Positions 1-64,000 of a stretch of 64,000 nt of DNA are shown here, in pieces. The position numbers and the translations under genes were made by a program. Source of the stretch: Planctomycetota bacterium (lineage in GTDB: Bacteria; Planctomycetota; UBA8108; UBA1146); contig JAAZXB010000009.1 in NCBI GenBank assembly GCA_014240375.1, positions 80,405-144,404 of the forward strand, read 5' to 3'. The number at the start of each line of letters is the position of its first letter. Position 1 is the stretch's first letter. Under the pieces are notes generated by a model. The model did no database searches, was not told where the DNA came from, and worked only from the letters and a program-made list of their open reading frames with translations.

Positions 1-191
1 TTCTGGCACGGGATCCAGCGCACCTCTTCCACTTCAGCAAGTTGCAGTGCCGCTCTCGCCAGTTCGACATGGCCGCGATGGATGGGGTCGAAGACTCCTC
101 CTAGCAGTGCAAGCGGGCGAGAATCGTGATCCGTTGGGCACAACTGTCTGACCTCCTGAGAGTGGTAAGGCTCGGGGCAATCGAATGGCAT
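1..191 (-). CDS. nadD: Nicotinate-nucleotide adenylyltransferase, N-terminal part (truncated by window edge)
   Basis: Minus-strand translation from ATG at 191: MPFDCPEPYHSQEVRQLCPTDHDSRPLALLGGVFDPIHRGHVELARAALQLAEVEEVRWIPCQ; GGxFDPxHxGH nucleotidyltransferase motif. Open at window edge, so absent from the ORF track. Confidence 0.85.
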   Translation of the reverse strand, partial: MPFDCPEPYHSQEVRQLCPTDHDSRPLALLGGVFDPIHRGHVELARAALQLAEVEEVRWIPCQ

Positions 192-601
192 CGAACCCTC
201 TGGATGCGGGGGAGTCCAGTCCACAATAGGACGATCTGGAGATGTCTTCTGGGCGAGAGGGTCGAGGGGAGTCGAGATCGGTTCCAGGGGATAGGCACAG
301 GCGGATTCGGATGATCTGTGGCCGCTCGACCCGGTAGATTCAGTGTCCCTGGCCGCAGCCCTTCTAGGTGGCATCGCTTGTCACACCATCTCGTCAGAAG
401 TAGAATCCGGGACTAGGCTTGAGATGGAAACGGTTGGACCGGAGATCTCAGTGAACCAGATCGGGTTCGGCGGCCTATCACTGATTGTGGTGGCGCCGAC
501 CGCCCCGTATCGGGATCATCGAACGGCAGAACTAGATTTCGCAGAAAATCGACCAGGATCCCCGGTAAACCCTGAATTGAGTGAACAGAAGGAGCCCACA
601 A

Positions 602-1744
602 ATGACCGTGCGAACCATCGGAGTTCCCAAGGAGATCAAGCAGCAAGAGCAGCGAGTCTCCCTGGTTCCCTCAGGAGCCTTTCTCTTGATCCAGGCGGGA
701 CACGTCGTGCTGGTGGAGAAGGGTGCCGGAGTGGGAAGTGGCATCTCGGACCAGGAATATGTCAGTGCCGGTTGCCAGATGAGCGACACTGCAGCCGAGG
801 TGTGGGAGCAATCGGAGATCATCGTCAAGGTGAAGGAGCCGCTCGCATCCGAGTATTGCTATCTGCGCAGCGATCTCATCGTCTTCACCTTCTTCCACTT
901 TGCTGCCTCTCGTGAATTGACCGACGCATGTCTCGATTCGGGAGTCTCTGCGGTCGCCTACGAAACCATCGAGGGAGCCAATGGATCGCTGCCGTTGCTG
1001 ACACCGATGAGCGAGGTTGCCGGTCGAATGTCGGTGCTTGCCGGAGCCCGAAATCTGCAGTGCCAGAATGGTGGCAGGGGAGTGCTCTTGCCGGGAGTCC
1101 CGGGGGTTGAACCCGGCCGCGTGTTGGTCCTTGGCGGTGGAGTGGTGGGTGCCAATGCCGCTCGAATGGCCGCTGGACTCGGTGCTCGGGTGAAGATCTT
1201 CGATATCGATCTGGAGCGATTGCGCTATCTCGATGAGACGATGCCCGCCAACGTCAACACCTGCTTCTCGACCCCTTTCGCCATCCATGATTCGGTGCAG
1301 CAGGCAGATCTGGTCATCGGGGCGGTGCTGGTGGCGGGTGATCGAGCCCCGGTCCTGGTGCCCAGGGAGTGGCTCAAGGAGATGCCCAAAGGCTCGGTAA
1401 TCGTCGATGTGGCGGTGGATCAGGGCGGTTGTGTCGAGACTTGCAAGCCGACCACCCACGCCGATCCGACCTATGTCATCGACGGTGTTGTTCACTATTG
1501 CGTGGCCAACATGCCTGGTGCCGTTTCGCGGACCTCGACCTTTGCCCTGACCAATGCAACTCAGCCCTATCTGCTGGAACTGGCCGCGAATGGGCTCCAC
1601 TCCTTTGTCCATGGCGACCACCTCAAGGCTCAGGGCCTCAATGTCAGCAACGGAAAGGTCTTCCATCGTGGAGTGAGCAAGACCTTTGCCATGCCACTGC
1701 ACCCGATCGATGATCTACCCGCCATCGGTGGTGCCGTCAGGTGA
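602..1744 (+). CDS. ald: Alanine dehydrogenase
   Basis: MTVRTIGVPKEIKQQEQRVSLVPSGAFLL...VLGGGVVGANAARMAAGLGARVKIFDID; full-length AlaDH/PNT family. Confidence 0.95.
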   Translation: MTVRTIGVPKEIKQQEQRVSLVPSGAFLLIQAGHVVLVEKGAGVGSGISDQEYVSAGCQMSDTAAEVWEQSEIIVKVKEPLASEYCYLRSDLIVFTFFHFAASRELTDACLDSGVSAVAYETIEGANGSLPLLTPMSEVAGRMSVLAGARNLQCQNGGRGVLLPGVPGVEPGRVLVLGGGVVGANAARMAAGLGARVKIFDIDLERLRYLDETMPANVNTCFSTPFAIHDSVQQADLVIGAVLVAGDRAPVLVPREWLKEMPKGSVIVDVAVDQGGCVETCKPTTHADPTYVIDGVVHYCVANMPGAVSRTSTFALTNATQPYLLELAANGLHSFVHGDHLKAQGLNVSNGKVFHRGVSKTFAMPLHPIDDLPAIGGAVR

Positions 1745-2772
1745 TCGCGGGCAGCGGTGGAGCCGTCGAAGATAGTCCCATTGAGAAATCGCTAGCGCTG
1801 ACACGTCTCTACCAACCGATCGTCGAGGAGATGAAAGCGCTGCGTGAATATCTTCATGATGAGTTCGCATCGTCAGAACCATTTGTGAACGAGTTGCTCG
1901 AGCATCTCGCCAAGTTCAGGGGGAAGCAGATCCGGCCGGCGTGTGTTTTTCTGGCGGGAAAGTGCTTTGGCGAGACCCACCGTGATCACATACGCTGTGC
2001 CGCCGTGGTGGAATTGATTCATACCGCGACCCTCGTTCATGATGATCTGCTCGATCAGGCCGACATCCGCCGTCGTGTGGATACGGTTCACAGCCGGTAC
2101 GGTGATCGAGCCGCCATCTTGCTCGGCGATATTATCTATGCGCGCGGGTTCGTCATCTCCACCGAGGTCGAGGGTGCGGCCAGGCAACTGGCGGAATGCA
2201 CCAGGGAGATCTGCGTCGGAGAGATGCTTCAGGTCGGGAGTGCGGGCGATCTGAACCTTTCAGAAGAGCAGTATTTCGAGATCATCCACCGCAAGACTGC
2301 GATCCTGTATGGCCTCTCTTGCCGACTGGGCGCAACTCTCTCGGGAGCCAGTGACAAGCAGGCGGACGCATTGGAGCGATTCGGGATACTGCTGGGAACT
2401 GCCTTCCAGATCGCCGATGATGCGCTCGATCTGGTGGGCGATCAGGAGAAGGTCGGGAAATCCCTCGGCACCGACCTGGTCAATGGCAAGATGACCTTAC
2501 CGCTGATTTTGTTGCGAGACCGACTCGATGAGAAGAGGCGTGAGTCTCTGATGCAGCTGCTGGAAGCGGCCGCTGCCGGTCACTCCGACAACGCCGCACA
2601 TGCAAAGCTATTGAAGTGGTTCGAGCAGAAGGGGATCCTCGATAGGGTCCAGCAGCGAGCCAGCGATTCGATCGATGGGGCGCTCGAAGCGCTTCGAGAC
2701 GCTTCGGGGCCCGGTCCTGCGCGCGAGCGACTCGAAGAGCTGGCCCGATTCGTGGTCCGGCGCGAACTGTAG
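1741..2772 (+). CDS. Polyprenyl diphosphate synthase (IspB/HepT-like)
   Basis: GKQIRPACVFLAGK, HTATLVHDDLLDQADIRRR (DDxxD) and FQIADDALDLVGD motifs; overlaps ald stop. Confidence 0.92.
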   Translation: MIAGSGGAVEDSPIEKSLALTRLYQPIVEEMKALREYLHDEFASSEPFVNELLEHLAKFRGKQIRPACVFLAGKCFGETHRDHIRCAAVVELIHTATLVHDDLLDQADIRRRVDTVHSRYGDRAAILLGDIIYARGFVISTEVEGAARQLAECTREICVGEMLQVGSAGDLNLSEEQYFEIIHRKTAILYGLSCRLGATLSGASDKQADALERFGILLGTAFQIADDALDLVGDQEKVGKSLGTDLVNGKMTLPLILLRDRLDEKRRESLMQLLEAAAAGHSDNAAHAKLLKWFEQKGILDRVQQRASDSIDGALEALRDASGPGPARERLEELARFVVRREL

Positions 2773-2781
2773 GAGAGGGTG

Positions 2782-3276
2782 ATGACGGCCAAAGGAAAGT
2801 CTCAACTTTCACATACCGATGACGAGGGTAACGCACGAATGGTCGATGTCGGAGACAAGGCCGTGACCGACCGCCGCGCTGTCGCCGAGGGCATGATCCG
2901 CATGCAAGTCTCGACCTTGCGCCTGATCATCGATGGTGAAGTACAAAAAGGGGATGTGCTGGCAGTGGCGAGGCTCGCAGCCATCCAGGGTGCAAAGCAG
3001 ACCTCGAACTTGATACCACTCTGCCATCCTCTGCCACTCGACAATGTCGCCGTGGAGATGGAAGAGGGTGAAGACGACGATGGCGGGTGGGTTCGCATGT
3101 CCGTGACGACACGAGTCACCGCGCGTACCGGCGTCGAGATGGAAGCACTGTCGGCAGTGTCGGTCGGTTTGTTGACCATCTACGATATGTGCAAGGCGGT
3201 CGATCGAGGGATGGAGATTTGCGGTGTGCGATTGCTCGAGAAATCGGGTGGCCGCAGTGGAGACTGGACTCGCTGA
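2782..3276 (+). CDS. moaC: Cyclic pyranopterin monophosphate synthase MoaC
   Basis: [28 protein letters not shown]...[13 protein letters not shown]...[29 protein letters not shown]. Confidence 0.95.
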
Positions 3277-3303
3277 ACTGATTTTTCCTGGAGGAAACAA
3301 CGG

Positions 3304-4170
3304 ATGGCACAGATCATCGATGGCAAGGCACGGGCGAAAGAGATTCGCAAGCAACTGAAAGGGCGAGTGCACGACTTCCAGGTCGAGACTGGCCACCCTC
3401 CCGGGCTGGGAGTGATCCTGGTGGGAGAAGATCCGGCCAGTGCCGTCTATGTGAGAAACAAGGAGCGGGCCTGCGCCAGGACCGGAATTCGCTCCTTCCA
3501 CCATCCACTGGCGAAAGACGCGACCCAGCAACAACTGGAGCAACTGATCGACCAGCTCAATGAGGATCCACAAGTGCACGGGATCCTCCTCCAGTTACCG
3601 TTGCCTTCGCACCTCGATGCCGAGCCTCTGTTGTTGAGGATCTCTCCCGACAAGGATGCGGACGGCTTCCATCCGGTCAATGCCGGCAGACTCGCGGTAG
3701 GACAGCCGACTTTCGTTCCCTGTACTCCGCTCGGTTGTATCGATCTGCTCCAGACTGCAGGAGTTACCCTTCAGGGAGCCGATGCTGTGGTGGTAGGTAG
3801 ATCCAACATCGTCGGAAAGCCGGTCGCTCAACTGTTGCTTGCAGAGGGCGCAACGGTGACGATCTGTCACTCGAAGACCCAGAACCTGGCCGCACACATC
3901 GGGCGTGCGGATGTGGTGGTGGCCGCGGTCGGTCGTCCAGAGATGATCCGAGGAGAATGGATCAAACCTGGAGCCGCGGTGATCGATGTGGGAATCAATC
4001 GAATCGACGACGGTTCGATCGTCGGAGACGTCGAATTTGAGGCCGCCAGTGAACGCGCCGGGTGTATCACTCCCGTACCTGGTGGTGTCGGCCCGATGAC
4101 GGTGGCCAAATTGCTCGAGAACACCCTTGCGGGAGCGATTCGGTTCGAGGAGTGCAAACTACAAGAGTGA
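3304..4170 (+). CDS. folD: Bifunctional methylenetetrahydrofolate dehydrogenase/cyclohydrolase
   Basis: GLGVILVGEDPASAVYVRNKERAC, GILLQLPLPSHLD, DKDADGFHPVNAGRL, TPVPGGVGPMTVAKLLENT. Confidence 0.97.
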   Translation: MAQIIDGKARAKEIRKQLKGRVHDFQVETGHPPGLGVILVGEDPASAVYVRNKERACARTGIRSFHHPLAKDATQQQLEQLIDQLNEDPQVHGILLQLPLPSHLDAEPLLLRISPDKDADGFHPVNAGRLAVGQPTFVPCTPLGCIDLLQTAGVTLQGADAVVVGRSNIVGKPVAQLLLAEGATVTICHSKTQNLAAHIGRADVVVAAVGRPEMIRGEWIKPGAAVIDVGINRIDDGSIVGDVEFEAASERAGCITPVPGGVGPMTVAKLLENTLAGAIRFEECKLQE

Positions 4171-4181
4171 CGGAGATTTCG

Positions 4182-5948
4182 ATGGAGCCATCCGGGAATC
4201 AGATCATCAAGTTGCCAGCGTTGCTGGTCGATCAGATCGCCGCCGGCGAAGTGGTCGAGAGACCGTCCTCGGTGGTCAAGGAACTGATCGAAAATTCACT
4301 GGATGCGGGTTCGTCGCTGATCGATGTCGAACTCGAAGACGGGGGCAAGCGCCTGATCCAGGTGACCGACGATGGTCAGGGGATCGAGCCGTCACAACTC
4401 CCTCTGGCGCTAACGAGCCATGCCACCTCGAAGTTGAAGGTGGCTGAGGACCTTCACCGGATCTTGACCCTTGGATTTCGTGGTGAGGCACTCGCCAGTA
4501 TCGCGGCGGTAGCGACGGTGGAGATCGCGTCTCGTACTGCAGATGAAGAGGTAGCCCACAGGGTCCAGGGCAGCGAGGGGACCATCGAGATTCAATCGCC
4601 GATCGCGATGAGGCCGGGAACCCGGGTTGCGGTCAAGGATCTGTTCTCTGCAGTGCCCGCTCGTCGTCGCTTTCTCAAGGCCAGTTCCGCAGAAGTGGCT
4701 CGCTGCTCTGCAGCCCTCAAGGGCGCAGCACTGGCCCATCCTACCGTCGGCTTCTCCCTCACTCATGACGGGAGAACGGTGCTGAAGTACCGCGCCGATC
4801 AATCGCTCTCCGAGCGAATTTCGGAGGTGCTGGGCTCGGAGATCGGTGGCCGGATGATTGCAGTTTCCGGTGATGATGGTGTGTCGGGGTGGGTGGCGCG
4901 TCCCGATCTCCAGCGCAGGAATGGCGATGGGATCTGGACCTTTCTCAACGGGAGACCACTTCGAGACCGCGTACTTCAGCACGCAGTGCGTGAAGGATAC
5001 CGTGGCTTTCAGATTCCAGGGCAGTATCCGGTCGCGGTGGTCGGGATCGAACTCGATCCTGGTGAAGTCGATGTCAACGTGCATCCTTCGAAACTGGAAG
5101 TTCGCTTTCGCAATCGAGAAGATGTTCACCGGAAAATTCGACGGGCGATCCGCTGTGCGCTGGAGAGCGCGGGATCGGTTCCCAACTTACCGCTGGAAGA
5201 TTCGGCATTGCCCGATCTGATTCCGGCGGCTGGGCATGTCGAGATGGTCTCTTCGGATGTGAATGGCGAGCGAGTTGTCGAGCGAGCGGCTCCCTTTGGC
5301 GACCCGGTCGCCTGTGCCGATCCTTTGATCACGGGTCCGCGGGAAGCACTGGTGGAGAGACCAAATCTGGTGAGAGATTCGGTCCGGGTCTTCCAGGTGC
5401 GAGACTCGTTTTTGGTGTTGGAAGAAAACGATGGCTTACGTGTCATCGACCAGCACGCACTGCACGAAAAGATCCTCTACGAGAAGATTCTCGTCGCTCG
5501 AGAGCAAGGAACTCTTTGTCAAGGATTGCTGGTGCCGGAGCCGGTGCCGCTCGATCCGGATCAATGGTCGCTGTTTGTCGAGTACAAGGAGGCACTGGCG
5601 GAATTGGGACTGGAAGCGGAAGAGTTCGGCGATGGGGTGGCGCTGGTGAGAGCGGTTCCCCAGGGATTTGAATCGAGCGATCCGGCCGATCTGCTGCGAG
5701 AGGTCCTGGTCAAGTTCGAGTCGGTTCGCAGTTCAGCAGCCGCACTTCCCGATCTGCGGGAGCGGTTACTCCAGACGATGGCCTGCAAGGCTGCTGTGAA
5801 GGCGGGTCAGCCACTTTCCCCGGAGGCTCAGGAGGATCTGATCCAGGGGCGAGAACAGGCCTTTCAGCCGTGGAATTGCCCGCACGGGCGACCCTCGGAA
5901 CTGTTCATCTCCTGGCAAGAGTTGGAGCGACGTTTCGACCGCAAATGA
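4182..5948 (+). CDS. mutL: DNA mismatch repair protein MutL
   Basis: IIKLPALLVDQIAAGEVVERPSSVVKELIENSLDAG, GHL ATPase; C-terminal dimerisation domain ending CPHGRPSELFIS. The ORF-track start at 4062 overlaps folD; ATG at 4182 preferred. Confidence 0.95.
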   Translation: MEPSGNQIIKLPALLVDQIAAGEVVERPSSVVKELIENSLDAGSSLIDVELEDGGKRLIQVTDDGQGIEPSQLPLALTSHATSKLKVAEDLHRILTLGFRGEALASIAAVATVEIASRTADEEVAHRVQGSEGTIEIQSPIAMRPGTRVAVKDLFSAVPARRRFLKASSAEVARCSAALKGAALAHPTVGFSLTHDGRTVLKYRADQSLSERISEVLGSEIGGRMIAVSGDDGVSGWVARPDLQRRNGDGIWTFLNGRPLRDRVLQHAVREGYRGFQIPGQYPVAVVGIELDPGEVDVNVHPSKLEVRFRNREDVHRKIRRAIRCALESAGSVPNLPLEDSALPDLIPAAGHVEMVSSDVNGERVVERAAPFGDPVACADPLITGPREALVERPNLVRDSVRVFQVRDSFLVLEENDGLRVIDQHALHEKILYEKILVAREQGTLCQGLLVPEPVPLDPDQWSLFVEYKEALAELGLEAEEFGDGVALVRAVPQGFESSDPADLLREVLVKFESVRSSAAALPDLRERLLQTMACKAAVKAGQPLSPEAQEDLIQGREQAFQPWNCPHGRPSELFISWQELERRFDRK

Positions 5949-6064
5949 GATGCGGTTGGCTTCCCGACACAAGCCCTTCATGGTAGTTCTATAGCCACGT
6001 TGACGGGCGTTCTTACTGCACTCCTTTGTTACTCGCTGACTGGTCGGCGTTGCATGAGGTATCG

Positions 6065-7153
6065 ATGGAACCGAAGGCTGTCAATCCTGAGATGATCGTG
6101 GCGCTGGCCTCTGGGCTGGCTGCAACCCGTCGTCGCCGGATCCGCGAGAAACTCGAGTCGGTGGGAGCCACCGTCTCGCTGGTGGAGGGCTCGGAGCGTC
6201 ACTACTTCGAGTTACGAGGTGAAATCGCCGCACTTCAGACCCTTTCCATCGACAGTTGGCCCGGAGTTGCCAAGGTGATGGTGCTGGGCGAGTCTGCGAT
6301 GCACTGGGCTCCCGACAAAGCGAAGGATTGCGCTCCGATCCAGGTTGGAACTCATACGGTGGGCGTGGGAGAGTTGACGATCATCGCTGGTCCTTGCGCC
6401 ATCGAGGAGCAGGAGCGAGCCCTGAGAATCGCCGAGCGAGTCGGAGCCACTGGCGCCGATCTGTTCAGGGGCGGGGCCTACAAGCCTCGGACTTCCCCTT
6501 ATGCATTTCAAGGGCTGGGAGCCGATGCCTTGCCGATCCTCGAGCAGGTTCGTCGCCAGACAGGTCTGGGGATCATCACGGAGGTACTCGATGCTCGAGA
6601 TGTCGAGCGAGTCAGCCAGGTCGCTGACATGCTTCAGGTGGGCAGCCGCAACATGCACAATTACTCATTGCTGAAGGAACTGGGACAGGCCTCGACACCG
6701 GTGTTGTTGAAGAGAGGCTTTGCTTCGACCATCGATGAGTGGCTGATGGCTGCGGAATACATCCTCAGTGGTGGTAACTCGATGGTAGTCCTGTGCGAGC
6801 GCGGAATCCGCTGCGGAGCTGCCAGTCGCAAGGTGGTGCTGGATCTGGGAGCGATCTCTGAGGTGAAGCAGCGGACTCATCTACCAGTTTTCATCGACCC
6901 GTCCCATGGCAGTGGTGAGGCGTACCGGGTTCCTTCACTGGCCCGGGCTGCGGTGGCAGCGGGAGCCGATGGATTGCTGATCGAGGTTCACGATCAACCG
7001 TGGGAGGCGCTCTCGGATGGGCGTCAGGCATTGACCCCTGAGCAGTTCGATCAACTGGTTCCCGAACTGCGGAGCATTCGAACCGCACTGGGCGAGAAAA
7101 AAACCGAGTACTCGGAGCATGTGGTGGAATCTTCCAGCGGGGAGGAACGTTGA
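6065..7153 (+). CDS. aroF: 3-deoxy-7-phosphoheptulonate synthase (AroF/AroG type I-beta, ACT-like N-terminus)
   Basis: IIAGPCAIEEQERALRIAERV, FRGGAYKPRTSPYAFQGLG, VFIDPSHGSGEAYRVP. Confidence 0.93.
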   Translation: MEPKAVNPEMIVALASGLAATRRRRIREKLESVGATVSLVEGSERHYFELRGEIAALQTLSIDSWPGVAKVMVLGESAMHWAPDKAKDCAPIQVGTHTVGVGELTIIAGPCAIEEQERALRIAERVGATGADLFRGGAYKPRTSPYAFQGLGADALPILEQVRRQTGLGIITEVLDARDVERVSQVADMLQVGSRNMHNYSLLKELGQASTPVLLKRGFASTIDEWLMAAEYILSGGNSMVVLCERGIRCGAASRKVVLDLGAISEVKQRTHLPVFIDPSHGSGEAYRVPSLARAAVAAGADGLLIEVHDQPWEALSDGRQALTPEQFDQLVPELRSIRTALGEKKTEYSEHVVESSSGEER

Positions 7154-8463
7154 CTCGCCCAGGACCATCCGGCTGGTCAGACTTCGAGTCGAGCGAGATC
7201 GCTCCCGGTGCTTCGCTGCACATCCGCCAGGAATCGAGAAGGAAAACCAGCCGCCTGAGGGTCTCCTGGATCCACAATATGGGACCGGATGCGGCTCAGA
7301 ATTGCCTGGTTCCTTCCTGCCTGCTGAGAGGCTCGCGCTCCTTCCCCTCGTTGAGGGAGATCAGTCGAAGAAGTGAAGAACTCTGGGGGCTCGGGATCGG
7401 CGGGTCGATCGACCGGGCAGGACAGTTGCAGATTGTCTCGATCAATGCAGAGTTTGCAGAAGATTCTCGCCTCCCTGGAGGTGAGGGGGTGCTCTCCGAT
7501 GCGGTCGATTTCATTCGAGAAGTGATCCTACAGCCGCACCTGGTCGAGGGTTGTTTCGATGAAGATACGGTCAGTTCCGAGGTGTCTCAGCACCGCAGAA
7601 GCATCGAGGGGCGCTTCGATGATAAGCGCTCCTGGGCGATGCAACGCTGTATCGAGGAGACATGTCACGACGAACCATGGCGCTTCCATGAGTACGGCAC
7701 CATCGAGTCGCTCGATCAAGCGACCGCGGAGTCGGTCACCGCAGATTGGAAGAAGTCCATCGGGAGTGCACCGATGCACGTGCATTTCAGTAGCGAGGCC
7801 AGATCCGATTCGATCACCGAAATATTGCTTCCGCTCTTTGACGGGCATGATCAGCAAACCGCAACTCTTGCCGATCGCTTTCCGCGCAAGGGTGCCGGGG
7901 AGGTCCGGGAGTTGGAGGAACACTTCCACGGGCAGCAGGCCAATCTGGTGATTTCATTTCGAACCTCCACCGGCCATGGCGACCCCCTTCAGGAATCGAT
8001 GATGATCGCCTGTGGAGTGATCGGTGGATTTCCGCACTCGCGCCTCTTTACCCAGGTCCGGGAGAAGCAGAGCCTCTGTTATTCGGTCAATGCTCTCTTC
8101 GATGGCAGTTCTGGAATGATGCTGGTCAATGCCGGGATCGATGGGGATACCGCGATTCAGACCCGCGAGAGCATCCTCGAGCAGATCGATGTGGTGAAGA
8201 GAGGCGAGTTCTCGGCAGACGAGTTTCAGATGACCCTCGATGCATGGGATTCAAGATTGAGGATGACCCAGGATTCTCCCGCCTCCCTGGCAGAGTTCGA
8301 TCTGGTCTCGCGACTGATCGGGAGAGACCCGACCATCGATGGATTGCGTGAGCGAGTCTCACGAGTGACTCGAGAGGGGGTCATCGAGGCGGCAAACCGG
8401 CTCGAGACCGACCTGATCTACCTGCTTTCTCCGGAGGATGACCAGAGAGAGGACTTACAGTGA
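7150..8463 (+). CDS. M16-family peptidase-like protein lacking HxxEH (non-catalytic partner)
   Basis: M16 fold-like C-terminus (GVIGGFPHSRLFTQVREKQSLCYSVNALFDGSSGMMLVNAGID); no HxxEH; coupled to the next M16 gene. Confidence 0.75.
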   Translation: MTRPGPSGWSDFESSEIAPGASLHIRQESRRKTSRLRVSWIHNMGPDAAQNCLVPSCLLRGSRSFPSLREISRRSEELWGLGIGGSIDRAGQLQIVSINAEFAEDSRLPGGEGVLSDAVDFIREVILQPHLVEGCFDEDTVSSEVSQHRRSIEGRFDDKRSWAMQRCIEETCHDEPWRFHEYGTIESLDQATAESVTADWKKSIGSAPMHVHFSSEARSDSITEILLPLFDGHDQQTATLADRFPRKGAGEVRELEEHFHGQQANLVISFRTSTGHGDPLQESMMIACGVIGGFPHSRLFTQVREKQSLCYSVNALFDGSSGMMLVNAGIDGDTAIQTRESILEQIDVVKRGEFSADEFQMTLDAWDSRLRMTQDSPASLAEFDLVSRLIGRDPTIDGLRERVSRVTREGVIEAANRLETDLIYLLSPEDDQREDLQ

Positions 8464-9755
8464 CCTGGATCGGTGATGAAATCATCCTGGAGAATGCGAC
8501 CCTCGGCGAACGGGTCGTGGAGCGGACTCATGCCAGTGGTGCGACCGTCGCCTTTTGTCGCAAGCCAGGCTACCTGCGTCGATACGCCTGTTTCTCGACT
8601 CACTTCGGCAGTGTCGATGATCGCTATCGAATCAACGGTGGTCCGGAAGTGCTGCTGCCCGATGGGATCGCACACTTCCTCGAACACAAGATGTTCGAGG
8701 GCCCTGAAGAGGACGCCTTTGTTCAGTTCAGTCGCATGGGTGCCAGCGCCAATGCCTTCACCAGCTTTGTCGGCACCACCTATCTGTTCTCCTGCGTCGA
8801 CGGCTTCTTTCCTTGTCTCGACCATCTGGTTCGGTTCGTCCAGCAACCTCATTTCACGACAGAGAATGTCGAGAAGGAGAAGGGAATCATCGGTCAGGAG
8901 ATCCGCATGTATGCCGACAATCCTGGCTGGAGGGTCTACTTCAACTTGCTGGCGGGGCTCTACAAGAACCACCCCGTGGCCAACGACATCGCAGGAACTG
9001 AACAGACCATCGCAGGGATCACCCCGCAGCTGCTGGATCGATGCTGGAGCACCTTTTACCATCCATCGAATATGATCCTCCTGGCAGTGGCCGATGAGGA
9101 TCAGGAGACCTTTTTCGAGGCGGCTGGAAGGCTGTTGTCGGAACAGGATCTCGGGCCGGCACCTGCAGTGGAGAAGATCCTCACCAAGGAGCCCGCTGCC
9201 CTGGCACAGCAGCAGATTCGCCAGCAGATGCCGGTGGGACGATCGAAAGTGTTACTGGGGTGGAAGGACCTCCACCCTGGAATCAGCGGGCGGGACCTGA
9301 TGCGCAAGGAGTTGGTCACGGAAGTGATGCTCGAATGCGTTTTCGGTCAGAGTGGTCCGTTGTTCGAGGAGTTGTACCGCAAGGATCTGATCGACGACTC
9401 CTTCGCTACCTCCTACCAGATCCACTCGGACGTGGGGCATTCCGCAACTGGCGGAGATTCGGCCGATCCCGATCGTCTCGTCGATGTAATTCGCGAAGAG
9501 GTCGGTAAGATCCGCAAGGTGGGGATCGATCCGGTCGATATCGAACGTCAGCGTCGTTCCGCCATAGGATACTTGCTTCGAGCTTTCAACTCGCTCGACC
9601 ACATCGCGGGCAGTTATTGCGGAACTCGGTTCCTCGACGGCGACCCCTTCGAGGTGGTCGATTTGCTGGCAGAGATCACCACGAAAGAGGTCGAAGAGCG
9701 GCTTCAGGAGCACCTGATCCCCGATCAGATGTCCTCTTCCATCGTCACCTCATGA
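8460..9755 (+). CDS. M16-family zinc metallopeptidase
   Basis: HFLEHKMFEGPEEDAF (HxxEH) and downstream N-lobe features; overlaps previous stop. Confidence 0.88.
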   Translation: MTWIGDEIILENATLGERVVERTHASGATVAFCRKPGYLRRYACFSTHFGSVDDRYRINGGPEVLLPDGIAHFLEHKMFEGPEEDAFVQFSRMGASANAFTSFVGTTYLFSCVDGFFPCLDHLVRFVQQPHFTTENVEKEKGIIGQEIRMYADNPGWRVYFNLLAGLYKNHPVANDIAGTEQTIAGITPQLLDRCWSTFYHPSNMILLAVADEDQETFFEAAGRLLSEQDLGPAPAVEKILTKEPAALAQQQIRQQMPVGRSKVLLGWKDLHPGISGRDLMRKELVTEVMLECVFGQSGPLFEELYRKDLIDDSFATSYQIHSDVGHSATGGDSADPDRLVDVIREEVGKIRKVGIDPVDIERQRRSAIGYLLRAFNSLDHIAGSYCGTRFLDGDPFEVVDLLAEITTKEVEERLQEHLIPDQMSSSIVTS

Positions 9756-9774
9756 AATGAGAGTGGGTTTCAAG

Positions 9775-11343
9775 ATGAAGCAGCACTGGAAGATTCTTCT
9801 CTGGCTTATATCAGGAGTCGTGGTGGGTTTTGCCCTCCAGCGATTTACCGATGGTCCCGGGACCATCGGTGTTCGGTTTGATCCTCAACCGGTGGTCGTC
9901 GATGGGGTTCCGGTGGGAATCCGTGTCGATGCTCTGGAGCAAGACCTGTTGCCCAAGGGAAGAAAAGCCTCCGAAGGTCTGCAGGTTGGCGATGTGATGA
10001 AACGCATCACGGTCAATGCCGGAATGGATGACGAAAAGGGCGCCGAGATCACCTCGGCCCAGGCACTGACCGAGTTCCTGGAGCAGCGCGGCGCCGGAGG
10101 TGTGGCGACCATCGAACTGGTCTCAGGAGAGAAACGGTCGGCGCTGGTGGCCCTCGATCCACAATCCACACGAGCGCGCTGGCTTGCTCCATTCAAGTTC
10201 ATCGCGGACATCTTCATGAGATTGCTCAAGATGCTGATCATGCCACTGGTGGTGACCTCGATCGTGACCGGAGTCGCGGGGCTCGGAGGCGGATCAGATT
10301 TCGGCCGGATGGGCGGTCGTACCTTCGGCTATTACGCCACCACATCGTTTCTCGCCGTGGGGCTCGGAATGTTGCTGGTCAACATTCTTCAGCCTGGCAT
10401 CGGAGCACGCCTCGGAATCTCGCCCGATGCAGATTTCGGTCAGAGAAGCGAGAACTGGCTCGATATCTTGCGCAGGATGGTGCCGGAGAACGCATTCAAT
10501 GCCTTCACCGGGAACGGCAACATGCTCCAGGTGATCTTCTTCTCGCTGTTGTTTGGCTTCTTCATCACGAAGGTGGCTGAGAAACCACGCAACTTCATGC
10601 TGGACCTGTTCGAGTCGGCATTTGCTGTGGTGATGAGGATGGCCTCGTGGGTGATGTTGCTGGTCCCTTACGGAGTTTTCTGCTTGTTGGTAAAGGTCGT
10701 CGGCGAGACCGGTTTCGATGTGTTCAAACCCCTCGGGGCCTACATGTTGACGGTGATGCTGGCATTGATCATCCATAGTTGTGTGATATTGCCGCTGCTG
10801 CTGAAGGTGGTCGGAGGAGTATCCCCACTGAAGTGGATACGCGCGATGAGCCCTGCTCTGATGACGGCCTTCTCCACCTCATCCTCCTCGATGACCTTGC
10901 CCACCACGCTCAATATTCTGAAAAAGCGCGGCGGCGTTTCGAATCGAACATCGTCCTTTGTCGCGCCTCTGGGTGCCACGGTGAACATGGATGGCACCGC
11001 GCTGTACGAGTGCATCGGAGTGGTTTTTCTGGCCCAGTATTACGCCAGCGCAGGAGACTTCGTACTGAGCTTCAGTGCTCAGGTGACGGTGGTGATGGCG
11101 GCGTTTCTCGCTTCCATCGGGGCGGCCGGAATCCCCTCGGCAGGGCTGGTGATGATGTTGACAATTCTCAGTGCATTGAAGTTGCCGCTCGAGGGAGCGG
11201 CGCTCTTGCTGGCAGTCGATCGACCTCTCGACATGTGCCGGACGGTGGTCAATGTTTGGAGCGACACCGTCGGCACCGCCATCATCGCCTCGAAAGAGGG
11301 GGAGACAGGGCTCGGTGATGGAGCGGTTACCGATCCCGTTTGA
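9775..11343 (+). CDS. Dicarboxylate/amino acid:cation symporter (DAACS family) with extra PDZ-like extracytoplasmic domain
   Basis: DAACS signatures (FMRLLKMLIMPLVVTSIVTGVAGLG; TAFSTSSSSMTLPTTL; PLGATVNMDGTALY; SVIDRPLDMCRTVVNVWSD); PDZ-like stretch after TM1. Confidence 0.9.
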   Translation: MKQHWKILLWLISGVVVGFALQRFTDGPGTIGVRFDPQPVVVDGVPVGIRVDALEQDLLPKGRKASEGLQVGDVMKRITVNAGMDDEKGAEITSAQALTEFLEQRGAGGVATIELVSGEKRSALVALDPQSTRARWLAPFKFIADIFMRLLKMLIMPLVVTSIVTGVAGLGGGSDFGRMGGRTFGYYATTSFLAVGLGMLLVNILQPGIGARLGISPDADFGQRSENWLDILRRMVPENAFNAFTGNGNMLQVIFFSLLFGFFITKVAEKPRNFMLDLFESAFAVVMRMASWVMLLVPYGVFCLLVKVVGETGFDVFKPLGAYMLTVMLALIIHSCVILPLLLKVVGGVSPLKWIRAMSPALMTAFSTSSSSMTLPTTLNILKKRGGVSNRTSSFVAPLGATVNMDGTALYECIGVVFLAQYYASAGDFVLSFSAQVTVVMAAFLASIGAAGIPSAGLVMMLTILSALKLPLEGAALLLAVDRPLDMCRTVVNVWSDTVGTAIIASKEGETGLGDGAVTDPV

Positions 11344-11462
11344 TTTCGGATGTACCGGTGCATGTGAGATTCGCATCACCGGGTGCTCGTGGTATGCTCC
11401 GCAAGTGGTGTGATTCAGCGAATGGCCGTGCTCGAGTGCACGAGTAGAGGAGAGGGATCGAG

Positions 11463-12032
11463 ATGGGAGTTCCAGCGACCCAACTGAAGGTTGGCCAGGT
11501 GATCATTTTCGAGGACGCTCTGTGGGTCTGTATCAAACTGGAGCAGAAGAAACTCTCCAAGGGGGGAGGAGCGGTCCAGGCCAAGTTGAAGAACCTCCAG
11601 CGAGGCGATCACATCACTCACCGCTTTCGATCTGCCGACAAGGTGGAAACCGCTTACCTCGACAAGAAGGACTGTGAATACCTCTATCCAGAGGGTGACT
11701 TCTTCATCTTCATGGATACCGAGGACTTCGAGCAGTACCAGTTACATACCGATTTCGTCGGGGATCTGATGCCGTATGTGAAGCACAACGAGCATGTCGT
11801 GGTGACCTTTTACGAGGGGAAATCGATCTCGGTCAATCTCCCTCCAGCGGTGATCCTGAAGATCACCGAGACGGAACCAGGATTCAAGGGAGACTCGGTC
11901 AATAACGTGTTCAAGCCGGCAACGCTGGAGACCGGACTTCAGGTGAAGATTCCCAATCATGTGACCGAGGGAGATCTGGTCAAGATATCCACCGAGACTG
12001 GAGACTTCATCGAGCGGGTCAAGCAGGAGTGA
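11463..12032 (+). CDS. efp: Elongation factor P
   Basis: QLKVGQVIIFEDALWVCIKLEQKKLSKGGGAVQAKLKNL ... VKIPNHVTEGDLVKISTETGDFIERV. Confidence 0.95.
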   Translation: MGVPATQLKVGQVIIFEDALWVCIKLEQKKLSKGGGAVQAKLKNLQRGDHITHRFRSADKVETAYLDKKDCEYLYPEGDFFIFMDTEDFEQYQLHTDFVGDLMPYVKHNEHVVVTFYEGKSISVNLPPAVILKITETEPGFKGDSVNNVFKPATLETGLQVKIPNHVTEGDLVKISTETGDFIERVKQE

Positions 12033-12681
12033 GATCCTCTTGTAGTTGACGCACCCCTTGGCGGAATTTGTGGTGTCCTCCCATCGAAGGGTGGCGGATG
12101 TATTCCGCTTCGATGCCCATTTTCCCCAGAACTTCCTGGGAGACCCGTCCGATCGCTACCGGCCGTGCGTTTTCGAAGATTTCCAGGTACTTCATCAGGA
12201 TTACCCGCCCCGCCTCTTGATCCCTACGGGTCGGCTTCCGGTTGGTGAGTGGTTCACCGGGCCGATGTGGGTGCCACGGCACTGCATTCCACAGCACGAT
12301 TCGTCGGTCACCGGCAAGTTCTCCCCAGACGACGGTGGCGGAGCGCTCCTTGTAAGGTGTCTCTCGAATCGATGATCTGCTCAAGGGAAGCCCGGTGGTC
12401 CATTCCAGCGCTTCTGGCCCTGCCAGTAGATTTTCTCCGGTGAAGGGGATGCCGGTGAATCGGCAGCCGGCCCAGCCTGCCGCTTCGCCGACCAGCACCG
12501 CCTGAGCTCCTCGATGGGCTTTGAGGTAGTGAGCGAGATTGTCCGATCGAATCTTCGGCGCACGAGGAAGATCCAGCTCCTCATCCCGGTCGTGCCATGG
12601 GTTGAAGACCCCTTGCGGGGCTGGCTTTCTGACCAGGCGAATCAACTGGGCGACACGGGTCTCGAAATCAGACGGGCTCAC
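12019..12681 (-). CDS. Uracil-DNA glycosylase superfamily protein
   Basis: VLVGEAAGWAGCRFTGIPFTGE, VLWNAVPWHPHRPGEP, YIRHPSMGG motifs. Confidence 0.75.
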   Translation of the reverse strand: MSPSDFETRVAQLIRLVRKPAPQGVFNPWHDRDEELDLPRAPKIRSDNLAHYLKAHRGAQAVLVGEAAGWAGCRFTGIPFTGENLLAGPEALEWTTGLPLSRSSIRETPYKERSATVVWGELAGDRRIVLWNAVPWHPHRPGEPLTNRKPTRRDQEAGRVILMKYLEIFENARPVAIGRVSQEVLGKMGIEAEYIRHPSMGGHHKFRQGVRQLQEDLTPA

Positions 12682-13579
12682 GGATCTCCTGCCTCAAGCA
12701 AAACACGCTACCTCCGGATTTCAAGAATTCGCCCGTCTCGATCTCGGTCACGGCGAATCCATGCTTCGAAAGCCTGTCAGCGGTGATGGGCGCCCCGGCG
12801 GGCATCAGTACGTGCAGGCCGTCTGGACACCAGAGGTTTCCCGCCAGTTTCTCCCTGGCCTCCACTTCATCGACCTCGATCAACTGGTCAAAGGCACTCT
12901 CCAGCAGTTCGATTCCGCCGGGGTCGAAGGCACTCCTGACCACGGCTACACAGTCCTCACGCAACATCGCCAACGCCGTGTCGAGGTGATAGAAGCACGG
13001 ATCGGGGAGGTGCAGAATGGCGAGCTCGTGGCCGGTCATTCGACCCACTTCAAGATGGCATTCGAGATGACTTCTCATGCCAACACCACACCACAGAAGT
13101 GACAGACCCGGGTGTTTGAGGGTGTCGCCATTGCCTTCCCAGATCCCCGCAGTAGCGGCATCGATGTCGAGGCAGCGGATTCCCAGCTGGCGCAATCGGC
13201 TCCGGTGCAACCCACTCTCTGGCCGACGGTCGGGGTGATCCATTCTCCCGATGATGGCCACCGGTTGGCCGCAGTCATCGACGCTGACCAGCGAGGGATT
13301 GGCGGTGAATACTGCATCCACCAGTCCTTTCGGAGGATCGAGGAGGTGGACATCGAGCCCCATCCCATCGATGGCATCTGCCAGCGAGTTCCACTGGGAG
13401 CGAGCGGCTGCTTCATCGACCTGGCCGACATGAGCGCTCATGTGGGCATTTCGAATGTCGATCACGTCGAAGTGATCGGGTGGGCACATCAGTGCGCCGC
13501 TCACCGGAACCTCGTCGGGTGTCTGGCGACGCGGTGAGGCTCTCCATTGCTCTGCGGTAGCGATCGGCGAGTGATTCAT
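12668..13579 (-). CDS. Dimethylarginine dimethylaminohydrolase / amidinotransferase-like hydrolase
   Basis: VDAVFTANPSLV, FYHLDTALAMLR, SGGSVFCLRQEI (His and Cys catalytic regions). Confidence 0.82.
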   Translation of the reverse strand: MNHSPIATAEQWRASPRRQTPDEVPVSGALMCPPDHFDVIDIRNAHMSAHVGQVDEAAARSQWNSLADAIDGMGLDVHLLDPPKGLVDAVFTANPSLVSVDDCGQPVAIIGRMDHPDRRPESGLHRSRLRQLGIRCLDIDAATAGIWEGNGDTLKHPGLSLLWCGVGMRSHLECHLEVGRMTGHELAILHLPDPCFYHLDTALAMLREDCVAVVRSAFDPGGIELLESAFDQLIEVDEVEAREKLAGNLWCPDGLHVLMPAGAPITADRLSKHGFAVTEIETGEFLKSGGSVFCLRQEIREPV

Positions 13580-14634
13580 GACGTGGTCTCCAGCAGAAGT
13601 TCCTTGGTCGCATCGATCGCCTTGCGATGGAGTGCCGGTACTCGATGGGCGGCATCGAAAGGCAGTAGTTTGACCCCCTCTGGAATGCTCCGGTTCCAGC
13701 GGTAGACCAGGGGAGAGACCTGCAGTTTTCGATGTGTGATGGAATGCTGGAACCGATCGGCATGCCCGATCAGTTCGGGGGCATCGATGGCGAGAGTCTT
13801 GAACAGCCTCAACAGTTCGAACTTCGCATCGCCGTCGGGGCCATCGAGGCGAACCATGGGTGTGCCCATGTGGCCGTTGAGAAGTTCACCGCAGTTGGGC
13901 CACAGCAGTACTTCTTGTCGGGTCACGACCACTGCAGTCGCCCACCACTGCTCCTCGTTGGCGCGCCTGACCTTCGGTAGCGGCCAGCGGGTGGGGTCGC
14001 CGCTGGCGTATGCGCCGCAACCGCTGGCGAGCGGGCAGGCACGACAATCGGGAGATCGAGGTGTACAGGTGGTTCGTCCCAGATCCATCATCGCCTGGTT
14101 GTGATCGCCAGGGTGTGACCTGTCGAGGGCCGCCTCTGCGGCTTCACGGAGAAGAGTTCGTGCGGCGCCCTTACGATGATCCCCATCCAGGCACAGATAG
14201 CGACACAGCACTCGCTCGACGTTGCCATCGATCACTGCCAGCGGTTCATCGAAAGCGATGCTGCAGATCGCTGCGGTGGTGTACTCGCCGATTCCCGGCA
14301 ACTGGCGGATCTGTTGCGGATCGCGCGGAAAGGAGCCGTGGTGGAGTTCGACGATCTGCTTTGCCGCGGCATGGAGGTTTCGTCCGCGGGAGTAGTATCC
14401 GAGACCTGCCCACATCTCGAGCACTTCATCGAGAGGGGCTTCGGCCAGTGCTGCTGGATCGGGGAACTGTTGGATGAAGCGATTCCAGTAGGGAATCACC
14501 GTCGCCACCCGGGTTTGTTGCAGCATCACCTCGGAGAGCCAGATGGCATACGGATCTCCCACGCCGCGCCACGGCAGTGACCGTTGCGATTTTTGGAACC
14601 AGGCTCCAAGCGCCGTGGTGATGGTCCGGACCAA
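13576..14634 (-). CDS. mutY: A/G-specific adenine glycosylase
   Basis: SLPWRGVGDPYAIWLSEVMLQQTRVATVIPYW; HhH LPGIGEYTTAAI; Fe-S CTPRSPDCRACPLASGC. Confidence 0.95.
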   Translation of the reverse strand: MVRTITTALGAWFQKSQRSLPWRGVGDPYAIWLSEVMLQQTRVATVIPYWNRFIQQFPDPAALAEAPLDEVLEMWAGLGYYSRGRNLHAAAKQIVELHHGSFPRDPQQIRQLPGIGEYTTAAICSIAFDEPLAVIDGNVERVLCRYLCLDGDHRKGAARTLLREAAEAALDRSHPGDHNQAMMDLGRTTCTPRSPDCRACPLASGCGAYASGDPTRWPLPKVRRANEEQWWATAVVVTRQEVLLWPNCGELLNGHMGTPMVRLDGPDGDAKFELLRLFKTLAIDAPELIGHADRFQHSITHRKLQVSPLVYRWNRSIPEGVKLLPFDAAHRVPALHRKAIDATKELLLETTS

Positions 14635-14918
14635 GGTGACTTCCTCCTGCCAGGTTGCGCTCGAACTCGGAGATGATGGGGTGGCGAGCCTGGCGCACCG
14701 ATCCTACTTTGAAAATGTTGTGGTGCCAGGATACAGGGCACTTCCGGGGAGGTCGGGGTTCATCATCCGCCATTACAAACCAAATGCACTCGTAATTTTC
14801 ATGTCCGATGATCCCCGTGGTGCGGATAGATCGATAGTGTGCGAGTGCATGCTGGGTGAGCGGGGCCGCTTCCCGTTGTTTCCTGGAGTGGTGACACCGA
14901 TCCGAGAAGGGGTGACAA

Positions 14919-15785
14919 ATGTATCGTGCACGAATTCGATCTGTAATGCTCGTGGGGCTCTTCTGCTGTGGTTTCTGGTTGCCAGCGGATGCACAGTGGC
15001 AGTTTGAATACCAGCCGGCCCCGGCCTACGTCTTGTACGATGTTTCGACAGGAGAGGGGAGCGGCACCGCTAGCATCTCCATCGCCGAATCGCCGGAAAA
15101 CTATGGCTTTCCGAACCCGGTTTGGGGCTTTGCCCTGAGCATCGGTCATGATCCCACCCTGCTCGAACCGATCGATGTCGCCCAGGGGGCCGCCATCGAG
15201 GGCATCAACAGTGGATACGGTCCTGATTTTTGGGCCATCGGCATCGAACCGGATGGCATCTACGCCGGTGTCATTTACAGCTTCCTTTCCAATGCAAATG
15301 GCTATTACGAGACTCCGGAGGAAATTGTAGTCGTCCACTACCAGACAGTGGCAGCAGCCTTCGTCGGCGATCAGGATGGTGAGAATACGACAATCTTCGG
15401 CCTGGAGGTGGGCAGCCCGCCGGTGGAAAATCTCGTGGTGGTGGATGTACCGGGTCCGAACCAGTCGGCCGTGACCTTGGTAATGGACGGGGTCGTGAAC
15501 CTCGTACCCGACCGGGATATGGTCAGGGGCGACGCCGATTCCAGCGGATCGATCGAATCTCTCGCCGATGCCATCTCCGTCCTCAACTATCTGTTCGTCG
15601 GCAGTAACGTCACCTGTCTCGATGCCCTCGATTGCAACGACGATGCAGCGGTGGATCTTGCGGATCCGATCATGCTGCTGACGTGGGGCTACGCGATGGG
15701 TGCGAATTTGCCTGCGCCGTTCCCCGAGTGTGGGGCCGATCCGACCGGAGATTCCCTGGCTTGTGATACGAGCATGTGCCCCTGA
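14919..15785 (+). CDS. Secreted protein with C-terminal dockerin-like paired repeat
   Basis: Signal peptide MYRARIRSVMLVGLFCCGFWLPADA; C-term RGDADSSGSIESLADAISVLNYLF...CLDALDCNDDAAVDLADPIMLLTWGY...CGADPTGDSLAC. Confidence 0.75.
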   Translation: MYRARIRSVMLVGLFCCGFWLPADAQWQFEYQPAPAYVLYDVSTGEGSGTASISIAESPENYGFPNPVWGFALSIGHDPTLLEPIDVAQGAAIEGINSGYGPDFWAIGIEPDGIYAGVIYSFLSNANGYYETPEEIVVVHYQTVAAAFVGDQDGENTTIFGLEVGSPPVENLVVVDVPGPNQSAVTLVMDGVVNLVPDRDMVRGDADSSGSIESLADAISVLNYLFVGSNVTCLDALDCNDDAAVDLADPIMLLTWGYAMGANLPAPFPECGADPTGDSLACDTSMCP

Positions 15786-15951
15786 GGGTGCAATTCGCTC
15801 GGTTCGGTTAGACGATTTCGCTCGACGAGTTCAGCACGATATTGCGGGTCATCCATGCAATGCGCTGCCGATCCGTGGTGCTGCTCGTCCAGCGACGATT
15901 TCCGACCCCCGAGATGCTGGCATCTCGCCACGGATTCACTACATTCCTTGC

Positions 15952-17040
15952 ATGAGCAATAGTTTCGGAGAGTACCTCCGCATCACTACCTGGGGCGAAT
16001 CTCATGGCCCGGGAATCGGCGTCGTGATCGACGGGCTGCCAGCCGGTGTCCCCGTCTCCATCGAGACGATCGCGGCAGATCTGGCGAGGCGTCGACCCGG
16101 TGGAGATCTGGCCTCATCTCGAAAAGAGCCAGACACACCAAAAATTCTCTCGGGAGTTCTCGATGGTAAGACTCTCGGTTCACCGCTGGCGATCTGGATC
16201 GAATCGATCGATGCGCGTTCCGAAGATTACGATGAGATGGCCGATCTCTACCGGCCTGGTCATGCCGATTTCACCACCGAGGCACGTTATGGTCATCGCG
16301 ACCGCCGTGGTGGAGGTCGTGCCAGCGCGCGCGAAACCGCCGCTCGAGTCGCAGCAGGTGCAGTGTGTCGAGTGATGCTGGCTCGAGAGTATGGCATCGA
16401 AATCATCGGCTGGGTCGATGAGTTGTCCGGGAATCGTGCAGAGGTCGACCCAGCGACGGTCGACTCCGAGGCGGTAGAACTCTCGCCGGTGCGCTGCCCC
16501 GCGCTCGCCACCAGTAGTTCTTTTGTCGACCAGATTGAACGGGCCAGGGAGGCGGGAGATAGCCTCGGTGGTTGGGTCGGGGTGGTGGCTCGCGGAGTGC
16601 CTGCCGGGTGGGGTGATCCCGTTTTCGCCAAGATGAAGTCCTTGCTCGGGGCGGCCATGTTGTCGATTCCGGCAGCGATGTCGCTGGAACTGGGGGACGG
16701 AATCGCCGCCACCGGTCGCACTGGAAGCGAAAACAACGACAGCTTTACTTCCGATGAGTCGGGCACCATCCACCAGCGGACCAATCGATCGGGCGGGATG
16801 CAGGGAGGGATCACCAGCGGTGCTCCCCTCTGGCTGCGGGTCGGATTCAAACCCACATCGACCATCGGTACCACTCAGGAAACGGTCAACCGGTCGGGAA
16901 CTGGAATCCAATTTGAAGGAAAGGGTCGTCACGACCCCTGTGTGTTACCGCGGGCAGTGGCCATCGTCGAGGCGATGATGGCGTTGGTGCTCGTCGATCG
17001 GATGTTGGCGAGGAGGGCGACTCCTCCTGCGAGTGGATAG
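15952..17040 (+). CDS. aroC: Chorismate synthase
   Basis: MSNSFGEYLRITTWGESHGPGIGVVIDGLPAGV; RYGHRDRRGGGRASARETAARVAAGA; ORF-track start 15700 is too far upstream. Confidence 0.96.
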   Translation: MSNSFGEYLRITTWGESHGPGIGVVIDGLPAGVPVSIETIAADLARRRPGGDLASSRKEPDTPKILSGVLDGKTLGSPLAIWIESIDARSEDYDEMADLYRPGHADFTTEARYGHRDRRGGGRASARETAARVAAGAVCRVMLAREYGIEIIGWVDELSGNRAEVDPATVDSEAVELSPVRCPALATSSSFVDQIERAREAGDSLGGWVGVVARGVPAGWGDPVFAKMKSLLGAAMLSIPAAMSLELGDGIAATGRTGSENNDSFTSDESGTIHQRTNRSGGMQGGITSGAPLWLRVGFKPTSTIGTTQETVNRSGTGIQFEGKGRHDPCVLPRAVAIVEAMMALVLVDRMLARRATPPASG

Positions 17041-17049
17041 GAGAAGCGG

Positions 17050-17622
17050 ATGCCCTGGATCGAACCCCTTTCACCAGAGCAAGACGAGAGTGGCCTGCTC
17101 GACCGCATCTATGCCGGATCTCGATCACGATCGGGAGAAGTGGCCCAGATCATCCAGGTGATGTCTCCTCGGCCAGACCTTCTGGAACCCTTTCTCGAAC
17201 TCTACATCCGTCTGATGCAGGGGACATCCGGACTGACACGGGCAGAGCGAGAATGGGTCGCAGTGCTGACCAGTCAGTACAACGATTGCCACTACTGAAT
17301 CCTCTCACACCTGCGAGATCTGGAGTCACTTCCTGGAAGTGCTGATCTCGTCCAATCGGTCCGGTCCGGGCCAGATGCTCTCGATCAACGAGCCAGTACC
17401 ATCGCTGCTTTTACCGAGAAGTTGACTCTCACTCCCTCGAAGATGAAGGAAACCGACATCGCATCACTCAGAGGGGTTGGATTGGATGACAGTTCGATTC
17501 TCGAGTTGGTTCATGTGATCGGTTTCTTCAACCACATCAATCGTGTGGCAGACTCGCTCGGTGTGGATCTGGAATCCTGGATGGGTGAGAAGGGTACTGA
17601 ATCGGGTCTCTCCGCCGATTGA
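17050..17622 (+). CDS. AhpD-like / carboxymuconolactone-decarboxylase-family peroxidase-related protein, probable selenoprotein (CHYU), one in-frame TGA at 17296-17298
   Basis: ORFs 17050..17298 and 17422..17622 share a frame. Continuous reading: MPWIEPLSPEQDES...TSGLTRAEREWVAVLTSQYNDCHY[U]ILSHLRDLE...LTPSKMKETDIASLRGVGLDDSSILELVHVIGFFNHINRVADSLGVDLESWMG, which matches the family on both sides of the TGA. Confidence 0.82.
17313..17351 (+). promoter_or_regulatory. Candidate bacterial SECIS hairpin
   Basis: GCGAGATC...GATCTCGT outer stem (one G-U), internal loop TGGAGT/CT, CACTTC-CTG-GAAGTG inner stem; apical loop begins 34 nt after the TGA. Confidence 0.45.
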
Positions 17623-17723
17623 AACAATACTTCTGAAAGACTATCATGGAGGATCAGGGATCCAGTGTGCCAGCGATGGCTTCTGCGGGTCCACAAAAGT
17701 GCTGCGAAGGAAATGAGAACCGG

Positions 17724-18950
17724 ATGAGGTCAGGACCGGATCCTGTGGATCGACTGCTGAATCGTATTCGCCTGCGAAGAAGACTTCGTCAGGTGATGGG
17801 GCATTCCAGTAATGCTCTGGCGTTGGCGTTGTTCTCGTGGGCGATTCTGATTCTCTCGCAGCGCATGTTCAGCATCGGTGTCAGCGAGACTCTGGAAATG
17901 ACGCTTCCCCTCGGCGTCTTCCTGGTGGTGATCACCGCAGCGTTCCTGTCGGTTCGGAAGTCGCGTCTCGGCGAGGCGGTCGAGGCGGAGCGGGGGGGGC
18001 GGATTCCCCAGACCATTTCCACCTCGTTGCTGGCTCGTGACGAAGGATTCAGTGAAGAGGTGGCCGACAAGATCCTGGGTGATGCCTCTCGGATGGCTGA
18101 AGGGGTCGATCCACAGCGAGCGATTGCGCTGGGGAGGCCACGAAACCCATGGCGGGTAGTGGTGGCGATTTGCGCGTGCCTCGCTGCAGTTTCGTTCCCA
18201 ACCTATGACCTGCTCGGAATTGAAGAAGAGAAGTTGAGCAGGAAGAAGGAAGTGGATCGAACCGCCAGAAAAGTGGCCTCACTGGAGCGACGTCTGAGAG
18301 ATGTGACTCAACTCGCAGAACGTCACCAGATCGATCCAGAGACACAAAAACTGCTCAAGATCATCTCTCGCAAGCCGAAGCCTTCGGTGGCGGAGAAGGG
18401 CCGCGCCGCGCCACAGAGTTCGCCGCGGAAGGCCGCCCTGCAGAAGACCCGGAAGGATCGGAGCCAGGTGGCGAATCGCATGACTCGAGCGGAACTCAAG
18501 TCTGCCAGAGCGACTGCGGATCGAGTGCGGCAGGCGGGTCAGCAGGAGGGCAGCGAGGATTCCGCAGCGGCAGAGGAACTGCAGAAGGCTCTGAAAAAAG
18601 GGCAACTGGGCCGTGCCGGGCAGGAACTGCAGAAGATGGCCAAGGCTGCGGCAAACGCCGGTGCCGAGGGGCAACAAGCGAGAGCGGATCTGGCCAAGAT
18701 GGCGGAAGCTCTGGGACTGTCCGATGCCCTGAAATCCAAGTTGAAAGATGAGAAGGGGTTGTCGCCAGAGGATCTGCAAAGGCTGTCGCAACAACTGGAT
18801 CAACTGGCCAAGTTGATGAGGGAGAGCGATCTGCTCGATCATGCTCGAAAGCAGATCCAGTTCACCGAGGCAGAGTTGAGCGCCTTGCCTGCAGAGTGGC
18901 CCGACGGCCCACCACCGGAGATTTGCCCCGATTGCCTGGCGGGGACCTGA
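17724..18950 (+). CDS. Membrane protein with two N-terminal TM segments and a helical Lys/Gln-rich region, followed in frame by two TGAs and a C-terminal domain
   Basis: LALALFSWAILILS / LPLGVFLVVITAAFL hydrophobic segments, coiled coil, PPPEICPDCLAGT before TGA. Start (17646 or 17724) uncertain. Confidence 0.7.
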   Translation: MRSGPDPVDRLLNRIRLRRRLRQVMGHSSNALALALFSWAILILSQRMFSIGVSETLEMTLPLGVFLVVITAAFLSVRKSRLGEAVEAERGGRIPQTISTSLLARDEGFSEEVADKILGDASRMAEGVDPQRAIALGRPRNPWRVVVAICACLAAVSFPTYDLLGIEEEKLSRKKEVDRTARKVASLERRLRDVTQLAERHQIDPETQKLLKIISRKPKPSVAEKGRAAPQSSPRKAALQKTRKDRSQVANRMTRAELKSARATADRVRQAGQQEGSEDSAAAEELQKALKKGQLGRAGQELQKMAKAAANAGAEGQQARADLAKMAEALGLSDALKSKLKDEKGLSPEDLQRLSQQLDQLAKLMRESDLLDHARKQIQFTEAELSALPAEWPDGPPPEICPDCLAGT

Positions 18951-18956
18951 CAGGTC
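18944..18956 (+). repeat. Perfect inverted repeat GACCT-GAC-AGGTC containing TGA 18948
   Basis: Read directly. Confidence 0.8.
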
Positions 18957-19358
18957 AAAGGAGGAGCCTGACAGGCTCCCTCCAGTGATCGAAGTTTCGT
19001 TCACACCCAGCCGAAAAGTAGTTCAGCACAGTCGAAGGGTTCTGCTGCTGCTGGATTGGCCGCGGGTCCGGGATTGCAACTGGGTGGCGGTGGTGGCCTC
19101 AGCCCAGCGGCCAAGGATGGGGAGACTTCTTCGACACCAGAAAAGTTGACCGGTAAGGCTCATCGGGGACAGACGGTGGCGACCCTCCTGGTCGAAGGAG
19201 ATGCTCCATCGGGTGAAGCCAAGGCGACCTTGCGACAGGCGATTCAAGCGGGATCTCGAAGCGCAGAATCGGAGCTCAAGACTCAGCGAGTTCCGGCATC
19301 CCTCCGCCAACTCGCTCAGGATTACTTCGATCGTCTCCAGGGGAGAACGGAAGACTGA
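18951..19358 (+). other. In-frame C-terminal continuation of the upstream gene beyond TGA 18948 and TGA 18969
   Basis: Same frame as 17646..18950: QVKGGA*QAPSSDRSFVHTQPKSSSAQSKGSAAAGLAAGPGLQLGGGGGLSPAAKDG...KAHRGQTVATLLVEGDAPSGEAKATLRQAIQAGSRSAESELKTQRVPASLRQLAQDYFDRLQG. Confidence 0.65.
18963..18979 (+). repeat. Perfect inverted repeat GGAGCCT-GAC-AGGCTCC containing TGA 18969
   Basis: Read directly. Confidence 0.8.
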
Positions 19359-19416
19359 TCGAGCGAATCCCTCGATGACCGTGTGCCCCCACCTGATTAC
19401 AAGAGGAGATCCGAGT

Positions 19417-20343
19417 ATGAGATCATGGATCTGGCTGCTGGCTCTGCTGCTGCTGAACTCCTGTGTCTCATCTTCTTCCGTGGGAACCCATCCCCTGGAA
19501 AATGTCGAACTGATCGGCGGTCCTGGTCGTGGTGTCGGCCGTTTCTTCCAGCCCAGGGCGATCGAGTCGCTCCCGCAACAGCAGTGCATCGTCATCGATC
19601 GCAGTGGTCGAGCACAACTCTTCGATTCTGCAGGAAATTTGAAGGATGTGTGGATGCTCCCCGAATGGTCTGCGGGCCATCCGATCGACCTGTGCGGTAC
19701 TCCCGAAGGAACACTGCTGGTCGCGGACACCCACTACATGAGAATCATCGAGTTCGACCTCGACGGAAATGAACTGCGTCGATTCGGCGAGGATGTGGGG
19801 CTGGAACTGGTTCGAGGTATCGATATTGCTGCCGACGGCTCGATCCTGGTCGCTTCCTATGGAGAATTCGATCGGGTCTTCCGCTTTGATCGACAGGGCA
19901 ACTTGATGAAGATCTGGGGGGAACGCGGCGATGGAACTGGCCAGTTTTTCCGTCCCGAGGGATTGGCGATCGACGCGGATGGAACGATTCTTGTGGTCGA
20001 TTGTGGACACCACAGGGTGCTTCGGTTCACCCTGGATGGAGAGTACTTGCAGACCATCGGATCTCCGGGACGAGCGGCGGGGCAGTTCGATACCCCATTT
20101 GACATCGATGTCGTTGGAGATGGGAGTTTCGTGGTGGTCGATAAGGCAGGGTGTCGGGTCCAACGATTCGCAGCCGATGGATCGCTGGTGGCGGTAGTCG
20201 GAGGCACAGGGCGTGGAGCGGGGCTACTCAGTGAACCTCGAGGTGTGGCGGTCTCATGCAGTGGATCGGTTCCCAGGATGTTGATTGCAGATACCGGAAA
20301 TCATCGGGTGGTGGTCTCCGCAATCCCGGGGGAAGTAAGGTGA
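19417..20343 (+). CDS. NHL-repeat lipoprotein
   Basis: MRSWIWLLALLLLNSC lipobox; repeated GxGxGxFxxPxGIAxxxDGxIxVxDxxxxRVxxF motifs; SD AAGAGGAG. Confidence 0.85.
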   Translation: MRSWIWLLALLLLNSCVSSSSVGTHPLENVELIGGPGRGVGRFFQPRAIESLPQQQCIVIDRSGRAQLFDSAGNLKDVWMLPEWSAGHPIDLCGTPEGTLLVADTHYMRIIEFDLDGNELRRFGEDVGLELVRGIDIAADGSILVASYGEFDRVFRFDRQGNLMKIWGERGDGTGQFFRPEGLAIDADGTILVVDCGHHRVLRFTLDGEYLQTIGSPGRAAGQFDTPFDIDVVGDGSFVVVDKAGCRVQRFAADGSLVAVVGGTGRGAGLLSEPRGVAVSCSGSVPRMLIADTGNHRVVVSAIPGEVR

Positions 20344-23123
20344 GCGTGCCGATCGAATTCGATCAGCCCATTTGGCTGCTGACAGCAATCCCACTGCTGG
20401 GCTTGTTGATCTACATCTCGATGCGAAGCCGAGCAGGCTTGCCGATTGCCGTGAAAAATACTGCCCTATTACTACGCGGACTTGCGATCACCGCGCTGGT
20501 GCTGGCGCTGGCCCGGACAGTCCATCTGACCGGTGGGGAGGGGTTGAGTGTGCTGGTGTTACGAGACCTCTCGGCTTCCGTGCCGCGCCTCGTCACCGAC
20601 GATGTGATTTCAAAGACCTCGAAGCGACTCGGAGGTCTCGAGTACCCGGACCAGGTCTCCTTGATTTCGTTTGCCAAGGACCAGCAACAAGAGCAACCGA
20701 TGTCGACCAGGCTGGGCTCCGGAATTTCGACCAGTCTCGACCGAGGTGGCTCAGATCTCGCTGCAGCATTGAGATACTCTGCGAGCGCTCTGGAGGGGAG
20801 TGCGCCCGGCGGTTCGCGGCGAATCATCCTGATCAGTGATGGAAATTCGACCGAAGGAGATCCGGTACGAGAGGCGAAAAACCTCGCAGCAGCAGGGATC
20901 GTTGTCGATGTCTTACCGGTGATTTATGACCATCCGAGAGAGGTGATTCTCGAGAGCGTTGAGGCGCCCGAGACGGTCAGGCCAGGCCAGGTTTATTCAG
21001 TGGATACCATCATCTGGTCCAGTTCAGAGGCGCCCGCAACCGTGGTTCTCGCCGATGGAGCCGGGGTCCTCGAACGAAGGTCATTGACCCTGGAGGTGGG
21101 AAGGAATCGAGTCGCCTTCACCCTCATTGGAGGTTCCGCTGTCATTCAGCGATTGAAGGTGTCGGTCCATCCGGAGCCAGGGCTGGACTCGCTGGAGCAG
21201 AATAACTCTGGTATCGGGCTGGTGAGAACGATTCAGCAGCCAAGAGTGGCTCTGGTGACCGATGATCCGGATCGCACCCTGGAGAAGTTGCTCATCTCAG
21301 GGAGTATCAATGTCGAGACGATGACTCCCGACCAACTTCCACTGGCTCCTGAGGATTACTACGGAATCGAAGCGTTGATCCTCGATGACATCTCCGCATT
21401 CAGGATCGATCCCAAGCGAATCGCAATGCTCGAAAGGATGGTTCACACCACTGGCATGGGTTTGTTGATGGTGGGGGGGCCGAACTCCTTTGGAGCAGGA
21501 GGATGGAGGGGGACCAAGGTCGAGATCGCTCTGCCGGTGAAAATGGACATCCAGCAGCGCAAGAAACTCCCCAACGGAGCACTGGCGGTGATCCTTCACA
21601 CCTGTGAATTTGAACTGGGAAATATGTGGGCGAGGAAGATCGCTTCATCTTCCATCGCTCCGCTGACCCCGAAGGATGAGTTTGGAGTGCTGGTGTACAG
21701 CGGAGGATTGGATTTCTGGGGAATCCCATTGGGACCGGTGGGGGACAAGGCGGCGATCCAGAATAAGATCAACTCCCTGAACCCGGCAGACATGATCTCT
21801 TTCGGCCCCTCCATGACTCTGGCCATCCAGGGGTTGTTACAATCCAATAGCTACTCGAAACACGTGGTGATCATCTCTGATGGCGACCCGGCCCCCCCGG
21901 GGAAGAGATTGCTGGACGCATTTGTCGAGGCAAGAGTGTCGATCTCGACCATCTGCATCAAGCCTCACTCTGGGCCCTCGGCGACTGCCACGATGAAGAA
22001 GATTTCGAGTTCCACAGGAGGGCGATACTACTTCATCGATGATCCGGCAAGGCTGCCACAGATCTTCTTCAGGGAAGCGCTAGAGGTGAAGCGCAACTTG
22101 ATTTCCGAAGAGACATTCACCCCGAACATAGTCGAGAGTGCCGGCCCGATCCAGGGCCTGGAGTCTGGCTTCCCTCCGCTCCACGGCATCGTGCTGACCA
22201 CCATCAAGCCTCTCTCGAAACTGGTACTGGTCAATCCAGAAGAGGATCCATTGCTGGCACTCGGAAGGCATGGGGTTGGAAAGACTGCTGCCTTCATGAG
22301 TGATGTGAGATCTCGGTGGAGTGTCGAGTGGCAAGGCTGGAGTGGTAATTCTACCTTCTGGACCCAACTGATTCGTTCCATCTCCAAGGAACTGGATTCG
22401 GGAGTTCTCGAGATCTCGCACTCGGTCGAGGGAGATTCCGGTCAGGTGATCGTCGATGCCATCGATCCCGAGGGGAAGTTCCTCGATGGACTGGAGCTGG
22501 AGTGTGTCTTGATCAGCCCGGACCAATCGCAGCAAATGATTGTCGTCAATCAGGTTGCACCAGGGCGATACCTCGGGAAGTTCGATGCCTCTGAGGAAGG
22601 ATCGTATCTGGTCCATGTCAATCACGATGATGGGCAGGGCAACATCGGTGGGCAGACCAAGTCGATCTCGGTTGGATACCCGGCAGAATTCAGGGCACTT
22701 CAAAGCAACGAGGATCTGTTGAAGCGGATCGCCGAAGCCTCTGGAGGTAGAATCTTGACCGATGCCGATGATCTGCTCGATCGCTCCTTGCCACGGCGAA
22801 GGGATCGCAGTCCGCTGTGGCATTATCTGGCCATCTGTGGATTGTCCCTGTTCTTCTTCGACATCGTGGCGCGGCGAGTTCAGATGAGGATTCCCACTTT
22901 CAAGAGATCCTCGAAGTCGACCATCGAGGAAGAGGTCGAATCGACACCGCTGGTCCGCAGGGCCATCGCTGCCAGAAAAAAGCCGAGCGCAAGACCCTCT
23001 GAGGTGGAACCGAAGGAGGAGCTGACGGTGCCCAAGGAAACCCCTGAAGTGGCAGATCAGCACTCTCAGGATCTCCAAAAATTGATCAAGGCGCGCCGTA
23101 GAAAGCGCAAAAAGGACCGATGA
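20340..23123 (+). CDS. Membrane-anchored VWA-domain protein (BatA/large VWA family)
   Basis: TM segments LLTAIPLLGLLIYISM and LRGLAITALVLALAR; VWA-like ILISDGNSTEGDPV, VVIISDGDPAPPGKRLLDAF; GMGLLMVGGPNSFGAGGW. GTG start overlaps previous TGA. Confidence 0.82.
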   Translation: MSVPIEFDQPIWLLTAIPLLGLLIYISMRSRAGLPIAVKNTALLLRGLAITALVLALARTVHLTGGEGLSVLVLRDLSASVPRLVTDDVISKTSKRLGGLEYPDQVSLISFAKDQQQEQPMSTRLGSGISTSLDRGGSDLAAALRYSASALEGSAPGGSRRIILISDGNSTEGDPVREAKNLAAAGIVVDVLPVIYDHPREVILESVEAPETVRPGQVYSVDTIIWSSSEAPATVVLADGAGVLERRSLTLEVGRNRVAFTLIGGSAVIQRLKVSVHPEPGLDSLEQNNSGIGLVRTIQQPRVALVTDDPDRTLEKLLISGSINVETMTPDQLPLAPEDYYGIEALILDDISAFRIDPKRIAMLERMVHTTGMGLLMVGGPNSFGAGGWRGTKVEIALPVKMDIQQRKKLPNGALAVILHTCEFELGNMWARKIASSSIAPLTPKDEFGVLVYSGGLDFWGIPLGPVGDKAAIQNKINSLNPADMISFGPSMTLAIQGLLQSNSYSKHVVIISDGDPAPPGKRLLDAFVEARVSISTICIKPHSGPSATATMKKISSSTGGRYYFIDDPARLPQIFFREALEVKRNLISEETFTPNIVESAGPIQGLESGFPPLHGIVLTTIKPLSKLVLVNPEEDPLLALGRHGVGKTAAFMSDVRSRWSVEWQGWSGNSTFWTQLIRSISKELDSGVLEISHSVEGDSGQVIVDAIDPEGKFLDGLELECVLISPDQSQQMIVVNQVAPGRYLGKFDASEEGSYLVHVNHDDGQGNIGGQTKSISVGYPAEFRALQSNEDLLKRIAEASGGRILTDADDLLDRSLPRRRDRSPLWHYLAICGLSLFFFDIVARRVQMRIPTFKRSSKSTIEEEVESTPLVRRAIAARKKPSARPSEVEPKEELTVPKETPEVADQHSQDLQKLIKARRRKRKKDR

Positions 23124-23127
23124 CTCG

Positions 23128-24072
23128 GTGATCTCATCGATCGGTGGGTCGGGTCCGGTTGACGATCGCTCTCCTGACCCCCAGCATCTACCAGTATCCC
23201 CACGCACTGTGTCCGGGGAGGGAGGTCGATTGTCCTTGCGATCCACAGCCTCGACCGTCTCCAGCAGGGAGAGCCACGCGACCTCGGCAACGCTGTCGGT
23301 GGTGGCTGCCGTGCTGAACGAGAAGGAAAATCTCGAACCATGGTTACAGAATGTCGGCTGGGCCGACCGGATCGTGGTCATCGATCACGGAAGTGAGGAT
23401 GGATCCCGTCAGTGGCTAGAGCAACATCCGCAAGTCGAACTGATCGACGCTCCCAAGGGGGAGGGTCTGATCGAGGATATCCGCCGTCTGGGTCTGGATC
23501 AGATTTCGGAGGGTTGGATTCTGGTACTGGATCTGGACGAGAGAGTCACGGATGAACTGCGTCAGGAGATCGAGCAATTGATCGAGTCAGATCGTCACGA
23601 ATCTGGATTCAGGATTCCGTTCAGGCATTACTTGCTCGGGAGTTGGCTCCGCTATGGTGGTTGGAATGATCAACATTTGCGGTTGTTTCGTGCCGGGATG
23701 GGCGACTACGAACCGGGGTTGATTCACTCCGAGGCGACTGTAGAGGGAACCATCGGCGAACTGTCCGGATCGGTATTGCACTTCGCCCATCCAACGATTC
23801 ATGATTTTCTCGCGAGAATGAATCGCTACACCAGCCAGAGCGCCGAGTCTCTGGCCAGAGGTGAGGTGGGTGGGTTGCGAAAAAGAGCGATGCTGCGACA
23901 GTCGAGGTGGTCCTGGTTTCGGGCCAGCGCTTCGATGTTCTGGGTGCGATACATCAAGGATCGTGGCTTTCGTGATGGAATGCCTGGATTCGTCGTGGCG
24001 GTGCTACTCTCTGCGTACATCTTCATCGAGCAGGCCAAGGCGTGGGAAGTACGACTGGAAAAGGAGGCCTGA
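23128..24072 (+). CDS. Family 2 glycosyltransferase (WaaE/KdtX-like)
   Basis: SVVAAVLNEKENLEPWLQNVGWADRIVVIDHGSEDGSRQW, LVLDLDERV. Start uncertain. Confidence 0.82.
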   Translation: MISSIGGSGPVDDRSPDPQHLPVSPRTVSGEGGRLSLRSTASTVSSRESHATSATLSVVAAVLNEKENLEPWLQNVGWADRIVVIDHGSEDGSRQWLEQHPQVELIDAPKGEGLIEDIRRLGLDQISEGWILVLDLDERVTDELRQEIEQLIESDRHESGFRIPFRHYLLGSWLRYGGWNDQHLRLFRAGMGDYEPGLIHSEATVEGTIGELSGSVLHFAHPTIHDFLARMNRYTSQSAESLARGEVGGLRKRAMLRQSRWSWFRASASMFWVRYIKDRGFRDGMPGFVVAVLLSAYIFIEQAKAWEVRLEKEA

Positions 24073-26261
24073 TGGGGAGTGAAGATCAGCGCCAACCTTC
24101 GGGTATCCGCAGATTGTTGGGCTATGCCCTTCCTCATTACAAGTCGATCATCGCCATCGTGCTGCTGATGTGCGTCTATGCCGGTGCCAACAGTCTCAGG
24201 TTGGGAGCCGTCGGGCTCGTCATCGACGGAGTGATCTCGCCGAGCCAGGACGGTTCTCGCGGCCGAACGCTGGCGCTATTCGAGGATCACCTGCTACCGC
24301 ATCTGCCAGGGGACATCCGATTACCGGATCGGACCGAATCTCGTTTTTCGATCGATGGAGCGTTGGTGGTCGGTTTTCCTGTGGTGGTTCCGGATGGCGA
24401 AAGCGACGCTGCTGTGGATCAGGCCTGGGATCATGCCTATCTGGTGACCGCTCGACTCAGAGACGGTGGTACCGTGGCGGATATTCGCGCCACCAGTATC
24501 CAACTGGATGGAGACTTCGAGTCGAAGGCACGTTCCATCACTGCAGCACAGTTGAGTGGCTTTGATATCGATCCTGGTGATCGCTCTCCCGACAGTGCAG
24601 TCATTGCAGAGATCGACGGCTCGGGACATCTGGTGGTCCAGAACGGATCCTCGGGAACCGGAGCACTTCAACTGCTGTGGTCAGTGTCCCTCTTCATCGC
24701 AGCACTTTCGCTGGTTGTGGCCACCACCGGTTTCTATCGATTGATCATGGGGCAACGAGTGAGGATTCAGGTGGTGGTGGATATTCGCAACCAACTGTAC
24801 CGCTTCCTTTCGTGTCAGTCGATCGAGTTCTTCGAATCGCGTCGACACGGGGATGTGGTCTCTCGTGCGGTGGGCGATGTGACGAGTATCTCTGCCTCGG
24901 TGCAGTTGCTCTTTGGTGAAATTCTTCAGAGCCCTCTGACCATCCTCTTCTCCCTGGCAGTGGCCTTCATCGCCTCCTGGCAGATGACGGTGGCTGCGAT
25001 TCCTTTGCTCCTGCTGCTGGCGTTCCCGGTGTTTCGCCAGGCAAAAAAGGTCCGTACTCGTTTCCGAGGGGCTCTCTCCCATGCTGGAGAGACGACGGAG
25101 GAGTTGTCCCAGTTGCTCTCTGGAATCAGGGTGGTGAAGAGTTTTGGGCTCGAGGAGCAACGTCAGAAGGAGTTTGAACGCACCTCTGATAAACTTCGGC
25201 GTGCCCAGGTCAGTACCGAGGTCGCTCGGGCCAAGGGTAGGAGCCTGGTCGAGGGGCTGTACAACCTGATTGCAGCGTTTGCCATTGCCGTCGGAGGCTG
25301 GGTGATCACCGATGGAATCGTCGATGTGACCTTCGGCGATTTTGCTGTGTTCATGGCGGCGATCTTGTCGTGCTATACCCCCATCAAGAACCTCGCAAGG
25401 ATGGCAACCACCATCGCGGAATCGTCTGCAGCGACCGATAGGATCTTCGAGGTTCTCGATACTCCTCTTCATGTGATCGATCGCCCCGAGGCGATAGCGA
25501 TGCTCCCCTTCAGCAGTGAAATCGAATTTCGAGATGTTTCCCACAGTTATGTGTCACAGGAGATTTGGGCACTCGATGGGATTCAGTTGAAGATCCAGAA
25601 GGGTGAGCGAGTGGCACTGGTCGGTCCTTCCGGATCGGGCAAGTCGACCCTCTTCGATGTTCTGGCCAGGTTCAGAGAACCGACTGGAGGATCTGTTTAT
25701 TTCGATGGCATCGAATATCGAGACCTGACTCATTCCTCGCTGCTGGATCAGATCGCCATCGTCGGCCAGGAACCGTTTCTGTTTCACACAACGGTGAAGG
25801 AGAACATCAGGGGAGGTAATGCTGAAGCTACCGATCAGCAGATCGAAACTGCGGCACGAGCCGCTTCGGTCCATGATGAGATTCTGGCTCTGCCCAGCGG
25901 CTACGACACCGTCATCGGTGAGCGAGGAGATCTCCTCTCCGGCGGCCAACGTCAACGCATCACCATCGCCAGGGCGATTCTCAAGAATGCTCCCATACTG
26001 CTTCTCGATGAGGCGACCGCTTCACTCGATTCAGAAAGTGAGCAGCGGGTCCATCGGGCGCTGCAACAGTTGATGAAGGATCGGACCGTGCTGGTGGTGG
26101 CTCATCGGCTCTCGACGATTCGTGATGTTGATCGAGTGGTGGTCCTCGATGGCGGTCGAATCGTCGAGCAGGGCACCGACCAACAGCTGCGATCTGCAGG
26201 GGGACTCTATGCACGTCTCAGCGAAATCCAGCAGGCCGGCCTGGCTGAGGGCAGCCAGTAA
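24072..26261 (+). CDS. MsbA-like ABC transporter, fused permease/ATPase, with enlarged extracytoplasmic loop
   Basis: Walker A VGPSGSGKSTLF, signature LSGGQRQRI, Walker B ILLLDEATASLD, H-loop VVAHRLSTI. Confidence 0.93.
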   Translation: MGSEDQRQPSGIRRLLGYALPHYKSIIAIVLLMCVYAGANSLRLGAVGLVIDGVISPSQDGSRGRTLALFEDHLLPHLPGDIRLPDRTESRFSIDGALVVGFPVVVPDGESDAAVDQAWDHAYLVTARLRDGGTVADIRATSIQLDGDFESKARSITAAQLSGFDIDPGDRSPDSAVIAEIDGSGHLVVQNGSSGTGALQLLWSVSLFIAALSLVVATTGFYRLIMGQRVRIQVVVDIRNQLYRFLSCQSIEFFESRRHGDVVSRAVGDVTSISASVQLLFGEILQSPLTILFSLAVAFIASWQMTVAAIPLLLLLAFPVFRQAKKVRTRFRGALSHAGETTEELSQLLSGIRVVKSFGLEEQRQKEFERTSDKLRRAQVSTEVARAKGRSLVEGLYNLIAAFAIAVGGWVITDGIVDVTFGDFAVFMAAILSCYTPIKNLARMATTIAESSAATDRIFEVLDTPLHVIDRPEAIAMLPFSSEIEFRDVSHSYVSQEIWALDGIQLKIQKGERVALVGPSGSGKSTLFDVLARFREPTGGSVYFDGIEYRDLTHSSLLDQIAIVGQEPFLFHTTVKENIRGGNAEATDQQIETAARAASVHDEILALPSGYDTVIGERGDLLSGGQRQRITIARAILKNAPILLLDEATASLDSESEQRVHRALQQLMKDRTVLVVAHRLSTIRDVDRVVVLDGGRIVEQGTDQQLRSAGGLYARLSEIQQAGLAEGSQ

Positions 26262-26539
26262 AGTCGGCTGAATCTGGCCATCTGCGTTCATGACATTGGG
26301 ATAAGGGGTCGGTGGGTCAGTTTATAGAGGCATTTGAGAGATGTGGTGAAAATTGCCTCTACCCGGCATTTCTTCCATGAATTCTGGCAGATAGCCTTGA
26401 TATTTAGAGGGAGTAACAACTTTGGTATGAAGGATGCATGTTAACAAGCAGCGGCAGGGAGATTTATTTTTCCCTTCGTTATTATTCAACTCTTCCTCGC
26501 TGTTGGGAGTGTGACTGTCGGAACCCCTTATACCGACAA

Positions 26540-27703
26540 TCACCTCCCATTTTTAATTCCCCCCCGGTCACCGACGAGATCCGCCAGCGCCTGGATCACC
26601 CTCATGGGATCTCCCTCGAGCAGCCGATGGTGTACTGGAAGGGCCAGTACCCTGCGCGCCGCTCGCTGTGCCACCGGGAATAACTCGGCGAGATCATCGG
26701 AGAGATATCGATCGGTGGAGAGGCAACTTTGTTGGGGAAGAGTGGAGGGGTAGTAGATCCCCGAATCGATTCCACGCTCGGCGAGCTGGTCGCGAATCTG
26801 GTCACGGTCGTCGACTTGCACGATGAACTGGTGCCAGCAGTGATCGGATCCCGATGTGCGCCCGAGGGGGACGACCCTCGAGGTCAGGTGGTGCTCCTTC
26901 AATGCGTGGAGGTATTCCTTCGCATTGCGCTGGCGGATCGCTTGTCGCTCATCGAGTCGCTGTAATTGCAGGGACAGGATGGCGCCCTGAAATCCGTCCA
27001 TTCGTGCATTCCAGCCCAGCATCTGATGATTGTAGCCACCCGCATCTCCGTGAACCCTCAACTGTCGCACCTTGTTGGCGATCTCGTCGTCCTGGCAAAC
27101 GATCATTCCCGCATCTCCTGCTGCCGCAAGATTCTTGGTCGGGTAGAAGGAGAATGCGCCCACATCTCCGATGGCTCCTGCCGGGCGACCCCCCTGGAAG
27201 ACGCCGAACGCCTGGGCAGCATCCTCGACGATGGGAATCTGCTGTTTCTGCGCGATCTTTAGCAGCGCATCCATGTCAGCGGTTTGACCGTAGAGGTGAA
27301 CCGGAAGGATGGCTCGAGTCCTGGACGAGATCAGCGTCTCTGCAGCAGCGGGGTCGATGCAAAGAGTATCGGGGTCCAGATCGCAGAAGATCGGCACGGC
27401 ACCCAACTGGACGATCACCGATGCCGTGGAGAAGAAACTGTAGGCGGGAACGATCACCTCATCTCCGGAGGTGACTCCAACGGCGCTGAGCGCCACCTTC
27501 AGCCCATCGGTACCGCTCGAGACGCCAAAGGCGTGCGCCACGCCGAGCCGTTCCTTGCAGGCGGATTCAAACCTCTCCACCTCTGCTCCGAGGCAGAAGG
27601 AATTGGAGTCGATGGCGTTGCCGAGTGCTTCAAGCCACTGGGTCTTCTCAGCAGCGTCATCCGGGCCGACGGCGACCATCCGGATTCTCTCGGTTGTGGA
27701 CAA
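26540..27703 (-). CDS. DegT/DnrJ/EryC1/StrS family aminotransferase
   Basis: AFGVSSGTDGLKVALSAVGVTSGDEVIVPAYSFFSTASVI, IVEDAAQAFG, FYPTKNLAAAGDAGM. TTG start at 27703 with GGGAGG upstream. Confidence 0.93.
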   Translation of the reverse strand: MSTTERIRMVAVGPDDAAEKTQWLEALGNAIDSNSFCLGAEVERFESACKERLGVAHAFGVSSGTDGLKVALSAVGVTSGDEVIVPAYSFFSTASVIVQLGAVPIFCDLDPDTLCIDPAAAETLISSRTRAILPVHLYGQTADMDALLKIAQKQQIPIVEDAAQAFGVFQGGRPAGAIGDVGAFSFYPTKNLAAAGDAGMIVCQDDEIANKVRQLRVHGDAGGYNHQMLGWNARMDGFQGAILSLQLQRLDERQAIRQRNAKEYLHALKEHHLTSRVVPLGRTSGSDHCWHQFIVQVDDRDQIRDQLAERGIDSGIYYPSTLPQQSCLSTDRYLSDDLAELFPVAQRAARRVLALPVHHRLLEGDPMRVIQALADLVGDRGGIKNGR

Positions 27704-27718
27704 GTTAGCCTCCCTCAA

Positions 27719-28687
27719 TCAGCCGTTACTCTTCTGGTCCTGAGATGAAAACCAGTCATGGAATTGCTTCAGGCCCTGCTCGATCGAGACTGCCGGTTCG
27801 AAGCCAAGTTTCGCTCTGGACTTCTCGATGCAGGCGCAGGTTTTGGACACATCTCCCGACTGGAAGGGATGAGGTTCGATGGTGTAGGGCTGACCACAGC
27901 AGGCCGCAATCGATTCGATCAGACGATCGAGGCGGATGCTGTCGTGATTGCCGAGGTTGAAAATCTCATACCCTTCGCAGCGATCGAGGGCTGCGAGAAC
28001 CCCTGCAGTGATGTCATCGATGTAAGTGAAATCTCGTTCAGAGGATCCATCCCCGTACATCGGGACCGGCAACCCCTGTTCGATCAACCGGGTGAACAGG
28101 TGGATCGCCATCTCGGGACGCTGCCTCGGGCCATAGACCGTGAAGAATCTCAGGCATGAGACATTGAGTCCGTGCAGGTGATGGAAGGTGTGGCACAGCA
28201 ATTCCCCCGCCTTCTTGGTCGCAGCATAAGGGGACACTGGATGATCGACCGGGTCACTCTCCTTGAAGGGCGTCTCGGTTCTTTCACCGTATACCGATGA
28301 TGACGAGGCGAAGACGAAATGGTCGATGGAATGTTCCCTGGCCATCTCCAGCAAGTTCGCCGTGCCATTGAGATTGACGTCAACGTAGAGAGCGGGCTGG
28401 CGGATCGAAGGTCTGACCCCGGCTTTGGCTGCCAGATGGATCACGCCATCGATGCTGCGGGTCCTGGCGATTTGCTGGAGCAACAGTCGATCACGAATAT
28501 CGCCCTTGATCAGCTCGAATCCGTTGCTCGACAGGCAGGGTTCGATGTTGGCGTGCTTGAGAGCCGGATCGTAATCATCGGTGAAGGAGTCGAGGCAGAG
28601 CACCTCGTCACCACGTTCGAGTAATCGTTGGCATAGGTGGCTTCCGATGAAGCCAGCACCGCCGGTCACGAGAATGTGGCTACCCAC
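27719..28687 (-). CDS. NAD-dependent epimerase/dehydratase (UDP-glucose/glucuronate epimerase-like)
   Basis: HILVTGGAGFIGSHLCQRLLERGDEVLCLDSFTDDYDPALK, YAATKKAGE. Confidence 0.92.
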   Translation of the reverse strand: MGSHILVTGGAGFIGSHLCQRLLERGDEVLCLDSFTDDYDPALKHANIEPCLSSNGFELIKGDIRDRLLLQQIARTRSIDGVIHLAAKAGVRPSIRQPALYVDVNLNGTANLLEMAREHSIDHFVFASSSSVYGERTETPFKESDPVDHPVSPYAATKKAGELLCHTFHHLHGLNVSCLRFFTVYGPRQRPEMAIHLFTRLIEQGLPVPMYGDGSSERDFTYIDDITAGVLAALDRCEGYEIFNLGNHDSIRLDRLIESIAACCGQPYTIEPHPFQSGDVSKTCACIEKSRAKLGFEPAVSIEQGLKQFHDWFSSQDQKSNG

Positions 28688-28779
28688 CGGGGCTCCCTTT
28701 CGATGTGGATTCCTTCAGTTCGGAACGATTCTAGGCGAGTATTGGAATCTCTGCCAATGGAGCCGAGGAATCGCTCCAA

Positions 28780-29505
28780 TTATCCGTGATTCTGGTATCT
28801 GGTAGGGTCAGGAATCGCCGCCTCTTCGAACCCTCGTCTTCTGAGTCCACACGAATCGCATCGCCCGCAAGCCTGGCCTGCTGCGTCGGGAGCGTAACAG
28901 GAGAGGGTGAGCGATAGATCCACACCTAGTTCCGTCGCGGTGCGGATGATCTGGGCTTTGCTCATCTCCACCAGCGGGGACTGTAACCTCCACCACGGTT
29001 GATCCGACTGGTTTGACCCTTCCCGCGTCCCTCGGTGGGCTGCAAGCAGGAACGCTTCGAGAAATTCCGGGCGGCAATCGGGGTAGCCGCTGTAGTCGAG
29101 AGCATTGACTCCGATCCAGATGTCACGAACCGAACGTGCTTCTGCCGCAGCTACTGCCAGCGACAAGAACACGAGGTTTCTTGCCGGTACATAGGTCGTT
29201 GGAATCTCCTCGCGCTGGCTGGCCCCCTGCTGTGGCTCATCGGGGATGGGCGATGAGCCGAGCAGCGCGGATCCACCGATGTGGTCGAAGGGTAAGTCGA
29301 GGATCAGCGGTGGTGGCAGATCGAGGGAGTGGGCGATCAATCCGACCTGCTGCGTTTCGATCGAGTGGTTCTGGCCATAACGAAAAGTCAGTGGGAGCGG
29401 GCGAAATCCTCGCGAGATGGCGATGGCCAGGACGGTGGTGGAATCGAGGCCACCACTGGCCAGGGCGATCGAATCAAAGGAATCTTCCGGAGCGAAATCC
29501 GCCAC
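28780..29505 (-). CDS. queC: 7-cyano-7-deazaguanine synthase
   Basis: IALASGGLDSTTVLAIAISRGF PP-loop; CYAPDAAGQACGRCDSCGLRRRGF zinc site. GTG at 29505 with SD GAGGAGG preferred over ORF-track start 29868. Confidence 0.92.
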   Translation of the reverse strand: MADFAPEDSFDSIALASGGLDSTTVLAIAISRGFRPLPLTFRYGQNHSIETQQVGLIAHSLDLPPPLILDLPFDHIGGSALLGSSPIPDEPQQGASQREEIPTTYVPARNLVFLSLAVAAAEARSVRDIWIGVNALDYSGYPDCRPEFLEAFLLAAHRGTREGSNQSDQPWWRLQSPLVEMSKAQIIRTATELGVDLSLTLSCYAPDAAGQACGRCDSCGLRRRGFEEAAIPDPTRYQNHG

Positions 29506-29607
29506 CTCGGGTACCTCCTCATGGTCGGGGTCTTCCAGGTCGTATATCCTGAGGCAAGTCTGTGGGCAAGGACAGGGTTGTATACGGAGCGGGAGAATGG
29601 GGGATCC

Positions 29608-30657
29608 TTGAAGATATTGATGGTAGGAGGGCGCCTCGACTGGTCGGTGCCCACGACTCATGCACTGGGTCTTGCCGAAGGTCTGATCCAGCGTGGGCAC
29701 GAGATCCAGATGGTGTGTCGTGGTGGCGTCTTCTTGCCGCGATTCCGCGAGATCGGTGCCGAGGTATACCAATATCCCTCCTCGTGGCTGGCCCGCCGTC
29801 GCCTCATGATGTTTCTGCAAGACTTCGATCCGGTGGTGGTTCATGCCACAGGCGGACTGGGGGCGCAAAAGATCGCATTGAGATTATCCAAGGTCCTCGG
29901 TCGTCCGATGGTCCATACCGTGCATTCCTGGCTGAGTGGCGAGCGGTCTGCCCGGGCGACGCGTCATGCCTCGGCGGTGATCGTCGTCAATCAGGATCTG
30001 CGGGAGCATCTGGTCGGAGAACTGGGGATCTCCAAGGATAAGATCCGCGTCATTCCTTACGGCATCGAGATCCCCGAGGTGGTTCGAGAAGCGTGGAGTC
30101 CCAAGGGGATCCCGGTGATCGGAACCGTTGGAAGGCTCGATAAAGGGAGACGGCTCGACGATTTCCTCAAGGCTGCGGGATTGCTGAGAAAGAAGATCGG
30201 AGACGTAGTCTTCACGGTGCTGGGAGAGGGTCCGGATGAGCGCCGACTTCGGTCAGTCTGCAAGACGATGGATCTCGAGGGGCACCTGACTTTTGCCGCT
30301 CCTCCGGCAGATATCGATGCGGTATATCGAGCTTTTGATGTGTTGATGCTGGTCAGCGACTGGGGGGGAGCAGGTCTACACATGCTGGAAGGCCTTGCTC
30401 GGGGGATTCCTACCATCGCCACCGGCGGGGGAGAGATCCTCTCGCTGCTGGGGGAAGAGGGAATCTGCACCCTGGTTCGACCGGGAGATCCCGAGGCACT
30501 GGCCGAGGAAGGGGAGCGATTGCTGGCGGATCCTCAACGGGCGCGCAACCAGGTTGTGGTCGGAGTGGAGCATGTTCGTCGTCACTTCCCGATGCGAGCG
30601 ATGCTCGAACGGGTGGAAGAACTTCATAAGAGCCTCACGCAGACCCCTGTTACATGA
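29608..30657 (+). CDS. Family 4 glycosyltransferase
   Basis: LKILMVGGRLDWSVPTTHALGLAEGLIQRGHEIQ, VIPYGIEIPE, GTVGRLDKGRRLDDFLKAAGLL, GLHMLEGLARGIPTIATGGGEI. Start uncertain. Confidence 0.87.
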   Translation: MKILMVGGRLDWSVPTTHALGLAEGLIQRGHEIQMVCRGGVFLPRFREIGAEVYQYPSSWLARRRLMMFLQDFDPVVVHATGGLGAQKIALRLSKVLGRPMVHTVHSWLSGERSARATRHASAVIVVNQDLREHLVGELGISKDKIRVIPYGIEIPEVVREAWSPKGIPVIGTVGRLDKGRRLDDFLKAAGLLRKKIGDVVFTVLGEGPDERRLRSVCKTMDLEGHLTFAAPPADIDAVYRAFDVLMLVSDWGGAGLHMLEGLARGIPTIATGGGEILSLLGEEGICTLVRPGDPEALAEEGERLLADPQRARNQVVVGVEHVRRHFPMRAMLERVEELHKSLTQTPVT

Positions 30658-30769
30658 TCGTCCTGCCAGCGGATCATCCGGGTCGCTATTGCGGGTCGAT
30701 GTCGGTCGATCGCGCGGATCCAACGGTCGACTGGTGGACAGGGGCGCCTGCCACGCTTATCCTCATGCC

Positions 30770-33622
<2,853 letters not shown>

Positions 33623-33645
33623 GGGATCTCTCAGGGAGATATTCG

Positions 33646-35322
33646 ATGACTTCGCGCAGGGTGCTCATCACAGCGGCGTTACCGTACGCCAATAACCATC
33701 CGCATCTGGGGCACATCGCTGGGGTCTACCTTCCGGCGGACACCTACAATCGATATCTGCGCCTGGTTGGAGTCGAGACTATTTTCATCTGTGGCAGTGA
33801 TGATCATGGGGTTCCCATCACGATCTCTGCCCAGAAAGAAAACAGTACTCCACGGGAAGTGGTGCACAGATATCGCTCCATCCAGGAGCAAGGTTTTTCG
33901 GCTCTGGGGATCTCATTTGATCATTACAGCGGAACCTCCACCTGTGAAGGTCACCAGGAATTGGCGCAGGAGTTCTTCCTCAAGATTCGCGATCGAGGCG
34001 ATATCGAGGAAAAGGTCACGGACCAGTTTCGCTGTACGGATTGCGACATGTTCCTCCCCGATCGCTATGTCGAGGGGGATTGTCCTCTGTGTGGCGCCAG
34101 TGATGCACGTGGAGATCAATGCGATGCGTGCGGTGGTGCCTTTGAGCAGGATCTGCTGATCAAGCCACGCTGTGTCAATTGCGGATCCAATCCTCAGCTC
34201 ACCTCGACCCGACACTGGTTCTTTCGCCTCGATCGTTACGAGGAGAGGCTGGAAGAGTGGCTCGAGAGTCGTGAAGGCTGGCGTGACAATGTACGAAACT
34301 TCTCCCGCGGAATCGTACGGGAGGGATTGCCCGCCAGGAGCATCACCAGAGATCTCGAATGGGGTGTGCCTGTGCCCCTGGAAGAGGCGAAAGACAAGGT
34401 ATTGTACGTCTGGTTCGATGCCCCGATCGGTTACATCTCCTTCACTCGTGAGATGTTCAGGGCAAGGGGGCAGGAGGATGAATGGCGCTCCTGGTGGTCC
34501 GATGAAGACGTGGAGATCGTCCACTTTCTCGGTAAGGACAACATCATCTTTCATGCAGTGATCTGGCCATCGATGCTGCTGGGGCATGGTGACTTCAGGT
34601 TGCCCACGTCGATACCTGCTAACGAGTATCTCAACTTCAAAGGTGAAAAGTTTTCCAAGTCGAAAGGGGTCGGTGTCACGGCACAACAGATCCTTGAGCA
34701 ATTCGATGCGGATCGAGTTCGCTACTACCTGACAGCGATTGCGCCCGAGGGCAAAGACTCCTCCTTCACCTGGGAAGATTTCATCCAGAGGAATAACGAT
34801 GAACTGTCCGATGTAGTGGGCAACTTTGCCCACCGCGTGCTGACTTTTACGGTCAAGAATTTTGAGACCAAGGTGCCTGCCGGAGTGGAGGACTCTCCAT
34901 TCCTTGAAGAGGTCTTGAGTGTGGTTTCCGAGGCTCGGGAGCAGTGGTCAAAATCTTTCGATCGACAGAGATTCAGAGAAGCTCTCGACCGAGTCGTGAC
35001 CCTGGCTCGTCATGGAAATCGTATCTTTGATGCTGCAGAACCGTGGAAGAGTCGCAAGGTCGACCTGGAACGATGCGGTGCAGACCTGGCAGCACTGCTG
35101 GAACTGGTGCACGCAGTTTCATTACTGCTGCTACCGTTCTTGCCGGTCAGCGCGAACAAGTTGGCAGCGACTTTTTCCGACGCCACAGCCGACCCTGAAA
35201 CTGCGGTGATGAAACTGGGGACCGAGCACTTGCTACAGCCAGGTGCACTCCTCAATCCTCCCGGGATCCTCTACCCTCGGCTGGAATTGCTCGACGATGA
35301 AGAAGAGGGCCCCGCCTCGTAA
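33646..35322 (+). CDS. metG: Methionine--tRNA ligase
   Basis: VLITAALPYANNHPHLGHIAGVYLPADTYNRYLRL; EKFSKSKGVG; zinc-knuckle Cys pairs. Confidence 0.96.
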   Translation: MTSRRVLITAALPYANNHPHLGHIAGVYLPADTYNRYLRLVGVETIFICGSDDHGVPITISAQKENSTPREVVHRYRSIQEQGFSALGISFDHYSGTSTCEGHQELAQEFFLKIRDRGDIEEKVTDQFRCTDCDMFLPDRYVEGDCPLCGASDARGDQCDACGGAFEQDLLIKPRCVNCGSNPQLTSTRHWFFRLDRYEERLEEWLESREGWRDNVRNFSRGIVREGLPARSITRDLEWGVPVPLEEAKDKVLYVWFDAPIGYISFTREMFRARGQEDEWRSWWSDEDVEIVHFLGKDNIIFHAVIWPSMLLGHGDFRLPTSIPANEYLNFKGEKFSKSKGVGVTAQQILEQFDADRVRYYLTAIAPEGKDSSFTWEDFIQRNNDELSDVVGNFAHRVLTFTVKNFETKVPAGVEDSPFLEEVLSVVSEAREQWSKSFDRQRFREALDRVVTLARHGNRIFDAAEPWKSRKVDLERCGADLAALLELVHAVSLLLLPFLPVSANKLAATFSDATADPETAVMKLGTEHLLQPGALLNPPGILYPRLELLDDEEEGPAS

Positions 35323-36986
35323 CAGCGTTTGGCCCAGTTCAGCCATGTCGATTGGCTTGCGTCCGCAGGGTCGCGCAAGGTTGTTTCAAACAGTTTCCGG
35401 ACCTCCGACCGCTTGACCATTCCGGCAACCAGGCACTTGTAGATCTTCTCCCCTAATCGGTAACCGATGAGGTGGGCAGTGCCGCTGCGGACGTCCTCAT
35501 CTCGCAGGGGCAGTGGGGTGGGTGTCGGGATCTTCCCATTCCCTTCGAGCCAGGTCTGTTCGTTTTCGATATGGAGCAGGGAGTCGCGAACTGTTTGACG
35601 AGTTGCCTTGAGGAGAGGGTCGAGAGAGGGACTGTTCAATTCCCCCAGCAATGTTTCGAGTTCTTTCACATCCATGCAGGCTCTTTTGTGATCGATGATC
35701 TTGGTGCCGATGTAGCCGATCGCTTCGCGGATGGCGATCTCATAGAAGTGCTGGAGTGGATCGCTGGAAGAATTGGTTTCGTTGCATTTAACCGAGTTGA
35801 TGTGATGAGACGCTTCTTCTGCGGCATGACGGATCGATAGATTGCCGAGGACGATGACCTGAGCATCGGGCAGATAGCACGACTCTTCTCGCGCCAGTTG
35901 GGAGTTCACAAGTTCCATCTGTTCAGGACCCAGGGAATGGGTGTTTCTGAGACGATCGAGCAGGTCGAGATTTCTTCCGGTGTGAACAGTGAATCCATCG
36001 AGGCCTTTGGTGGGAATATCAAGGTAGCCGCAGATGGTCTCGATCATCATCCATACCTGATCGGACATGATCGTCGAGGAGATCGATGGCAGATTGTGCA
36101 CTCCTCTGGATTCTTCCAGTTCCTCCTCGTTCAGCTGCCAGTTGAGATAGGACTGGTGCTTTACCATCGGGGTGGTATTGATCATGCAGTATCGGTCTTC
36201 GCCGATCCCTACTGCGGCGACCGATTGCTCCAGACCGGTCCTGGCCAGCTCCCAGTAGACACGATCCAGGTTCTGGAACACCGTGGTCTGGCGAGGTGGT
36301 TCGATTCCGGTTCGCTTCGCTAGCAGGGAGATCTTCTCTGGAAGGTGTTCTGGAGCGACATGAAGATCCCCAAAGATTACCGCCAGGGTCGCATCCGGGA
36401 ACTGTTCGAGAACTTCTAGAATCCTCATCGCAGCGATCTTTTCCCGAGCGTTGAAGGAGTCGCCGACAATCGTCGGTTCCGAGTTGAGGGCGATCACTGG
36501 CAAGCCGGCATCCCGGCAGAACTCAAGCTGGAGAGAGTAGTTTTTCCATGGGAATCCCCATCGATGGTCCCAGTTAGATTCCTTCAATAATTGTTCGTCA
36601 TCGATTTCTTTGCGGCGCCAGCGATCGAGCAGTGGTTGCGAATCGACGTGAAAGGCTTCGGTGGCGAGCACTACTTTTTTGCCACTCTGGAGCCATGATT
36701 CGATGACCCTCAGAGGGCCCTTTTGTGATTCCCTGAGGGTGTGATAATCGCCGAAGTGGACCACATCAAAGTCGCTGGTTTCTTGCGAGAGTTGGTCGAT
36801 GGAGATGGGGGTAAGCGGCCCCTCGCTGGCCTCGTAGTAAGCCTTTCGCCAGCGCGGTAGTGCACCACTGGGATCGATGATCGAATCGTCGATTTCTCGG
36901 CGAGTCTGCTCGGAGAGAGTTCGTTGCAGGGTCATCAGCCGTTCTCGGGCTGGCACCGGGGAAGCACTCAAACGATTGATCCCCAC
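35271..36986 (-). CDS. ChaN-family (haem-binding lipoprotein-like) domain protein
   Basis: DFDVVHFGDYHTLRESQKGPLRVIESWLQSGKKVVLATEAFHVDSQPLLDRW ... LPVIALNSEP. Confidence 0.72.
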   Translation of the reverse strand: MGINRLSASPVPARERLMTLQRTLSEQTRREIDDSIIDPSGALPRWRKAYYEASEGPLTPISIDQLSQETSDFDVVHFGDYHTLRESQKGPLRVIESWLQSGKKVVLATEAFHVDSQPLLDRWRRKEIDDEQLLKESNWDHRWGFPWKNYSLQLEFCRDAGLPVIALNSEPTIVGDSFNAREKIAAMRILEVLEQFPDATLAVIFGDLHVAPEHLPEKISLLAKRTGIEPPRQTTVFQNLDRVYWELARTGLEQSVAAVGIGEDRYCMINTTPMVKHQSYLNWQLNEEELEESRGVHNLPSISSTIMSDQVWMMIETICGYLDIPTKGLDGFTVHTGRNLDLLDRLRNTHSLGPEQMELVNSQLAREESCYLPDAQVIVLGNLSIRHAAEEASHHINSVKCNETNSSSDPLQHFYEIAIREAIGYIGTKIIDHKRACMDVKELETLLGELNSPSLDPLLKATRQTVRDSLLHIENEQTWLEGNGKIPTPTPLPLRDEDVRSGTAHLIGYRLGEKIYKCLVAGMVKRSEVRKLFETTLRDPADASQSTWLNWAKRCYEAGPSSSSSSNSSRG

Positions 36987-37582
36987 GAATCAAGATCTGT
37001 CGGTGAGTTGAGATTCTTGAATGGACTTTGTGTCGGAGGGTCCGAAGCTGGAGAGAATTGTTCGGGCCAGTGAAGCAGTCGGGTGCTGGACCTCTTGACC
37101 CAGGCTAATAACGCCAGATCACCGTCGGGGGGGGAAGAAAATTTGAGTGCGGAGGGGTCCCATACTGCAGCAAGAGGTTGAGGGCGATGATCATCGACCG
37201 GAATCACCGAGATCCCAGGGCTGTGGTGAGAGCAGATGGTGGAAACGGTGGAGGAATCCAGAAGCGGCAAGTCGACGGCGGCAACGAAGACCGGTACCGC
37301 CAGTCTCTCGACGATCGATTCGATCACGTCGACCAGGCAGCGACTCCCGGGAGGATCGAGTAATACCCGATGCCATGACAGATCCTCGAATGAGTCGAGC
37401 AAACTCCGGTCCTTGAGCGCCACGGAGATGCGGGGGAAAAGCGCAGAGAGCTGGTCATGCTGCCTTTTTAGCAAGGTGACACCGTCCAACTCCAACAGAG
37501 CCTTGGGTTGCCCCATGCGGGTTCCCAGTCCCCCGGCGAGGATCACGCAATCGGAGACGGTGCGTCGGTCTGGTTGGTTCAT
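36968..37582 (-). CDS. mobA: Molybdenum cofactor guanylyltransferase (MobA-like)
   Basis: CVILAGGLGTRMGQPKALLELDGVTLLKRQHDQL. Confidence 0.83.
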   Translation of the reverse strand: MNQPDRRTVSDCVILAGGLGTRMGQPKALLELDGVTLLKRQHDQLSALFPRISVALKDRSLLDSFEDLSWHRVLLDPPGSRCLVDVIESIVERLAVPVFVAAVDLPLLDSSTVSTICSHHSPGISVIPVDDHRPQPLAAVWDPSALKFSSPPDGDLALLAWVKRSSTRLLHWPEQFSPASDPPTQSPFKNLNSPTDLDSWGSIV

Positions 37583-37645
37583 CTAGAGCACCTTTTCCAT
37601 GGCAGTGGAATAACTTGTCGAAGCAAGGGGGTCAACGGTGCAGAT

Positions 37646-38410
37646 CTAGACCCGGCTCCAGCGTCGCAATTGTCGTAGAGTTGCCCGGAGATCCTTGGGA
37701 AAGCCCGCTTCGATGGTGATCGGTTGGCCAGTCTCTGGATGGGTCACCGAGATGGAAAGGGCGTGGAGGCCGAGCCGACCCAGTAGTGGCCGTTCCACTG
37801 TCGATTTGCGGGGGCGGTAGTCCTTTTTGAAGGATGAGAGGAACAGCGCCTCTCCATCACCATAGAGTGGATCGCAGACGCAGGGCGTTTTCAATTTCGC
37901 CATCACCATGCGGATCTGGTGGGTCCTTCCGGTGCTGGGAGATGCTTCGACCCAACTGTGGTCCCGAAAAGCCTCCATTACCCGATAATCGGTGACACAC
38001 TCCTTGCCATCGGATTGGAATCGCATCGATCCGGGTCGGGCAGGATTCTCATCTACATGGAAAATGCTGGTGCCTCTGGCAGGAGAAGGAAGATCGGAGA
38101 CCAGCGCGCCGTAACGCTTTTGCACTTCCCGATTCATGAACTGCTGCCTCAGGTGAGATTGAGCGGAGCCATTCTTGGCGAACAGGATCACCCCGGAGGT
38201 TTGCTTGTCGAGGCGATGGACTACATGGGGTTTCAGTGCCTGGGGATCTTTCTGTTTCCATAGATCCCACAGCAAGTCGATCAGGCAGGGCGCTTGATGG
38301 TCCCACCTTTCGCTGACGGTGCTGAACCCTGCTGGTTTATTGACCGCGACGAACGAATCGTCGTTGTGAAGGATTTCCAGCGGGCGCATTCTTGGGGGTC
38401 GCTCCGACAT
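37646..38410 (-). CDS. RluA-family pseudouridine synthase
   Basis: FVAVNKPAGFSTVSERW, HVVHRLDKQTSGVILFAKNG, SPSTGRTHQIRMVMAKLKTPCVCDPLYG. Confidence 0.92.
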   Translation of the reverse strand: MSERPPRMRPLEILHNDDSFVAVNKPAGFSTVSERWDHQAPCLIDLLWDLWKQKDPQALKPHVVHRLDKQTSGVILFAKNGSAQSHLRQQFMNREVQKRYGALVSDLPSPARGTSIFHVDENPARPGSMRFQSDGKECVTDYRVMEAFRDHSWVEASPSTGRTHQIRMVMAKLKTPCVCDPLYGDGEALFLSSFKKDYRPRKSTVERPLLGRLGLHALSISVTHPETGQPITIEAGFPKDLRATLRQLRRWSRV

Positions 38411-38415
38411 CTGAT

Positions 38416-39198
38416 CTAACTTCCCGGCAGCCGTGATGCTGCTGTTTCCAGTTGCTGGATTCCGAGCATCGAATCGGCATGGTCGTCATCGTTACGCTTG
38501 GCGATCTCAGAAAATGCGCTGATCACCTGCAAGAATCGATCATAGGAGCTCTTGTCGCCACCTCGCCACCGCGCAAACTCTAGCCAACCGGTCGCAATGT
38601 TGATGAGGAACGAGGCGTCCGGACCGACCTCGATCGGTGAAGCAGATTCTTTGGCATGGTCTCGAGCAGCTTCCAGGGAACTTTCGAATGCCGCGATCGC
38701 ACCGGACCAGTCTGCCAGTCCACAACGATGAGTTCCGAGAGCCCACCAGGCCATGTGGAACGGGACCGCTCCCTTGTTCAGTTCGGATCTCCAGCGAAGG
38801 CAATCCTCCGCACAACGAATCCCTGCCTTGAAGTGGTCATCCGTTCGAGGCTCGGGATCTTCAGGCCAGCAAGGAGCCAGGTCGGCAGCAAGGTTATAGG
38901 AGAGAATGTTGGCTCCGTCGAGGCGTCGGTCCCTTTCCTCGGCATCGGATTCAACTTCTGCCTGGGCAGCAAACTCATCGATGGCGGCGCGAGAGATTGC
39001 GATGAGATCAGCCAGGGTCCTCGGCAAGTCCTGGCCTGCAGAGATGCGCTGACTGGCCATCAAGAACAAGCCCCTCCGTTGCATGGGTTCACTCTTTGCG
39101 CCGATGTGATCGATCAGGGAGACGATCCCGGACTGGAGATAGATTTCACTCAATTCGGGCCACAGTTGTTCGAAAGGATTGGTGGTCTGGGTCATCAA
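38416..39198 (-). CDS. Hypothetical protein (helical/TPR-like)
   Basis: Coupled by overlap to the FHA-metzincin gene; no family recognised. Confidence 0.6.
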   Translation of the reverse strand: MMTQTTNPFEQLWPELSEIYLQSGIVSLIDHIGAKSEPMQRRGLFLMASQRISAGQDLPRTLADLIAISRAAIDEFAAQAEVESDAEERDRRLDGANILSYNLAADLAPCWPEDPEPRTDDHFKAGIRCAEDCLRWRSELNKGAVPFHMAWWALGTHRCGLADWSGAIAAFESSLEAARDHAKESASPIEVGPDASFLINIATGWLEFARWRGGDKSSYDRFLQVISAFSEIAKRNDDDHADSMLGIQQLETAASRLPGS

Positions 39199-42100
39199 AT
39201 TTCCTCCAGTGAGATATTATCGAACCAGACTGTACCGGATTGTCCCTTCACAAAACAGGCGATGTAGGTGGTCCGACTGGTCCCTGGCATCCAGTCAAAC
39301 TTGATCCTCGTCCATTCCGTATCTCGGCGAAGTGGTGCAGATCGAGAGGACCATGACCCGAGCCTGCCGGTGAAGAACCCGATCAGCGCTTCACCTTCGA
39401 ACTGGCTCGCCTTGACCAGTGCGGTCACTCGATATTTTTTTCCAGGGGTGACGACGATACGCTGGATGGTTCCACCGGCTCCGGGTTGGATGATTTTTGC
39501 CCGTAAGGCTCGGGTTCCATCGACCAGGCCTTCTGTATCCTCATCGAAGACCACCGAACCTCCAGGATCGACTTCCCCTGGGATCCAACCGTCGAGTAAT
39601 TTCTTGGCCTCGAAGTTTCCATTGATCAGCGGCTGGTGCACATCGTATCGAACGACCTCTTGTGTAAGATCCTCACCTTGTGGCCCTTCGTCGAGGATCC
39701 CCACCGGAACAGGGTCTCCCTCGGCGGTCATCAACTCCAGGCGTAAACCGCGAGTGCCGACCATCTGGGTCACTGCCACTTCGATGATGTTCTCACCTCG
39801 AAAGAGTTGGATGGGGAACGGCTTCTTCTGGTTCAGCATCAGTTCGTCGTGCATCGGTTGGCCCATCTGGGGACTGGCATCGATGAACCCGACGGGAGAA
39901 CCGTTGAGGCTGATTTGCATCTTCACATCCGTGGCCACGGTCAACCTCGCCTCGACATCATTGTTGACCACGATGCGGCGAAAGAGCAGCCACTGTCGAT
40001 TCCGAGTGACGGGGTCCTGTCCTGCAGTGAGATCGGTGAAGGGACTGGGCCAAACCAGAGGTCTCCATTGCGGGTTGGATTCTGCCGGACTCTTCCTCTG
40101 ATTTCTCCTGCGGGTAACGGATGATTCCACCGGTCCCAGCACCCACCACCCATTGATCACAGTTCCTTCGAGCCGATTGTAGTTCAATTGTATCGGGTGC
40201 TTTCGGGTGAACTGAACCGACGAACCGCCCAGATCGACGCGATCATCGAACACCGGCCATCCATTGGCGCGGAAGATCCAGGCGATATTTTCCCCCAGAG
40301 CGAGGGAGTAGAGTGCGGCGATTCGTTCGATACTGGAGAGCCCATGAAGGCGCAGTGTTTGCTCGGAAGCCTTGCGTTCGGTGAACATCTTGTGGTGAAC
40401 ACCAACTCCGTGGATGAATCTCAGGGCGGCAAATACGGAGGGGTTTGGTTGCCATATTGATCTCTCGTCACTATTTCTGTCGAGCAGCCAGCGAATGGTT
40501 TTCTGGAAAGCGTTGGCGTTGAGTAGCCGATATCCCAGTTCCCCGTAGATGCCCTCGTCGACACCACAATCGGCCAGCAACATGTAGGGGTCGTGGCCGA
40601 ATCCGATGTTATGACCCAACTCATGGGTGTAGGCGCCGGGCAAGCGATCTCCCTGACCGGTGTAGTCATGCAAGACTGCTGCATCGAGAACGATGACTCC
40701 GCCTCCTCCGAGACCGCCGACTCCCGGTGGTAGGAAGATATCGAAGTCCATCAGCAGTCTCAGGACTCCATCGGCGCACCCGAGGTGATCCTTGCAACCC
40801 CTCAGACTGCGGGCCACCTCCGGCATCATCGATTTCATCCTTGCACGAAAGATACTGGGCCCGGTGGCACTCGATCCGGCATCGTTGACGGTGATGGGAG
40901 TCTCGGCCTTGGCGATCCCACGAATCGCAGAATTCCCGAACGGCGCATCGATCTGGATGCTCAACTTGTCGAGGTCGACTCGCTGCAGTGTTTCAGGCTC
41001 TTGCCAGCGCATCGCTCCGAGGGTGCGGTGGATCAGCACCTTGCCCGATCGATCGACTGCAGCAAGGGAACCATCGTTGCCCGGGACCCGGTCGAGGACT
41101 CGCCCCCCTGCATCGGAGATGGAGAGACGCATCTGTATCGTCTTGTCCTTGCGTTCGTAATGGAGTCTCGGCGTCCAGGGTGATCGTGGTTCCAGGTCAA
41201 ATTTTTGTCCGGCAGATAATAGCGCTCGATAGGGCAAGAGGCGGGCGGTTTTCCCTCCGGGAAGGGTACTTCGAGTTTCCAGCCGATAGGTCCCTGGCAT
41301 CACCCAGGCTCGCCGAGCCTGCCGGGTCTCGAGGGTGAAGCGTTCTCGGAATCCGTCTACCGCCACCACCTCGATGGTGGCATCTGCAGCACCACCGAAC
41401 GCAGACTCGGCACTGTACTGGAGGCGACTCATACGGTTCTGGTCGATCAAGATCGGCACCACTTCACGGTCGCCACCGGTTTTGGCACGGGTGAGCACCG
41501 CTTCACCTTCAGTGGTGCGGCACAGCACGCAGATATCGACCGGAGGTCCCGACATCAACAGGCGAAACTGCCCGGTGGGGGCCGAGCGCGATGACTCCAA
41601 CCGTCCGCGGGCCCCCACCTCCATCGCCACTCTTTCGGTGGTGAAGGCTGCGGCGACCGGTTCAGGGGTGATCCATATCTTCTCGATGGACAGACCCTTT
41701 CCCTGGCGGTCTTCGACCGAGATCACTGTCTGCTTCCTCGGCTCCAGGAGGATGCTGGAACTCTCCCCTGATAGGGTTTGCTGTAGCAGCAATAATCTTG
41801 GCAGGGTCAGTACCAAAGTGTTGTCATCTGGATCGATATCATCGACCACTTCACCCTGGGCGATGACGGTCCAGGAACCGGGCACAACCACTGCGCTCCA
41901 GCGTCCATCGGTTCCCGTGGTTCCCTCGACGACCGCCAGACTCTCGTTGGAGAGGAGCAATAGTTTGGCCCCTGCGACCGGCTTTCCAACTTCGTCTCGC
42001 ACCTCGACCGAGATGGGTCGGAGCCTGAATTTCTCTCGAACCCACTCCTCACGCTCTCGTTCCCGTGCGATCGCTTTGGCCTCCTTGGCACTCTCGGAAG

Positions 42101-43325
42101 ATCGCCCCGGGAGTAGAACTCTCTCGACCGAATCGAGGAGCTCCCCGTCCTCATCGAGCATCTCGACCAGTACTGGTTGGTCGCCTGGATCCTCGATGGC
42201 GAGGTAACGACGCAAGCTCAGCCCCGGATCGACTCTGAATCGCATCTCCAGGTCGTTGCGTAGCGGAGTCTTCAACTGGACCAGTTGTCTCTCGGTGGTC
42301 GAGTTGTCGACCTCGAGGGCGATCACCCGGAATCCTTTTCTGCTGCCGGAGCCAAGTCGCTTCAGTTCTTTGCCTCTTCGATCGATGAAATCAGGTCCAC
42401 CATGATGATCCTTTTGATGGAACTGATAGGCGATGATTCGATCGGAAGGAGGCCATGCCTCGTCAAGGATCCTCAACTGCAGTTTTCCATCGTCAGGTGT
42501 GGGTACGGTCTGTACGTCGGACACCTGATCGTCGGTCACCCGGTCTTCGCCACCAGTGGGGGCGACATCATCGACCGCAGGCTCGAAGGAGACCTCGAAA
42601 TTAGCATCCGGAGTGAAGCCGCTGGTGACCGGCCGATTCGGTCGATCGATCGCGCTCGATACAGCATCAGAACCCTGCACCTTCGGGACATCTTTGGGTT
42701 CCGCTGAGGGGAGAGGGATCTGCAGATTCGTACCGGGCTGCCCGGTGGCGGGTTTGACCGCAGCGACCCCGATCTCTGGAGGAAGTTCCTGCGGCGTCGG
42801 CCCCAGTTGGCTGACGAAGTAGCCGATCGATCCGATGGTGAACAACAGCAGCAACAGGTTCCCCACTGGACTGGCTTCCTTTCGGGTGGTGCGAGTTGTT
42901 CGCGGGGTGGGGGCATGGTTGGAGGTATTTTGGCTCCTCTGATTTTTCGAGTTGCTGCTGGTCTTTGTAGTGGCTGAGCGACGGGACCGATCGCTGCCGG
43001 GCTTGCGGGTTGGATTGGCAGTGGGTTTCTTTGATCGGATCAAGACATCACCGATCTTCAGCGTCGAACTACCAGGGAATGGAGCACGCCCTTCGATGGA
43101 TCGGCCATCGAGAAGTGTCCCATTCGAACTGGCGAGATCTTCGATCACCAGGCCCTGGCTGGTAGAGATCAATCGGGCATGGCGACGGGAGGCTCGATGG
43201 TCAGCGATCTCCACCTCGCAGGTTGGATCTCGACCGATGATCCAGGGACCTTCACCGATCAGGGTGACGATCCTTTTGCCATTTGAATCCTCTACCTTCA
43301 ACAGAATGGGGTCAGTCGTACTCAT
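39195..43325 (-). CDS. Giant FHA-TM-extracellular protein with metzincin-type zinc-binding motif
   Basis: FHA: GPWIIGRDPTCEVEIADHRASRRHARLISTSQGLVIEDLASSNGTLLDG; TM GNLLLLLFTIGSIGYFVSQLG; YTHELGHNIGFGHDPY; C-terminal jelly-roll-like segment. Confidence 0.82.
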   Translation of the reverse strand: MSTTDPILLKVEDSNGKRIVTLIGEGPWIIGRDPTCEVEIADHRASRRHARLISTSQGLVIEDLASSNGTLLDGRSIEGRAPFPGSSTLKIGDVLIRSKKPTANPTRKPGSDRSRRSATTKTSSNSKNQRSQNTSNHAPTPRTTRTTRKEASPVGNLLLLLFTIGSIGYFVSQLGPTPQELPPEIGVAAVKPATGQPGTNLQIPLPSAEPKDVPKVQGSDAVSSAIDRPNRPVTSGFTPDANFEVSFEPAVDDVAPTGGEDRVTDDQVSDVQTVPTPDDGKLQLRILDEAWPPSDRIIAYQFHQKDHHGGPDFIDRRGKELKRLGSGSRKGFRVIALEVDNSTTERQLVQLKTPLRNDLEMRFRVDPGLSLRRYLAIEDPGDQPVLVEMLDEDGELLDSVERVLLPGRSSESAKEAKAIAREREREEWVREKFRLRPISVEVRDEVGKPVAGAKLLLLSNESLAVVEGTTGTDGRWSAVVVPGSWTVIAQGEVVDDIDPDDNTLVLTLPRLLLLQQTLSGESSSILLEPRKQTVISVEDRQGKGLSIEKIWITPEPVAAAFTTERVAMEVGARGRLESSRSAPTGQFRLLMSGPPVDICVLCRTTEGEAVLTRAKTGGDREVVPILIDQNRMSRLQYSAESAFGGAADATIEVVAVDGFRERFTLETRQARRAWVMPGTYRLETRSTLPGGKTARLLPYRALLSAGQKFDLEPRSPWTPRLHYERKDKTIQMRLSISDAGGRVLDRVPGNDGSLAAVDRSGKVLIHRTLGAMRWQEPETLQRVDLDKLSIQIDAPFGNSAIRGIAKAETPITVNDAGSSATGPSIFRARMKSMMPEVARSLRGCKDHLGCADGVLRLLMDFDIFLPPGVGGLGGGGVIVLDAAVLHDYTGQGDRLPGAYTHELGHNIGFGHDPYMLLADCGVDEGIYGELGYRLLNANAFQKTIRWLLDRNSDERSIWQPNPSVFAALRFIHGVGVHHKMFTERKASEQTLRLHGLSSIERIAALYSLALGENIAWIFRANGWPVFDDRVDLGGSSVQFTRKHPIQLNYNRLEGTVINGWWVLGPVESSVTRRRNQRKSPAESNPQWRPLVWPSPFTDLTAGQDPVTRNRQWLLFRRIVVNNDVEARLTVATDVKMQISLNGSPVGFIDASPQMGQPMHDELMLNQKKPFPIQLFRGENIIEVAVTQMVGTRGLRLELMTAEGDPVPVGILDEGPQGEDLTQEVVRYDVHQPLINGNFEAKKLLDGWIPGEVDPGGSVVFDEDTEGLVDGTRALRAKIIQPGAGGTIQRIVVTPGKKYRVTALVKASQFEGEALIGFFTGRLGSWSSRSAPLRRDTEWTRIKFDWMPGTSRTTYIACFVKGQSGTVWFDNISLEEI
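40590..40625 (-). other. Metzincin zinc-binding motif HELGHNIGFGHD
   Basis: HExxHxxGxxH consensus read directly on the minus strand. Confidence 0.85.
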
Positions 43326-43329
43326 CGAT

Positions 43330-44565
43330 TCATGCCTCTTCATCTGTCAGTGACCAGTAGTTCACCCGTTCTCCCGGGCGCAGCACGTCGGTGCTCGGGG
43401 GAGCAACGACCAGGCAGTTGGAGCCGGCAAAGCCACTCAGCAGGTGTGATCCTTGCCCCGACGGAATCTCGATCACATCGATCCCACCGTCAGGATCTGC
43501 AGTGGCCCTCCCGCGAAGTAATCGTAGCCGATCCGAGGCTGGAACTGATCTCTCTGACTTCAGAACCCCGCAACGCTGCGGCAGGATGCCGTCGGTTCTT
43601 CCTTCCATCCGCGCCAGAGCGGGTCGCACGAAAATTTCGAAGGAGACGAGGCAAGCGGCTGGATTGCCCGGCAATCCAAAAAATGGGACCCCTCCGATCA
43701 GGCCGTCCACCAGTGGCTTGCCAGGCTTCATCGCGACCTTACGAATCTGGACGTCGTCTCCCATCTCCCGAGCGACCTCGCGGATATGGTCGAGATCCCC
43801 GGCACTGATGCCACCTGTGGTGACGATGGCATCGGGCTTCAGTTCAAGAGTTTCTTGAAGTCCTGAACGGATCTCCGTCAGGTCATCGCGGAGGATCGGT
43901 CTGGGGATGGGAATCGCCCCCCAGCGTTTCACTCGAGCTTGAAGAGAATAGAGGTTCGAATTTCGGATCTGGCCAGGCTTCAACGCGCTGCCGATGGCGA
44001 CCAACTCATTGCCACTGGAATGGATGGCGACACGGGGTCTCCGGTTCACCGGAATCTGAACTGCGCCGACACTGGCGAGCAAGCCGATGGCACCAGGAGT
44101 GATCCGTGAGCCGGGGGCCATCACTGATCCATCCGCCTCGACATCTTCACCGAGTCTGCGAATGTGTGCTCCAGGGTGAATCGGCCGATCGATGGCGACC
44201 GATTGTTCATCGTGGTGAAGGCATCGTTCGAAAGGGATGACGGTATCCCCTCCTTGGGGAATGACTGCACCGGTGAATATCTTCATCGCACAGTGGTCTT
44301 TCAGGGGAGTGTCGGGTGCCATTCCTGCTTCGATGGTGGCGACCACTGGAAGCGTGATAGGCCGATCGGGAGTGGCTCCAGCGGTGTCGCCGGCCTTCAA
44401 CACGAATCCGTCCATGGCAGTGTTATCAAATGGAGGAATCGGATCCCGAGTGGCCACCGATTCAGCGATGATTCTTCCGACGGCATCTTCGAGTAGCACC
44501 ATCTCGGTGCCGATCGGTTTGATCCTGGCGAGGATCTGTTTGCGAGCATCTTCTAGATTGATCAA
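43330..44565 (-). CDS. moeA: Molybdopterin molybdenumtransferase
   Basis: DPIPPFDNTAMDGFVLKAGD, GDTVIPFE, IVTTGGISAGDLDHIREV, FFGLPGNPAACLVSFEIFV; TTG start overlaps cutA stop. Confidence 0.94.
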   Translation of the reverse strand: MINLEDARKQILARIKPIGTEMVLLEDAVGRIIAESVATRDPIPPFDNTAMDGFVLKAGDTAGATPDRPITLPVVATIEAGMAPDTPLKDHCAMKIFTGAVIPQGGDTVIPFERCLHHDEQSVAIDRPIHPGAHIRRLGEDVEADGSVMAPGSRITPGAIGLLASVGAVQIPVNRRPRVAIHSSGNELVAIGSALKPGQIRNSNLYSLQARVKRWGAIPIPRPILRDDLTEIRSGLQETLELKPDAIVTTGGISAGDLDHIREVAREMGDDVQIRKVAMKPGKPLVDGLIGGVPFFGLPGNPAACLVSFEIFVRPALARMEGRTDGILPQRCGVLKSERSVPASDRLRLLRGRATADPDGGIDVIEIPSGQGSHLLSGFAGSNCLVVAPPSTDVLRPGERVNYWSLTDEEA

Positions 44566-44882
44566 AGGGTCTCCTTTTTGCCACTCATCTTCTCTACCCA
44601 CTGCATGTATCGATCGAGCCCGGTCGTTACAGGAATCGCGATCACCTCCGGACACTCGTGGGGATGTCTTCGAGCAATGGTCTCGATCAGTTCCTCGATC
44701 GGTTCTCTGGCAGTCTTGATGGTCAGGATCACTTCTTCGGCTTCACAAGTTTTGTCCTCCCAGCGATAGATCGATCGAGAACCGGGCATGATGTTGACAC
44801 AGGCTGCCAGTCCATCTTCGACCAGGCTGCGAGCCAGTTCTGCTGCCGAATCGGGAGGGTGGGAGACCAGGACCAAGTGCAC
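44562..44882 (-). CDS. cutA: Divalent-cation tolerance protein CutA
   Basis: AELARSLVEDGLAACVNIMPGSRSIYRWEDKTCEAEEVILTIKT ... HPHECPEVIAIPV. GTG start preferred. Confidence 0.9.
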   Translation of the reverse strand: MHLVLVSHPPDSAAELARSLVEDGLAACVNIMPGSRSIYRWEDKTCEAEEVILTIKTAREPIEELIETIARRHPHECPEVIAIPVTTGLDRYMQWVEKMSGKKETL

Positions 44883-45108
44883 GGTTAAACTTTCCAGGTG
44901 GACCGCCTCGAGATTCACCCCTGAATGAGGTGAACTCAACGGCTCCTCGATCCAGCCAAATTCCATCGGGCGAAAGGGTAAAACGCACCGCCAGGATAAT
45001 ATCATGACTGGACAGGTGGTGGACAGATGGACCTCCATTCCAGCCCCTTCATTCGATGATCCTGGGGATAGGTTGCAGACCCCCATCGATCGGTGCAGCA
45101 TCCGTGCC

Positions 45109-47472
45109 ATGAACTGGTTAGAGATCGCACACGAGAACGAAAATCGCCATCCGCTCCCGGCAAGCGGGATCTTCATCATCGGCAGAGCTCCCGACTGTTC
45201 CCTGCGAATTCTGGAGCCAGGCGTTTCCAGGAATCATGCCTCCATCCAGCAGCGTGGCGGGGCTGACTGGATTCGCGATCTTTCTTCCAGCAATGGAACC
45301 TGGTTGATCGGCGAGGGGGTGCCGCCGCGGAAACTGACCGACGAGACATCCTTACGATCGGGTGATCGCATCCGCATCGGTTCGGTCGAGTTGGTCTACC
45401 ATCAGGCGTTGCCAGATACCCTTGCGGATGGGCGCTGGAGTGAAGTCTCCAAGATCGGGTCCGGTGGCATGGGTGAGGTATTTCGCGCCTGCGATCGGGA
45501 TCTCGGGTGCCTGGTTGCGGTGAAAAAGATCCGTTCTGAAGATGGGGATCCTTCGGGATTACTGCAGCGTCTCCATGCTCGCGAGGCGGCCATCGGGAGA
45601 GGGATTGATCATCCCAACGTGGTGCGAGTCCTCGATGATGGAATCGTCGATGGATCTTCGGTTCAGGTGATGGAATGGGTGGGGGGGGGAGACCTCTCCC
45701 GATCGATCCAGAAGGCCGCTCGAGATCCATCGGTAGGGCTCGAAATGATCCGCCAGATCGCACTGGGCCTGACAGCCGCACATGAAAGTGGCGTGGTCCA
45801 TGCGGATCTGAAACCGGGGAACATTTTGATCGTTGGCCAGCAAATAGAACTGGGCCTGGGCTCTGATATCTTCGAGGGGGAGCAGCACGAACCGGTCGAT
45901 CTCGAACGAGAATCAGCACGGATCGATGAGTATCTTCGGCAGGTTGAGGAGAAGCTGAATGCCCCCCCATTCGTCTCGAGGAGTGGCGAACTGGCGCTGA
46001 TCGAGGAGGCCCTGAAGTCGGGTGCGCGGTGCTGGATTCTCATCTTCGGCGAGCGTGGGGTCGGGCGTGGCCGCCTGGCCAGGGAAGTGGTGGACCGTTT
46101 CGGCGATTCGCAACTCGATCGGATTCACCAGGGACCTGAGTTCACACTTCCACCCGATGACTTCGATGGCGTCTGGATGACATCGATGCCTCGGGATTGG
46201 CCCGATGAGCCGACCTGGATCAAGACGTTGGAGCGGGCGAAACGGGAGGGGTGGTCACGAGAAATTCACCTCCAACCGTTGTTGCCTGGGCCTGCAGCCC
46301 GTTGGGTCGAAATGCTGGTCGATGCCCGTGGTGGGGAGGGTGCGCTGTTTCTGTCCCACCTCAACGGGGCTGAGGGTGCCGATGGCCATCCAGCACGATT
46401 ACTCGAGAGCATCGGCGAGAGCATCCAGCGGGGAGCCTGGACGCTGAACGATGATGGCGCCAAGTTGCACCCACTGAGGATGCGAGAGAGCGCACGAGAC
46501 GAGGCGAAGAGAATCGGATCGATCCTCGAAACGATCTCTCCCCTGTTGCGACAAGCTCTCGAGCGAATCGCTCTGTTTTCTGGAAACTTGACGGCAGTTC
46601 AGGTGGCTTCTTTGGTGCGTGGGGACGCAGCCATTTTCCACTCACTGGTGGCGGAAGCGATCGAACTGGGGCTGCTGGAGAAAGGAACCGATGGACGCCT
46701 CAACCTGGTCAGTGAAGGGCTTGGGAAAGCGCTCGCCGATCAGGTGGCGGAGCAGGAGAAGGAACAGTACATCTCTGCTGCGGCGGATCTGATCGTGGAA
46801 CTTCCCCCGCCTGCTGAAGAGCAGCCTCTGCAGTGGTTGAAGAGGGGCCGACTTCTGCGCATTGCAGGGCGGTTACAGGGCGCGATCGAGGCTCACCTGC
46901 AAGCGGCATTGATCGCCCGATCTCGTTACATGAGGCCCATCTTCATCGAGGCTCTGGACGAGGCTCGATCGGCGATTCGGGAAGCCGCGGCGTCGGGCGA
47001 TAGACGAGCCATCGATGCAGCAGAGAAAAAGATCCTGGGGGGAGAGCCTCGAGGCCTGGTGGCGATCGAGAGGCTCCGAAAATTGCCCATCGATGTGACC
47101 GTCAAGATTGCAGATTTCGGCATTGCGCGGATCTCCGGCGAAAGCACAGTCGGCGAGCCGCTGGCATGGGGAACACCGCGGTACATGTCTCCAGAACAGG
47201 CGAGGAAGGAGCCGTTGGCTCCTTCCAGCGATGTCTATTCTCTCGGGCTGTTGGCCAGGGAAGTGCTGGAAGGAAAGCATCCACTCGGCCCCTTGAGAGG
47301 TGCGGAGGCGATCCGGCGGCTGGCGCGGGGGGATCTGGACGAGATGTCCTCGACCCAGGAGAGAGCCCTCTGGGGCGATCTGATCGGGCGGATGCTATCG
47401 CTGTCGCCTCCCCAACGGCCATCGGCGCTGGAGGTGGCCGAGCAGATCGCCGAGATTCAGGCCCGCTATTAG
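45109..47472 (+). CDS. FHA-domain Ser/Thr protein kinase with STAND/AAA_16-like module inserted between catalytic loop and DFG
   Basis: FHA GIFIIGRAPDCSLRILEPGVSRNHASIQ...LSSSNGTWL; kinase IGSGGMGEVFRACDRDLGCLVAVKKI, HADLKPGNILI, insertion, KIADFGIARISG, WGTPRYMSPEQ, SSDVYSLGLLAREVLEGKHPL. Confidence 0.87.
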   Translation: MNWLEIAHENENRHPLPASGIFIIGRAPDCSLRILEPGVSRNHASIQQRGGADWIRDLSSSNGTWLIGEGVPPRKLTDETSLRSGDRIRIGSVELVYHQALPDTLADGRWSEVSKIGSGGMGEVFRACDRDLGCLVAVKKIRSEDGDPSGLLQRLHAREAAIGRGIDHPNVVRVLDDGIVDGSSVQVMEWVGGGDLSRSIQKAARDPSVGLEMIRQIALGLTAAHESGVVHADLKPGNILIVGQQIELGLGSDIFEGEQHEPVDLERESARIDEYLRQVEEKLNAPPFVSRSGELALIEEALKSGARCWILIFGERGVGRGRLAREVVDRFGDSQLDRIHQGPEFTLPPDDFDGVWMTSMPRDWPDEPTWIKTLERAKREGWSREIHLQPLLPGPAARWVEMLVDARGGEGALFLSHLNGAEGADGHPARLLESIGESIQRGAWTLNDDGAKLHPLRMRESARDEAKRIGSILETISPLLRQALERIALFSGNLTAVQVASLVRGDAAIFHSLVAEAIELGLLEKGTDGRLNLVSEGLGKALADQVAEQEKEQYISAAADLIVELPPPAEEQPLQWLKRGRLLRIAGRLQGAIEAHLQAALIARSRYMRPIFIEALDEARSAIREAAASGDRRAIDAAEKKILGGEPRGLVAIERLRKLPIDVTVKIADFGIARISGESTVGEPLAWGTPRYMSPEQARKEPLAPSSDVYSLGLLAREVLEGKHPLGPLRGAEAIRRLARGDLDEMSSTQERALWGDLIGRMLSLSPPQRPSALEVAEQIAEIQARY
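45835..47090 (+). other. Inserted STAND/AAA_16-like and helical region within the kinase domain
   Basis: PPFVSRSGELALIEEALKSGARCWILIFGERGVGRGRLAREVVDRF, then winged-helix/TPR-like helices; lies between NILI and VKIADFG. Confidence 0.7.
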
Positions 47473-47528
47473 GACGGGATTCGGCTCTCCTGATCCTGTA
47501 AACTGGATTCTCGGAAGGAATCGTCCCA

Positions 47529-49031
47529 TTGCCGTTTGATACATCATTGCGGGGCTGGACCCGGGCGAGGAAACCTTGTCCGGGCGGTCTACGCGTCACT
47601 TCACCCTGCTCCCTGGCCCACTCGTCGAGTGGGTCCAGATTTCTGCTACCACTCGGCTGGGTGATCTCTAGCCTGTTCCTCGCTTCTGCGCTGCAGGCCA
47701 GTCCTCCGGTCGCAATGGCTATTTCGACCGAGAGCAGTCCGCCAGAACTGATCGAGTCGGAAACGTCGTTGGCTGCAGACCGGGTGCTGGAGCAGGTCCG
47801 CTTCATCCTCTATGGAAACGAGCGCAATGAGGTGGCCGAGGTCCAACTGGACCAGGACCAGTATCTGTTGACCCTCTTCAACGAGACTCTTGCGAGTCAC
47901 TACTCGGTGCGAATCTCCCGCGAAGAGTTGATCTCGAGTGAGCCGATTCTGGCAGAGCGCGCCGAGCGGATCTTGAGCGAGCGAGCGGTGACCATCGCAG
48001 CACGTGAGCGGCTTCGAATCGAGCGCCGGGAGTTGATGCGCTCTCGCAGCCGTAAAGAACAGGGCCTCACCACTGGCCAGCGAGGCGGCAGCAGCAGTGG
48101 CAGCACGAGAGGCAGCACGAGAGGCAACACCAGTGGGTCCTCCTCCAGTAATGAGATCGAAGGGGGAACCAACTCATCGCTGGCGTCTCCCATCTCTCCC
48201 AAGGTCAGCGCATCGAAGTCGATCCAGATCTTGAAGAACTTCATGCTGGTCACGGAGGAACTGGAACATCGAGCGGATCAGATGAGAGTGACCAGTGCTG
48301 GCTGTGAAACCCAGTTGACCGAGTGGAATCGAGCGAGTGACAGAGGAACTGCGCTCTACTCCCGACTGAGGGAGGAAACCTATCACCTGATCGAACAGGA
48401 AGAAGTTCTGGCCAGGAAAATCCAGTCACGTAGCCAGGAAATCAATCGGTCGCTGGCCGATGTAGAGGCGGGCGAAATACGGTCTCGCGACCTTGCAGAG
48501 GTGATCGATCGCATCCGTCGAAGACTGCTGTCCATCGAGCAAAAGCTCGATTCTGTCGAGGCTCAATTGAGTGCTTGTTCCGATGGGATCCAGGCTCTGG
48601 GAGATCCGATCGTGTTGGCCTCGTCCCCTGCAGAGTCCTCTGACCGCACCGCAAGACCGGAACACGCCTCCGTCAGGCCCGAAGTTTCGATGACACGAAC
48701 CGCTACGGATACGAATCAGGAGTCCTCAGCGAAGGGTCGAGTAATTCCCGCAGTCAGCAGCGGGAGATCGGATCCTGAAGAGCCCCGCAATCCCCCTCGA
48801 CGGCAGGGGGGTGGTGGCGAGAAAGAAGCCGATGAGGCTCTGGTGAGTCCCAGCAGGGGAGATCCGCAGCAGGATCAGGTCCACGACGATCAGGATGAAT
48901 CCGATGAATCCAGTGAGTCCGGTTCTGCGGGGAAAGAGGAGATGACTCGCACCCTGCTGCTCGGTGGAATCCTCGGCGCACTCTTCGCACTGGTCCTGGC
49001 TCAACTGATCCGACGCCTCGGCCCGGTCTAG
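47529..49031 (+). CDS. Membrane-anchored coiled-coil protein with Ser/Gly-rich linker and C-terminal TM
   Basis: N-term hydrophobic LPLGWVISSLFLASALQA; GGSSSGSTRGSTRGNTSGSSSS; C-term LLLGGILGALFALVLAQLI. Confidence 0.55.
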   Translation: MPFDTSLRGWTRARKPCPGGLRVTSPCSLAHSSSGSRFLLPLGWVISSLFLASALQASPPVAMAISTESSPPELIESETSLAADRVLEQVRFILYGNERNEVAEVQLDQDQYLLTLFNETLASHYSVRISREELISSEPILAERAERILSERAVTIAARERLRIERRELMRSRSRKEQGLTTGQRGGSSSGSTRGSTRGNTSGSSSSNEIEGGTNSSLASPISPKVSASKSIQILKNFMLVTEELEHRADQMRVTSAGCETQLTEWNRASDRGTALYSRLREETYHLIEQEEVLARKIQSRSQEINRSLADVEAGEIRSRDLAEVIDRIRRRLLSIEQKLDSVEAQLSACSDGIQALGDPIVLASSPAESSDRTARPEHASVRPEVSMTRTATDTNQESSAKGRVIPAVSSGRSDPEEPRNPPRRQGGGGEKEADEALVSPSRGDPQQDQVHDDQDESDESSESGSAGKEEMTRTLLLGGILGALFALVLAQLIRRLGPV

Positions 49032-52000
49032 GGACAACTCCCCTGTACCAGGCAATCGAGCGAGTCTGAGGTCGGATCGACTCCACACCCCGGGCCGCTC
49101 GGTGGCGGTGGCGGTGGTGATCCGGGAATGAACAGGCTCGACAAGAGGAACACTGCATCCGCAACGTTCATTCCGCCATCGTCATTGCAATCTCCCGAAT
49201 CGAGGCATTGAACCGGAGAACTTCCCGGTACAAACAGGCTCGCCAGCAAGAATACGGCATCGGCAACATTGCGACCGCCATCCCCGTTGATATCACCCCG
49301 CACGAACTCGTCACCTGTGGGCGGTAATCCGCCCTCCATGGCAGCAAGGTACAGGGGAATCAGTAGCATCAGGTCAGAGCCGTAGCCGCCCAGTTCCCAG
49401 GACTGGCTGATCACCGGTGCGATGGTGCTGTCGTAGAAGACACCCACGCCGTAGTCGACGAAGGGGTCCGATCCAAGCCAGATCAATCCAGCCTGATTTC
49501 CGCCAAGGTCAGGGTTCTGATCACACGGGATCAGTCGGTCGGTGTAGTCATTACCCGGGGAGTCCTGAGAATACGGTGCATCGAGAGCTGTGAGATCGAG
49601 GCCGTGAGTGGAATCGACTCCGACCAGCTGGAGCAACGAATCGTCGCCATTCTCGACATTGCCAAAGTTCTGATCCTCGACACCATCGAACTGGGCAAAC
49701 ACGGTTGGGTCGTCGTAGGCCCAGGCATCATTGCTTTCGATGTAGATCGCCACAGCGGGACGCTCCTGGCTTCCGTTGAGTCCATCATCTCCGGTGTGAA
49801 TCTCGGAGAGCAGGATTCCATCGGCAGCGGTCAATTCATACCGCTCGGGGTAGGTGCCAAGGCAGCACCAGAGCACCTCTGGAATTCCGGTACTGGCGAT
49901 GGTGTTGGAATCGATGGAATCGATGGTCATCACGGAACGGCCCAGTTGAACCAGGTTGTCGGCAATGGTCAGTCCACTCAGGATGTCTCCTCCCGTCTCG
50001 CCGATCCAGATCACATCGGTGATCTGGACCCCGCCTCGGACGGGCAGGCTGGTGTTACTACATCCGAGAGCGAAATCGAAACCGACCAGCTGGTATTCGT
50101 GGGCACCTGCGGGAGGTGTATCGATGAAGGATGTGTTGGTGCCCGGCAGTCCGGTGGCGAGCAAGAGTCCATCTCGGATCACCTGGATCTCGTCGTAGTC
50201 CGCAGGGTTGGTCCAGTTCAGGGTGATGTTGGTACCATCACTGGAGGCGCTGATATCTTGCGGCGGAAGAGTCTGGCAACCCCCGTCGATGAGCAGGCAC
50301 CAGCGATCGAAGGTGGCAACGGCGCCGGGGTAAATGTCTTCGACAGTCATCACCCAGGGACCCTGAGTCGAGGTGTTGATGAAATCAGCCATCGTTCCGG
50401 GCCCACTTGCGTCCATCGCGCAGCCGCAATCGTAGGGAGCTGCATTGGCCGGGGCACCGTTGCTGTAGAGCACGCTGATATCGGAGTCCGCACCACCGAG
50501 CAGATCATGAAGTGTAACTGAAGTGCCGGAGGGGGAAGAGAGGTCGACGATGAGGTCTCCGACGAATGGGTGTCGAATATCCACCAGCACATCGATGTCA
50601 CCGATGAGCATGTTATTGGTCATCAGGATGAAATCTGAAACCGGACTGACAGCCTGATTGATGGGGCTGCCAGGCTCCCGGCAGACCATCACATCTCTGG
50701 AGACCATCAGTGGAGTATTCTTGCAGATCAAGTCAGAGACATTCCCGTTCTGGAACGCCTCGACGCACACCACTGCGGTACCGGGAACCGGGCGAGGCCC
50801 GCTGACCCAGCTACTTGCCGTACCACTGACGGCACCCTCCAGGCCTCCATCGACATAGATCCTGACCTCGTCATAGACGGAAGCATTGGTCCAACTCACT
50901 TCCAGTTCTCCGGTTCCTGGAGCCGAACTGGCGAGCAGATCCGAGATCGGCTGGACCAGGAAGTCGATGGTGCAGCAATTGGGTGGAATTACCTCGCCGA
51001 CCAACTGCGGAAAGATGCAGTACAGGACCGTCGATGGAATCGTCTGAGGGGCCGTGGTGTAACTGGTCACTGTTCCGTCTGCGATGATCGCTTCCAGATT
51101 TCCATCGGCATAGATCTCGAAGGAGTCATAACCCTGAGGATTGGTCCATGTCATCTCTGCGGTGAGCGAGCCAGAACTGGCGGAACAATTCAACTGCGTC
51201 ACGCTACCTTGCTCGAAGGCGCGGATGCACCAGGAGTCGAGAGATCCGATGCGGGGGCCACCTCCGGTGAAGACATCATCGATGACGATGCTCCAGTCTC
51301 CGAGCGACGAAGTGCCGAGGTAATCGGAGAGAGTACCTGGTCCTGTCGGTTGAATCGGACAACCGCAGTTGATGGGAATGGTTCCTGGCGCAGCACCTAG
51401 ATCCCAGAAGGTCGCTTCGATGGTTGTGGCTGCACCACCATTTTCATTGTGCAACCGTACAGTGGTTCCGCTGTGGATCACATCCACCGTCAGATCACCG
51501 ACAAACGGATGATTCAGATCGACCTGTACCTGCAGATCACCGATGGAGATGTCATCTACGATGGTGATCACATCGACGGTTTGAGGAACCGTGTTTCCCA
51601 CCACTGAACCCGGGGTCCGACAGATCTCGATCGAGGGAGCCATCGGCTGGGAGGTGATGGAGCAGCATTCAGGAGCACAGGGTACTGCGGCTCCGATGGT
51701 GGGGAGCAGGCAGATCTCGAGTGTGGTGCCTATGCCCCCTCCGATGGCAGTGTAGGAGGTTGCGTCTCCTGCGAGGGTGTCGATCAGAACACCACCGATG
51801 GAGACCTGGATCTCGTCATAGATCATCGGGTTGGTCCAACTGAGGCTAGTGTTGCCGGTACCTCCGATATCCAGGCACAGCAGGTTTTCCACTCCCAGTA
51901 CGGCAGAGGAAACACCACTGTCAAAGGTGCTGAGGCACCAGTCGTTGAGTCCTCCCGTGGCTCCGCCGCTGTAACTGTCGAGGCAGCGAATCGTCCAGGC

Positions 52001-52432
52001 CCCGGCGGATCCGTTGCCGGCCAGATCCGAGAGAGCTCCTGGACCTGAAGGCTGCATGCGGCAGCCAGAATCCCACAGGAGGGAACCGTTGGGCGGGCCT
52101 TGATCGTCGAAGATGATGTTGATGAAGTCGTTGGAGCCGCCACCTTGGTCATGAACTCGTACCGTGGTGCCATTGGGAGAGATGATGTCCACAGAGACAT
52201 CATCGATGTAATCGTGAGTGATATCGACGAAGACATCGACATCGACCACCGTTTCATCGGTGGTAATCGTCACCGTCGATTCGGTGGGATTGGCAGGATC
52301 CTCGGAGATGGGGAGAGCTGCTGGCAACCCGGCACAGACGGTGATATCCGCCAGTGTCACAGAGTTCGCAGCGATCACCCAGCATAGGGTCAGTAACCCT
52401 GGCAATATTCGGTATCGGTTCAGATTCAACAT
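49028..52432 (-). CDS. Large secreted protein with three proprotein-convertase P-domain-like units and dockerin-like C-terminus
   Basis: Signal peptide MLNLNRYRILPGLLTLCWVIAANSVTLA; three HxF/YxxDxxVDxxxxxGTxVxLHDxxGG...SGPGxxxDxxxxxxxGxWxxxxxDxxxGxxxxxxxWC units; C-term RGDINGDGGRNVADAVFLLASLF...GDCNDDGGMNVADAVFLLSSLF. Confidence 0.82.
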   Translation of the reverse strand: MLNLNRYRILPGLLTLCWVIAANSVTLADITVCAGLPAALPISEDPANPTESTVTITTDETVVDVDVFVDITHDYIDDVSVDIISPNGTTVRVHDQGGGSNDFINIIFDDQGPPNGSLLWDSGCRMQPSGPGALSDLAGNGSAGAWTIRCLDSYSGGATGGLNDWCLSTFDSGVSSAVLGVENLLCLDIGGTGNTSLSWTNPMIYDEIQVSIGGVLIDTLAGDATSYTAIGGGIGTTLEICLLPTIGAAVPCAPECCSITSQPMAPSIEICRTPGSVVGNTVPQTVDVITIVDDISIGDLQVQVDLNHPFVGDLTVDVIHSGTTVRLHNENGGAATTIEATFWDLGAAPGTIPINCGCPIQPTGPGTLSDYLGTSSLGDWSIVIDDVFTGGGPRIGSLDSWCIRAFEQGSVTQLNCSASSGSLTAEMTWTNPQGYDSFEIYADGNLEAIIADGTVTSYTTAPQTIPSTVLYCIFPQLVGEVIPPNCCTIDFLVQPISDLLASSAPGTGELEVSWTNASVYDEVRIYVDGGLEGAVSGTASSWVSGPRPVPGTAVVCVEAFQNGNVSDLICKNTPLMVSRDVMVCREPGSPINQAVSPVSDFILMTNNMLIGDIDVLVDIRHPFVGDLIVDLSSPSGTSVTLHDLLGGADSDISVLYSNGAPANAAPYDCGCAMDASGPGTMADFINTSTQGPWVMTVEDIYPGAVATFDRWCLLIDGGCQTLPPQDISASSDGTNITLNWTNPADYDEIQVIRDGLLLATGLPGTNTSFIDTPPAGAHEYQLVGFDFALGCSNTSLPVRGGVQITDVIWIGETGGDILSGLTIADNLVQLGRSVMTIDSIDSNTIASTGIPEVLWCCLGTYPERYELTAADGILLSEIHTGDDGLNGSQERPAVAIYIESNDAWAYDDPTVFAQFDGVEDQNFGNVENGDDSLLQLVGVDSTHGLDLTALDAPYSQDSPGNDYTDRLIPCDQNPDLGGNQAGLIWLGSDPFVDYGVGVFYDSTIAPVISQSWELGGYGSDLMLLIPLYLAAMEGGLPPTGDEFVRGDINGDGGRNVADAVFLLASLFVPGSSPVQCLDSGDCNDDGGMNVADAVFLLSSLFIPGSPPPPPPSGPGCGVDPTSDSLDCLVQGSCP

Positions 52433-52754
52433 GGTCTGTTTTGGATCCTCAGTTGGGGTCACTTGATGCCTTCCTGGGAAGGGGCCAGCCGTTTCGAAGA
52501 CCGATATTGTATCCGGCACTGGCACCATGGGTCAGCGGAATCGACCGGAGCTTTTGAAGGTGTGGATCCCGTCAGCTGGGAGCACTTCTTCACTATCTTC
52601 CATGATACCGTGGAGGATCGTTCGGTGGGAAGCGATCAGCGAGGAATCTGGGCATTGTAGATACTGATCTCGGTGGCCTCGCAGTCGCCTCGAGATTGGC
52701 TAGAATGCCCCATTGCTGCCGAGTCGGCCAGATCGTGGGAAAGGGTGTATTGCA

Positions 52755-55460
52755 GTGACTTCGAAGGAAGTGACCCGACCGAGTGGTGGTTTACCATCCG
52801 CCAACCAGCGCCTTGCGGCTGCAGGGGATCCTCGCGACACGCCGATGATGCGTCAATTCCATGCCGCCAAGTCACAGCATCCCGATGAGGTGCTGTTTTT
52901 TCGCATGGGTGATTTCTACGAGATGTTCTTCGACGATGCCCGGCTGGTGTCGGAGTTACTCGGTATCACCCTCACCTCCAGGTCGAAGGATCGTAGCGGT
53001 GAGCGGATCCCGATGGCCGGGGTTCCGGTCAAGAGCGTCGATGGGTACATCCGTAAGTTGATCGATGCAGGGCATCGAGTGGCGATCTGTGAGCAGGTGG
53101 AAGACCCGCGAACGACCAAGGGTATCGTCGATCGGGAGGTGGTGAGGGTCGTCACGCCTGGTACCTTCATCGAGGAGGACTCTCTCGACGAGCACACTCC
53201 ATTACACCTGGCAGCGTTGCGACCTTCGTCCACATCCGCGGTGGGACTCTCCTGGGTCGATCTCTCGACCGGCAGATTTCATTGCGAGGATCTCTCGCCG
53301 GGAGAGGGAACCGAGACCTTGCTGGCGGTCGCCCCGAGGGAGTTACTGGTCCCGGATGGATTCGATCTCGAGAGTGATGAGCGACTCCAGTGGCTCAAAG
53401 CTCACTTCCCTTCCTGTGCGGTGACGAGGTGGCCAGAGTGGCATTTCGAACCTGAACCGGCACGAGAGAGGCTGCTAGCGCACTTCGGTCTCTCTTCACT
53501 CGATGGTTTCGGAGTCGAGCATCTCCGTGCAGGTGTCGCTTCCGCAGGAGCTTTGTTGGAGTACCTGCGCCAGACTCAGCGTCAGGCGCTACCCCATATC
53601 ACTGCTCTGCGAGCCGGAAGTGCCGGGCGGCGGTTGGGACTGGATGCTGCCAGCCACAGGGCACTCGATCTGGTCGAGGTCGCTCGCACGGGAGAGCGGC
53701 GCGGCTCTTTACTGGGCTTGCTCGATCGAACCAGGACTGCGATGGGTGCCAGGACCCTGCGAGAGTGGCTGCAATCTCCTCTTGTCGTGATGGAGCCGAT
53801 CCTGGAGCGCCAGGCTGCGGTGGCCACCCTGGTGAGAGGGGCTGAACTGACAGATCAGATTCAAGCGGCATTGCGCCAGGTGAGGGACATCGAGCGCCTC
53901 GCTTCGCGGATCCCCCTGGGCAAGGTCAATGGAAGAGAACTGCGCGCTCTATCCAGATCTCTCGAAGAAGTTCCTCGCTTGAAGGAGCTTCTGTCCGATC
54001 TCGAGGCCCATAAATTCCAGCTTCTGGATCAGGATCTCGAGGGAGGTGCGCTGCAGGAGATCGCTCAGAGGATCGATGAAACCATCGTCGAAGAACCGCC
54101 CCTGACAGTGACCGAGGGGGGAATCATCCGAGATGGATTTGACTCAGCGCTGGATGAGCTGCGTGTGGTCTCTCGAGATGGCGTGTCATGGATTGCCAGT
54201 TTCCAGCAGCAGGAACAGCAGCGAACCGGAATCGCCTCGCTCAAGGTCGGATACAACAGGGTCTTCGGCTACTACATCGAGGTCACTCATTCGCAGCGCG
54301 ATCGGATTCCCGAGGATTATATTCGCAAGCAGACCCTCAAGAATGCGGAACGTTTCATCACCCCGGATTTGAAGGAGATGGAGCAGAAGGTACTGGGATC
54401 GAGGGAGCGGGCTGACGCACTCGAGGAACAGATCTTTCAGCGAATCCGTGAAGATCTGACCCAGAAGATCGGCCTGTTGCAAACCGCAGCAGGGGCCATT
54501 GCGGAACTGGATGCGTTGGCTGCGCTGGCTCAGGTGGCAAGAGAAGAAGAGTGGGTGGCTCCGGAACTGGTGGAGGATCCGATCCTCGAGGTCGAGGGGG
54601 CGATGCACCCTGTCGTGGGCAGCGGTACCGCACGAGCTGATTTCACACCCAATGATCTTCATCTGGGTGGAGATCACGGATCTCTGGCGGTGATCACCGG
54701 TCCGAATATGGCAGGGAAATCGACATACATCCGTCAAGCCGCATTGATCTCGATCCTCGCTCAGATGGGATCGTTCGTTCCCGCTACCCGGGCCAGGATC
54801 GGCATCGCAGATCGTATCTTTACTCGTGTGGGTGCCGCCGATGATCTGATTCGAGGTCAGTCCACCTTCATGGTCGAGATGATCGAAACCGCTCGCATAT
54901 TGCACAACGCCACAGCTCGATCGCTGGTGATCCTCGATGAGGTCGGGCGTGGTACCAGTACTCACGATGGGATCTCCATCGCCTGGGCCATCGCTGAGGA
55001 TCTGGCCCAACGGGTTCGATCGCGGACTCTCTTTGCGACTCACTATCACGAGTTGGTGGCTCTGGCCGACGAGATGCCTTCGCAAGTACACAACTTGAAT
55101 GTGGAAGTGAAGGAGTGGCGCGATGAGATCGTCTTCTTGCACCGAATCGTCGCCGGTAGTGCAGACAAGTCCTACGGAATCCATGTCGCTCGGCTGGCGG
55201 GGATTCCGGGTTCAGTCCTCGATCGATCCAGATCAATTCTTGAGCAGCTGGAAAAAGGGTCCTTGCCGCAGCACTTCTCAGGAGCGCCCTCGGCCGGTAA
55301 CAATTCCCGACCGGAGCCTGCAGTGATTCAGCCCGATCTGTTTCGCTGCTCGACCGATCCGCTGAGGGAACTCCTGGCTCAAATCGATGCCAATGATCTG
55401 ACCCCGCGGGAGGCTCTCGACTGGATCTATCAACTCGTCGAAGCTTCAAAAGCGCCGTAA
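52755..55460 (+). CDS. mutS: DNA mismatch repair protein MutS
   Basis: TPMMRQFHAAKSQHPDEVLFFRMGDFYEMFFDDA; Walker A GPNMAGKSTYIRQ; DEVGRGTSTHDG. Confidence 0.97.
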   Translation: MTSKEVTRPSGGLPSANQRLAAAGDPRDTPMMRQFHAAKSQHPDEVLFFRMGDFYEMFFDDARLVSELLGITLTSRSKDRSGERIPMAGVPVKSVDGYIRKLIDAGHRVAICEQVEDPRTTKGIVDREVVRVVTPGTFIEEDSLDEHTPLHLAALRPSSTSAVGLSWVDLSTGRFHCEDLSPGEGTETLLAVAPRELLVPDGFDLESDERLQWLKAHFPSCAVTRWPEWHFEPEPARERLLAHFGLSSLDGFGVEHLRAGVASAGALLEYLRQTQRQALPHITALRAGSAGRRLGLDAASHRALDLVEVARTGERRGSLLGLLDRTRTAMGARTLREWLQSPLVVMEPILERQAAVATLVRGAELTDQIQAALRQVRDIERLASRIPLGKVNGRELRALSRSLEEVPRLKELLSDLEAHKFQLLDQDLEGGALQEIAQRIDETIVEEPPLTVTEGGIIRDGFDSALDELRVVSRDGVSWIASFQQQEQQRTGIASLKVGYNRVFGYYIEVTHSQRDRIPEDYIRKQTLKNAERFITPDLKEMEQKVLGSRERADALEEQIFQRIREDLTQKIGLLQTAAGAIAELDALAALAQVAREEEWVAPELVEDPILEVEGAMHPVVGSGTARADFTPNDLHLGGDHGSLAVITGPNMAGKSTYIRQAALISILAQMGSFVPATRARIGIADRIFTRVGAADDLIRGQSTFMVEMIETARILHNATARSLVILDEVGRGTSTHDGISIAWAIAEDLAQRVRSRTLFATHYHELVALADEMPSQVHNLNVEVKEWRDEIVFLHRIVAGSADKSYGIHVARLAGIPGSVLDRSRSILEQLEKGSLPQHFSGAPSAGNNSRPEPAVIQPDLFRCSTDPLRELLAQIDANDLTPREALDWIYQLVEASKAP

Positions 55461-55749
55461 ACTCCCCGTTCAGAGCGGAGTGTGGGTCACCCTGGTCGAT
55501 CACAAGGTGTTCAATATTAAGTATTTATGGAATTTTCAGGGGCTGGCCGAGGGCCGTGTTGACTGCAGTGGAAGAACTGTCGGGGGGGGCGACGGGCTCG
55601 CAGCGAAACGCCATACTGAGGGTTGTGGAGAGGTCGGGGGTGTGAGAATATCGGAACCATCTGGAACGATACTGTTATTCACGACATCGGTGCGTGAGTT
55701 GTGTTCGTTTCGCCCCGAGAGGACCTCATGGGATCCTCGAGTTGCTTTG

Positions 55750-55817
55750 AGGAGTGTGTGTTCGAGGAGTGTGTGTTCGAGGAGTGCGTGTTCGAGGAGT
55801 GTGTGTTCGAGGAGTGT
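55750..55817. repeat. 15-bp tandem repeat (GAGGAGTGTGTGTTC), about 4.5 copies
   Basis: Consecutive GAGGAGTGTGTGTTC / GAGGAGTGCGTGTTC units read directly. Confidence 0.9.
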
Positions 55818-56285
55818 TGATGTCGATGATGGGTGGGAACCACTCAGTCGGCCGTGGGTGAGCGATCTGGTCACGAATTCGCGCTGGTGGAACACCAGGA
55901 GCATCGTGAGTCCAGATCTGGACCTATGCGTCACCATTCTGGATCGAACTCTTGCACCACCCTCCTTGGTTCATGCTTCAGCCATGCATGCTGTCAAACT
56001 TGACTTACATGTATAGATTAACCAGTAGTATTGACTGTTATGCTGCGAATCGAGAGAATCAATTGTGTAAAGGTCTGGAATCTGCAGTCTTGGGGCTTTT
56101 TGGCCTCGTTTGGGCAGGTTGCCGGAGAAGGCTTGTTAATCATTGAAGTGTTTACAAGATGCGATAGTGCCGGATTCACCGTCCCGGAGATGGGCCGAAG
56201 GATCCTGAGGGTTTCACAAATTAGGACAATTTAGTTTCGGAGTGACCGGGTGGATATTGCCCGGAATCATCATGAGGAGGTAGTT

Positions 56286-59200
56286 ATGAGAAACGGACCG
56301 TCCCGTATTCTCGAGTGCGCCACCAGGTTGCTGGTGGCTTTGGTTCTTTGTCTGGGCATCTGTATCGGGACCAGCGTTAACGCTTCGCCCCTGATTCCAC
56401 TGATTCCCAACTTCCCGCTGATCGACTGCAACTCCAATGGAGTTGAGGACACCGACGATATCACCGCCGGGACCAGTCAGGATTGCAACCTCAATGGAAT
56501 CCCCGATGAATGTGACATCACAAGCGGATTTTCGCAGGACTGCAATACCAATAATGTACCCGACTCCTGTGATATCACTGTGGGAACCGCCAAGGACTGC
56601 AACGGGAATCTGATCCCGGATACCTGTGAAATCCTCGCCGGTGGTAGTGACTGCAACAACAACAACATCATCGACTCCTGTGAGGTGTTGCTGCTGGGAG
56701 CTACCGACTGCAACGGAAACCTCGTCCCGGACGAGTGTGACACTGATTGCGACAGCAACGGTGCCATCGATGAGTGTGAAATCACTGCAGATCCAACCAA
56801 GGACTGCGATGTCGATGGAATCCTCGACCTCTGTGAATACTCCACAGAATATGGCGGAAATGCTGCGCTGGATTGCGACGGCAACTTCGTTCTCGACTCC
56901 TGCCAGATCACTGCAAATGCAGCTCTGGATTGCGACACCGATGGCATCCTCGATTCCTGTGAGACGGACACGGACTCGGATGGAACCATCGACGACTGTG
57001 ATACCGACGACGATAACGACGGCGTCCTCGACGGTGCAGACACCGATTCTCTAGATCCTAATATCTGCGAAGACAGCGACAGCGACGGCTGCGACGATTG
57101 CTCAGTGGGCACCGACGGCTTTGGTCTCCTGGCAGACAACACGCCCGCCAATGACGGCACCGACACCGACGGCGACGGACTCTGCGACGGTGGCGACCCT
57201 GACATCGATGGAGATGGCGCGCTCAATGCCGCCGACTCCGACGACTTCAACGTCAACGTCTGCTCCGACACCGATGGTGACGGCTGTGATGACTGCAGTG
57301 GTGGTTCATACGACCCGTCTGCAGACGGCACCGACACCGACAGCGACGGTCTCTGCGACAGCGGAGATACCGACGACGATAACGACGGCGTCCTCGACGG
57401 TGCAGACACCGCTTCTCTAGATCCTAATATCTGCGGAGACAGCGACGGCGACGGCTGCGACGATTGCTCAGTGGGCACCGACGACTTTGGTCCCCTGGCA
57501 GACAACACACCCGCCAACGACGGCACCGATACCGACAGCGATGGCCTCTGCGACAGCGGTGACCCCGATCTGGACGGCGATGGAATCGCCAACGAGTGTG
57601 ATGTCGATCAGACTGCGGGAGCCGACTGCAATAGCAACGGCAAGCTCGATTCCTGCGAGACCTGCGACACCGATGTCTACGTCAGCACCACAGTGGCCGC
57701 CGACGGTGTCGATAACTTCGCCGACATCGCCTCTGCCTACGCAGCGGTCTGTGCTGGCGGTACCGTTCATGTCGCTGCTGGCACCTACGCCGAGACGATT
57801 GCGATCTCTGACGCCAACGCCAAGGATGGCATCACCATCGACGGTGCTGGGGCGACCACCATCGTCACCGGTGGTGTGCAGACCTCTAACACGGGTGCGG
57901 TTGCCGGCATGACCTTCAGTAACATGACGGTTCGTGGCAGTGCTGCCGGACAGTCCGCAGTCTTCGAAATGGACAACTCTGGCTCTATCACTGATCTGAC
58001 TCTGGACGGAGTCGTGATCGACGGTGAGGGCACTGCGGGCCGCCACGGTTTCCTCGGACAGGGAATCATCGGCACCTTCACAGTGACCAACTCGACGATT
58101 GAGAACATCAACAACTGGGCCGCCATGGACACCGATTCTGGTGGTGGCGCAGGAGACAATGGCTTGACCGCCTTTGTCTTCACCAACAACACGATTCGCA
58201 ACAACGAAGGTGCTGTGGCACTTCGCGGTTGTCAGGTCGTCGGAGCTCTGACTTCTACGGCTACGATCACCGGCAACAGTATCTCCAGCATGAACGGCAA
58301 CTACCCCGGTGGTGTGGCCGACTATGACGGAGACACTGTGGCTGACGACCTTGGTTGGGCCGGTATCGAAGTGAACCACGTCGATACTGTGACCATCACG
58401 GGTAACACCATCTCCGACATGCGCAACGGTTACTCACTGTTTGCGACGGGTGGTGTCGGTGACCCCTTCGACGGTAACTACAATATGAGTGGCCTCGGTG
58501 GACAGTCCTTGCAGGTCTGGAAGGTGAACACCCTGAACATGTCAGGGAACACGATCACCAACAACTTCCAGGGTGTGAAGATCTACGGTAGCGACAGCGT
58601 CAATACCGATCGTCTGATCCCCGCCGGTTCCGTGACCGGAAACACCATTTCCGGAAACACCGGATTCGGCCTCATGGTGACCGACAACTTCAACAACGAC
58701 GCTCCTCTGGACGCCTCCTGCAACTACTGGGGATCGGATGACGGTCCTGAGGTTGCCGGCGAAAACGACGCCACCGCCAAGGGTGAGGTTTATGGCAACT
58801 CCGTGATCGGAGATGTCACCTACGCCCTCTGGAGAGTGACGGACGTCAATGGTGCCTGCACCGGTGGCGACTGTGACGGAAACACGATTCACGACTTCAT
58901 CGACATCGCCGGTGGCGCCGCGGACTGCAACAGTAACCAGGATCTAGATTCCTGCGAGACCTGCGATACCGACGTCTACGTCAGCACCACAGTGGCCGCC
59001 GACGGTGTCGATAACTTCGCCGACATCGCCTCTGCCTACGCAGCGGTCTGTGCTGGTGGAACGGTTCACGTGGCGGCGGGCACTTACTCGGCAGAGTTGA
59101 TCCTCTCCGATGCCACCGTCAAGGACGGAATCACCATCGACGGTGCCGGCGCGACGACCATTCTCAGCGGTGGTGTCAAGACCACTCACAGTGTGGCGGT

Positions 59201-59549
59201 CAACGGCATGACCTTCAGCAACATGACGATCCGTCACAGCGACGGAACCGCTGGTGAGGGATTGCTTCGCATGGACAACGGTGGCTTCGTCACCAACCTG
59301 AGCCTCGATGGCGTGACCTTCGACGGCCAGGGCATTGCAGGGGTCCACGGAATCCTCGGACAGGGCCTGATCGGCACCGTCACGGTGACCGGTTGTACCC
59401 TCGAGAACATCGCCAACTGGGCGGTTCTTGATTCCGATTCCGGTGGTGGCGCGGGAGATGTGGGGCTGACCGCCTTCGTCTTCACCGACAACATCGTCCG
59501 TAACAACGACGGTGGAATTGCCCTGCGCGGTTGCCAGGTTGGCGGATAG
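56286..59549 (+). CDS. Secreted Cys/Asp-rich repeat protein with parallel beta-helix units, ends at amber codon 59547-59549
   Basis: SD ATGAGGAGG; signal peptide LLVALVLCLGICIGTSVNA; repeated DCNxNGIPDxCDI units, DxDxDGxxD type-3-like repeats, beta-helix (GGTVHVAAGTYAETIAISDA...). Confidence 0.85.
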   Translation: MRNGPSRILECATRLLVALVLCLGICIGTSVNASPLIPLIPNFPLIDCNSNGVEDTDDITAGTSQDCNLNGIPDECDITSGFSQDCNTNNVPDSCDITVGTAKDCNGNLIPDTCEILAGGSDCNNNNIIDSCEVLLLGATDCNGNLVPDECDTDCDSNGAIDECEITADPTKDCDVDGILDLCEYSTEYGGNAALDCDGNFVLDSCQITANAALDCDTDGILDSCETDTDSDGTIDDCDTDDDNDGVLDGADTDSLDPNICEDSDSDGCDDCSVGTDGFGLLADNTPANDGTDTDGDGLCDGGDPDIDGDGALNAADSDDFNVNVCSDTDGDGCDDCSGGSYDPSADGTDTDSDGLCDSGDTDDDNDGVLDGADTASLDPNICGDSDGDGCDDCSVGTDDFGPLADNTPANDGTDTDSDGLCDSGDPDLDGDGIANECDVDQTAGADCNSNGKLDSCETCDTDVYVSTTVAADGVDNFADIASAYAAVCAGGTVHVAAGTYAETIAISDANAKDGITIDGAGATTIVTGGVQTSNTGAVAGMTFSNMTVRGSAAGQSAVFEMDNSGSITDLTLDGVVIDGEGTAGRHGFLGQGIIGTFTVTNSTIENINNWAAMDTDSGGGAGDNGLTAFVFTNNTIRNNEGAVALRGCQVVGALTSTATITGNSISSMNGNYPGGVADYDGDTVADDLGWAGIEVNHVDTVTITGNTISDMRNGYSLFATGGVGDPFDGNYNMSGLGGQSLQVWKVNTLNMSGNTITNNFQGVKIYGSDSVNTDRLIPAGSVTGNTISGNTGFGLMVTDNFNNDAPLDASCNYWGSDDGPEVAGENDATAKGEVYGNSVIGDVTYALWRVTDVNGACTGGDCDGNTIHDFIDIAGGAADCNSNQDLDSCETCDTDVYVSTTVAADGVDNFADIASAYAAVCAGGTVHVAAGTYSAELILSDATVKDGITIDGAGATTILSGGVKTTHSVAVNGMTFSNMTIRHSDGTAGEGLLRMDNGGFVTNLSLDGVTFDGQGIAGVHGILGQGLIGTVTVTGCTLENIANWAVLDSDSGGGAGDVGLTAFVFTDNIVRNNDGGIALRGCQVGG

Positions 59550-60277
59550 CTGACCTCGACGGCAACGATCACCGGCAACGCCTTCTCGAACATGAACGAG
59601 AACTTCGCGCCGTGTGCATACCCGAGCAACCAGTGCGGCTGGGCGGGTATCGAGGCCAACCATATCGATACGGTGACCCTCGACAACAACACGGTCGACA
59701 ACATGAACGTCAACAGCTGGGGCGAGGGCCAGGCATTCCAGATCTGGAAGGTCAACACCCTCAACATGACCGGCAACACCATCACCAACTGCTACGAGGG
59801 TGTGCGGATTTACGCCAACGTGGCGGGCCGTCCGATCCCGGCAGGTTCGGTGACCGGTAACAGCTTCAGTGGTAACGGCTACGCCATCGAGGTGTTTGGA
59901 AACGCTGACGGAGATGCTCCGCTGAACGCTTCCTGCAACTACTACGGCAACGACAACGGTCCGCTGTACGTCGGTCAGAATGACCATACGGCCAACGGCG
60001 AGACCTACGGTGACGAGGTCAAGGGTGACGTGAGCTACGCGCTGTGGCGTGTCGGCTCGGTCGCTGGCGCCTGCACCGGTGGTGACTGTGACGGAAACAC
60101 CATTCACGACTTCACCGATATCGCCGGTGGCGCACTCGACTGCGACGGCGACCAGGATCTCGATAGCTGCGAGATTGCTGCCGACGCGACCCTCGACTGC
60201 GATACCGATGGCAACCTCGACGCCTGCGAGATCACTGCAAACGCCAGTCTCGACTGCGACACTGACGGCAACCTCGA
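59229..60277 (+). repeat. Internal near-identical duplication, copy 1 (partner 61707-62755, offset 2478 bp)
   Basis: Line-by-line reading shows two substitutions, at 59548 (A vs C) and 59710 (T vs C). Confidence 0.88.
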
Positions 60278-63200
60278 TGCCTGCGAGATCGCTGCAGATG
60301 CAAGCCTCGACTGCGATACTGATGGCAATCTCGACGCCTGCGAAGTGATTGCAGGCACCGAACTCGATTGCGACGGCGACCTTGTACTCGATAGTTGCGA
60401 GATCGCTGCGGGTGCGGCCGACTGCAACGGCAACGGTAAGGTCGACAGTTGCGACATCTCGGATGGCACCAGTAACGACTGCAACAGCAACGGTGTGGCG
60501 GATGAATGCGAGACCGACTGCAACAGTAATGGCACACCGGATGACTGTGACATCATCAACGGATTCCCCGATTGCAACGGCAACGGGACGCCGGATAGCT
60601 GCGACTTCGCCACGGGACTGGTCGATTGCAATGGCAACAACATCATCGACACCTGTGAGATTGGAGAAGGCACCGTCCAAGACTGCGACGGCGATTTACT
60701 TCCGGATGACTGTGAACTCGACACCGACGGTGATTTGACTATCGACGACTGTGATACCGACGACGACAATGACGGCGTGGTGGATAGCCTCGATAGTGCT
60801 CCGCTCGATAACACCCAGTGCCGTGACGCCGACGGCGACGGCTGCGACGACTGTTCCAGCGGAACCGACAACCCGGCTGCCGACGGTATCGACTTCGACG
60901 GTGACGGACTGTGCGACAGCGGCGATCCCGACGACGACAATGACGGCGCCCTCGATGCGGCCGACAGCAACGACAACAACGCCAATGTTTGCTCCGACAC
61001 CGATGGTGACGGTTGTGACGACTGCAGCGGTGGTTCTTACGACCCGGCTGCGGACGGCATCGACTTCGACGGTGACGGACTGTGCGACAGCGGCGACCCC
61101 GACGACGATAACGACGGCGCGCTCGATGCCGTCGACACCGACGACAACAACGCCAATATCTGTTCCGACACCGACCTTGACGGCTGTGACGACTGCTCAG
61201 GAGGTTCCTACGACCCGGCAGCCGATGGCACCGATACCGACAATGACGGGCTGTGTGACGGTGGCGATCCGGACATAGACGGTGACGGGATTCTCAACGG
61301 CTGTGATGCAGATGTACACGGCGACGGCACCACCGAGGGCACCGACTGCAACGGCAACGGCAAGGAAGACAGCTGCGACATCGCAGATTCGACCAGTGCC
61401 GACTGCAACGGCAATGGTACCCCGGACGAATGTGAGACCTGCGACACCGACGTCTTCGTTAGCAACAGCGTGGCCGCCGACGGCGTCGACAACTTCGCCG
61501 ATGTGGCTTCTGCTTACGCAGCGGTCTGTGCCGGTGGAACGGTGCACGTGGCGGCGGGCACTTACTCGGCAGAGGTGATCCTCTCCGATGCCAACGCCAA
61601 GGACGGAATCACCGTCGACGGCGCCGGTGCCACGACCATCCTCGACGGTGGTGTCAAGACCACCCACTCGGTGGCGGTCAACGGCATGACCTTCAGCAAC
61701 ATGACCATCCGTCACAGCGACGGAACCGCTGGTGAGGGATTGCTTCGCATGGACAACGGTGGCTTCGTCACCAACCTGAGCCTCGATGGCGTGACCTTCG
61801 ACGGCCAGGGCATTGCAGGGGTCCACGGAATCCTCGGACAGGGCCTGATCGGCACCGTCACGGTGACCGGTTGTACCCTCGAGAACATCGCCAACTGGGC
61901 GGTTCTTGATTCCGATTCCGGTGGTGGCGCGGGAGATGTGGGGCTGACCGCCTTCGTCTTCACCGACAACATCGTCCGTAACAACGACGGTGGAATTGCC
62001 CTGCGCGGTTGCCAGGTTGGCGGATCGCTGACCTCGACGGCAACGATCACCGGCAACGCCTTCTCGAACATGAACGAGAACTTCGCGCCGTGTGCATACC
62101 CGAGCAACCAGTGCGGCTGGGCGGGTATCGAGGCCAACCATATCGATACGGTGACCCTCGACAACAACACGGTCGACAACATGAACGCCAACAGCTGGGG
62201 CGAGGGCCAGGCATTCCAGATCTGGAAGGTCAACACCCTCAACATGACCGGCAACACCATCACCAACTGCTACGAGGGTGTGCGGATTTACGCCAACGTG
62301 GCGGGCCGTCCGATCCCGGCAGGTTCGGTGACCGGTAACAGCTTCAGTGGTAACGGCTACGCCATCGAGGTGTTTGGAAACGCTGACGGAGATGCTCCGC
62401 TGAACGCTTCCTGCAACTACTACGGCAACGACAACGGTCCGCTGTACGTCGGTCAGAATGACCATACGGCCAACGGCGAGACCTACGGTGACGAGGTCAA
62501 GGGTGACGTGAGCTACGCGCTGTGGCGTGTCGGCTCGGTCGCTGGCGCCTGCACCGGTGGTGACTGTGACGGAAACACCATTCACGACTTCACCGATATC
62601 GCCGGTGGCGCACTCGACTGCGACGGCGACCAGGATCTCGATAGCTGCGAGATTGCTGCCGACGCGACCCTCGACTGCGATACCGATGGCAACCTCGACG
62701 CCTGCGAGATCACTGCAAACGCCAGTCTCGACTGCGACACTGACGGCAACCTCGACGCCTGCGAAGTGATCGCAGGAACAGAGTTTGACTGCAACGGTGA
62801 CCTGGTACTCGATAGTTGCGAGATTGCTGCGGGTGCTCCAGATTGCAATGCTGACCTGGTCCCGGATTATTGTCAGACGGACTGTAACGGAAATGGTCAG
62901 CCGGATGATTGTGACTTGACCGCTGGAACCTCGCTCGACTGCAACGGTAACGGCACACCGGACGAGTGCGACTTCTCCAGTGGAACCAGCCAGGACTGCG
63001 ATAGTGACGGAGTGCTCGACGAGTGCGAGATCGCCGAGGGCAGTGGTGCCGACTGCGACAGCGACGGAATCCTTGATAACTGCGAGATCACTGCAGGTGC
63101 CGCCGACTGCGACAGCAACGGCCAACCCGATTCTTGCCAGGTGGACTGCGATAACGATGGCACGGCGGATGTTTGTGCGATCCTCGCAGGAGCGGCCGAC

Positions 63201-64000
63201 TGTAATGGCAACGGAACTCCAGATTCCTGTGACATCACCGCAGGAGCACCCGACCTCAACAGCAACGGAACTCCCGACGGATGTGAGCCCGATTGCAATG
63301 GCAACAGTACGCCAGACGATCTGGATATCTCCTCTGGAACCAGTGCGGACTGTAATAGCAATGGCCTCCCGGACGAGTGTGATATCACCTCCGGGTTTGC
63401 CGATTGTGACGGAGACGGTGTGCCGGATGTCTGCGAGGCTGCGGATGACTGCGACGGTGACGGAGTGCTCAACTCCTGTGAGATCCTCGGAGGAGCCGCG
63501 GACTGCAACGGCAACGGGCTTCCCGATAACTGTGACCTTGCCGCTGGTGGGGCCACTACCGACTGCAACGGCAATAACTTGCTCGATTCCTGCGAAATCG
63601 CACTCGGATTCGCCTCCGACTGCGATGGAGATGGCTTGCTCGACAGCTGCGAAATCGCTGCAGGGTCTACCGATTGCAACAGTAATGGTTCGCCGGATGA
63701 GTGCGAAACCGATACGGATGCTGACGGTCTGATCGATGATTGCGATCCAGATATCGACGACGACGGATTCCTCAATGGCTGCGACGCAGATGTTCACGGG
63801 GATGGAACCGTCGAGGGAGCCGATTGTGACGGTGACGGCCAGGAGGATTCCTGCCAGACCGATACCGATAGCGACGGAACCATCGATGCCTGTGACGCTG
63901 ACGACGATAACGACGGTGTGGCGGACGGCCTCGACAGTGCTCCGTTCGATAACACCCAGTGCCGCGACGCCGACGGTGACGGCTGTGACGACTGCTCCAG
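59592..64000 (+). pseudogene. In-frame continuation of the giant beta-helix/Cys-Asp-rich protein after the amber codon, open at window end
   Basis: Same frame after TAG at 59547: SNMNENFAPCAYPSNQCGWAGIEANHIDTVTLDNNTVDN... continuing with DCDGDxxLDSCEI repeats to position 64000 without a stop seen. Confidence 0.7.
61707..62755 (+). repeat. Internal near-identical duplication, copy 2
   Basis: Partner of 59229-60277; carries TCG where copy 1 has TAG. Confidence 0.88.

Follow-up and report, generated by a model that had tools for sequence, protein, structure and literature searches.

AhpD-like selenoproteins with a CxxU motif have been described repeatedly. A survey of the Sargasso Sea in 2005 listed 27 of them (PMC1088965), the Global Ocean Sampling survey divided AhpD-like CxxU proteins into two families, of 299 and 70 members (PMC2398784), and a 2026 review places one such protein under TIGR01926 (PMC13188914). 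A 2016 paper reported selenoproteins from Planctomycetes (PMC4807772); our own literature search combining selenoproteins with Planctomycetota, judged by title and abstract, returned nothing relevant. As to the chemistry of the fold, the active-site Cys of Mycobacterium tuberculosis AhpD forms a sulfenic acid that is resolved by the neighbouring Cys, and sestrin2 uses the first Cys only (PMC4674687). For the related protein PA0269, peroxidase activity is described as no more than weak (PMC3141380).

Here we describe a gene of this kind in the genome of a marine member of the Planctomycetota (94.8% complete, with 120 contigs totalling 3.39 Mb), located in a window of 64,000 nucleotides, by which we mean the whole stretch of DNA that was analysed. 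An AhpD-like peroxidase-related selenoprotein is, with little doubt, the best overall explanation of the locus. It shares with the described family the TIGR01926 model, the CxxU motif, selenocysteine (Sec) at its second position and a downstream hairpin, and differs only in that hairpin, whose apical loop lies off the described consensus in this genus. Because the two ocean surveys and the 2026 review already describe AhpD-like CxxU proteins, this is not a novel family, and the gene is solidly placed as an ordinary new member of a known one. The sequence-only reading of the window had rightly noted AhpD-like selenoproteins from marine metagenomes, although the family is better known than it implied.

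A split gene with an AhpD-type active site

The features of the locus are as follows.

15970 to 17040, plus strand: aroC (chorismate synthase), directly upstream; Pfam match of 405 bits
17039 to 17043, plus strand: AGGAG, a putative ribosome-binding site judged from its sequence, overlapping the aroC stop codon (17038 to 17040)
17050 to 17622, plus strand: predicted full selenoprotein gene, 190 aa with U83, AhpD-like / peroxidase-related, TIGR01926; identified by the family model and the conserved TGA
17251 to 17253 and 17281 to 17283, plus strand: E68 and N78, both also invariant in 25 aligned orthologues
17287 to 17310, plus strand: active-site motif C80-H-Y-U83-I-L-S-H87 with the CxxU redox motif
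17296 to 17298, plus strand: TGA codon probably read as Sec, second position of C-x-x-C; TGA in the same column in 33 loci, Cys in Cys homologues
17313 to 17351, plus strand: probable SECIS hairpin, apical loop CUG at 17333 to 17335, starting 34 nt after the TGA
17646 to 18950, plus strand: uncharacterised 434-aa protein, downstream; a neighbour conserved within the family

A single reading frame runs from the ATG at 17050 to a final TGA stop at 17620-17622, and is interrupted by one in-frame TGA at 17296-17298. The product is 82 aa long up to the first TGA and 190 aa long with read-through. The sequence-only reading had proposed that this TGA splits one gene with both halves in the same frame, that the gene fits the AhpD-like family, that the TGA occupies the second Cys of N-D-C80-H-Y-U83-I-L-S-H87, and that the truncated product has 82 aa, and all four points agree with what we found. 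The read-through product scores 125.3 bits against TIGR01926 (peroxidase-related enzyme; cut-off 81.8), which is matched by all 25 aligned orthologues as well, and reaches 29 bits with Pfam CMD, whose cut-off is 23, in addition to a match to the AhpD core domain and 42 bits for the sestrin family PF04636. Classical AhpD (TIGR00777) gave no match for the protein at E ≤ 0.001. The AhpD-related (seleno)protein model NF041238 has a related domain and Sec in its motif, but it is 357 positions long, and membership was ruled out by a score of 52 bits where 175 are required.

A gap of 9 nt separates the gene from aroC, which also precedes it in 15 of the 16 TGA-bearing relatives from the family and order. 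The two genes are likely co-transcribed; a functional tie to chorismate synthesis is not implied by this adjacency. Three more candidates came out of a screen of the window for other TGA-split genes. All lie on the minus strand; two overlap other genes by about one third, and the third (2927-3310) lies within a nearly gene-free gap.

E68, N78, C80, Y82, position 83 and H87 are invariant in the 25 aligned orthologues. The AhpD-type proton-relay set, composed of E, C, Y/H, C(U) and H at spacings 0/12/14/15/19, is found here as E68, C80, Y82, U83 and H87, which match position for position the relays of PA0269 (Glu36, Cys48, Tyr50, Cys51, His55) and M. tuberculosis AhpD (Glu118, Cys130, His132, Cys133, His137) (PMC3141380). 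An AlphaFold2 model with Cys in place of Sec (mean pLDDT 90, pTM 0.86) matches the all-helical AhpD-like fold of the AhpD/CMD/sestrin-A type, with TM scores of 0.77-0.83 to 6k40 (from D. radiodurans), 2oyo, 3c1l, 2pfx and 2prr, and of 0.78-0.83 to the four other than 2pfx. These five share the fold and can be aligned over nearly the whole protein, and 6k40, 2oyo and 3c1l carry Cys where the window protein has Sec; identity between the window protein and solved peroxidase-related AhpD-fold proteins is 23-31%. The sestrin A domain (PF04636) has the active-site Cys, Tyr and His in common with the window protein, whereas sestrin2, a large two-domain animal protein, has Leu where Sec stands here (PMC4674687).

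We suggest that SelB with Sec-tRNA-Sec, directed by the adjacent downstream stem-loop, would recode codon 83 (UGA) and thereby insert Sec at the second position of CxxC. The selenolate would then attack a peroxide, most likely an organic hydroperoxide, C80 would resolve the resulting selenenic acid as a selenenylsulfide, and a thioredoxin-like partner would reduce the latter; both the order of attack by Sec and resolution by C80 and the nature of the reducing partner are presumed. Peroxidase activity itself is probable. It is less likely, but a serious possibility, that the selenoprotein has little such activity and acts instead as a thiol-disulfide oxidoreductase, as an AhpD-like adaptor of a peroxiredoxin, or on another substrate. 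M. tuberculosis AhpD has been described as an adaptor of AhpC (PMC3141380), many AhpC/thioredoxin-like proteins are encoded in the genome, and the debrominase Bmp8 has the same fold. However, every relay residue of the peroxidases that have been measured is retained, sestrin2 is an active alkylhydroperoxidase with one Cys (PMC4674687), and no peroxiredoxin gene is adjacent.

Conservation of the TGA and the selenocysteine machinery

Among 150 related genomes, including that of the window, homologues were found in 96, and a clear TGA-bearing homologue in 71. The alignment of the TGA comprises 33 distinct related loci (38 when the window's own copy and four duplicate records are included). In all 33 the TGA stands in the same column, at identities from 98-99% down to ~38%, flanked by a conserved C-x-Y before and a conserved xxxH after, and the protein sequence is conserved on both sides. 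Since the same TGA is present in every Sec orthologue read, down to ~38% identity, the split frame is not a chance event. Alignment with Cys homologues, a check that the sequence-only reading had proposed, puts C exactly at the TGA column in homologues from eight other genomes. After the TGA, third codon positions vary most in comparisons with G003 and G001. The second half is nevertheless conserved less strictly than the first, as 25 of 38 changed codons in the comparison with G001 are nonsynonymous. For homologues in five genomes (G112, G094, G129, G134 and G074), the match consists of two segments and leaves out the middle; these homologues may carry insertions or fast-evolving middles.

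The genome encodes SelA, SelB and SelD, with profile scores of 530, 391 and 344 bits, respectively, and a tRNA-Sec called by both Rfam and ARAGORN. The search for sel genes suggested by the sequence-only reading therefore found the full set, and a genome-wide absence of the machinery, which that reading had named as grounds for abandoning its proposal, is not the case. The genes selA, selD and that for tRNA-Sec (L004, L047 and L006) are clustered on contig 32 of the genome (220694-223345), and selB lies ~160 kb away on the same contig. The selD gene has an in-frame TGA of its own (motif CAGU). A short contig (contig 81, 1920 bases) carries a second SelB fragment (L003), which shares 78% identity with the main SelB across 412 aa and is probably contamination of the metagenome-assembled genome (MAG) by a relative, or else a second SelB. 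Across genomes, SelB was found in 69 of the 71 that have a TGA-bearing homologue and in 6 of the 23 with Cys-only homologues (Fisher p = 7e-12, a value that overstates the evidence, as the genomes are related; the lists were transcribed by hand). Two genomes, G001 and G090, bear the TGA, yet no SelB was found in them above the cut-off, which may be due to MAG incompleteness.

The association of the TGA with SelB also bears on the reading of the locus as two proteins, in which the N-terminal product would have 82 aa and translation would start anew for the C-terminal part. TGA is the ordinary stop in this genome, and a TTG at 17422 could start a frame of 66 aa; however, the TGA tracks SelB, it falls on a catalytic residue with H87 just after, and the protein sequence is conserved from the TGA up to the TTG, so that we regard two proteins as very improbable. 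A pseudogene or a sequencing error, that is, a nonsense mutation or a TGC/TGT miscalled as TGA, is what a lone in-frame stop in an otherwise intact gene looks like, but it is excluded in practice and hardly credible because the same TGA occurs in four other genomes of the genus, across the phylum and in separately assembled MAGs, and both changes after the TGA relative to the near relative G004 are synonymous. General read-through or reassignment of TGA, although the codon is evidently decoded in frame here, is just as implausible given the full Sec machinery and the fact that TGA is the commonest stop in the window, ending 26 of its 38 long frames, which indicates that recoding is local and TGA has not been reassigned. 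Thus, we hold that the gene very probably encodes one selenoprotein, with the UGA decoded by actual incorporation of Sec.

At least eight other genes of the genome carry a TGA at a redox position. These are selD, a SelW-like gene (L048, motif CVQU) and six AhpC/thioredoxin-like genes, of which four have the motif UGPC (L053, L054, L055 and L057), one SUGAC (L051) and one TPGU (FTPGU; L050, where U replaces the usual Cys). The tally of at least nine candidates is a lower bound from a few family searches; the selenoproteome is large and surely undercounted.

The hairpin downstream of the TGA

According to the sequence-only reading, positions 17313-17351 form a hairpin of 39 nt whose CUG loop follows the TGA at a distance of 34 nt and which was judged not to be a textbook bSECIS match. 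Our folding bears out the position and the loop, and the judgement is correct, as neither of the first two positions of the CUG loop is G. The hairpin is the minimum free energy (MFE) fold, at -17.1 kcal/mol (dinucleotide-shuffle z of -2.86, with 2 of 200 shuffles as good). Synonymous-codon shuffles of the hairpin in this gene alone gave p values of about 0.11 and 0.08; given the protein sequence, it is thus only mildly unusual. The spacing, stem and energy agree with the bSECIS model, and only the G rule fails. A rule-conforming fold exists in the gene but is weak (-7.5 kcal/mol). Folding with a loop that opens on G (GUCACU or AGUCACUUC) was considered and rejected, as it is much weaker than the CUG hairpin and is not kept in G002 (L013). 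Some putative bacterial SECIS elements are stated not to fit the bSECIS model (PMC13188914).

A structure signal just after the TGA is clear across 31-34 orthologues, and weaker or absent elsewhere in the gene. For the best G-loop hairpin, the mean energy over 31 orthologues is -14.7 kcal/mol after the TGA, whereas five other offsets give means of -4.5 to -9.6 kcal/mol. The energy after the TGA is also lower than that of synonymous shuffles (mean z -0.98, s.e.m. 0.16). The MFE after the TGA in 34 orthologues has a mean z of -1.43, as compared with -0.63 to +0.16 elsewhere in the gene. Outside the genus, a conforming fold is found in 28 of 29 orthologues, several of them with a classical GGUC or GGUCU loop, although this test is permissive and hairpin energies are the better guide. 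Strong conforming hairpins (-13.5 to -21.2 kcal/mol) also follow the TGA in six of the eight other Sec genes of the genome, with the loops GGUCG, GGUC (twice), GUC, CGUGA and CGUGCC. The remaining two genes are, like the window gene, without a strong textbook SECIS: one of the UGPC genes (L055) has a weaker conforming hairpin (-9.1 kcal/mol), and the G-loop hairpin of the SelW-like gene (L048) reaches only -6.2 kcal/mol, short of the rule.

Within the genus, the apex C-C[U/C]G-G is conserved in all five genomes. Between the genome of the window and G002, two upper-stem pairs switch in both partners (U-A becomes G-C, and A-U becomes G-C); G001 has a G-U intermediate at one of the switched pairs, with no upper-stem pair broken. 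These compensatory changes, drawn from three distinct sequences, are suggestive of a stem maintained within the genus. It is a modest oddity that the genus departs in its loop from nearly all relatives and from most Sec genes of its own genome, which have ordinary G loops.

Significance for the family and the lineage

What is new here amounts to two small additions, the wide spread of the family in Planctomycetota and the unusual loop. If the reading built on that loop is true, which is conceivable but on balance somewhat doubtful, the published loop rule would be too narrow; the loop in any case offers a concrete test of what SelB needs for recognition. A gene that looks truncated, and that annotation pipelines are likely to shorten, would in 71 of the 150 genomes searched be one selenoprotein. 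Moreover, the apparent richness of this genome in selenoproteins suggests that the lineage makes heavy use of selenium for redox work.

Follow-up and report, generated by a model that had tools for sequence, protein, structure and literature searches.

Regulation of bacterial protein kinases is mostly thought of as the work of domains attached before or after the kinase domain. Within that domain, the Asn of the HxDLKPxN catalytic loop and the Asp of DFG usually lie about 13 residues apart. In PknK-like fusions, a Hanks-type kinase and a STAND module (NTPase, winged helix, TPR) share one chain. The kinase is contiguous (Asn to DFG 13–32 residues), and the STAND module follows it and has intact Walker motifs. 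This order was established on homologues from the same genomes as the kinase described here (L006, L050, and L057). In these three proteins the distance from catalytic loop to DFG is 28–32 residues instead of 13, an insertion at the β7–β8 turn that is smaller than the one reported below.

Insertions inside the kinase fold are described for eukaryotic enzymes. CLK has a hairpin between β7 and β8, SRPK1 has a much larger insertion there, and both have HTD in place of HRD; the SRPK1 insertion was reported to be dispensable for substrate interaction and catalysis (PMC2667211). The SRPK spacer, whose sequence is not conserved, holds the kinase in the cytoplasm via chaperones (PMC9202992), and a simulation of SRPK1 points to the remaining spacer helices as a source of allosteric coupling (PMC11809128). 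A STAND that is catalytically inactive and yet kept in a signalling system is the iSTAND, the third component of the vWA-MoxR ternary conflict systems (PMC7159879).

The kinase analysed here is encoded in the window, a 64,000-nucleotide stretch of a contig from a Planctomycetota bacterium. Like the PknK-like fusions, it combines a Hanks-type kinase with a homologous STAND module in one chain. However, the module is located inside the kinase and appears to be dead, the TPR array is almost gone, and the kinase domains of the two types do not group together. The original prediction of an order unlike that of PknK therefore stands, as the module lies between HADLKPGN and DFG and not at the C-terminus. 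The insertion site is that of SRPK1, SRPK2, and Sky1, as judged by motif position and model strands, and so has precedent among kinases in the eukaryotic SRPK and CLK insertions (PMC2667211). The SRPK spacer is probably no STAND module, whereas the kinase of the window is closest to bacterial StkP, PknA, and PknB and carries an FHA domain; the likeness to SRPK would be convergent rather than homologous. The likeness to the iSTAND lies in the retention of an apparently inactive STAND in a signalling protein, but here the module is nested in the kinase and has no vWA-MoxR neighbours (PMC7159879). An FHA-kinase paralogue in the same genomes (L002, L173–L182) also has FHA followed by a Hanks-type kinase, but is contiguous, with HRD and a spacing of 13. 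The insertion site, kinase–STAND fusions, and inactive STANDs are known already; what appears to be new is a STAND nested in a bacterial kinase, for which no description was found in the open-access literature.

Gene architecture and the kinase fold

The gene (Table 1) encodes 787 residues with no stops. ATG at 45109 is favoured as the start because the opening residues, MNW or MGW, are conserved among orthologues. An FHA domain followed by a kinase split by about 418 extra residues had been proposed from the DNA letters; the open frame, the Pfam FHA match, and a Pkinase match in two stretches confirm this, with an insert of about 420 residues. The distance between Asn238 of HADLKPGN and Asp669 of DFG, given as about 431 residues, measures 431; in the further kinases identified in this genome, HxDxKPxN and DFG are 13–28 residues apart. 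In the FHA domain, R26, S40, H43, and N62 are invariant in 17 orthologues.

Table 1. Features of the kinase gene and its downstream neighbour, in positions of the window
Feature	Residues	Positions	Strand	Basis
Complete gene: FHA, N-terminal kinase part, pseudo-STAND insert, C-terminal kinase part		45109–47472	+	Open frame; orthologues
FHA domain	22–92	45172–45384	+	Pfam PF00498, E = 1.1e-15
Kinase N lobe through catalytic loop and β7 (K139, E159, HADLKPGN 231–238)	105–243	45421–45837	+	Pfam PF00069, profile 4–132; invariant residues
Insert entry linker, fast-evolving, probably disordered	244–284	45838–45960	+	pLDDT mostly 30–55; lowest identity of all segments
Degenerate STAND NTPase core	285–450	45961–46458	+	hhalign against PknK-like STANDs; AAA_16 in relatives
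Winged-helix-like part of insert	451–560	46459–46788	+	hhalign; IclR-family regulator profile match, E = 0.0036; pLDDT mostly 85–93
Helical part (first TPR-like repeats) and conserved exit tether ERLRKLPIDV	561–663	46789–47097	+	Helices in model; conservation
Kinase β8, DFG (669–671), activation segment GTPRYMSPEQ, C lobe		47098–47469	+	Pfam PF00069, profile 137–259; VIA-align to PknB, Z = 31.8 over 103–785
Downstream gene, candidate partner or substrate: 500 aa, apparent signal peptide, charged middle, C-terminal TM		47529–49031	+	Same kind beside the kinase in L063, L097, L099

Scanned separately, the N and C halves of the kinase match complementary parts of the 263-position Pkinase profile (Table 1), so no portion of the kinase is absent or doubled. 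The insert site coincides with the gap of four positions between them. All the Hanks-type catalytic motifs are present: the G-loop, the VAVK Lys, the αC Glu, HxDxKPxN, DFG, and the APE-like Glu. Across 17 full-length orthologues there is no variation in the G-loop glycines, Lys139, Glu159, His231, Asp233, Lys235, Asn238, DFG, Glu696, Asp708, or Arg770. The HRD arginine is never retained in these proteins (Ala in 8, Ser in 9), making them non-RD kinases, and with HAD or HSD at this position the kinase probably needs no usual activation-loop phosphate switch. Among the sequence matches listed for the kinase, the best are bacterial StkP, PknA, and PknB; SRPK is not in that list, which does not exclude it. 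The protein is predicted to be a cytoplasmic-looking Ser/Thr kinase of Hanks type that is catalytically competent.

The halves of MAD6 are far apart in NCBIfam, but the PADLOC mad6 profile matches contiguously (57–186 and 191–314), so it is not taken as a precedent for a split kinase. The PADLOC matches are confined to the kinase domain and give no ground for calling this a defence gene.

AlphaFold2 with an alignment of the six true relatives only gave a poor model (pLDDT 54.9). With the alignment deepened by 39 contiguous kinases from viral contigs, the mean pLDDT was 77.2. In this model β7 (239–241) and β8 (665–667) flank the insert, in agreement with the β7–β8 turn named by the original prediction. 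VIA-align superposes residues 103–785 on Mycobacterium tuberculosis PknB with an rmsd of 1.9 Å over 253 of 263 residues. The aligned residues are drawn from both sides of the insert and would build one PknB-like kinase. The two halves thus pair around the insert in the prediction, the check that had been suggested, although the contiguous kinases added to the alignment inform the pairing, which is therefore not independent of it. Residues 385–459 of the insert have low confidence, so the model does not fix the orientation of the insert relative to the kinase. With Foldseek by itself, each match covered about one of the two kinase halves. No SRPK was among the structure matches listed, which carries no weight.

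Distribution, origin, and decay of the nested module

The phylum sample contained 392 genomes, 29 of the class and 363 from elsewhere. Searching with the insert located it at the same site in 19 of the 29 class genomes, in five families; no match of comparable strength was found in the 363 sampled genomes of the phylum outside the class, and the restriction to the class holds for this sample. The weaker phylum matches (E above 1e-30) belong to other proteins; where the stretch examined contains kinase motifs, their spacing is normal. Within the genus, each of the four relatives sampled has the architecture, and so do further genera of the window's family (f1), another family of the same order, and less closely related families of the class. 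The Asn-to-DFG spacing is 427–456 in f1 and 520–539 in families f4–f6, the f1 module being about 90 residues shorter. The insert-bearing kinase is missing from one genus of f1 (g5), from f3, and from one f4 genome, where the best FHA-kinase is a different paralogue with a spacing of 13. Matching public records are titled mostly as Planctomycetota MAGs. One record titled ‘Bacillota bacterium’ (QNYK01000069.1, L062) holds an orthologue of 67% identity; the title is probably wrong. Scanning contigs with the close-family alignment yielded close relatives only and a weak P-loop match in a Myxococcales kinase. No relatives of the insert were found in plasmids or in viral contigs.

The uninterrupted gene recurs in 19 genomes that were assembled independently; in two of these a contig end truncates it. 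An assembly chimera around 45835–47090, the event that the original prediction said would refute it, is excluded by this recurrence. Compared pairwise with two congeners (L018 and L020), dN/dS is 0.15–0.21 for the insert and 0.07–0.22 for the FHA and kinase parts. Purifying selection acts on the FHA domain, on both kinase parts, and on the insert as a whole. In a tree of the kinase parts only, all 14 insert kinases form one clade (support 0.95), and the PknK-like kinases encoded in these genomes fall outside it. This single clade makes one insertion event the simplest reading.

Pfam gave weak AAA_16 and ATPase_2 matches for the insert alone; of the 13 insert-family members, 11 match AAA_16, the best one above the curated cut-off. 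Using hhalign, we compared the insert with STAND modules taken from PknK-like kinases and from one cyclase. The whole insert family aligned with 99.9% probability (E 1.2e-32, 373 columns) and the window's own branch with 98.8% (E 4.7e-17, 318 columns). The aligned region runs from the NTPase core across the winged helix into the first helical repeats; the insert does not have the long TPR array found in PknK-like proteins. On this profile similarity, the insert is a STAND module homologous to the C-terminal ones in PknK-like kinases of the same genomes, and the proposed AAA_16/STAND module with winged-helix and TPR-like helices holds up. In the window protein the NTPase core comprises the PPFVSRSGE box, a dead P-loop GERGVGR (314–320), no Walker B region, and then the sensor-side part. 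The helical part with the exit tether is the best-conserved stretch of the insert.

Neither nucleotide motif is intact. In place of Walker A, GxxxxGK[ST], the window protein has GERGVGRG. The loss of the P-loop Lys noted in the original prediction extends to the branch, with Arg in all eight full-length f1 members. Walker B, hhhhD[DE], is likewise not found, as the region is absent in f1 and the acids are not conserved in f4–f6. The suggestion that the insert may bind nucleotide without hydrolysing it is too generous for the f1 branch, since the Walker B region is gone besides the Walker A Lys. The P-loop Lys is retained in all nine f4–f6 members and in the f2 member. The residue after it in the nine is N, N, G, G, S, K, G, G, and D. 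ILEDID, with the Walker B acids of the C-terminal STANDs, aligns in f4–f6 to residues of the type RLLSLG or RVLELG, which places the acidic pair opposite Leu and a variable residue. By these alignments the motifs are eroded in both branches, and further in that of the window. Most probably the module serves as a folded platform for interactions rather than as a nucleotide-driven switch.

Possible roles of the module and its gene context

On balance we favour, by a little more than even chances, a competent FHA-kinase into whose β7–β8 turn a STAND module was inserted once, lost nucleotide use, and was kept as a protein-interaction platform. The module (NTPase core, winged helix, and first helical repeats) would have entered in an ancestor within this Planctomycetota class, lost the residues for nucleotide use, and been retained in folded form. 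The kinase would fold around it. The nested module would sit behind the kinase, close to its hinge and the αD–αE groove, with a direct tether to β8 and DFG. By recruiting a partner or substrate it would determine the location, and perhaps the strength, of the kinase's action; the FHA domain would read phospho-Thr on partners. The conserved exit tether, ERLRKLPIDV, may also couple the module to DFG.

Such coupling is the core of a rival reading, that of the original prediction, in which the module exerts allosteric control over the activation segment. Binding of a ligand or protein by the pseudo-STAND would move the tether, which leads straight into β8 and DFG, and thereby switch the kinase on or off. 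This exit part is the best conserved of the insert and is covalently continuous with β8–DFG, the non-RD catalytic loop makes some other control likely, and the SRPK1 simulation points to coupling from spacer helices (PMC11809128). However, the β7–β8 turn is not adjacent to the active site in established kinase anatomy. The large SRPK1 insertion at this very site is, moreover, reported as not required for catalysis (PMC2667211). We regard the switch as possible but doubtful, and are equally tentative about the related proposal that the dead STAND is an internal domain gating the kinase via covalent tethers at β7 and β8–DFG, convergent with SRPKs in site and in loss of the HRD Arg. A scaffold or docking role would be at least as plausible as allosteric control, and by analogy the SRPK precedent may be counted for it.

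Nucleotide could still matter elsewhere in the class, with the long forms of f4–f6 binding it as sensors and only the window's family having lost this ability. Retention of the P-loop Lys, in the f2 member too, speaks for such a division, but the Ser/Thr after it is replaced in eight of the nine and the Walker B acidic pair is aligned to Leu and a variable residue; we consider it unlikely. It is more improbable still that the insert is a functionless relic tolerated in a permissive surface loop. The insert is degenerating: in f1 it has neither the P-loop Lys nor the Walker B region and is some 90 residues shorter than in f4–f6. Against this, its dN/dS is near that of the kinase, and fold and site are kept in five families. 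An assembly chimera or a frameshifted gene pair deserves almost no credence, given the same uninterrupted frame in many assemblies and purifying selection.

The gene context of the kinase bears in part against the platform that we favour, for f1 and f5/f6 do not share it. In several f1 genera the gene that immediately follows the kinase encodes a membrane-anchored-looking protein of 418–529 residues; the window's copy (Table 1) has no Pfam match. In f1 the surroundings are moeA and cutA, whereas the f5/f6 kinase (L092, L094, and L095) adjoins mutS and a thioredoxin-domain (YyaL-like) gene, the gene names being read from sequence. The minus strand at 39195–43343 encodes a 1382-residue protein in which an FHA domain occupies the N-terminus; it also has a TM-like segment and the metallopeptidase-like motif HELGHNIGFGHDP. 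In L097, a protein resembling it in size and C-terminus is next to moeA, so the pair seems to be kept. At 49028–52528, also on the minus strand, is a gene for a 1166-residue protein that looks exported; it combines three proprotein-convertase P-domains with a dockerin-like C-terminus (NGDGGRNVADAVFLL-type repeats). Positions 44900–49200 gave no match to a sigma-70-like promoter, which says little.

The kinase of the window carries a large module inside its catalytic core, retained across the class although its nucleotide switch appears to be lost. A bacterial kinase would thus be wired via an internal rather than an attached domain. The parallel with SRPK suggests that regulatory or scaffold domains can enter kinases repeatedly at the β7–β8 turn, and that insertion there may be accompanied by loss of the HRD arginine. 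The protein would provide a domain-insertion design from nature that can be tested, and an example of a STAND module that became a pseudo-NTPase within its effector.
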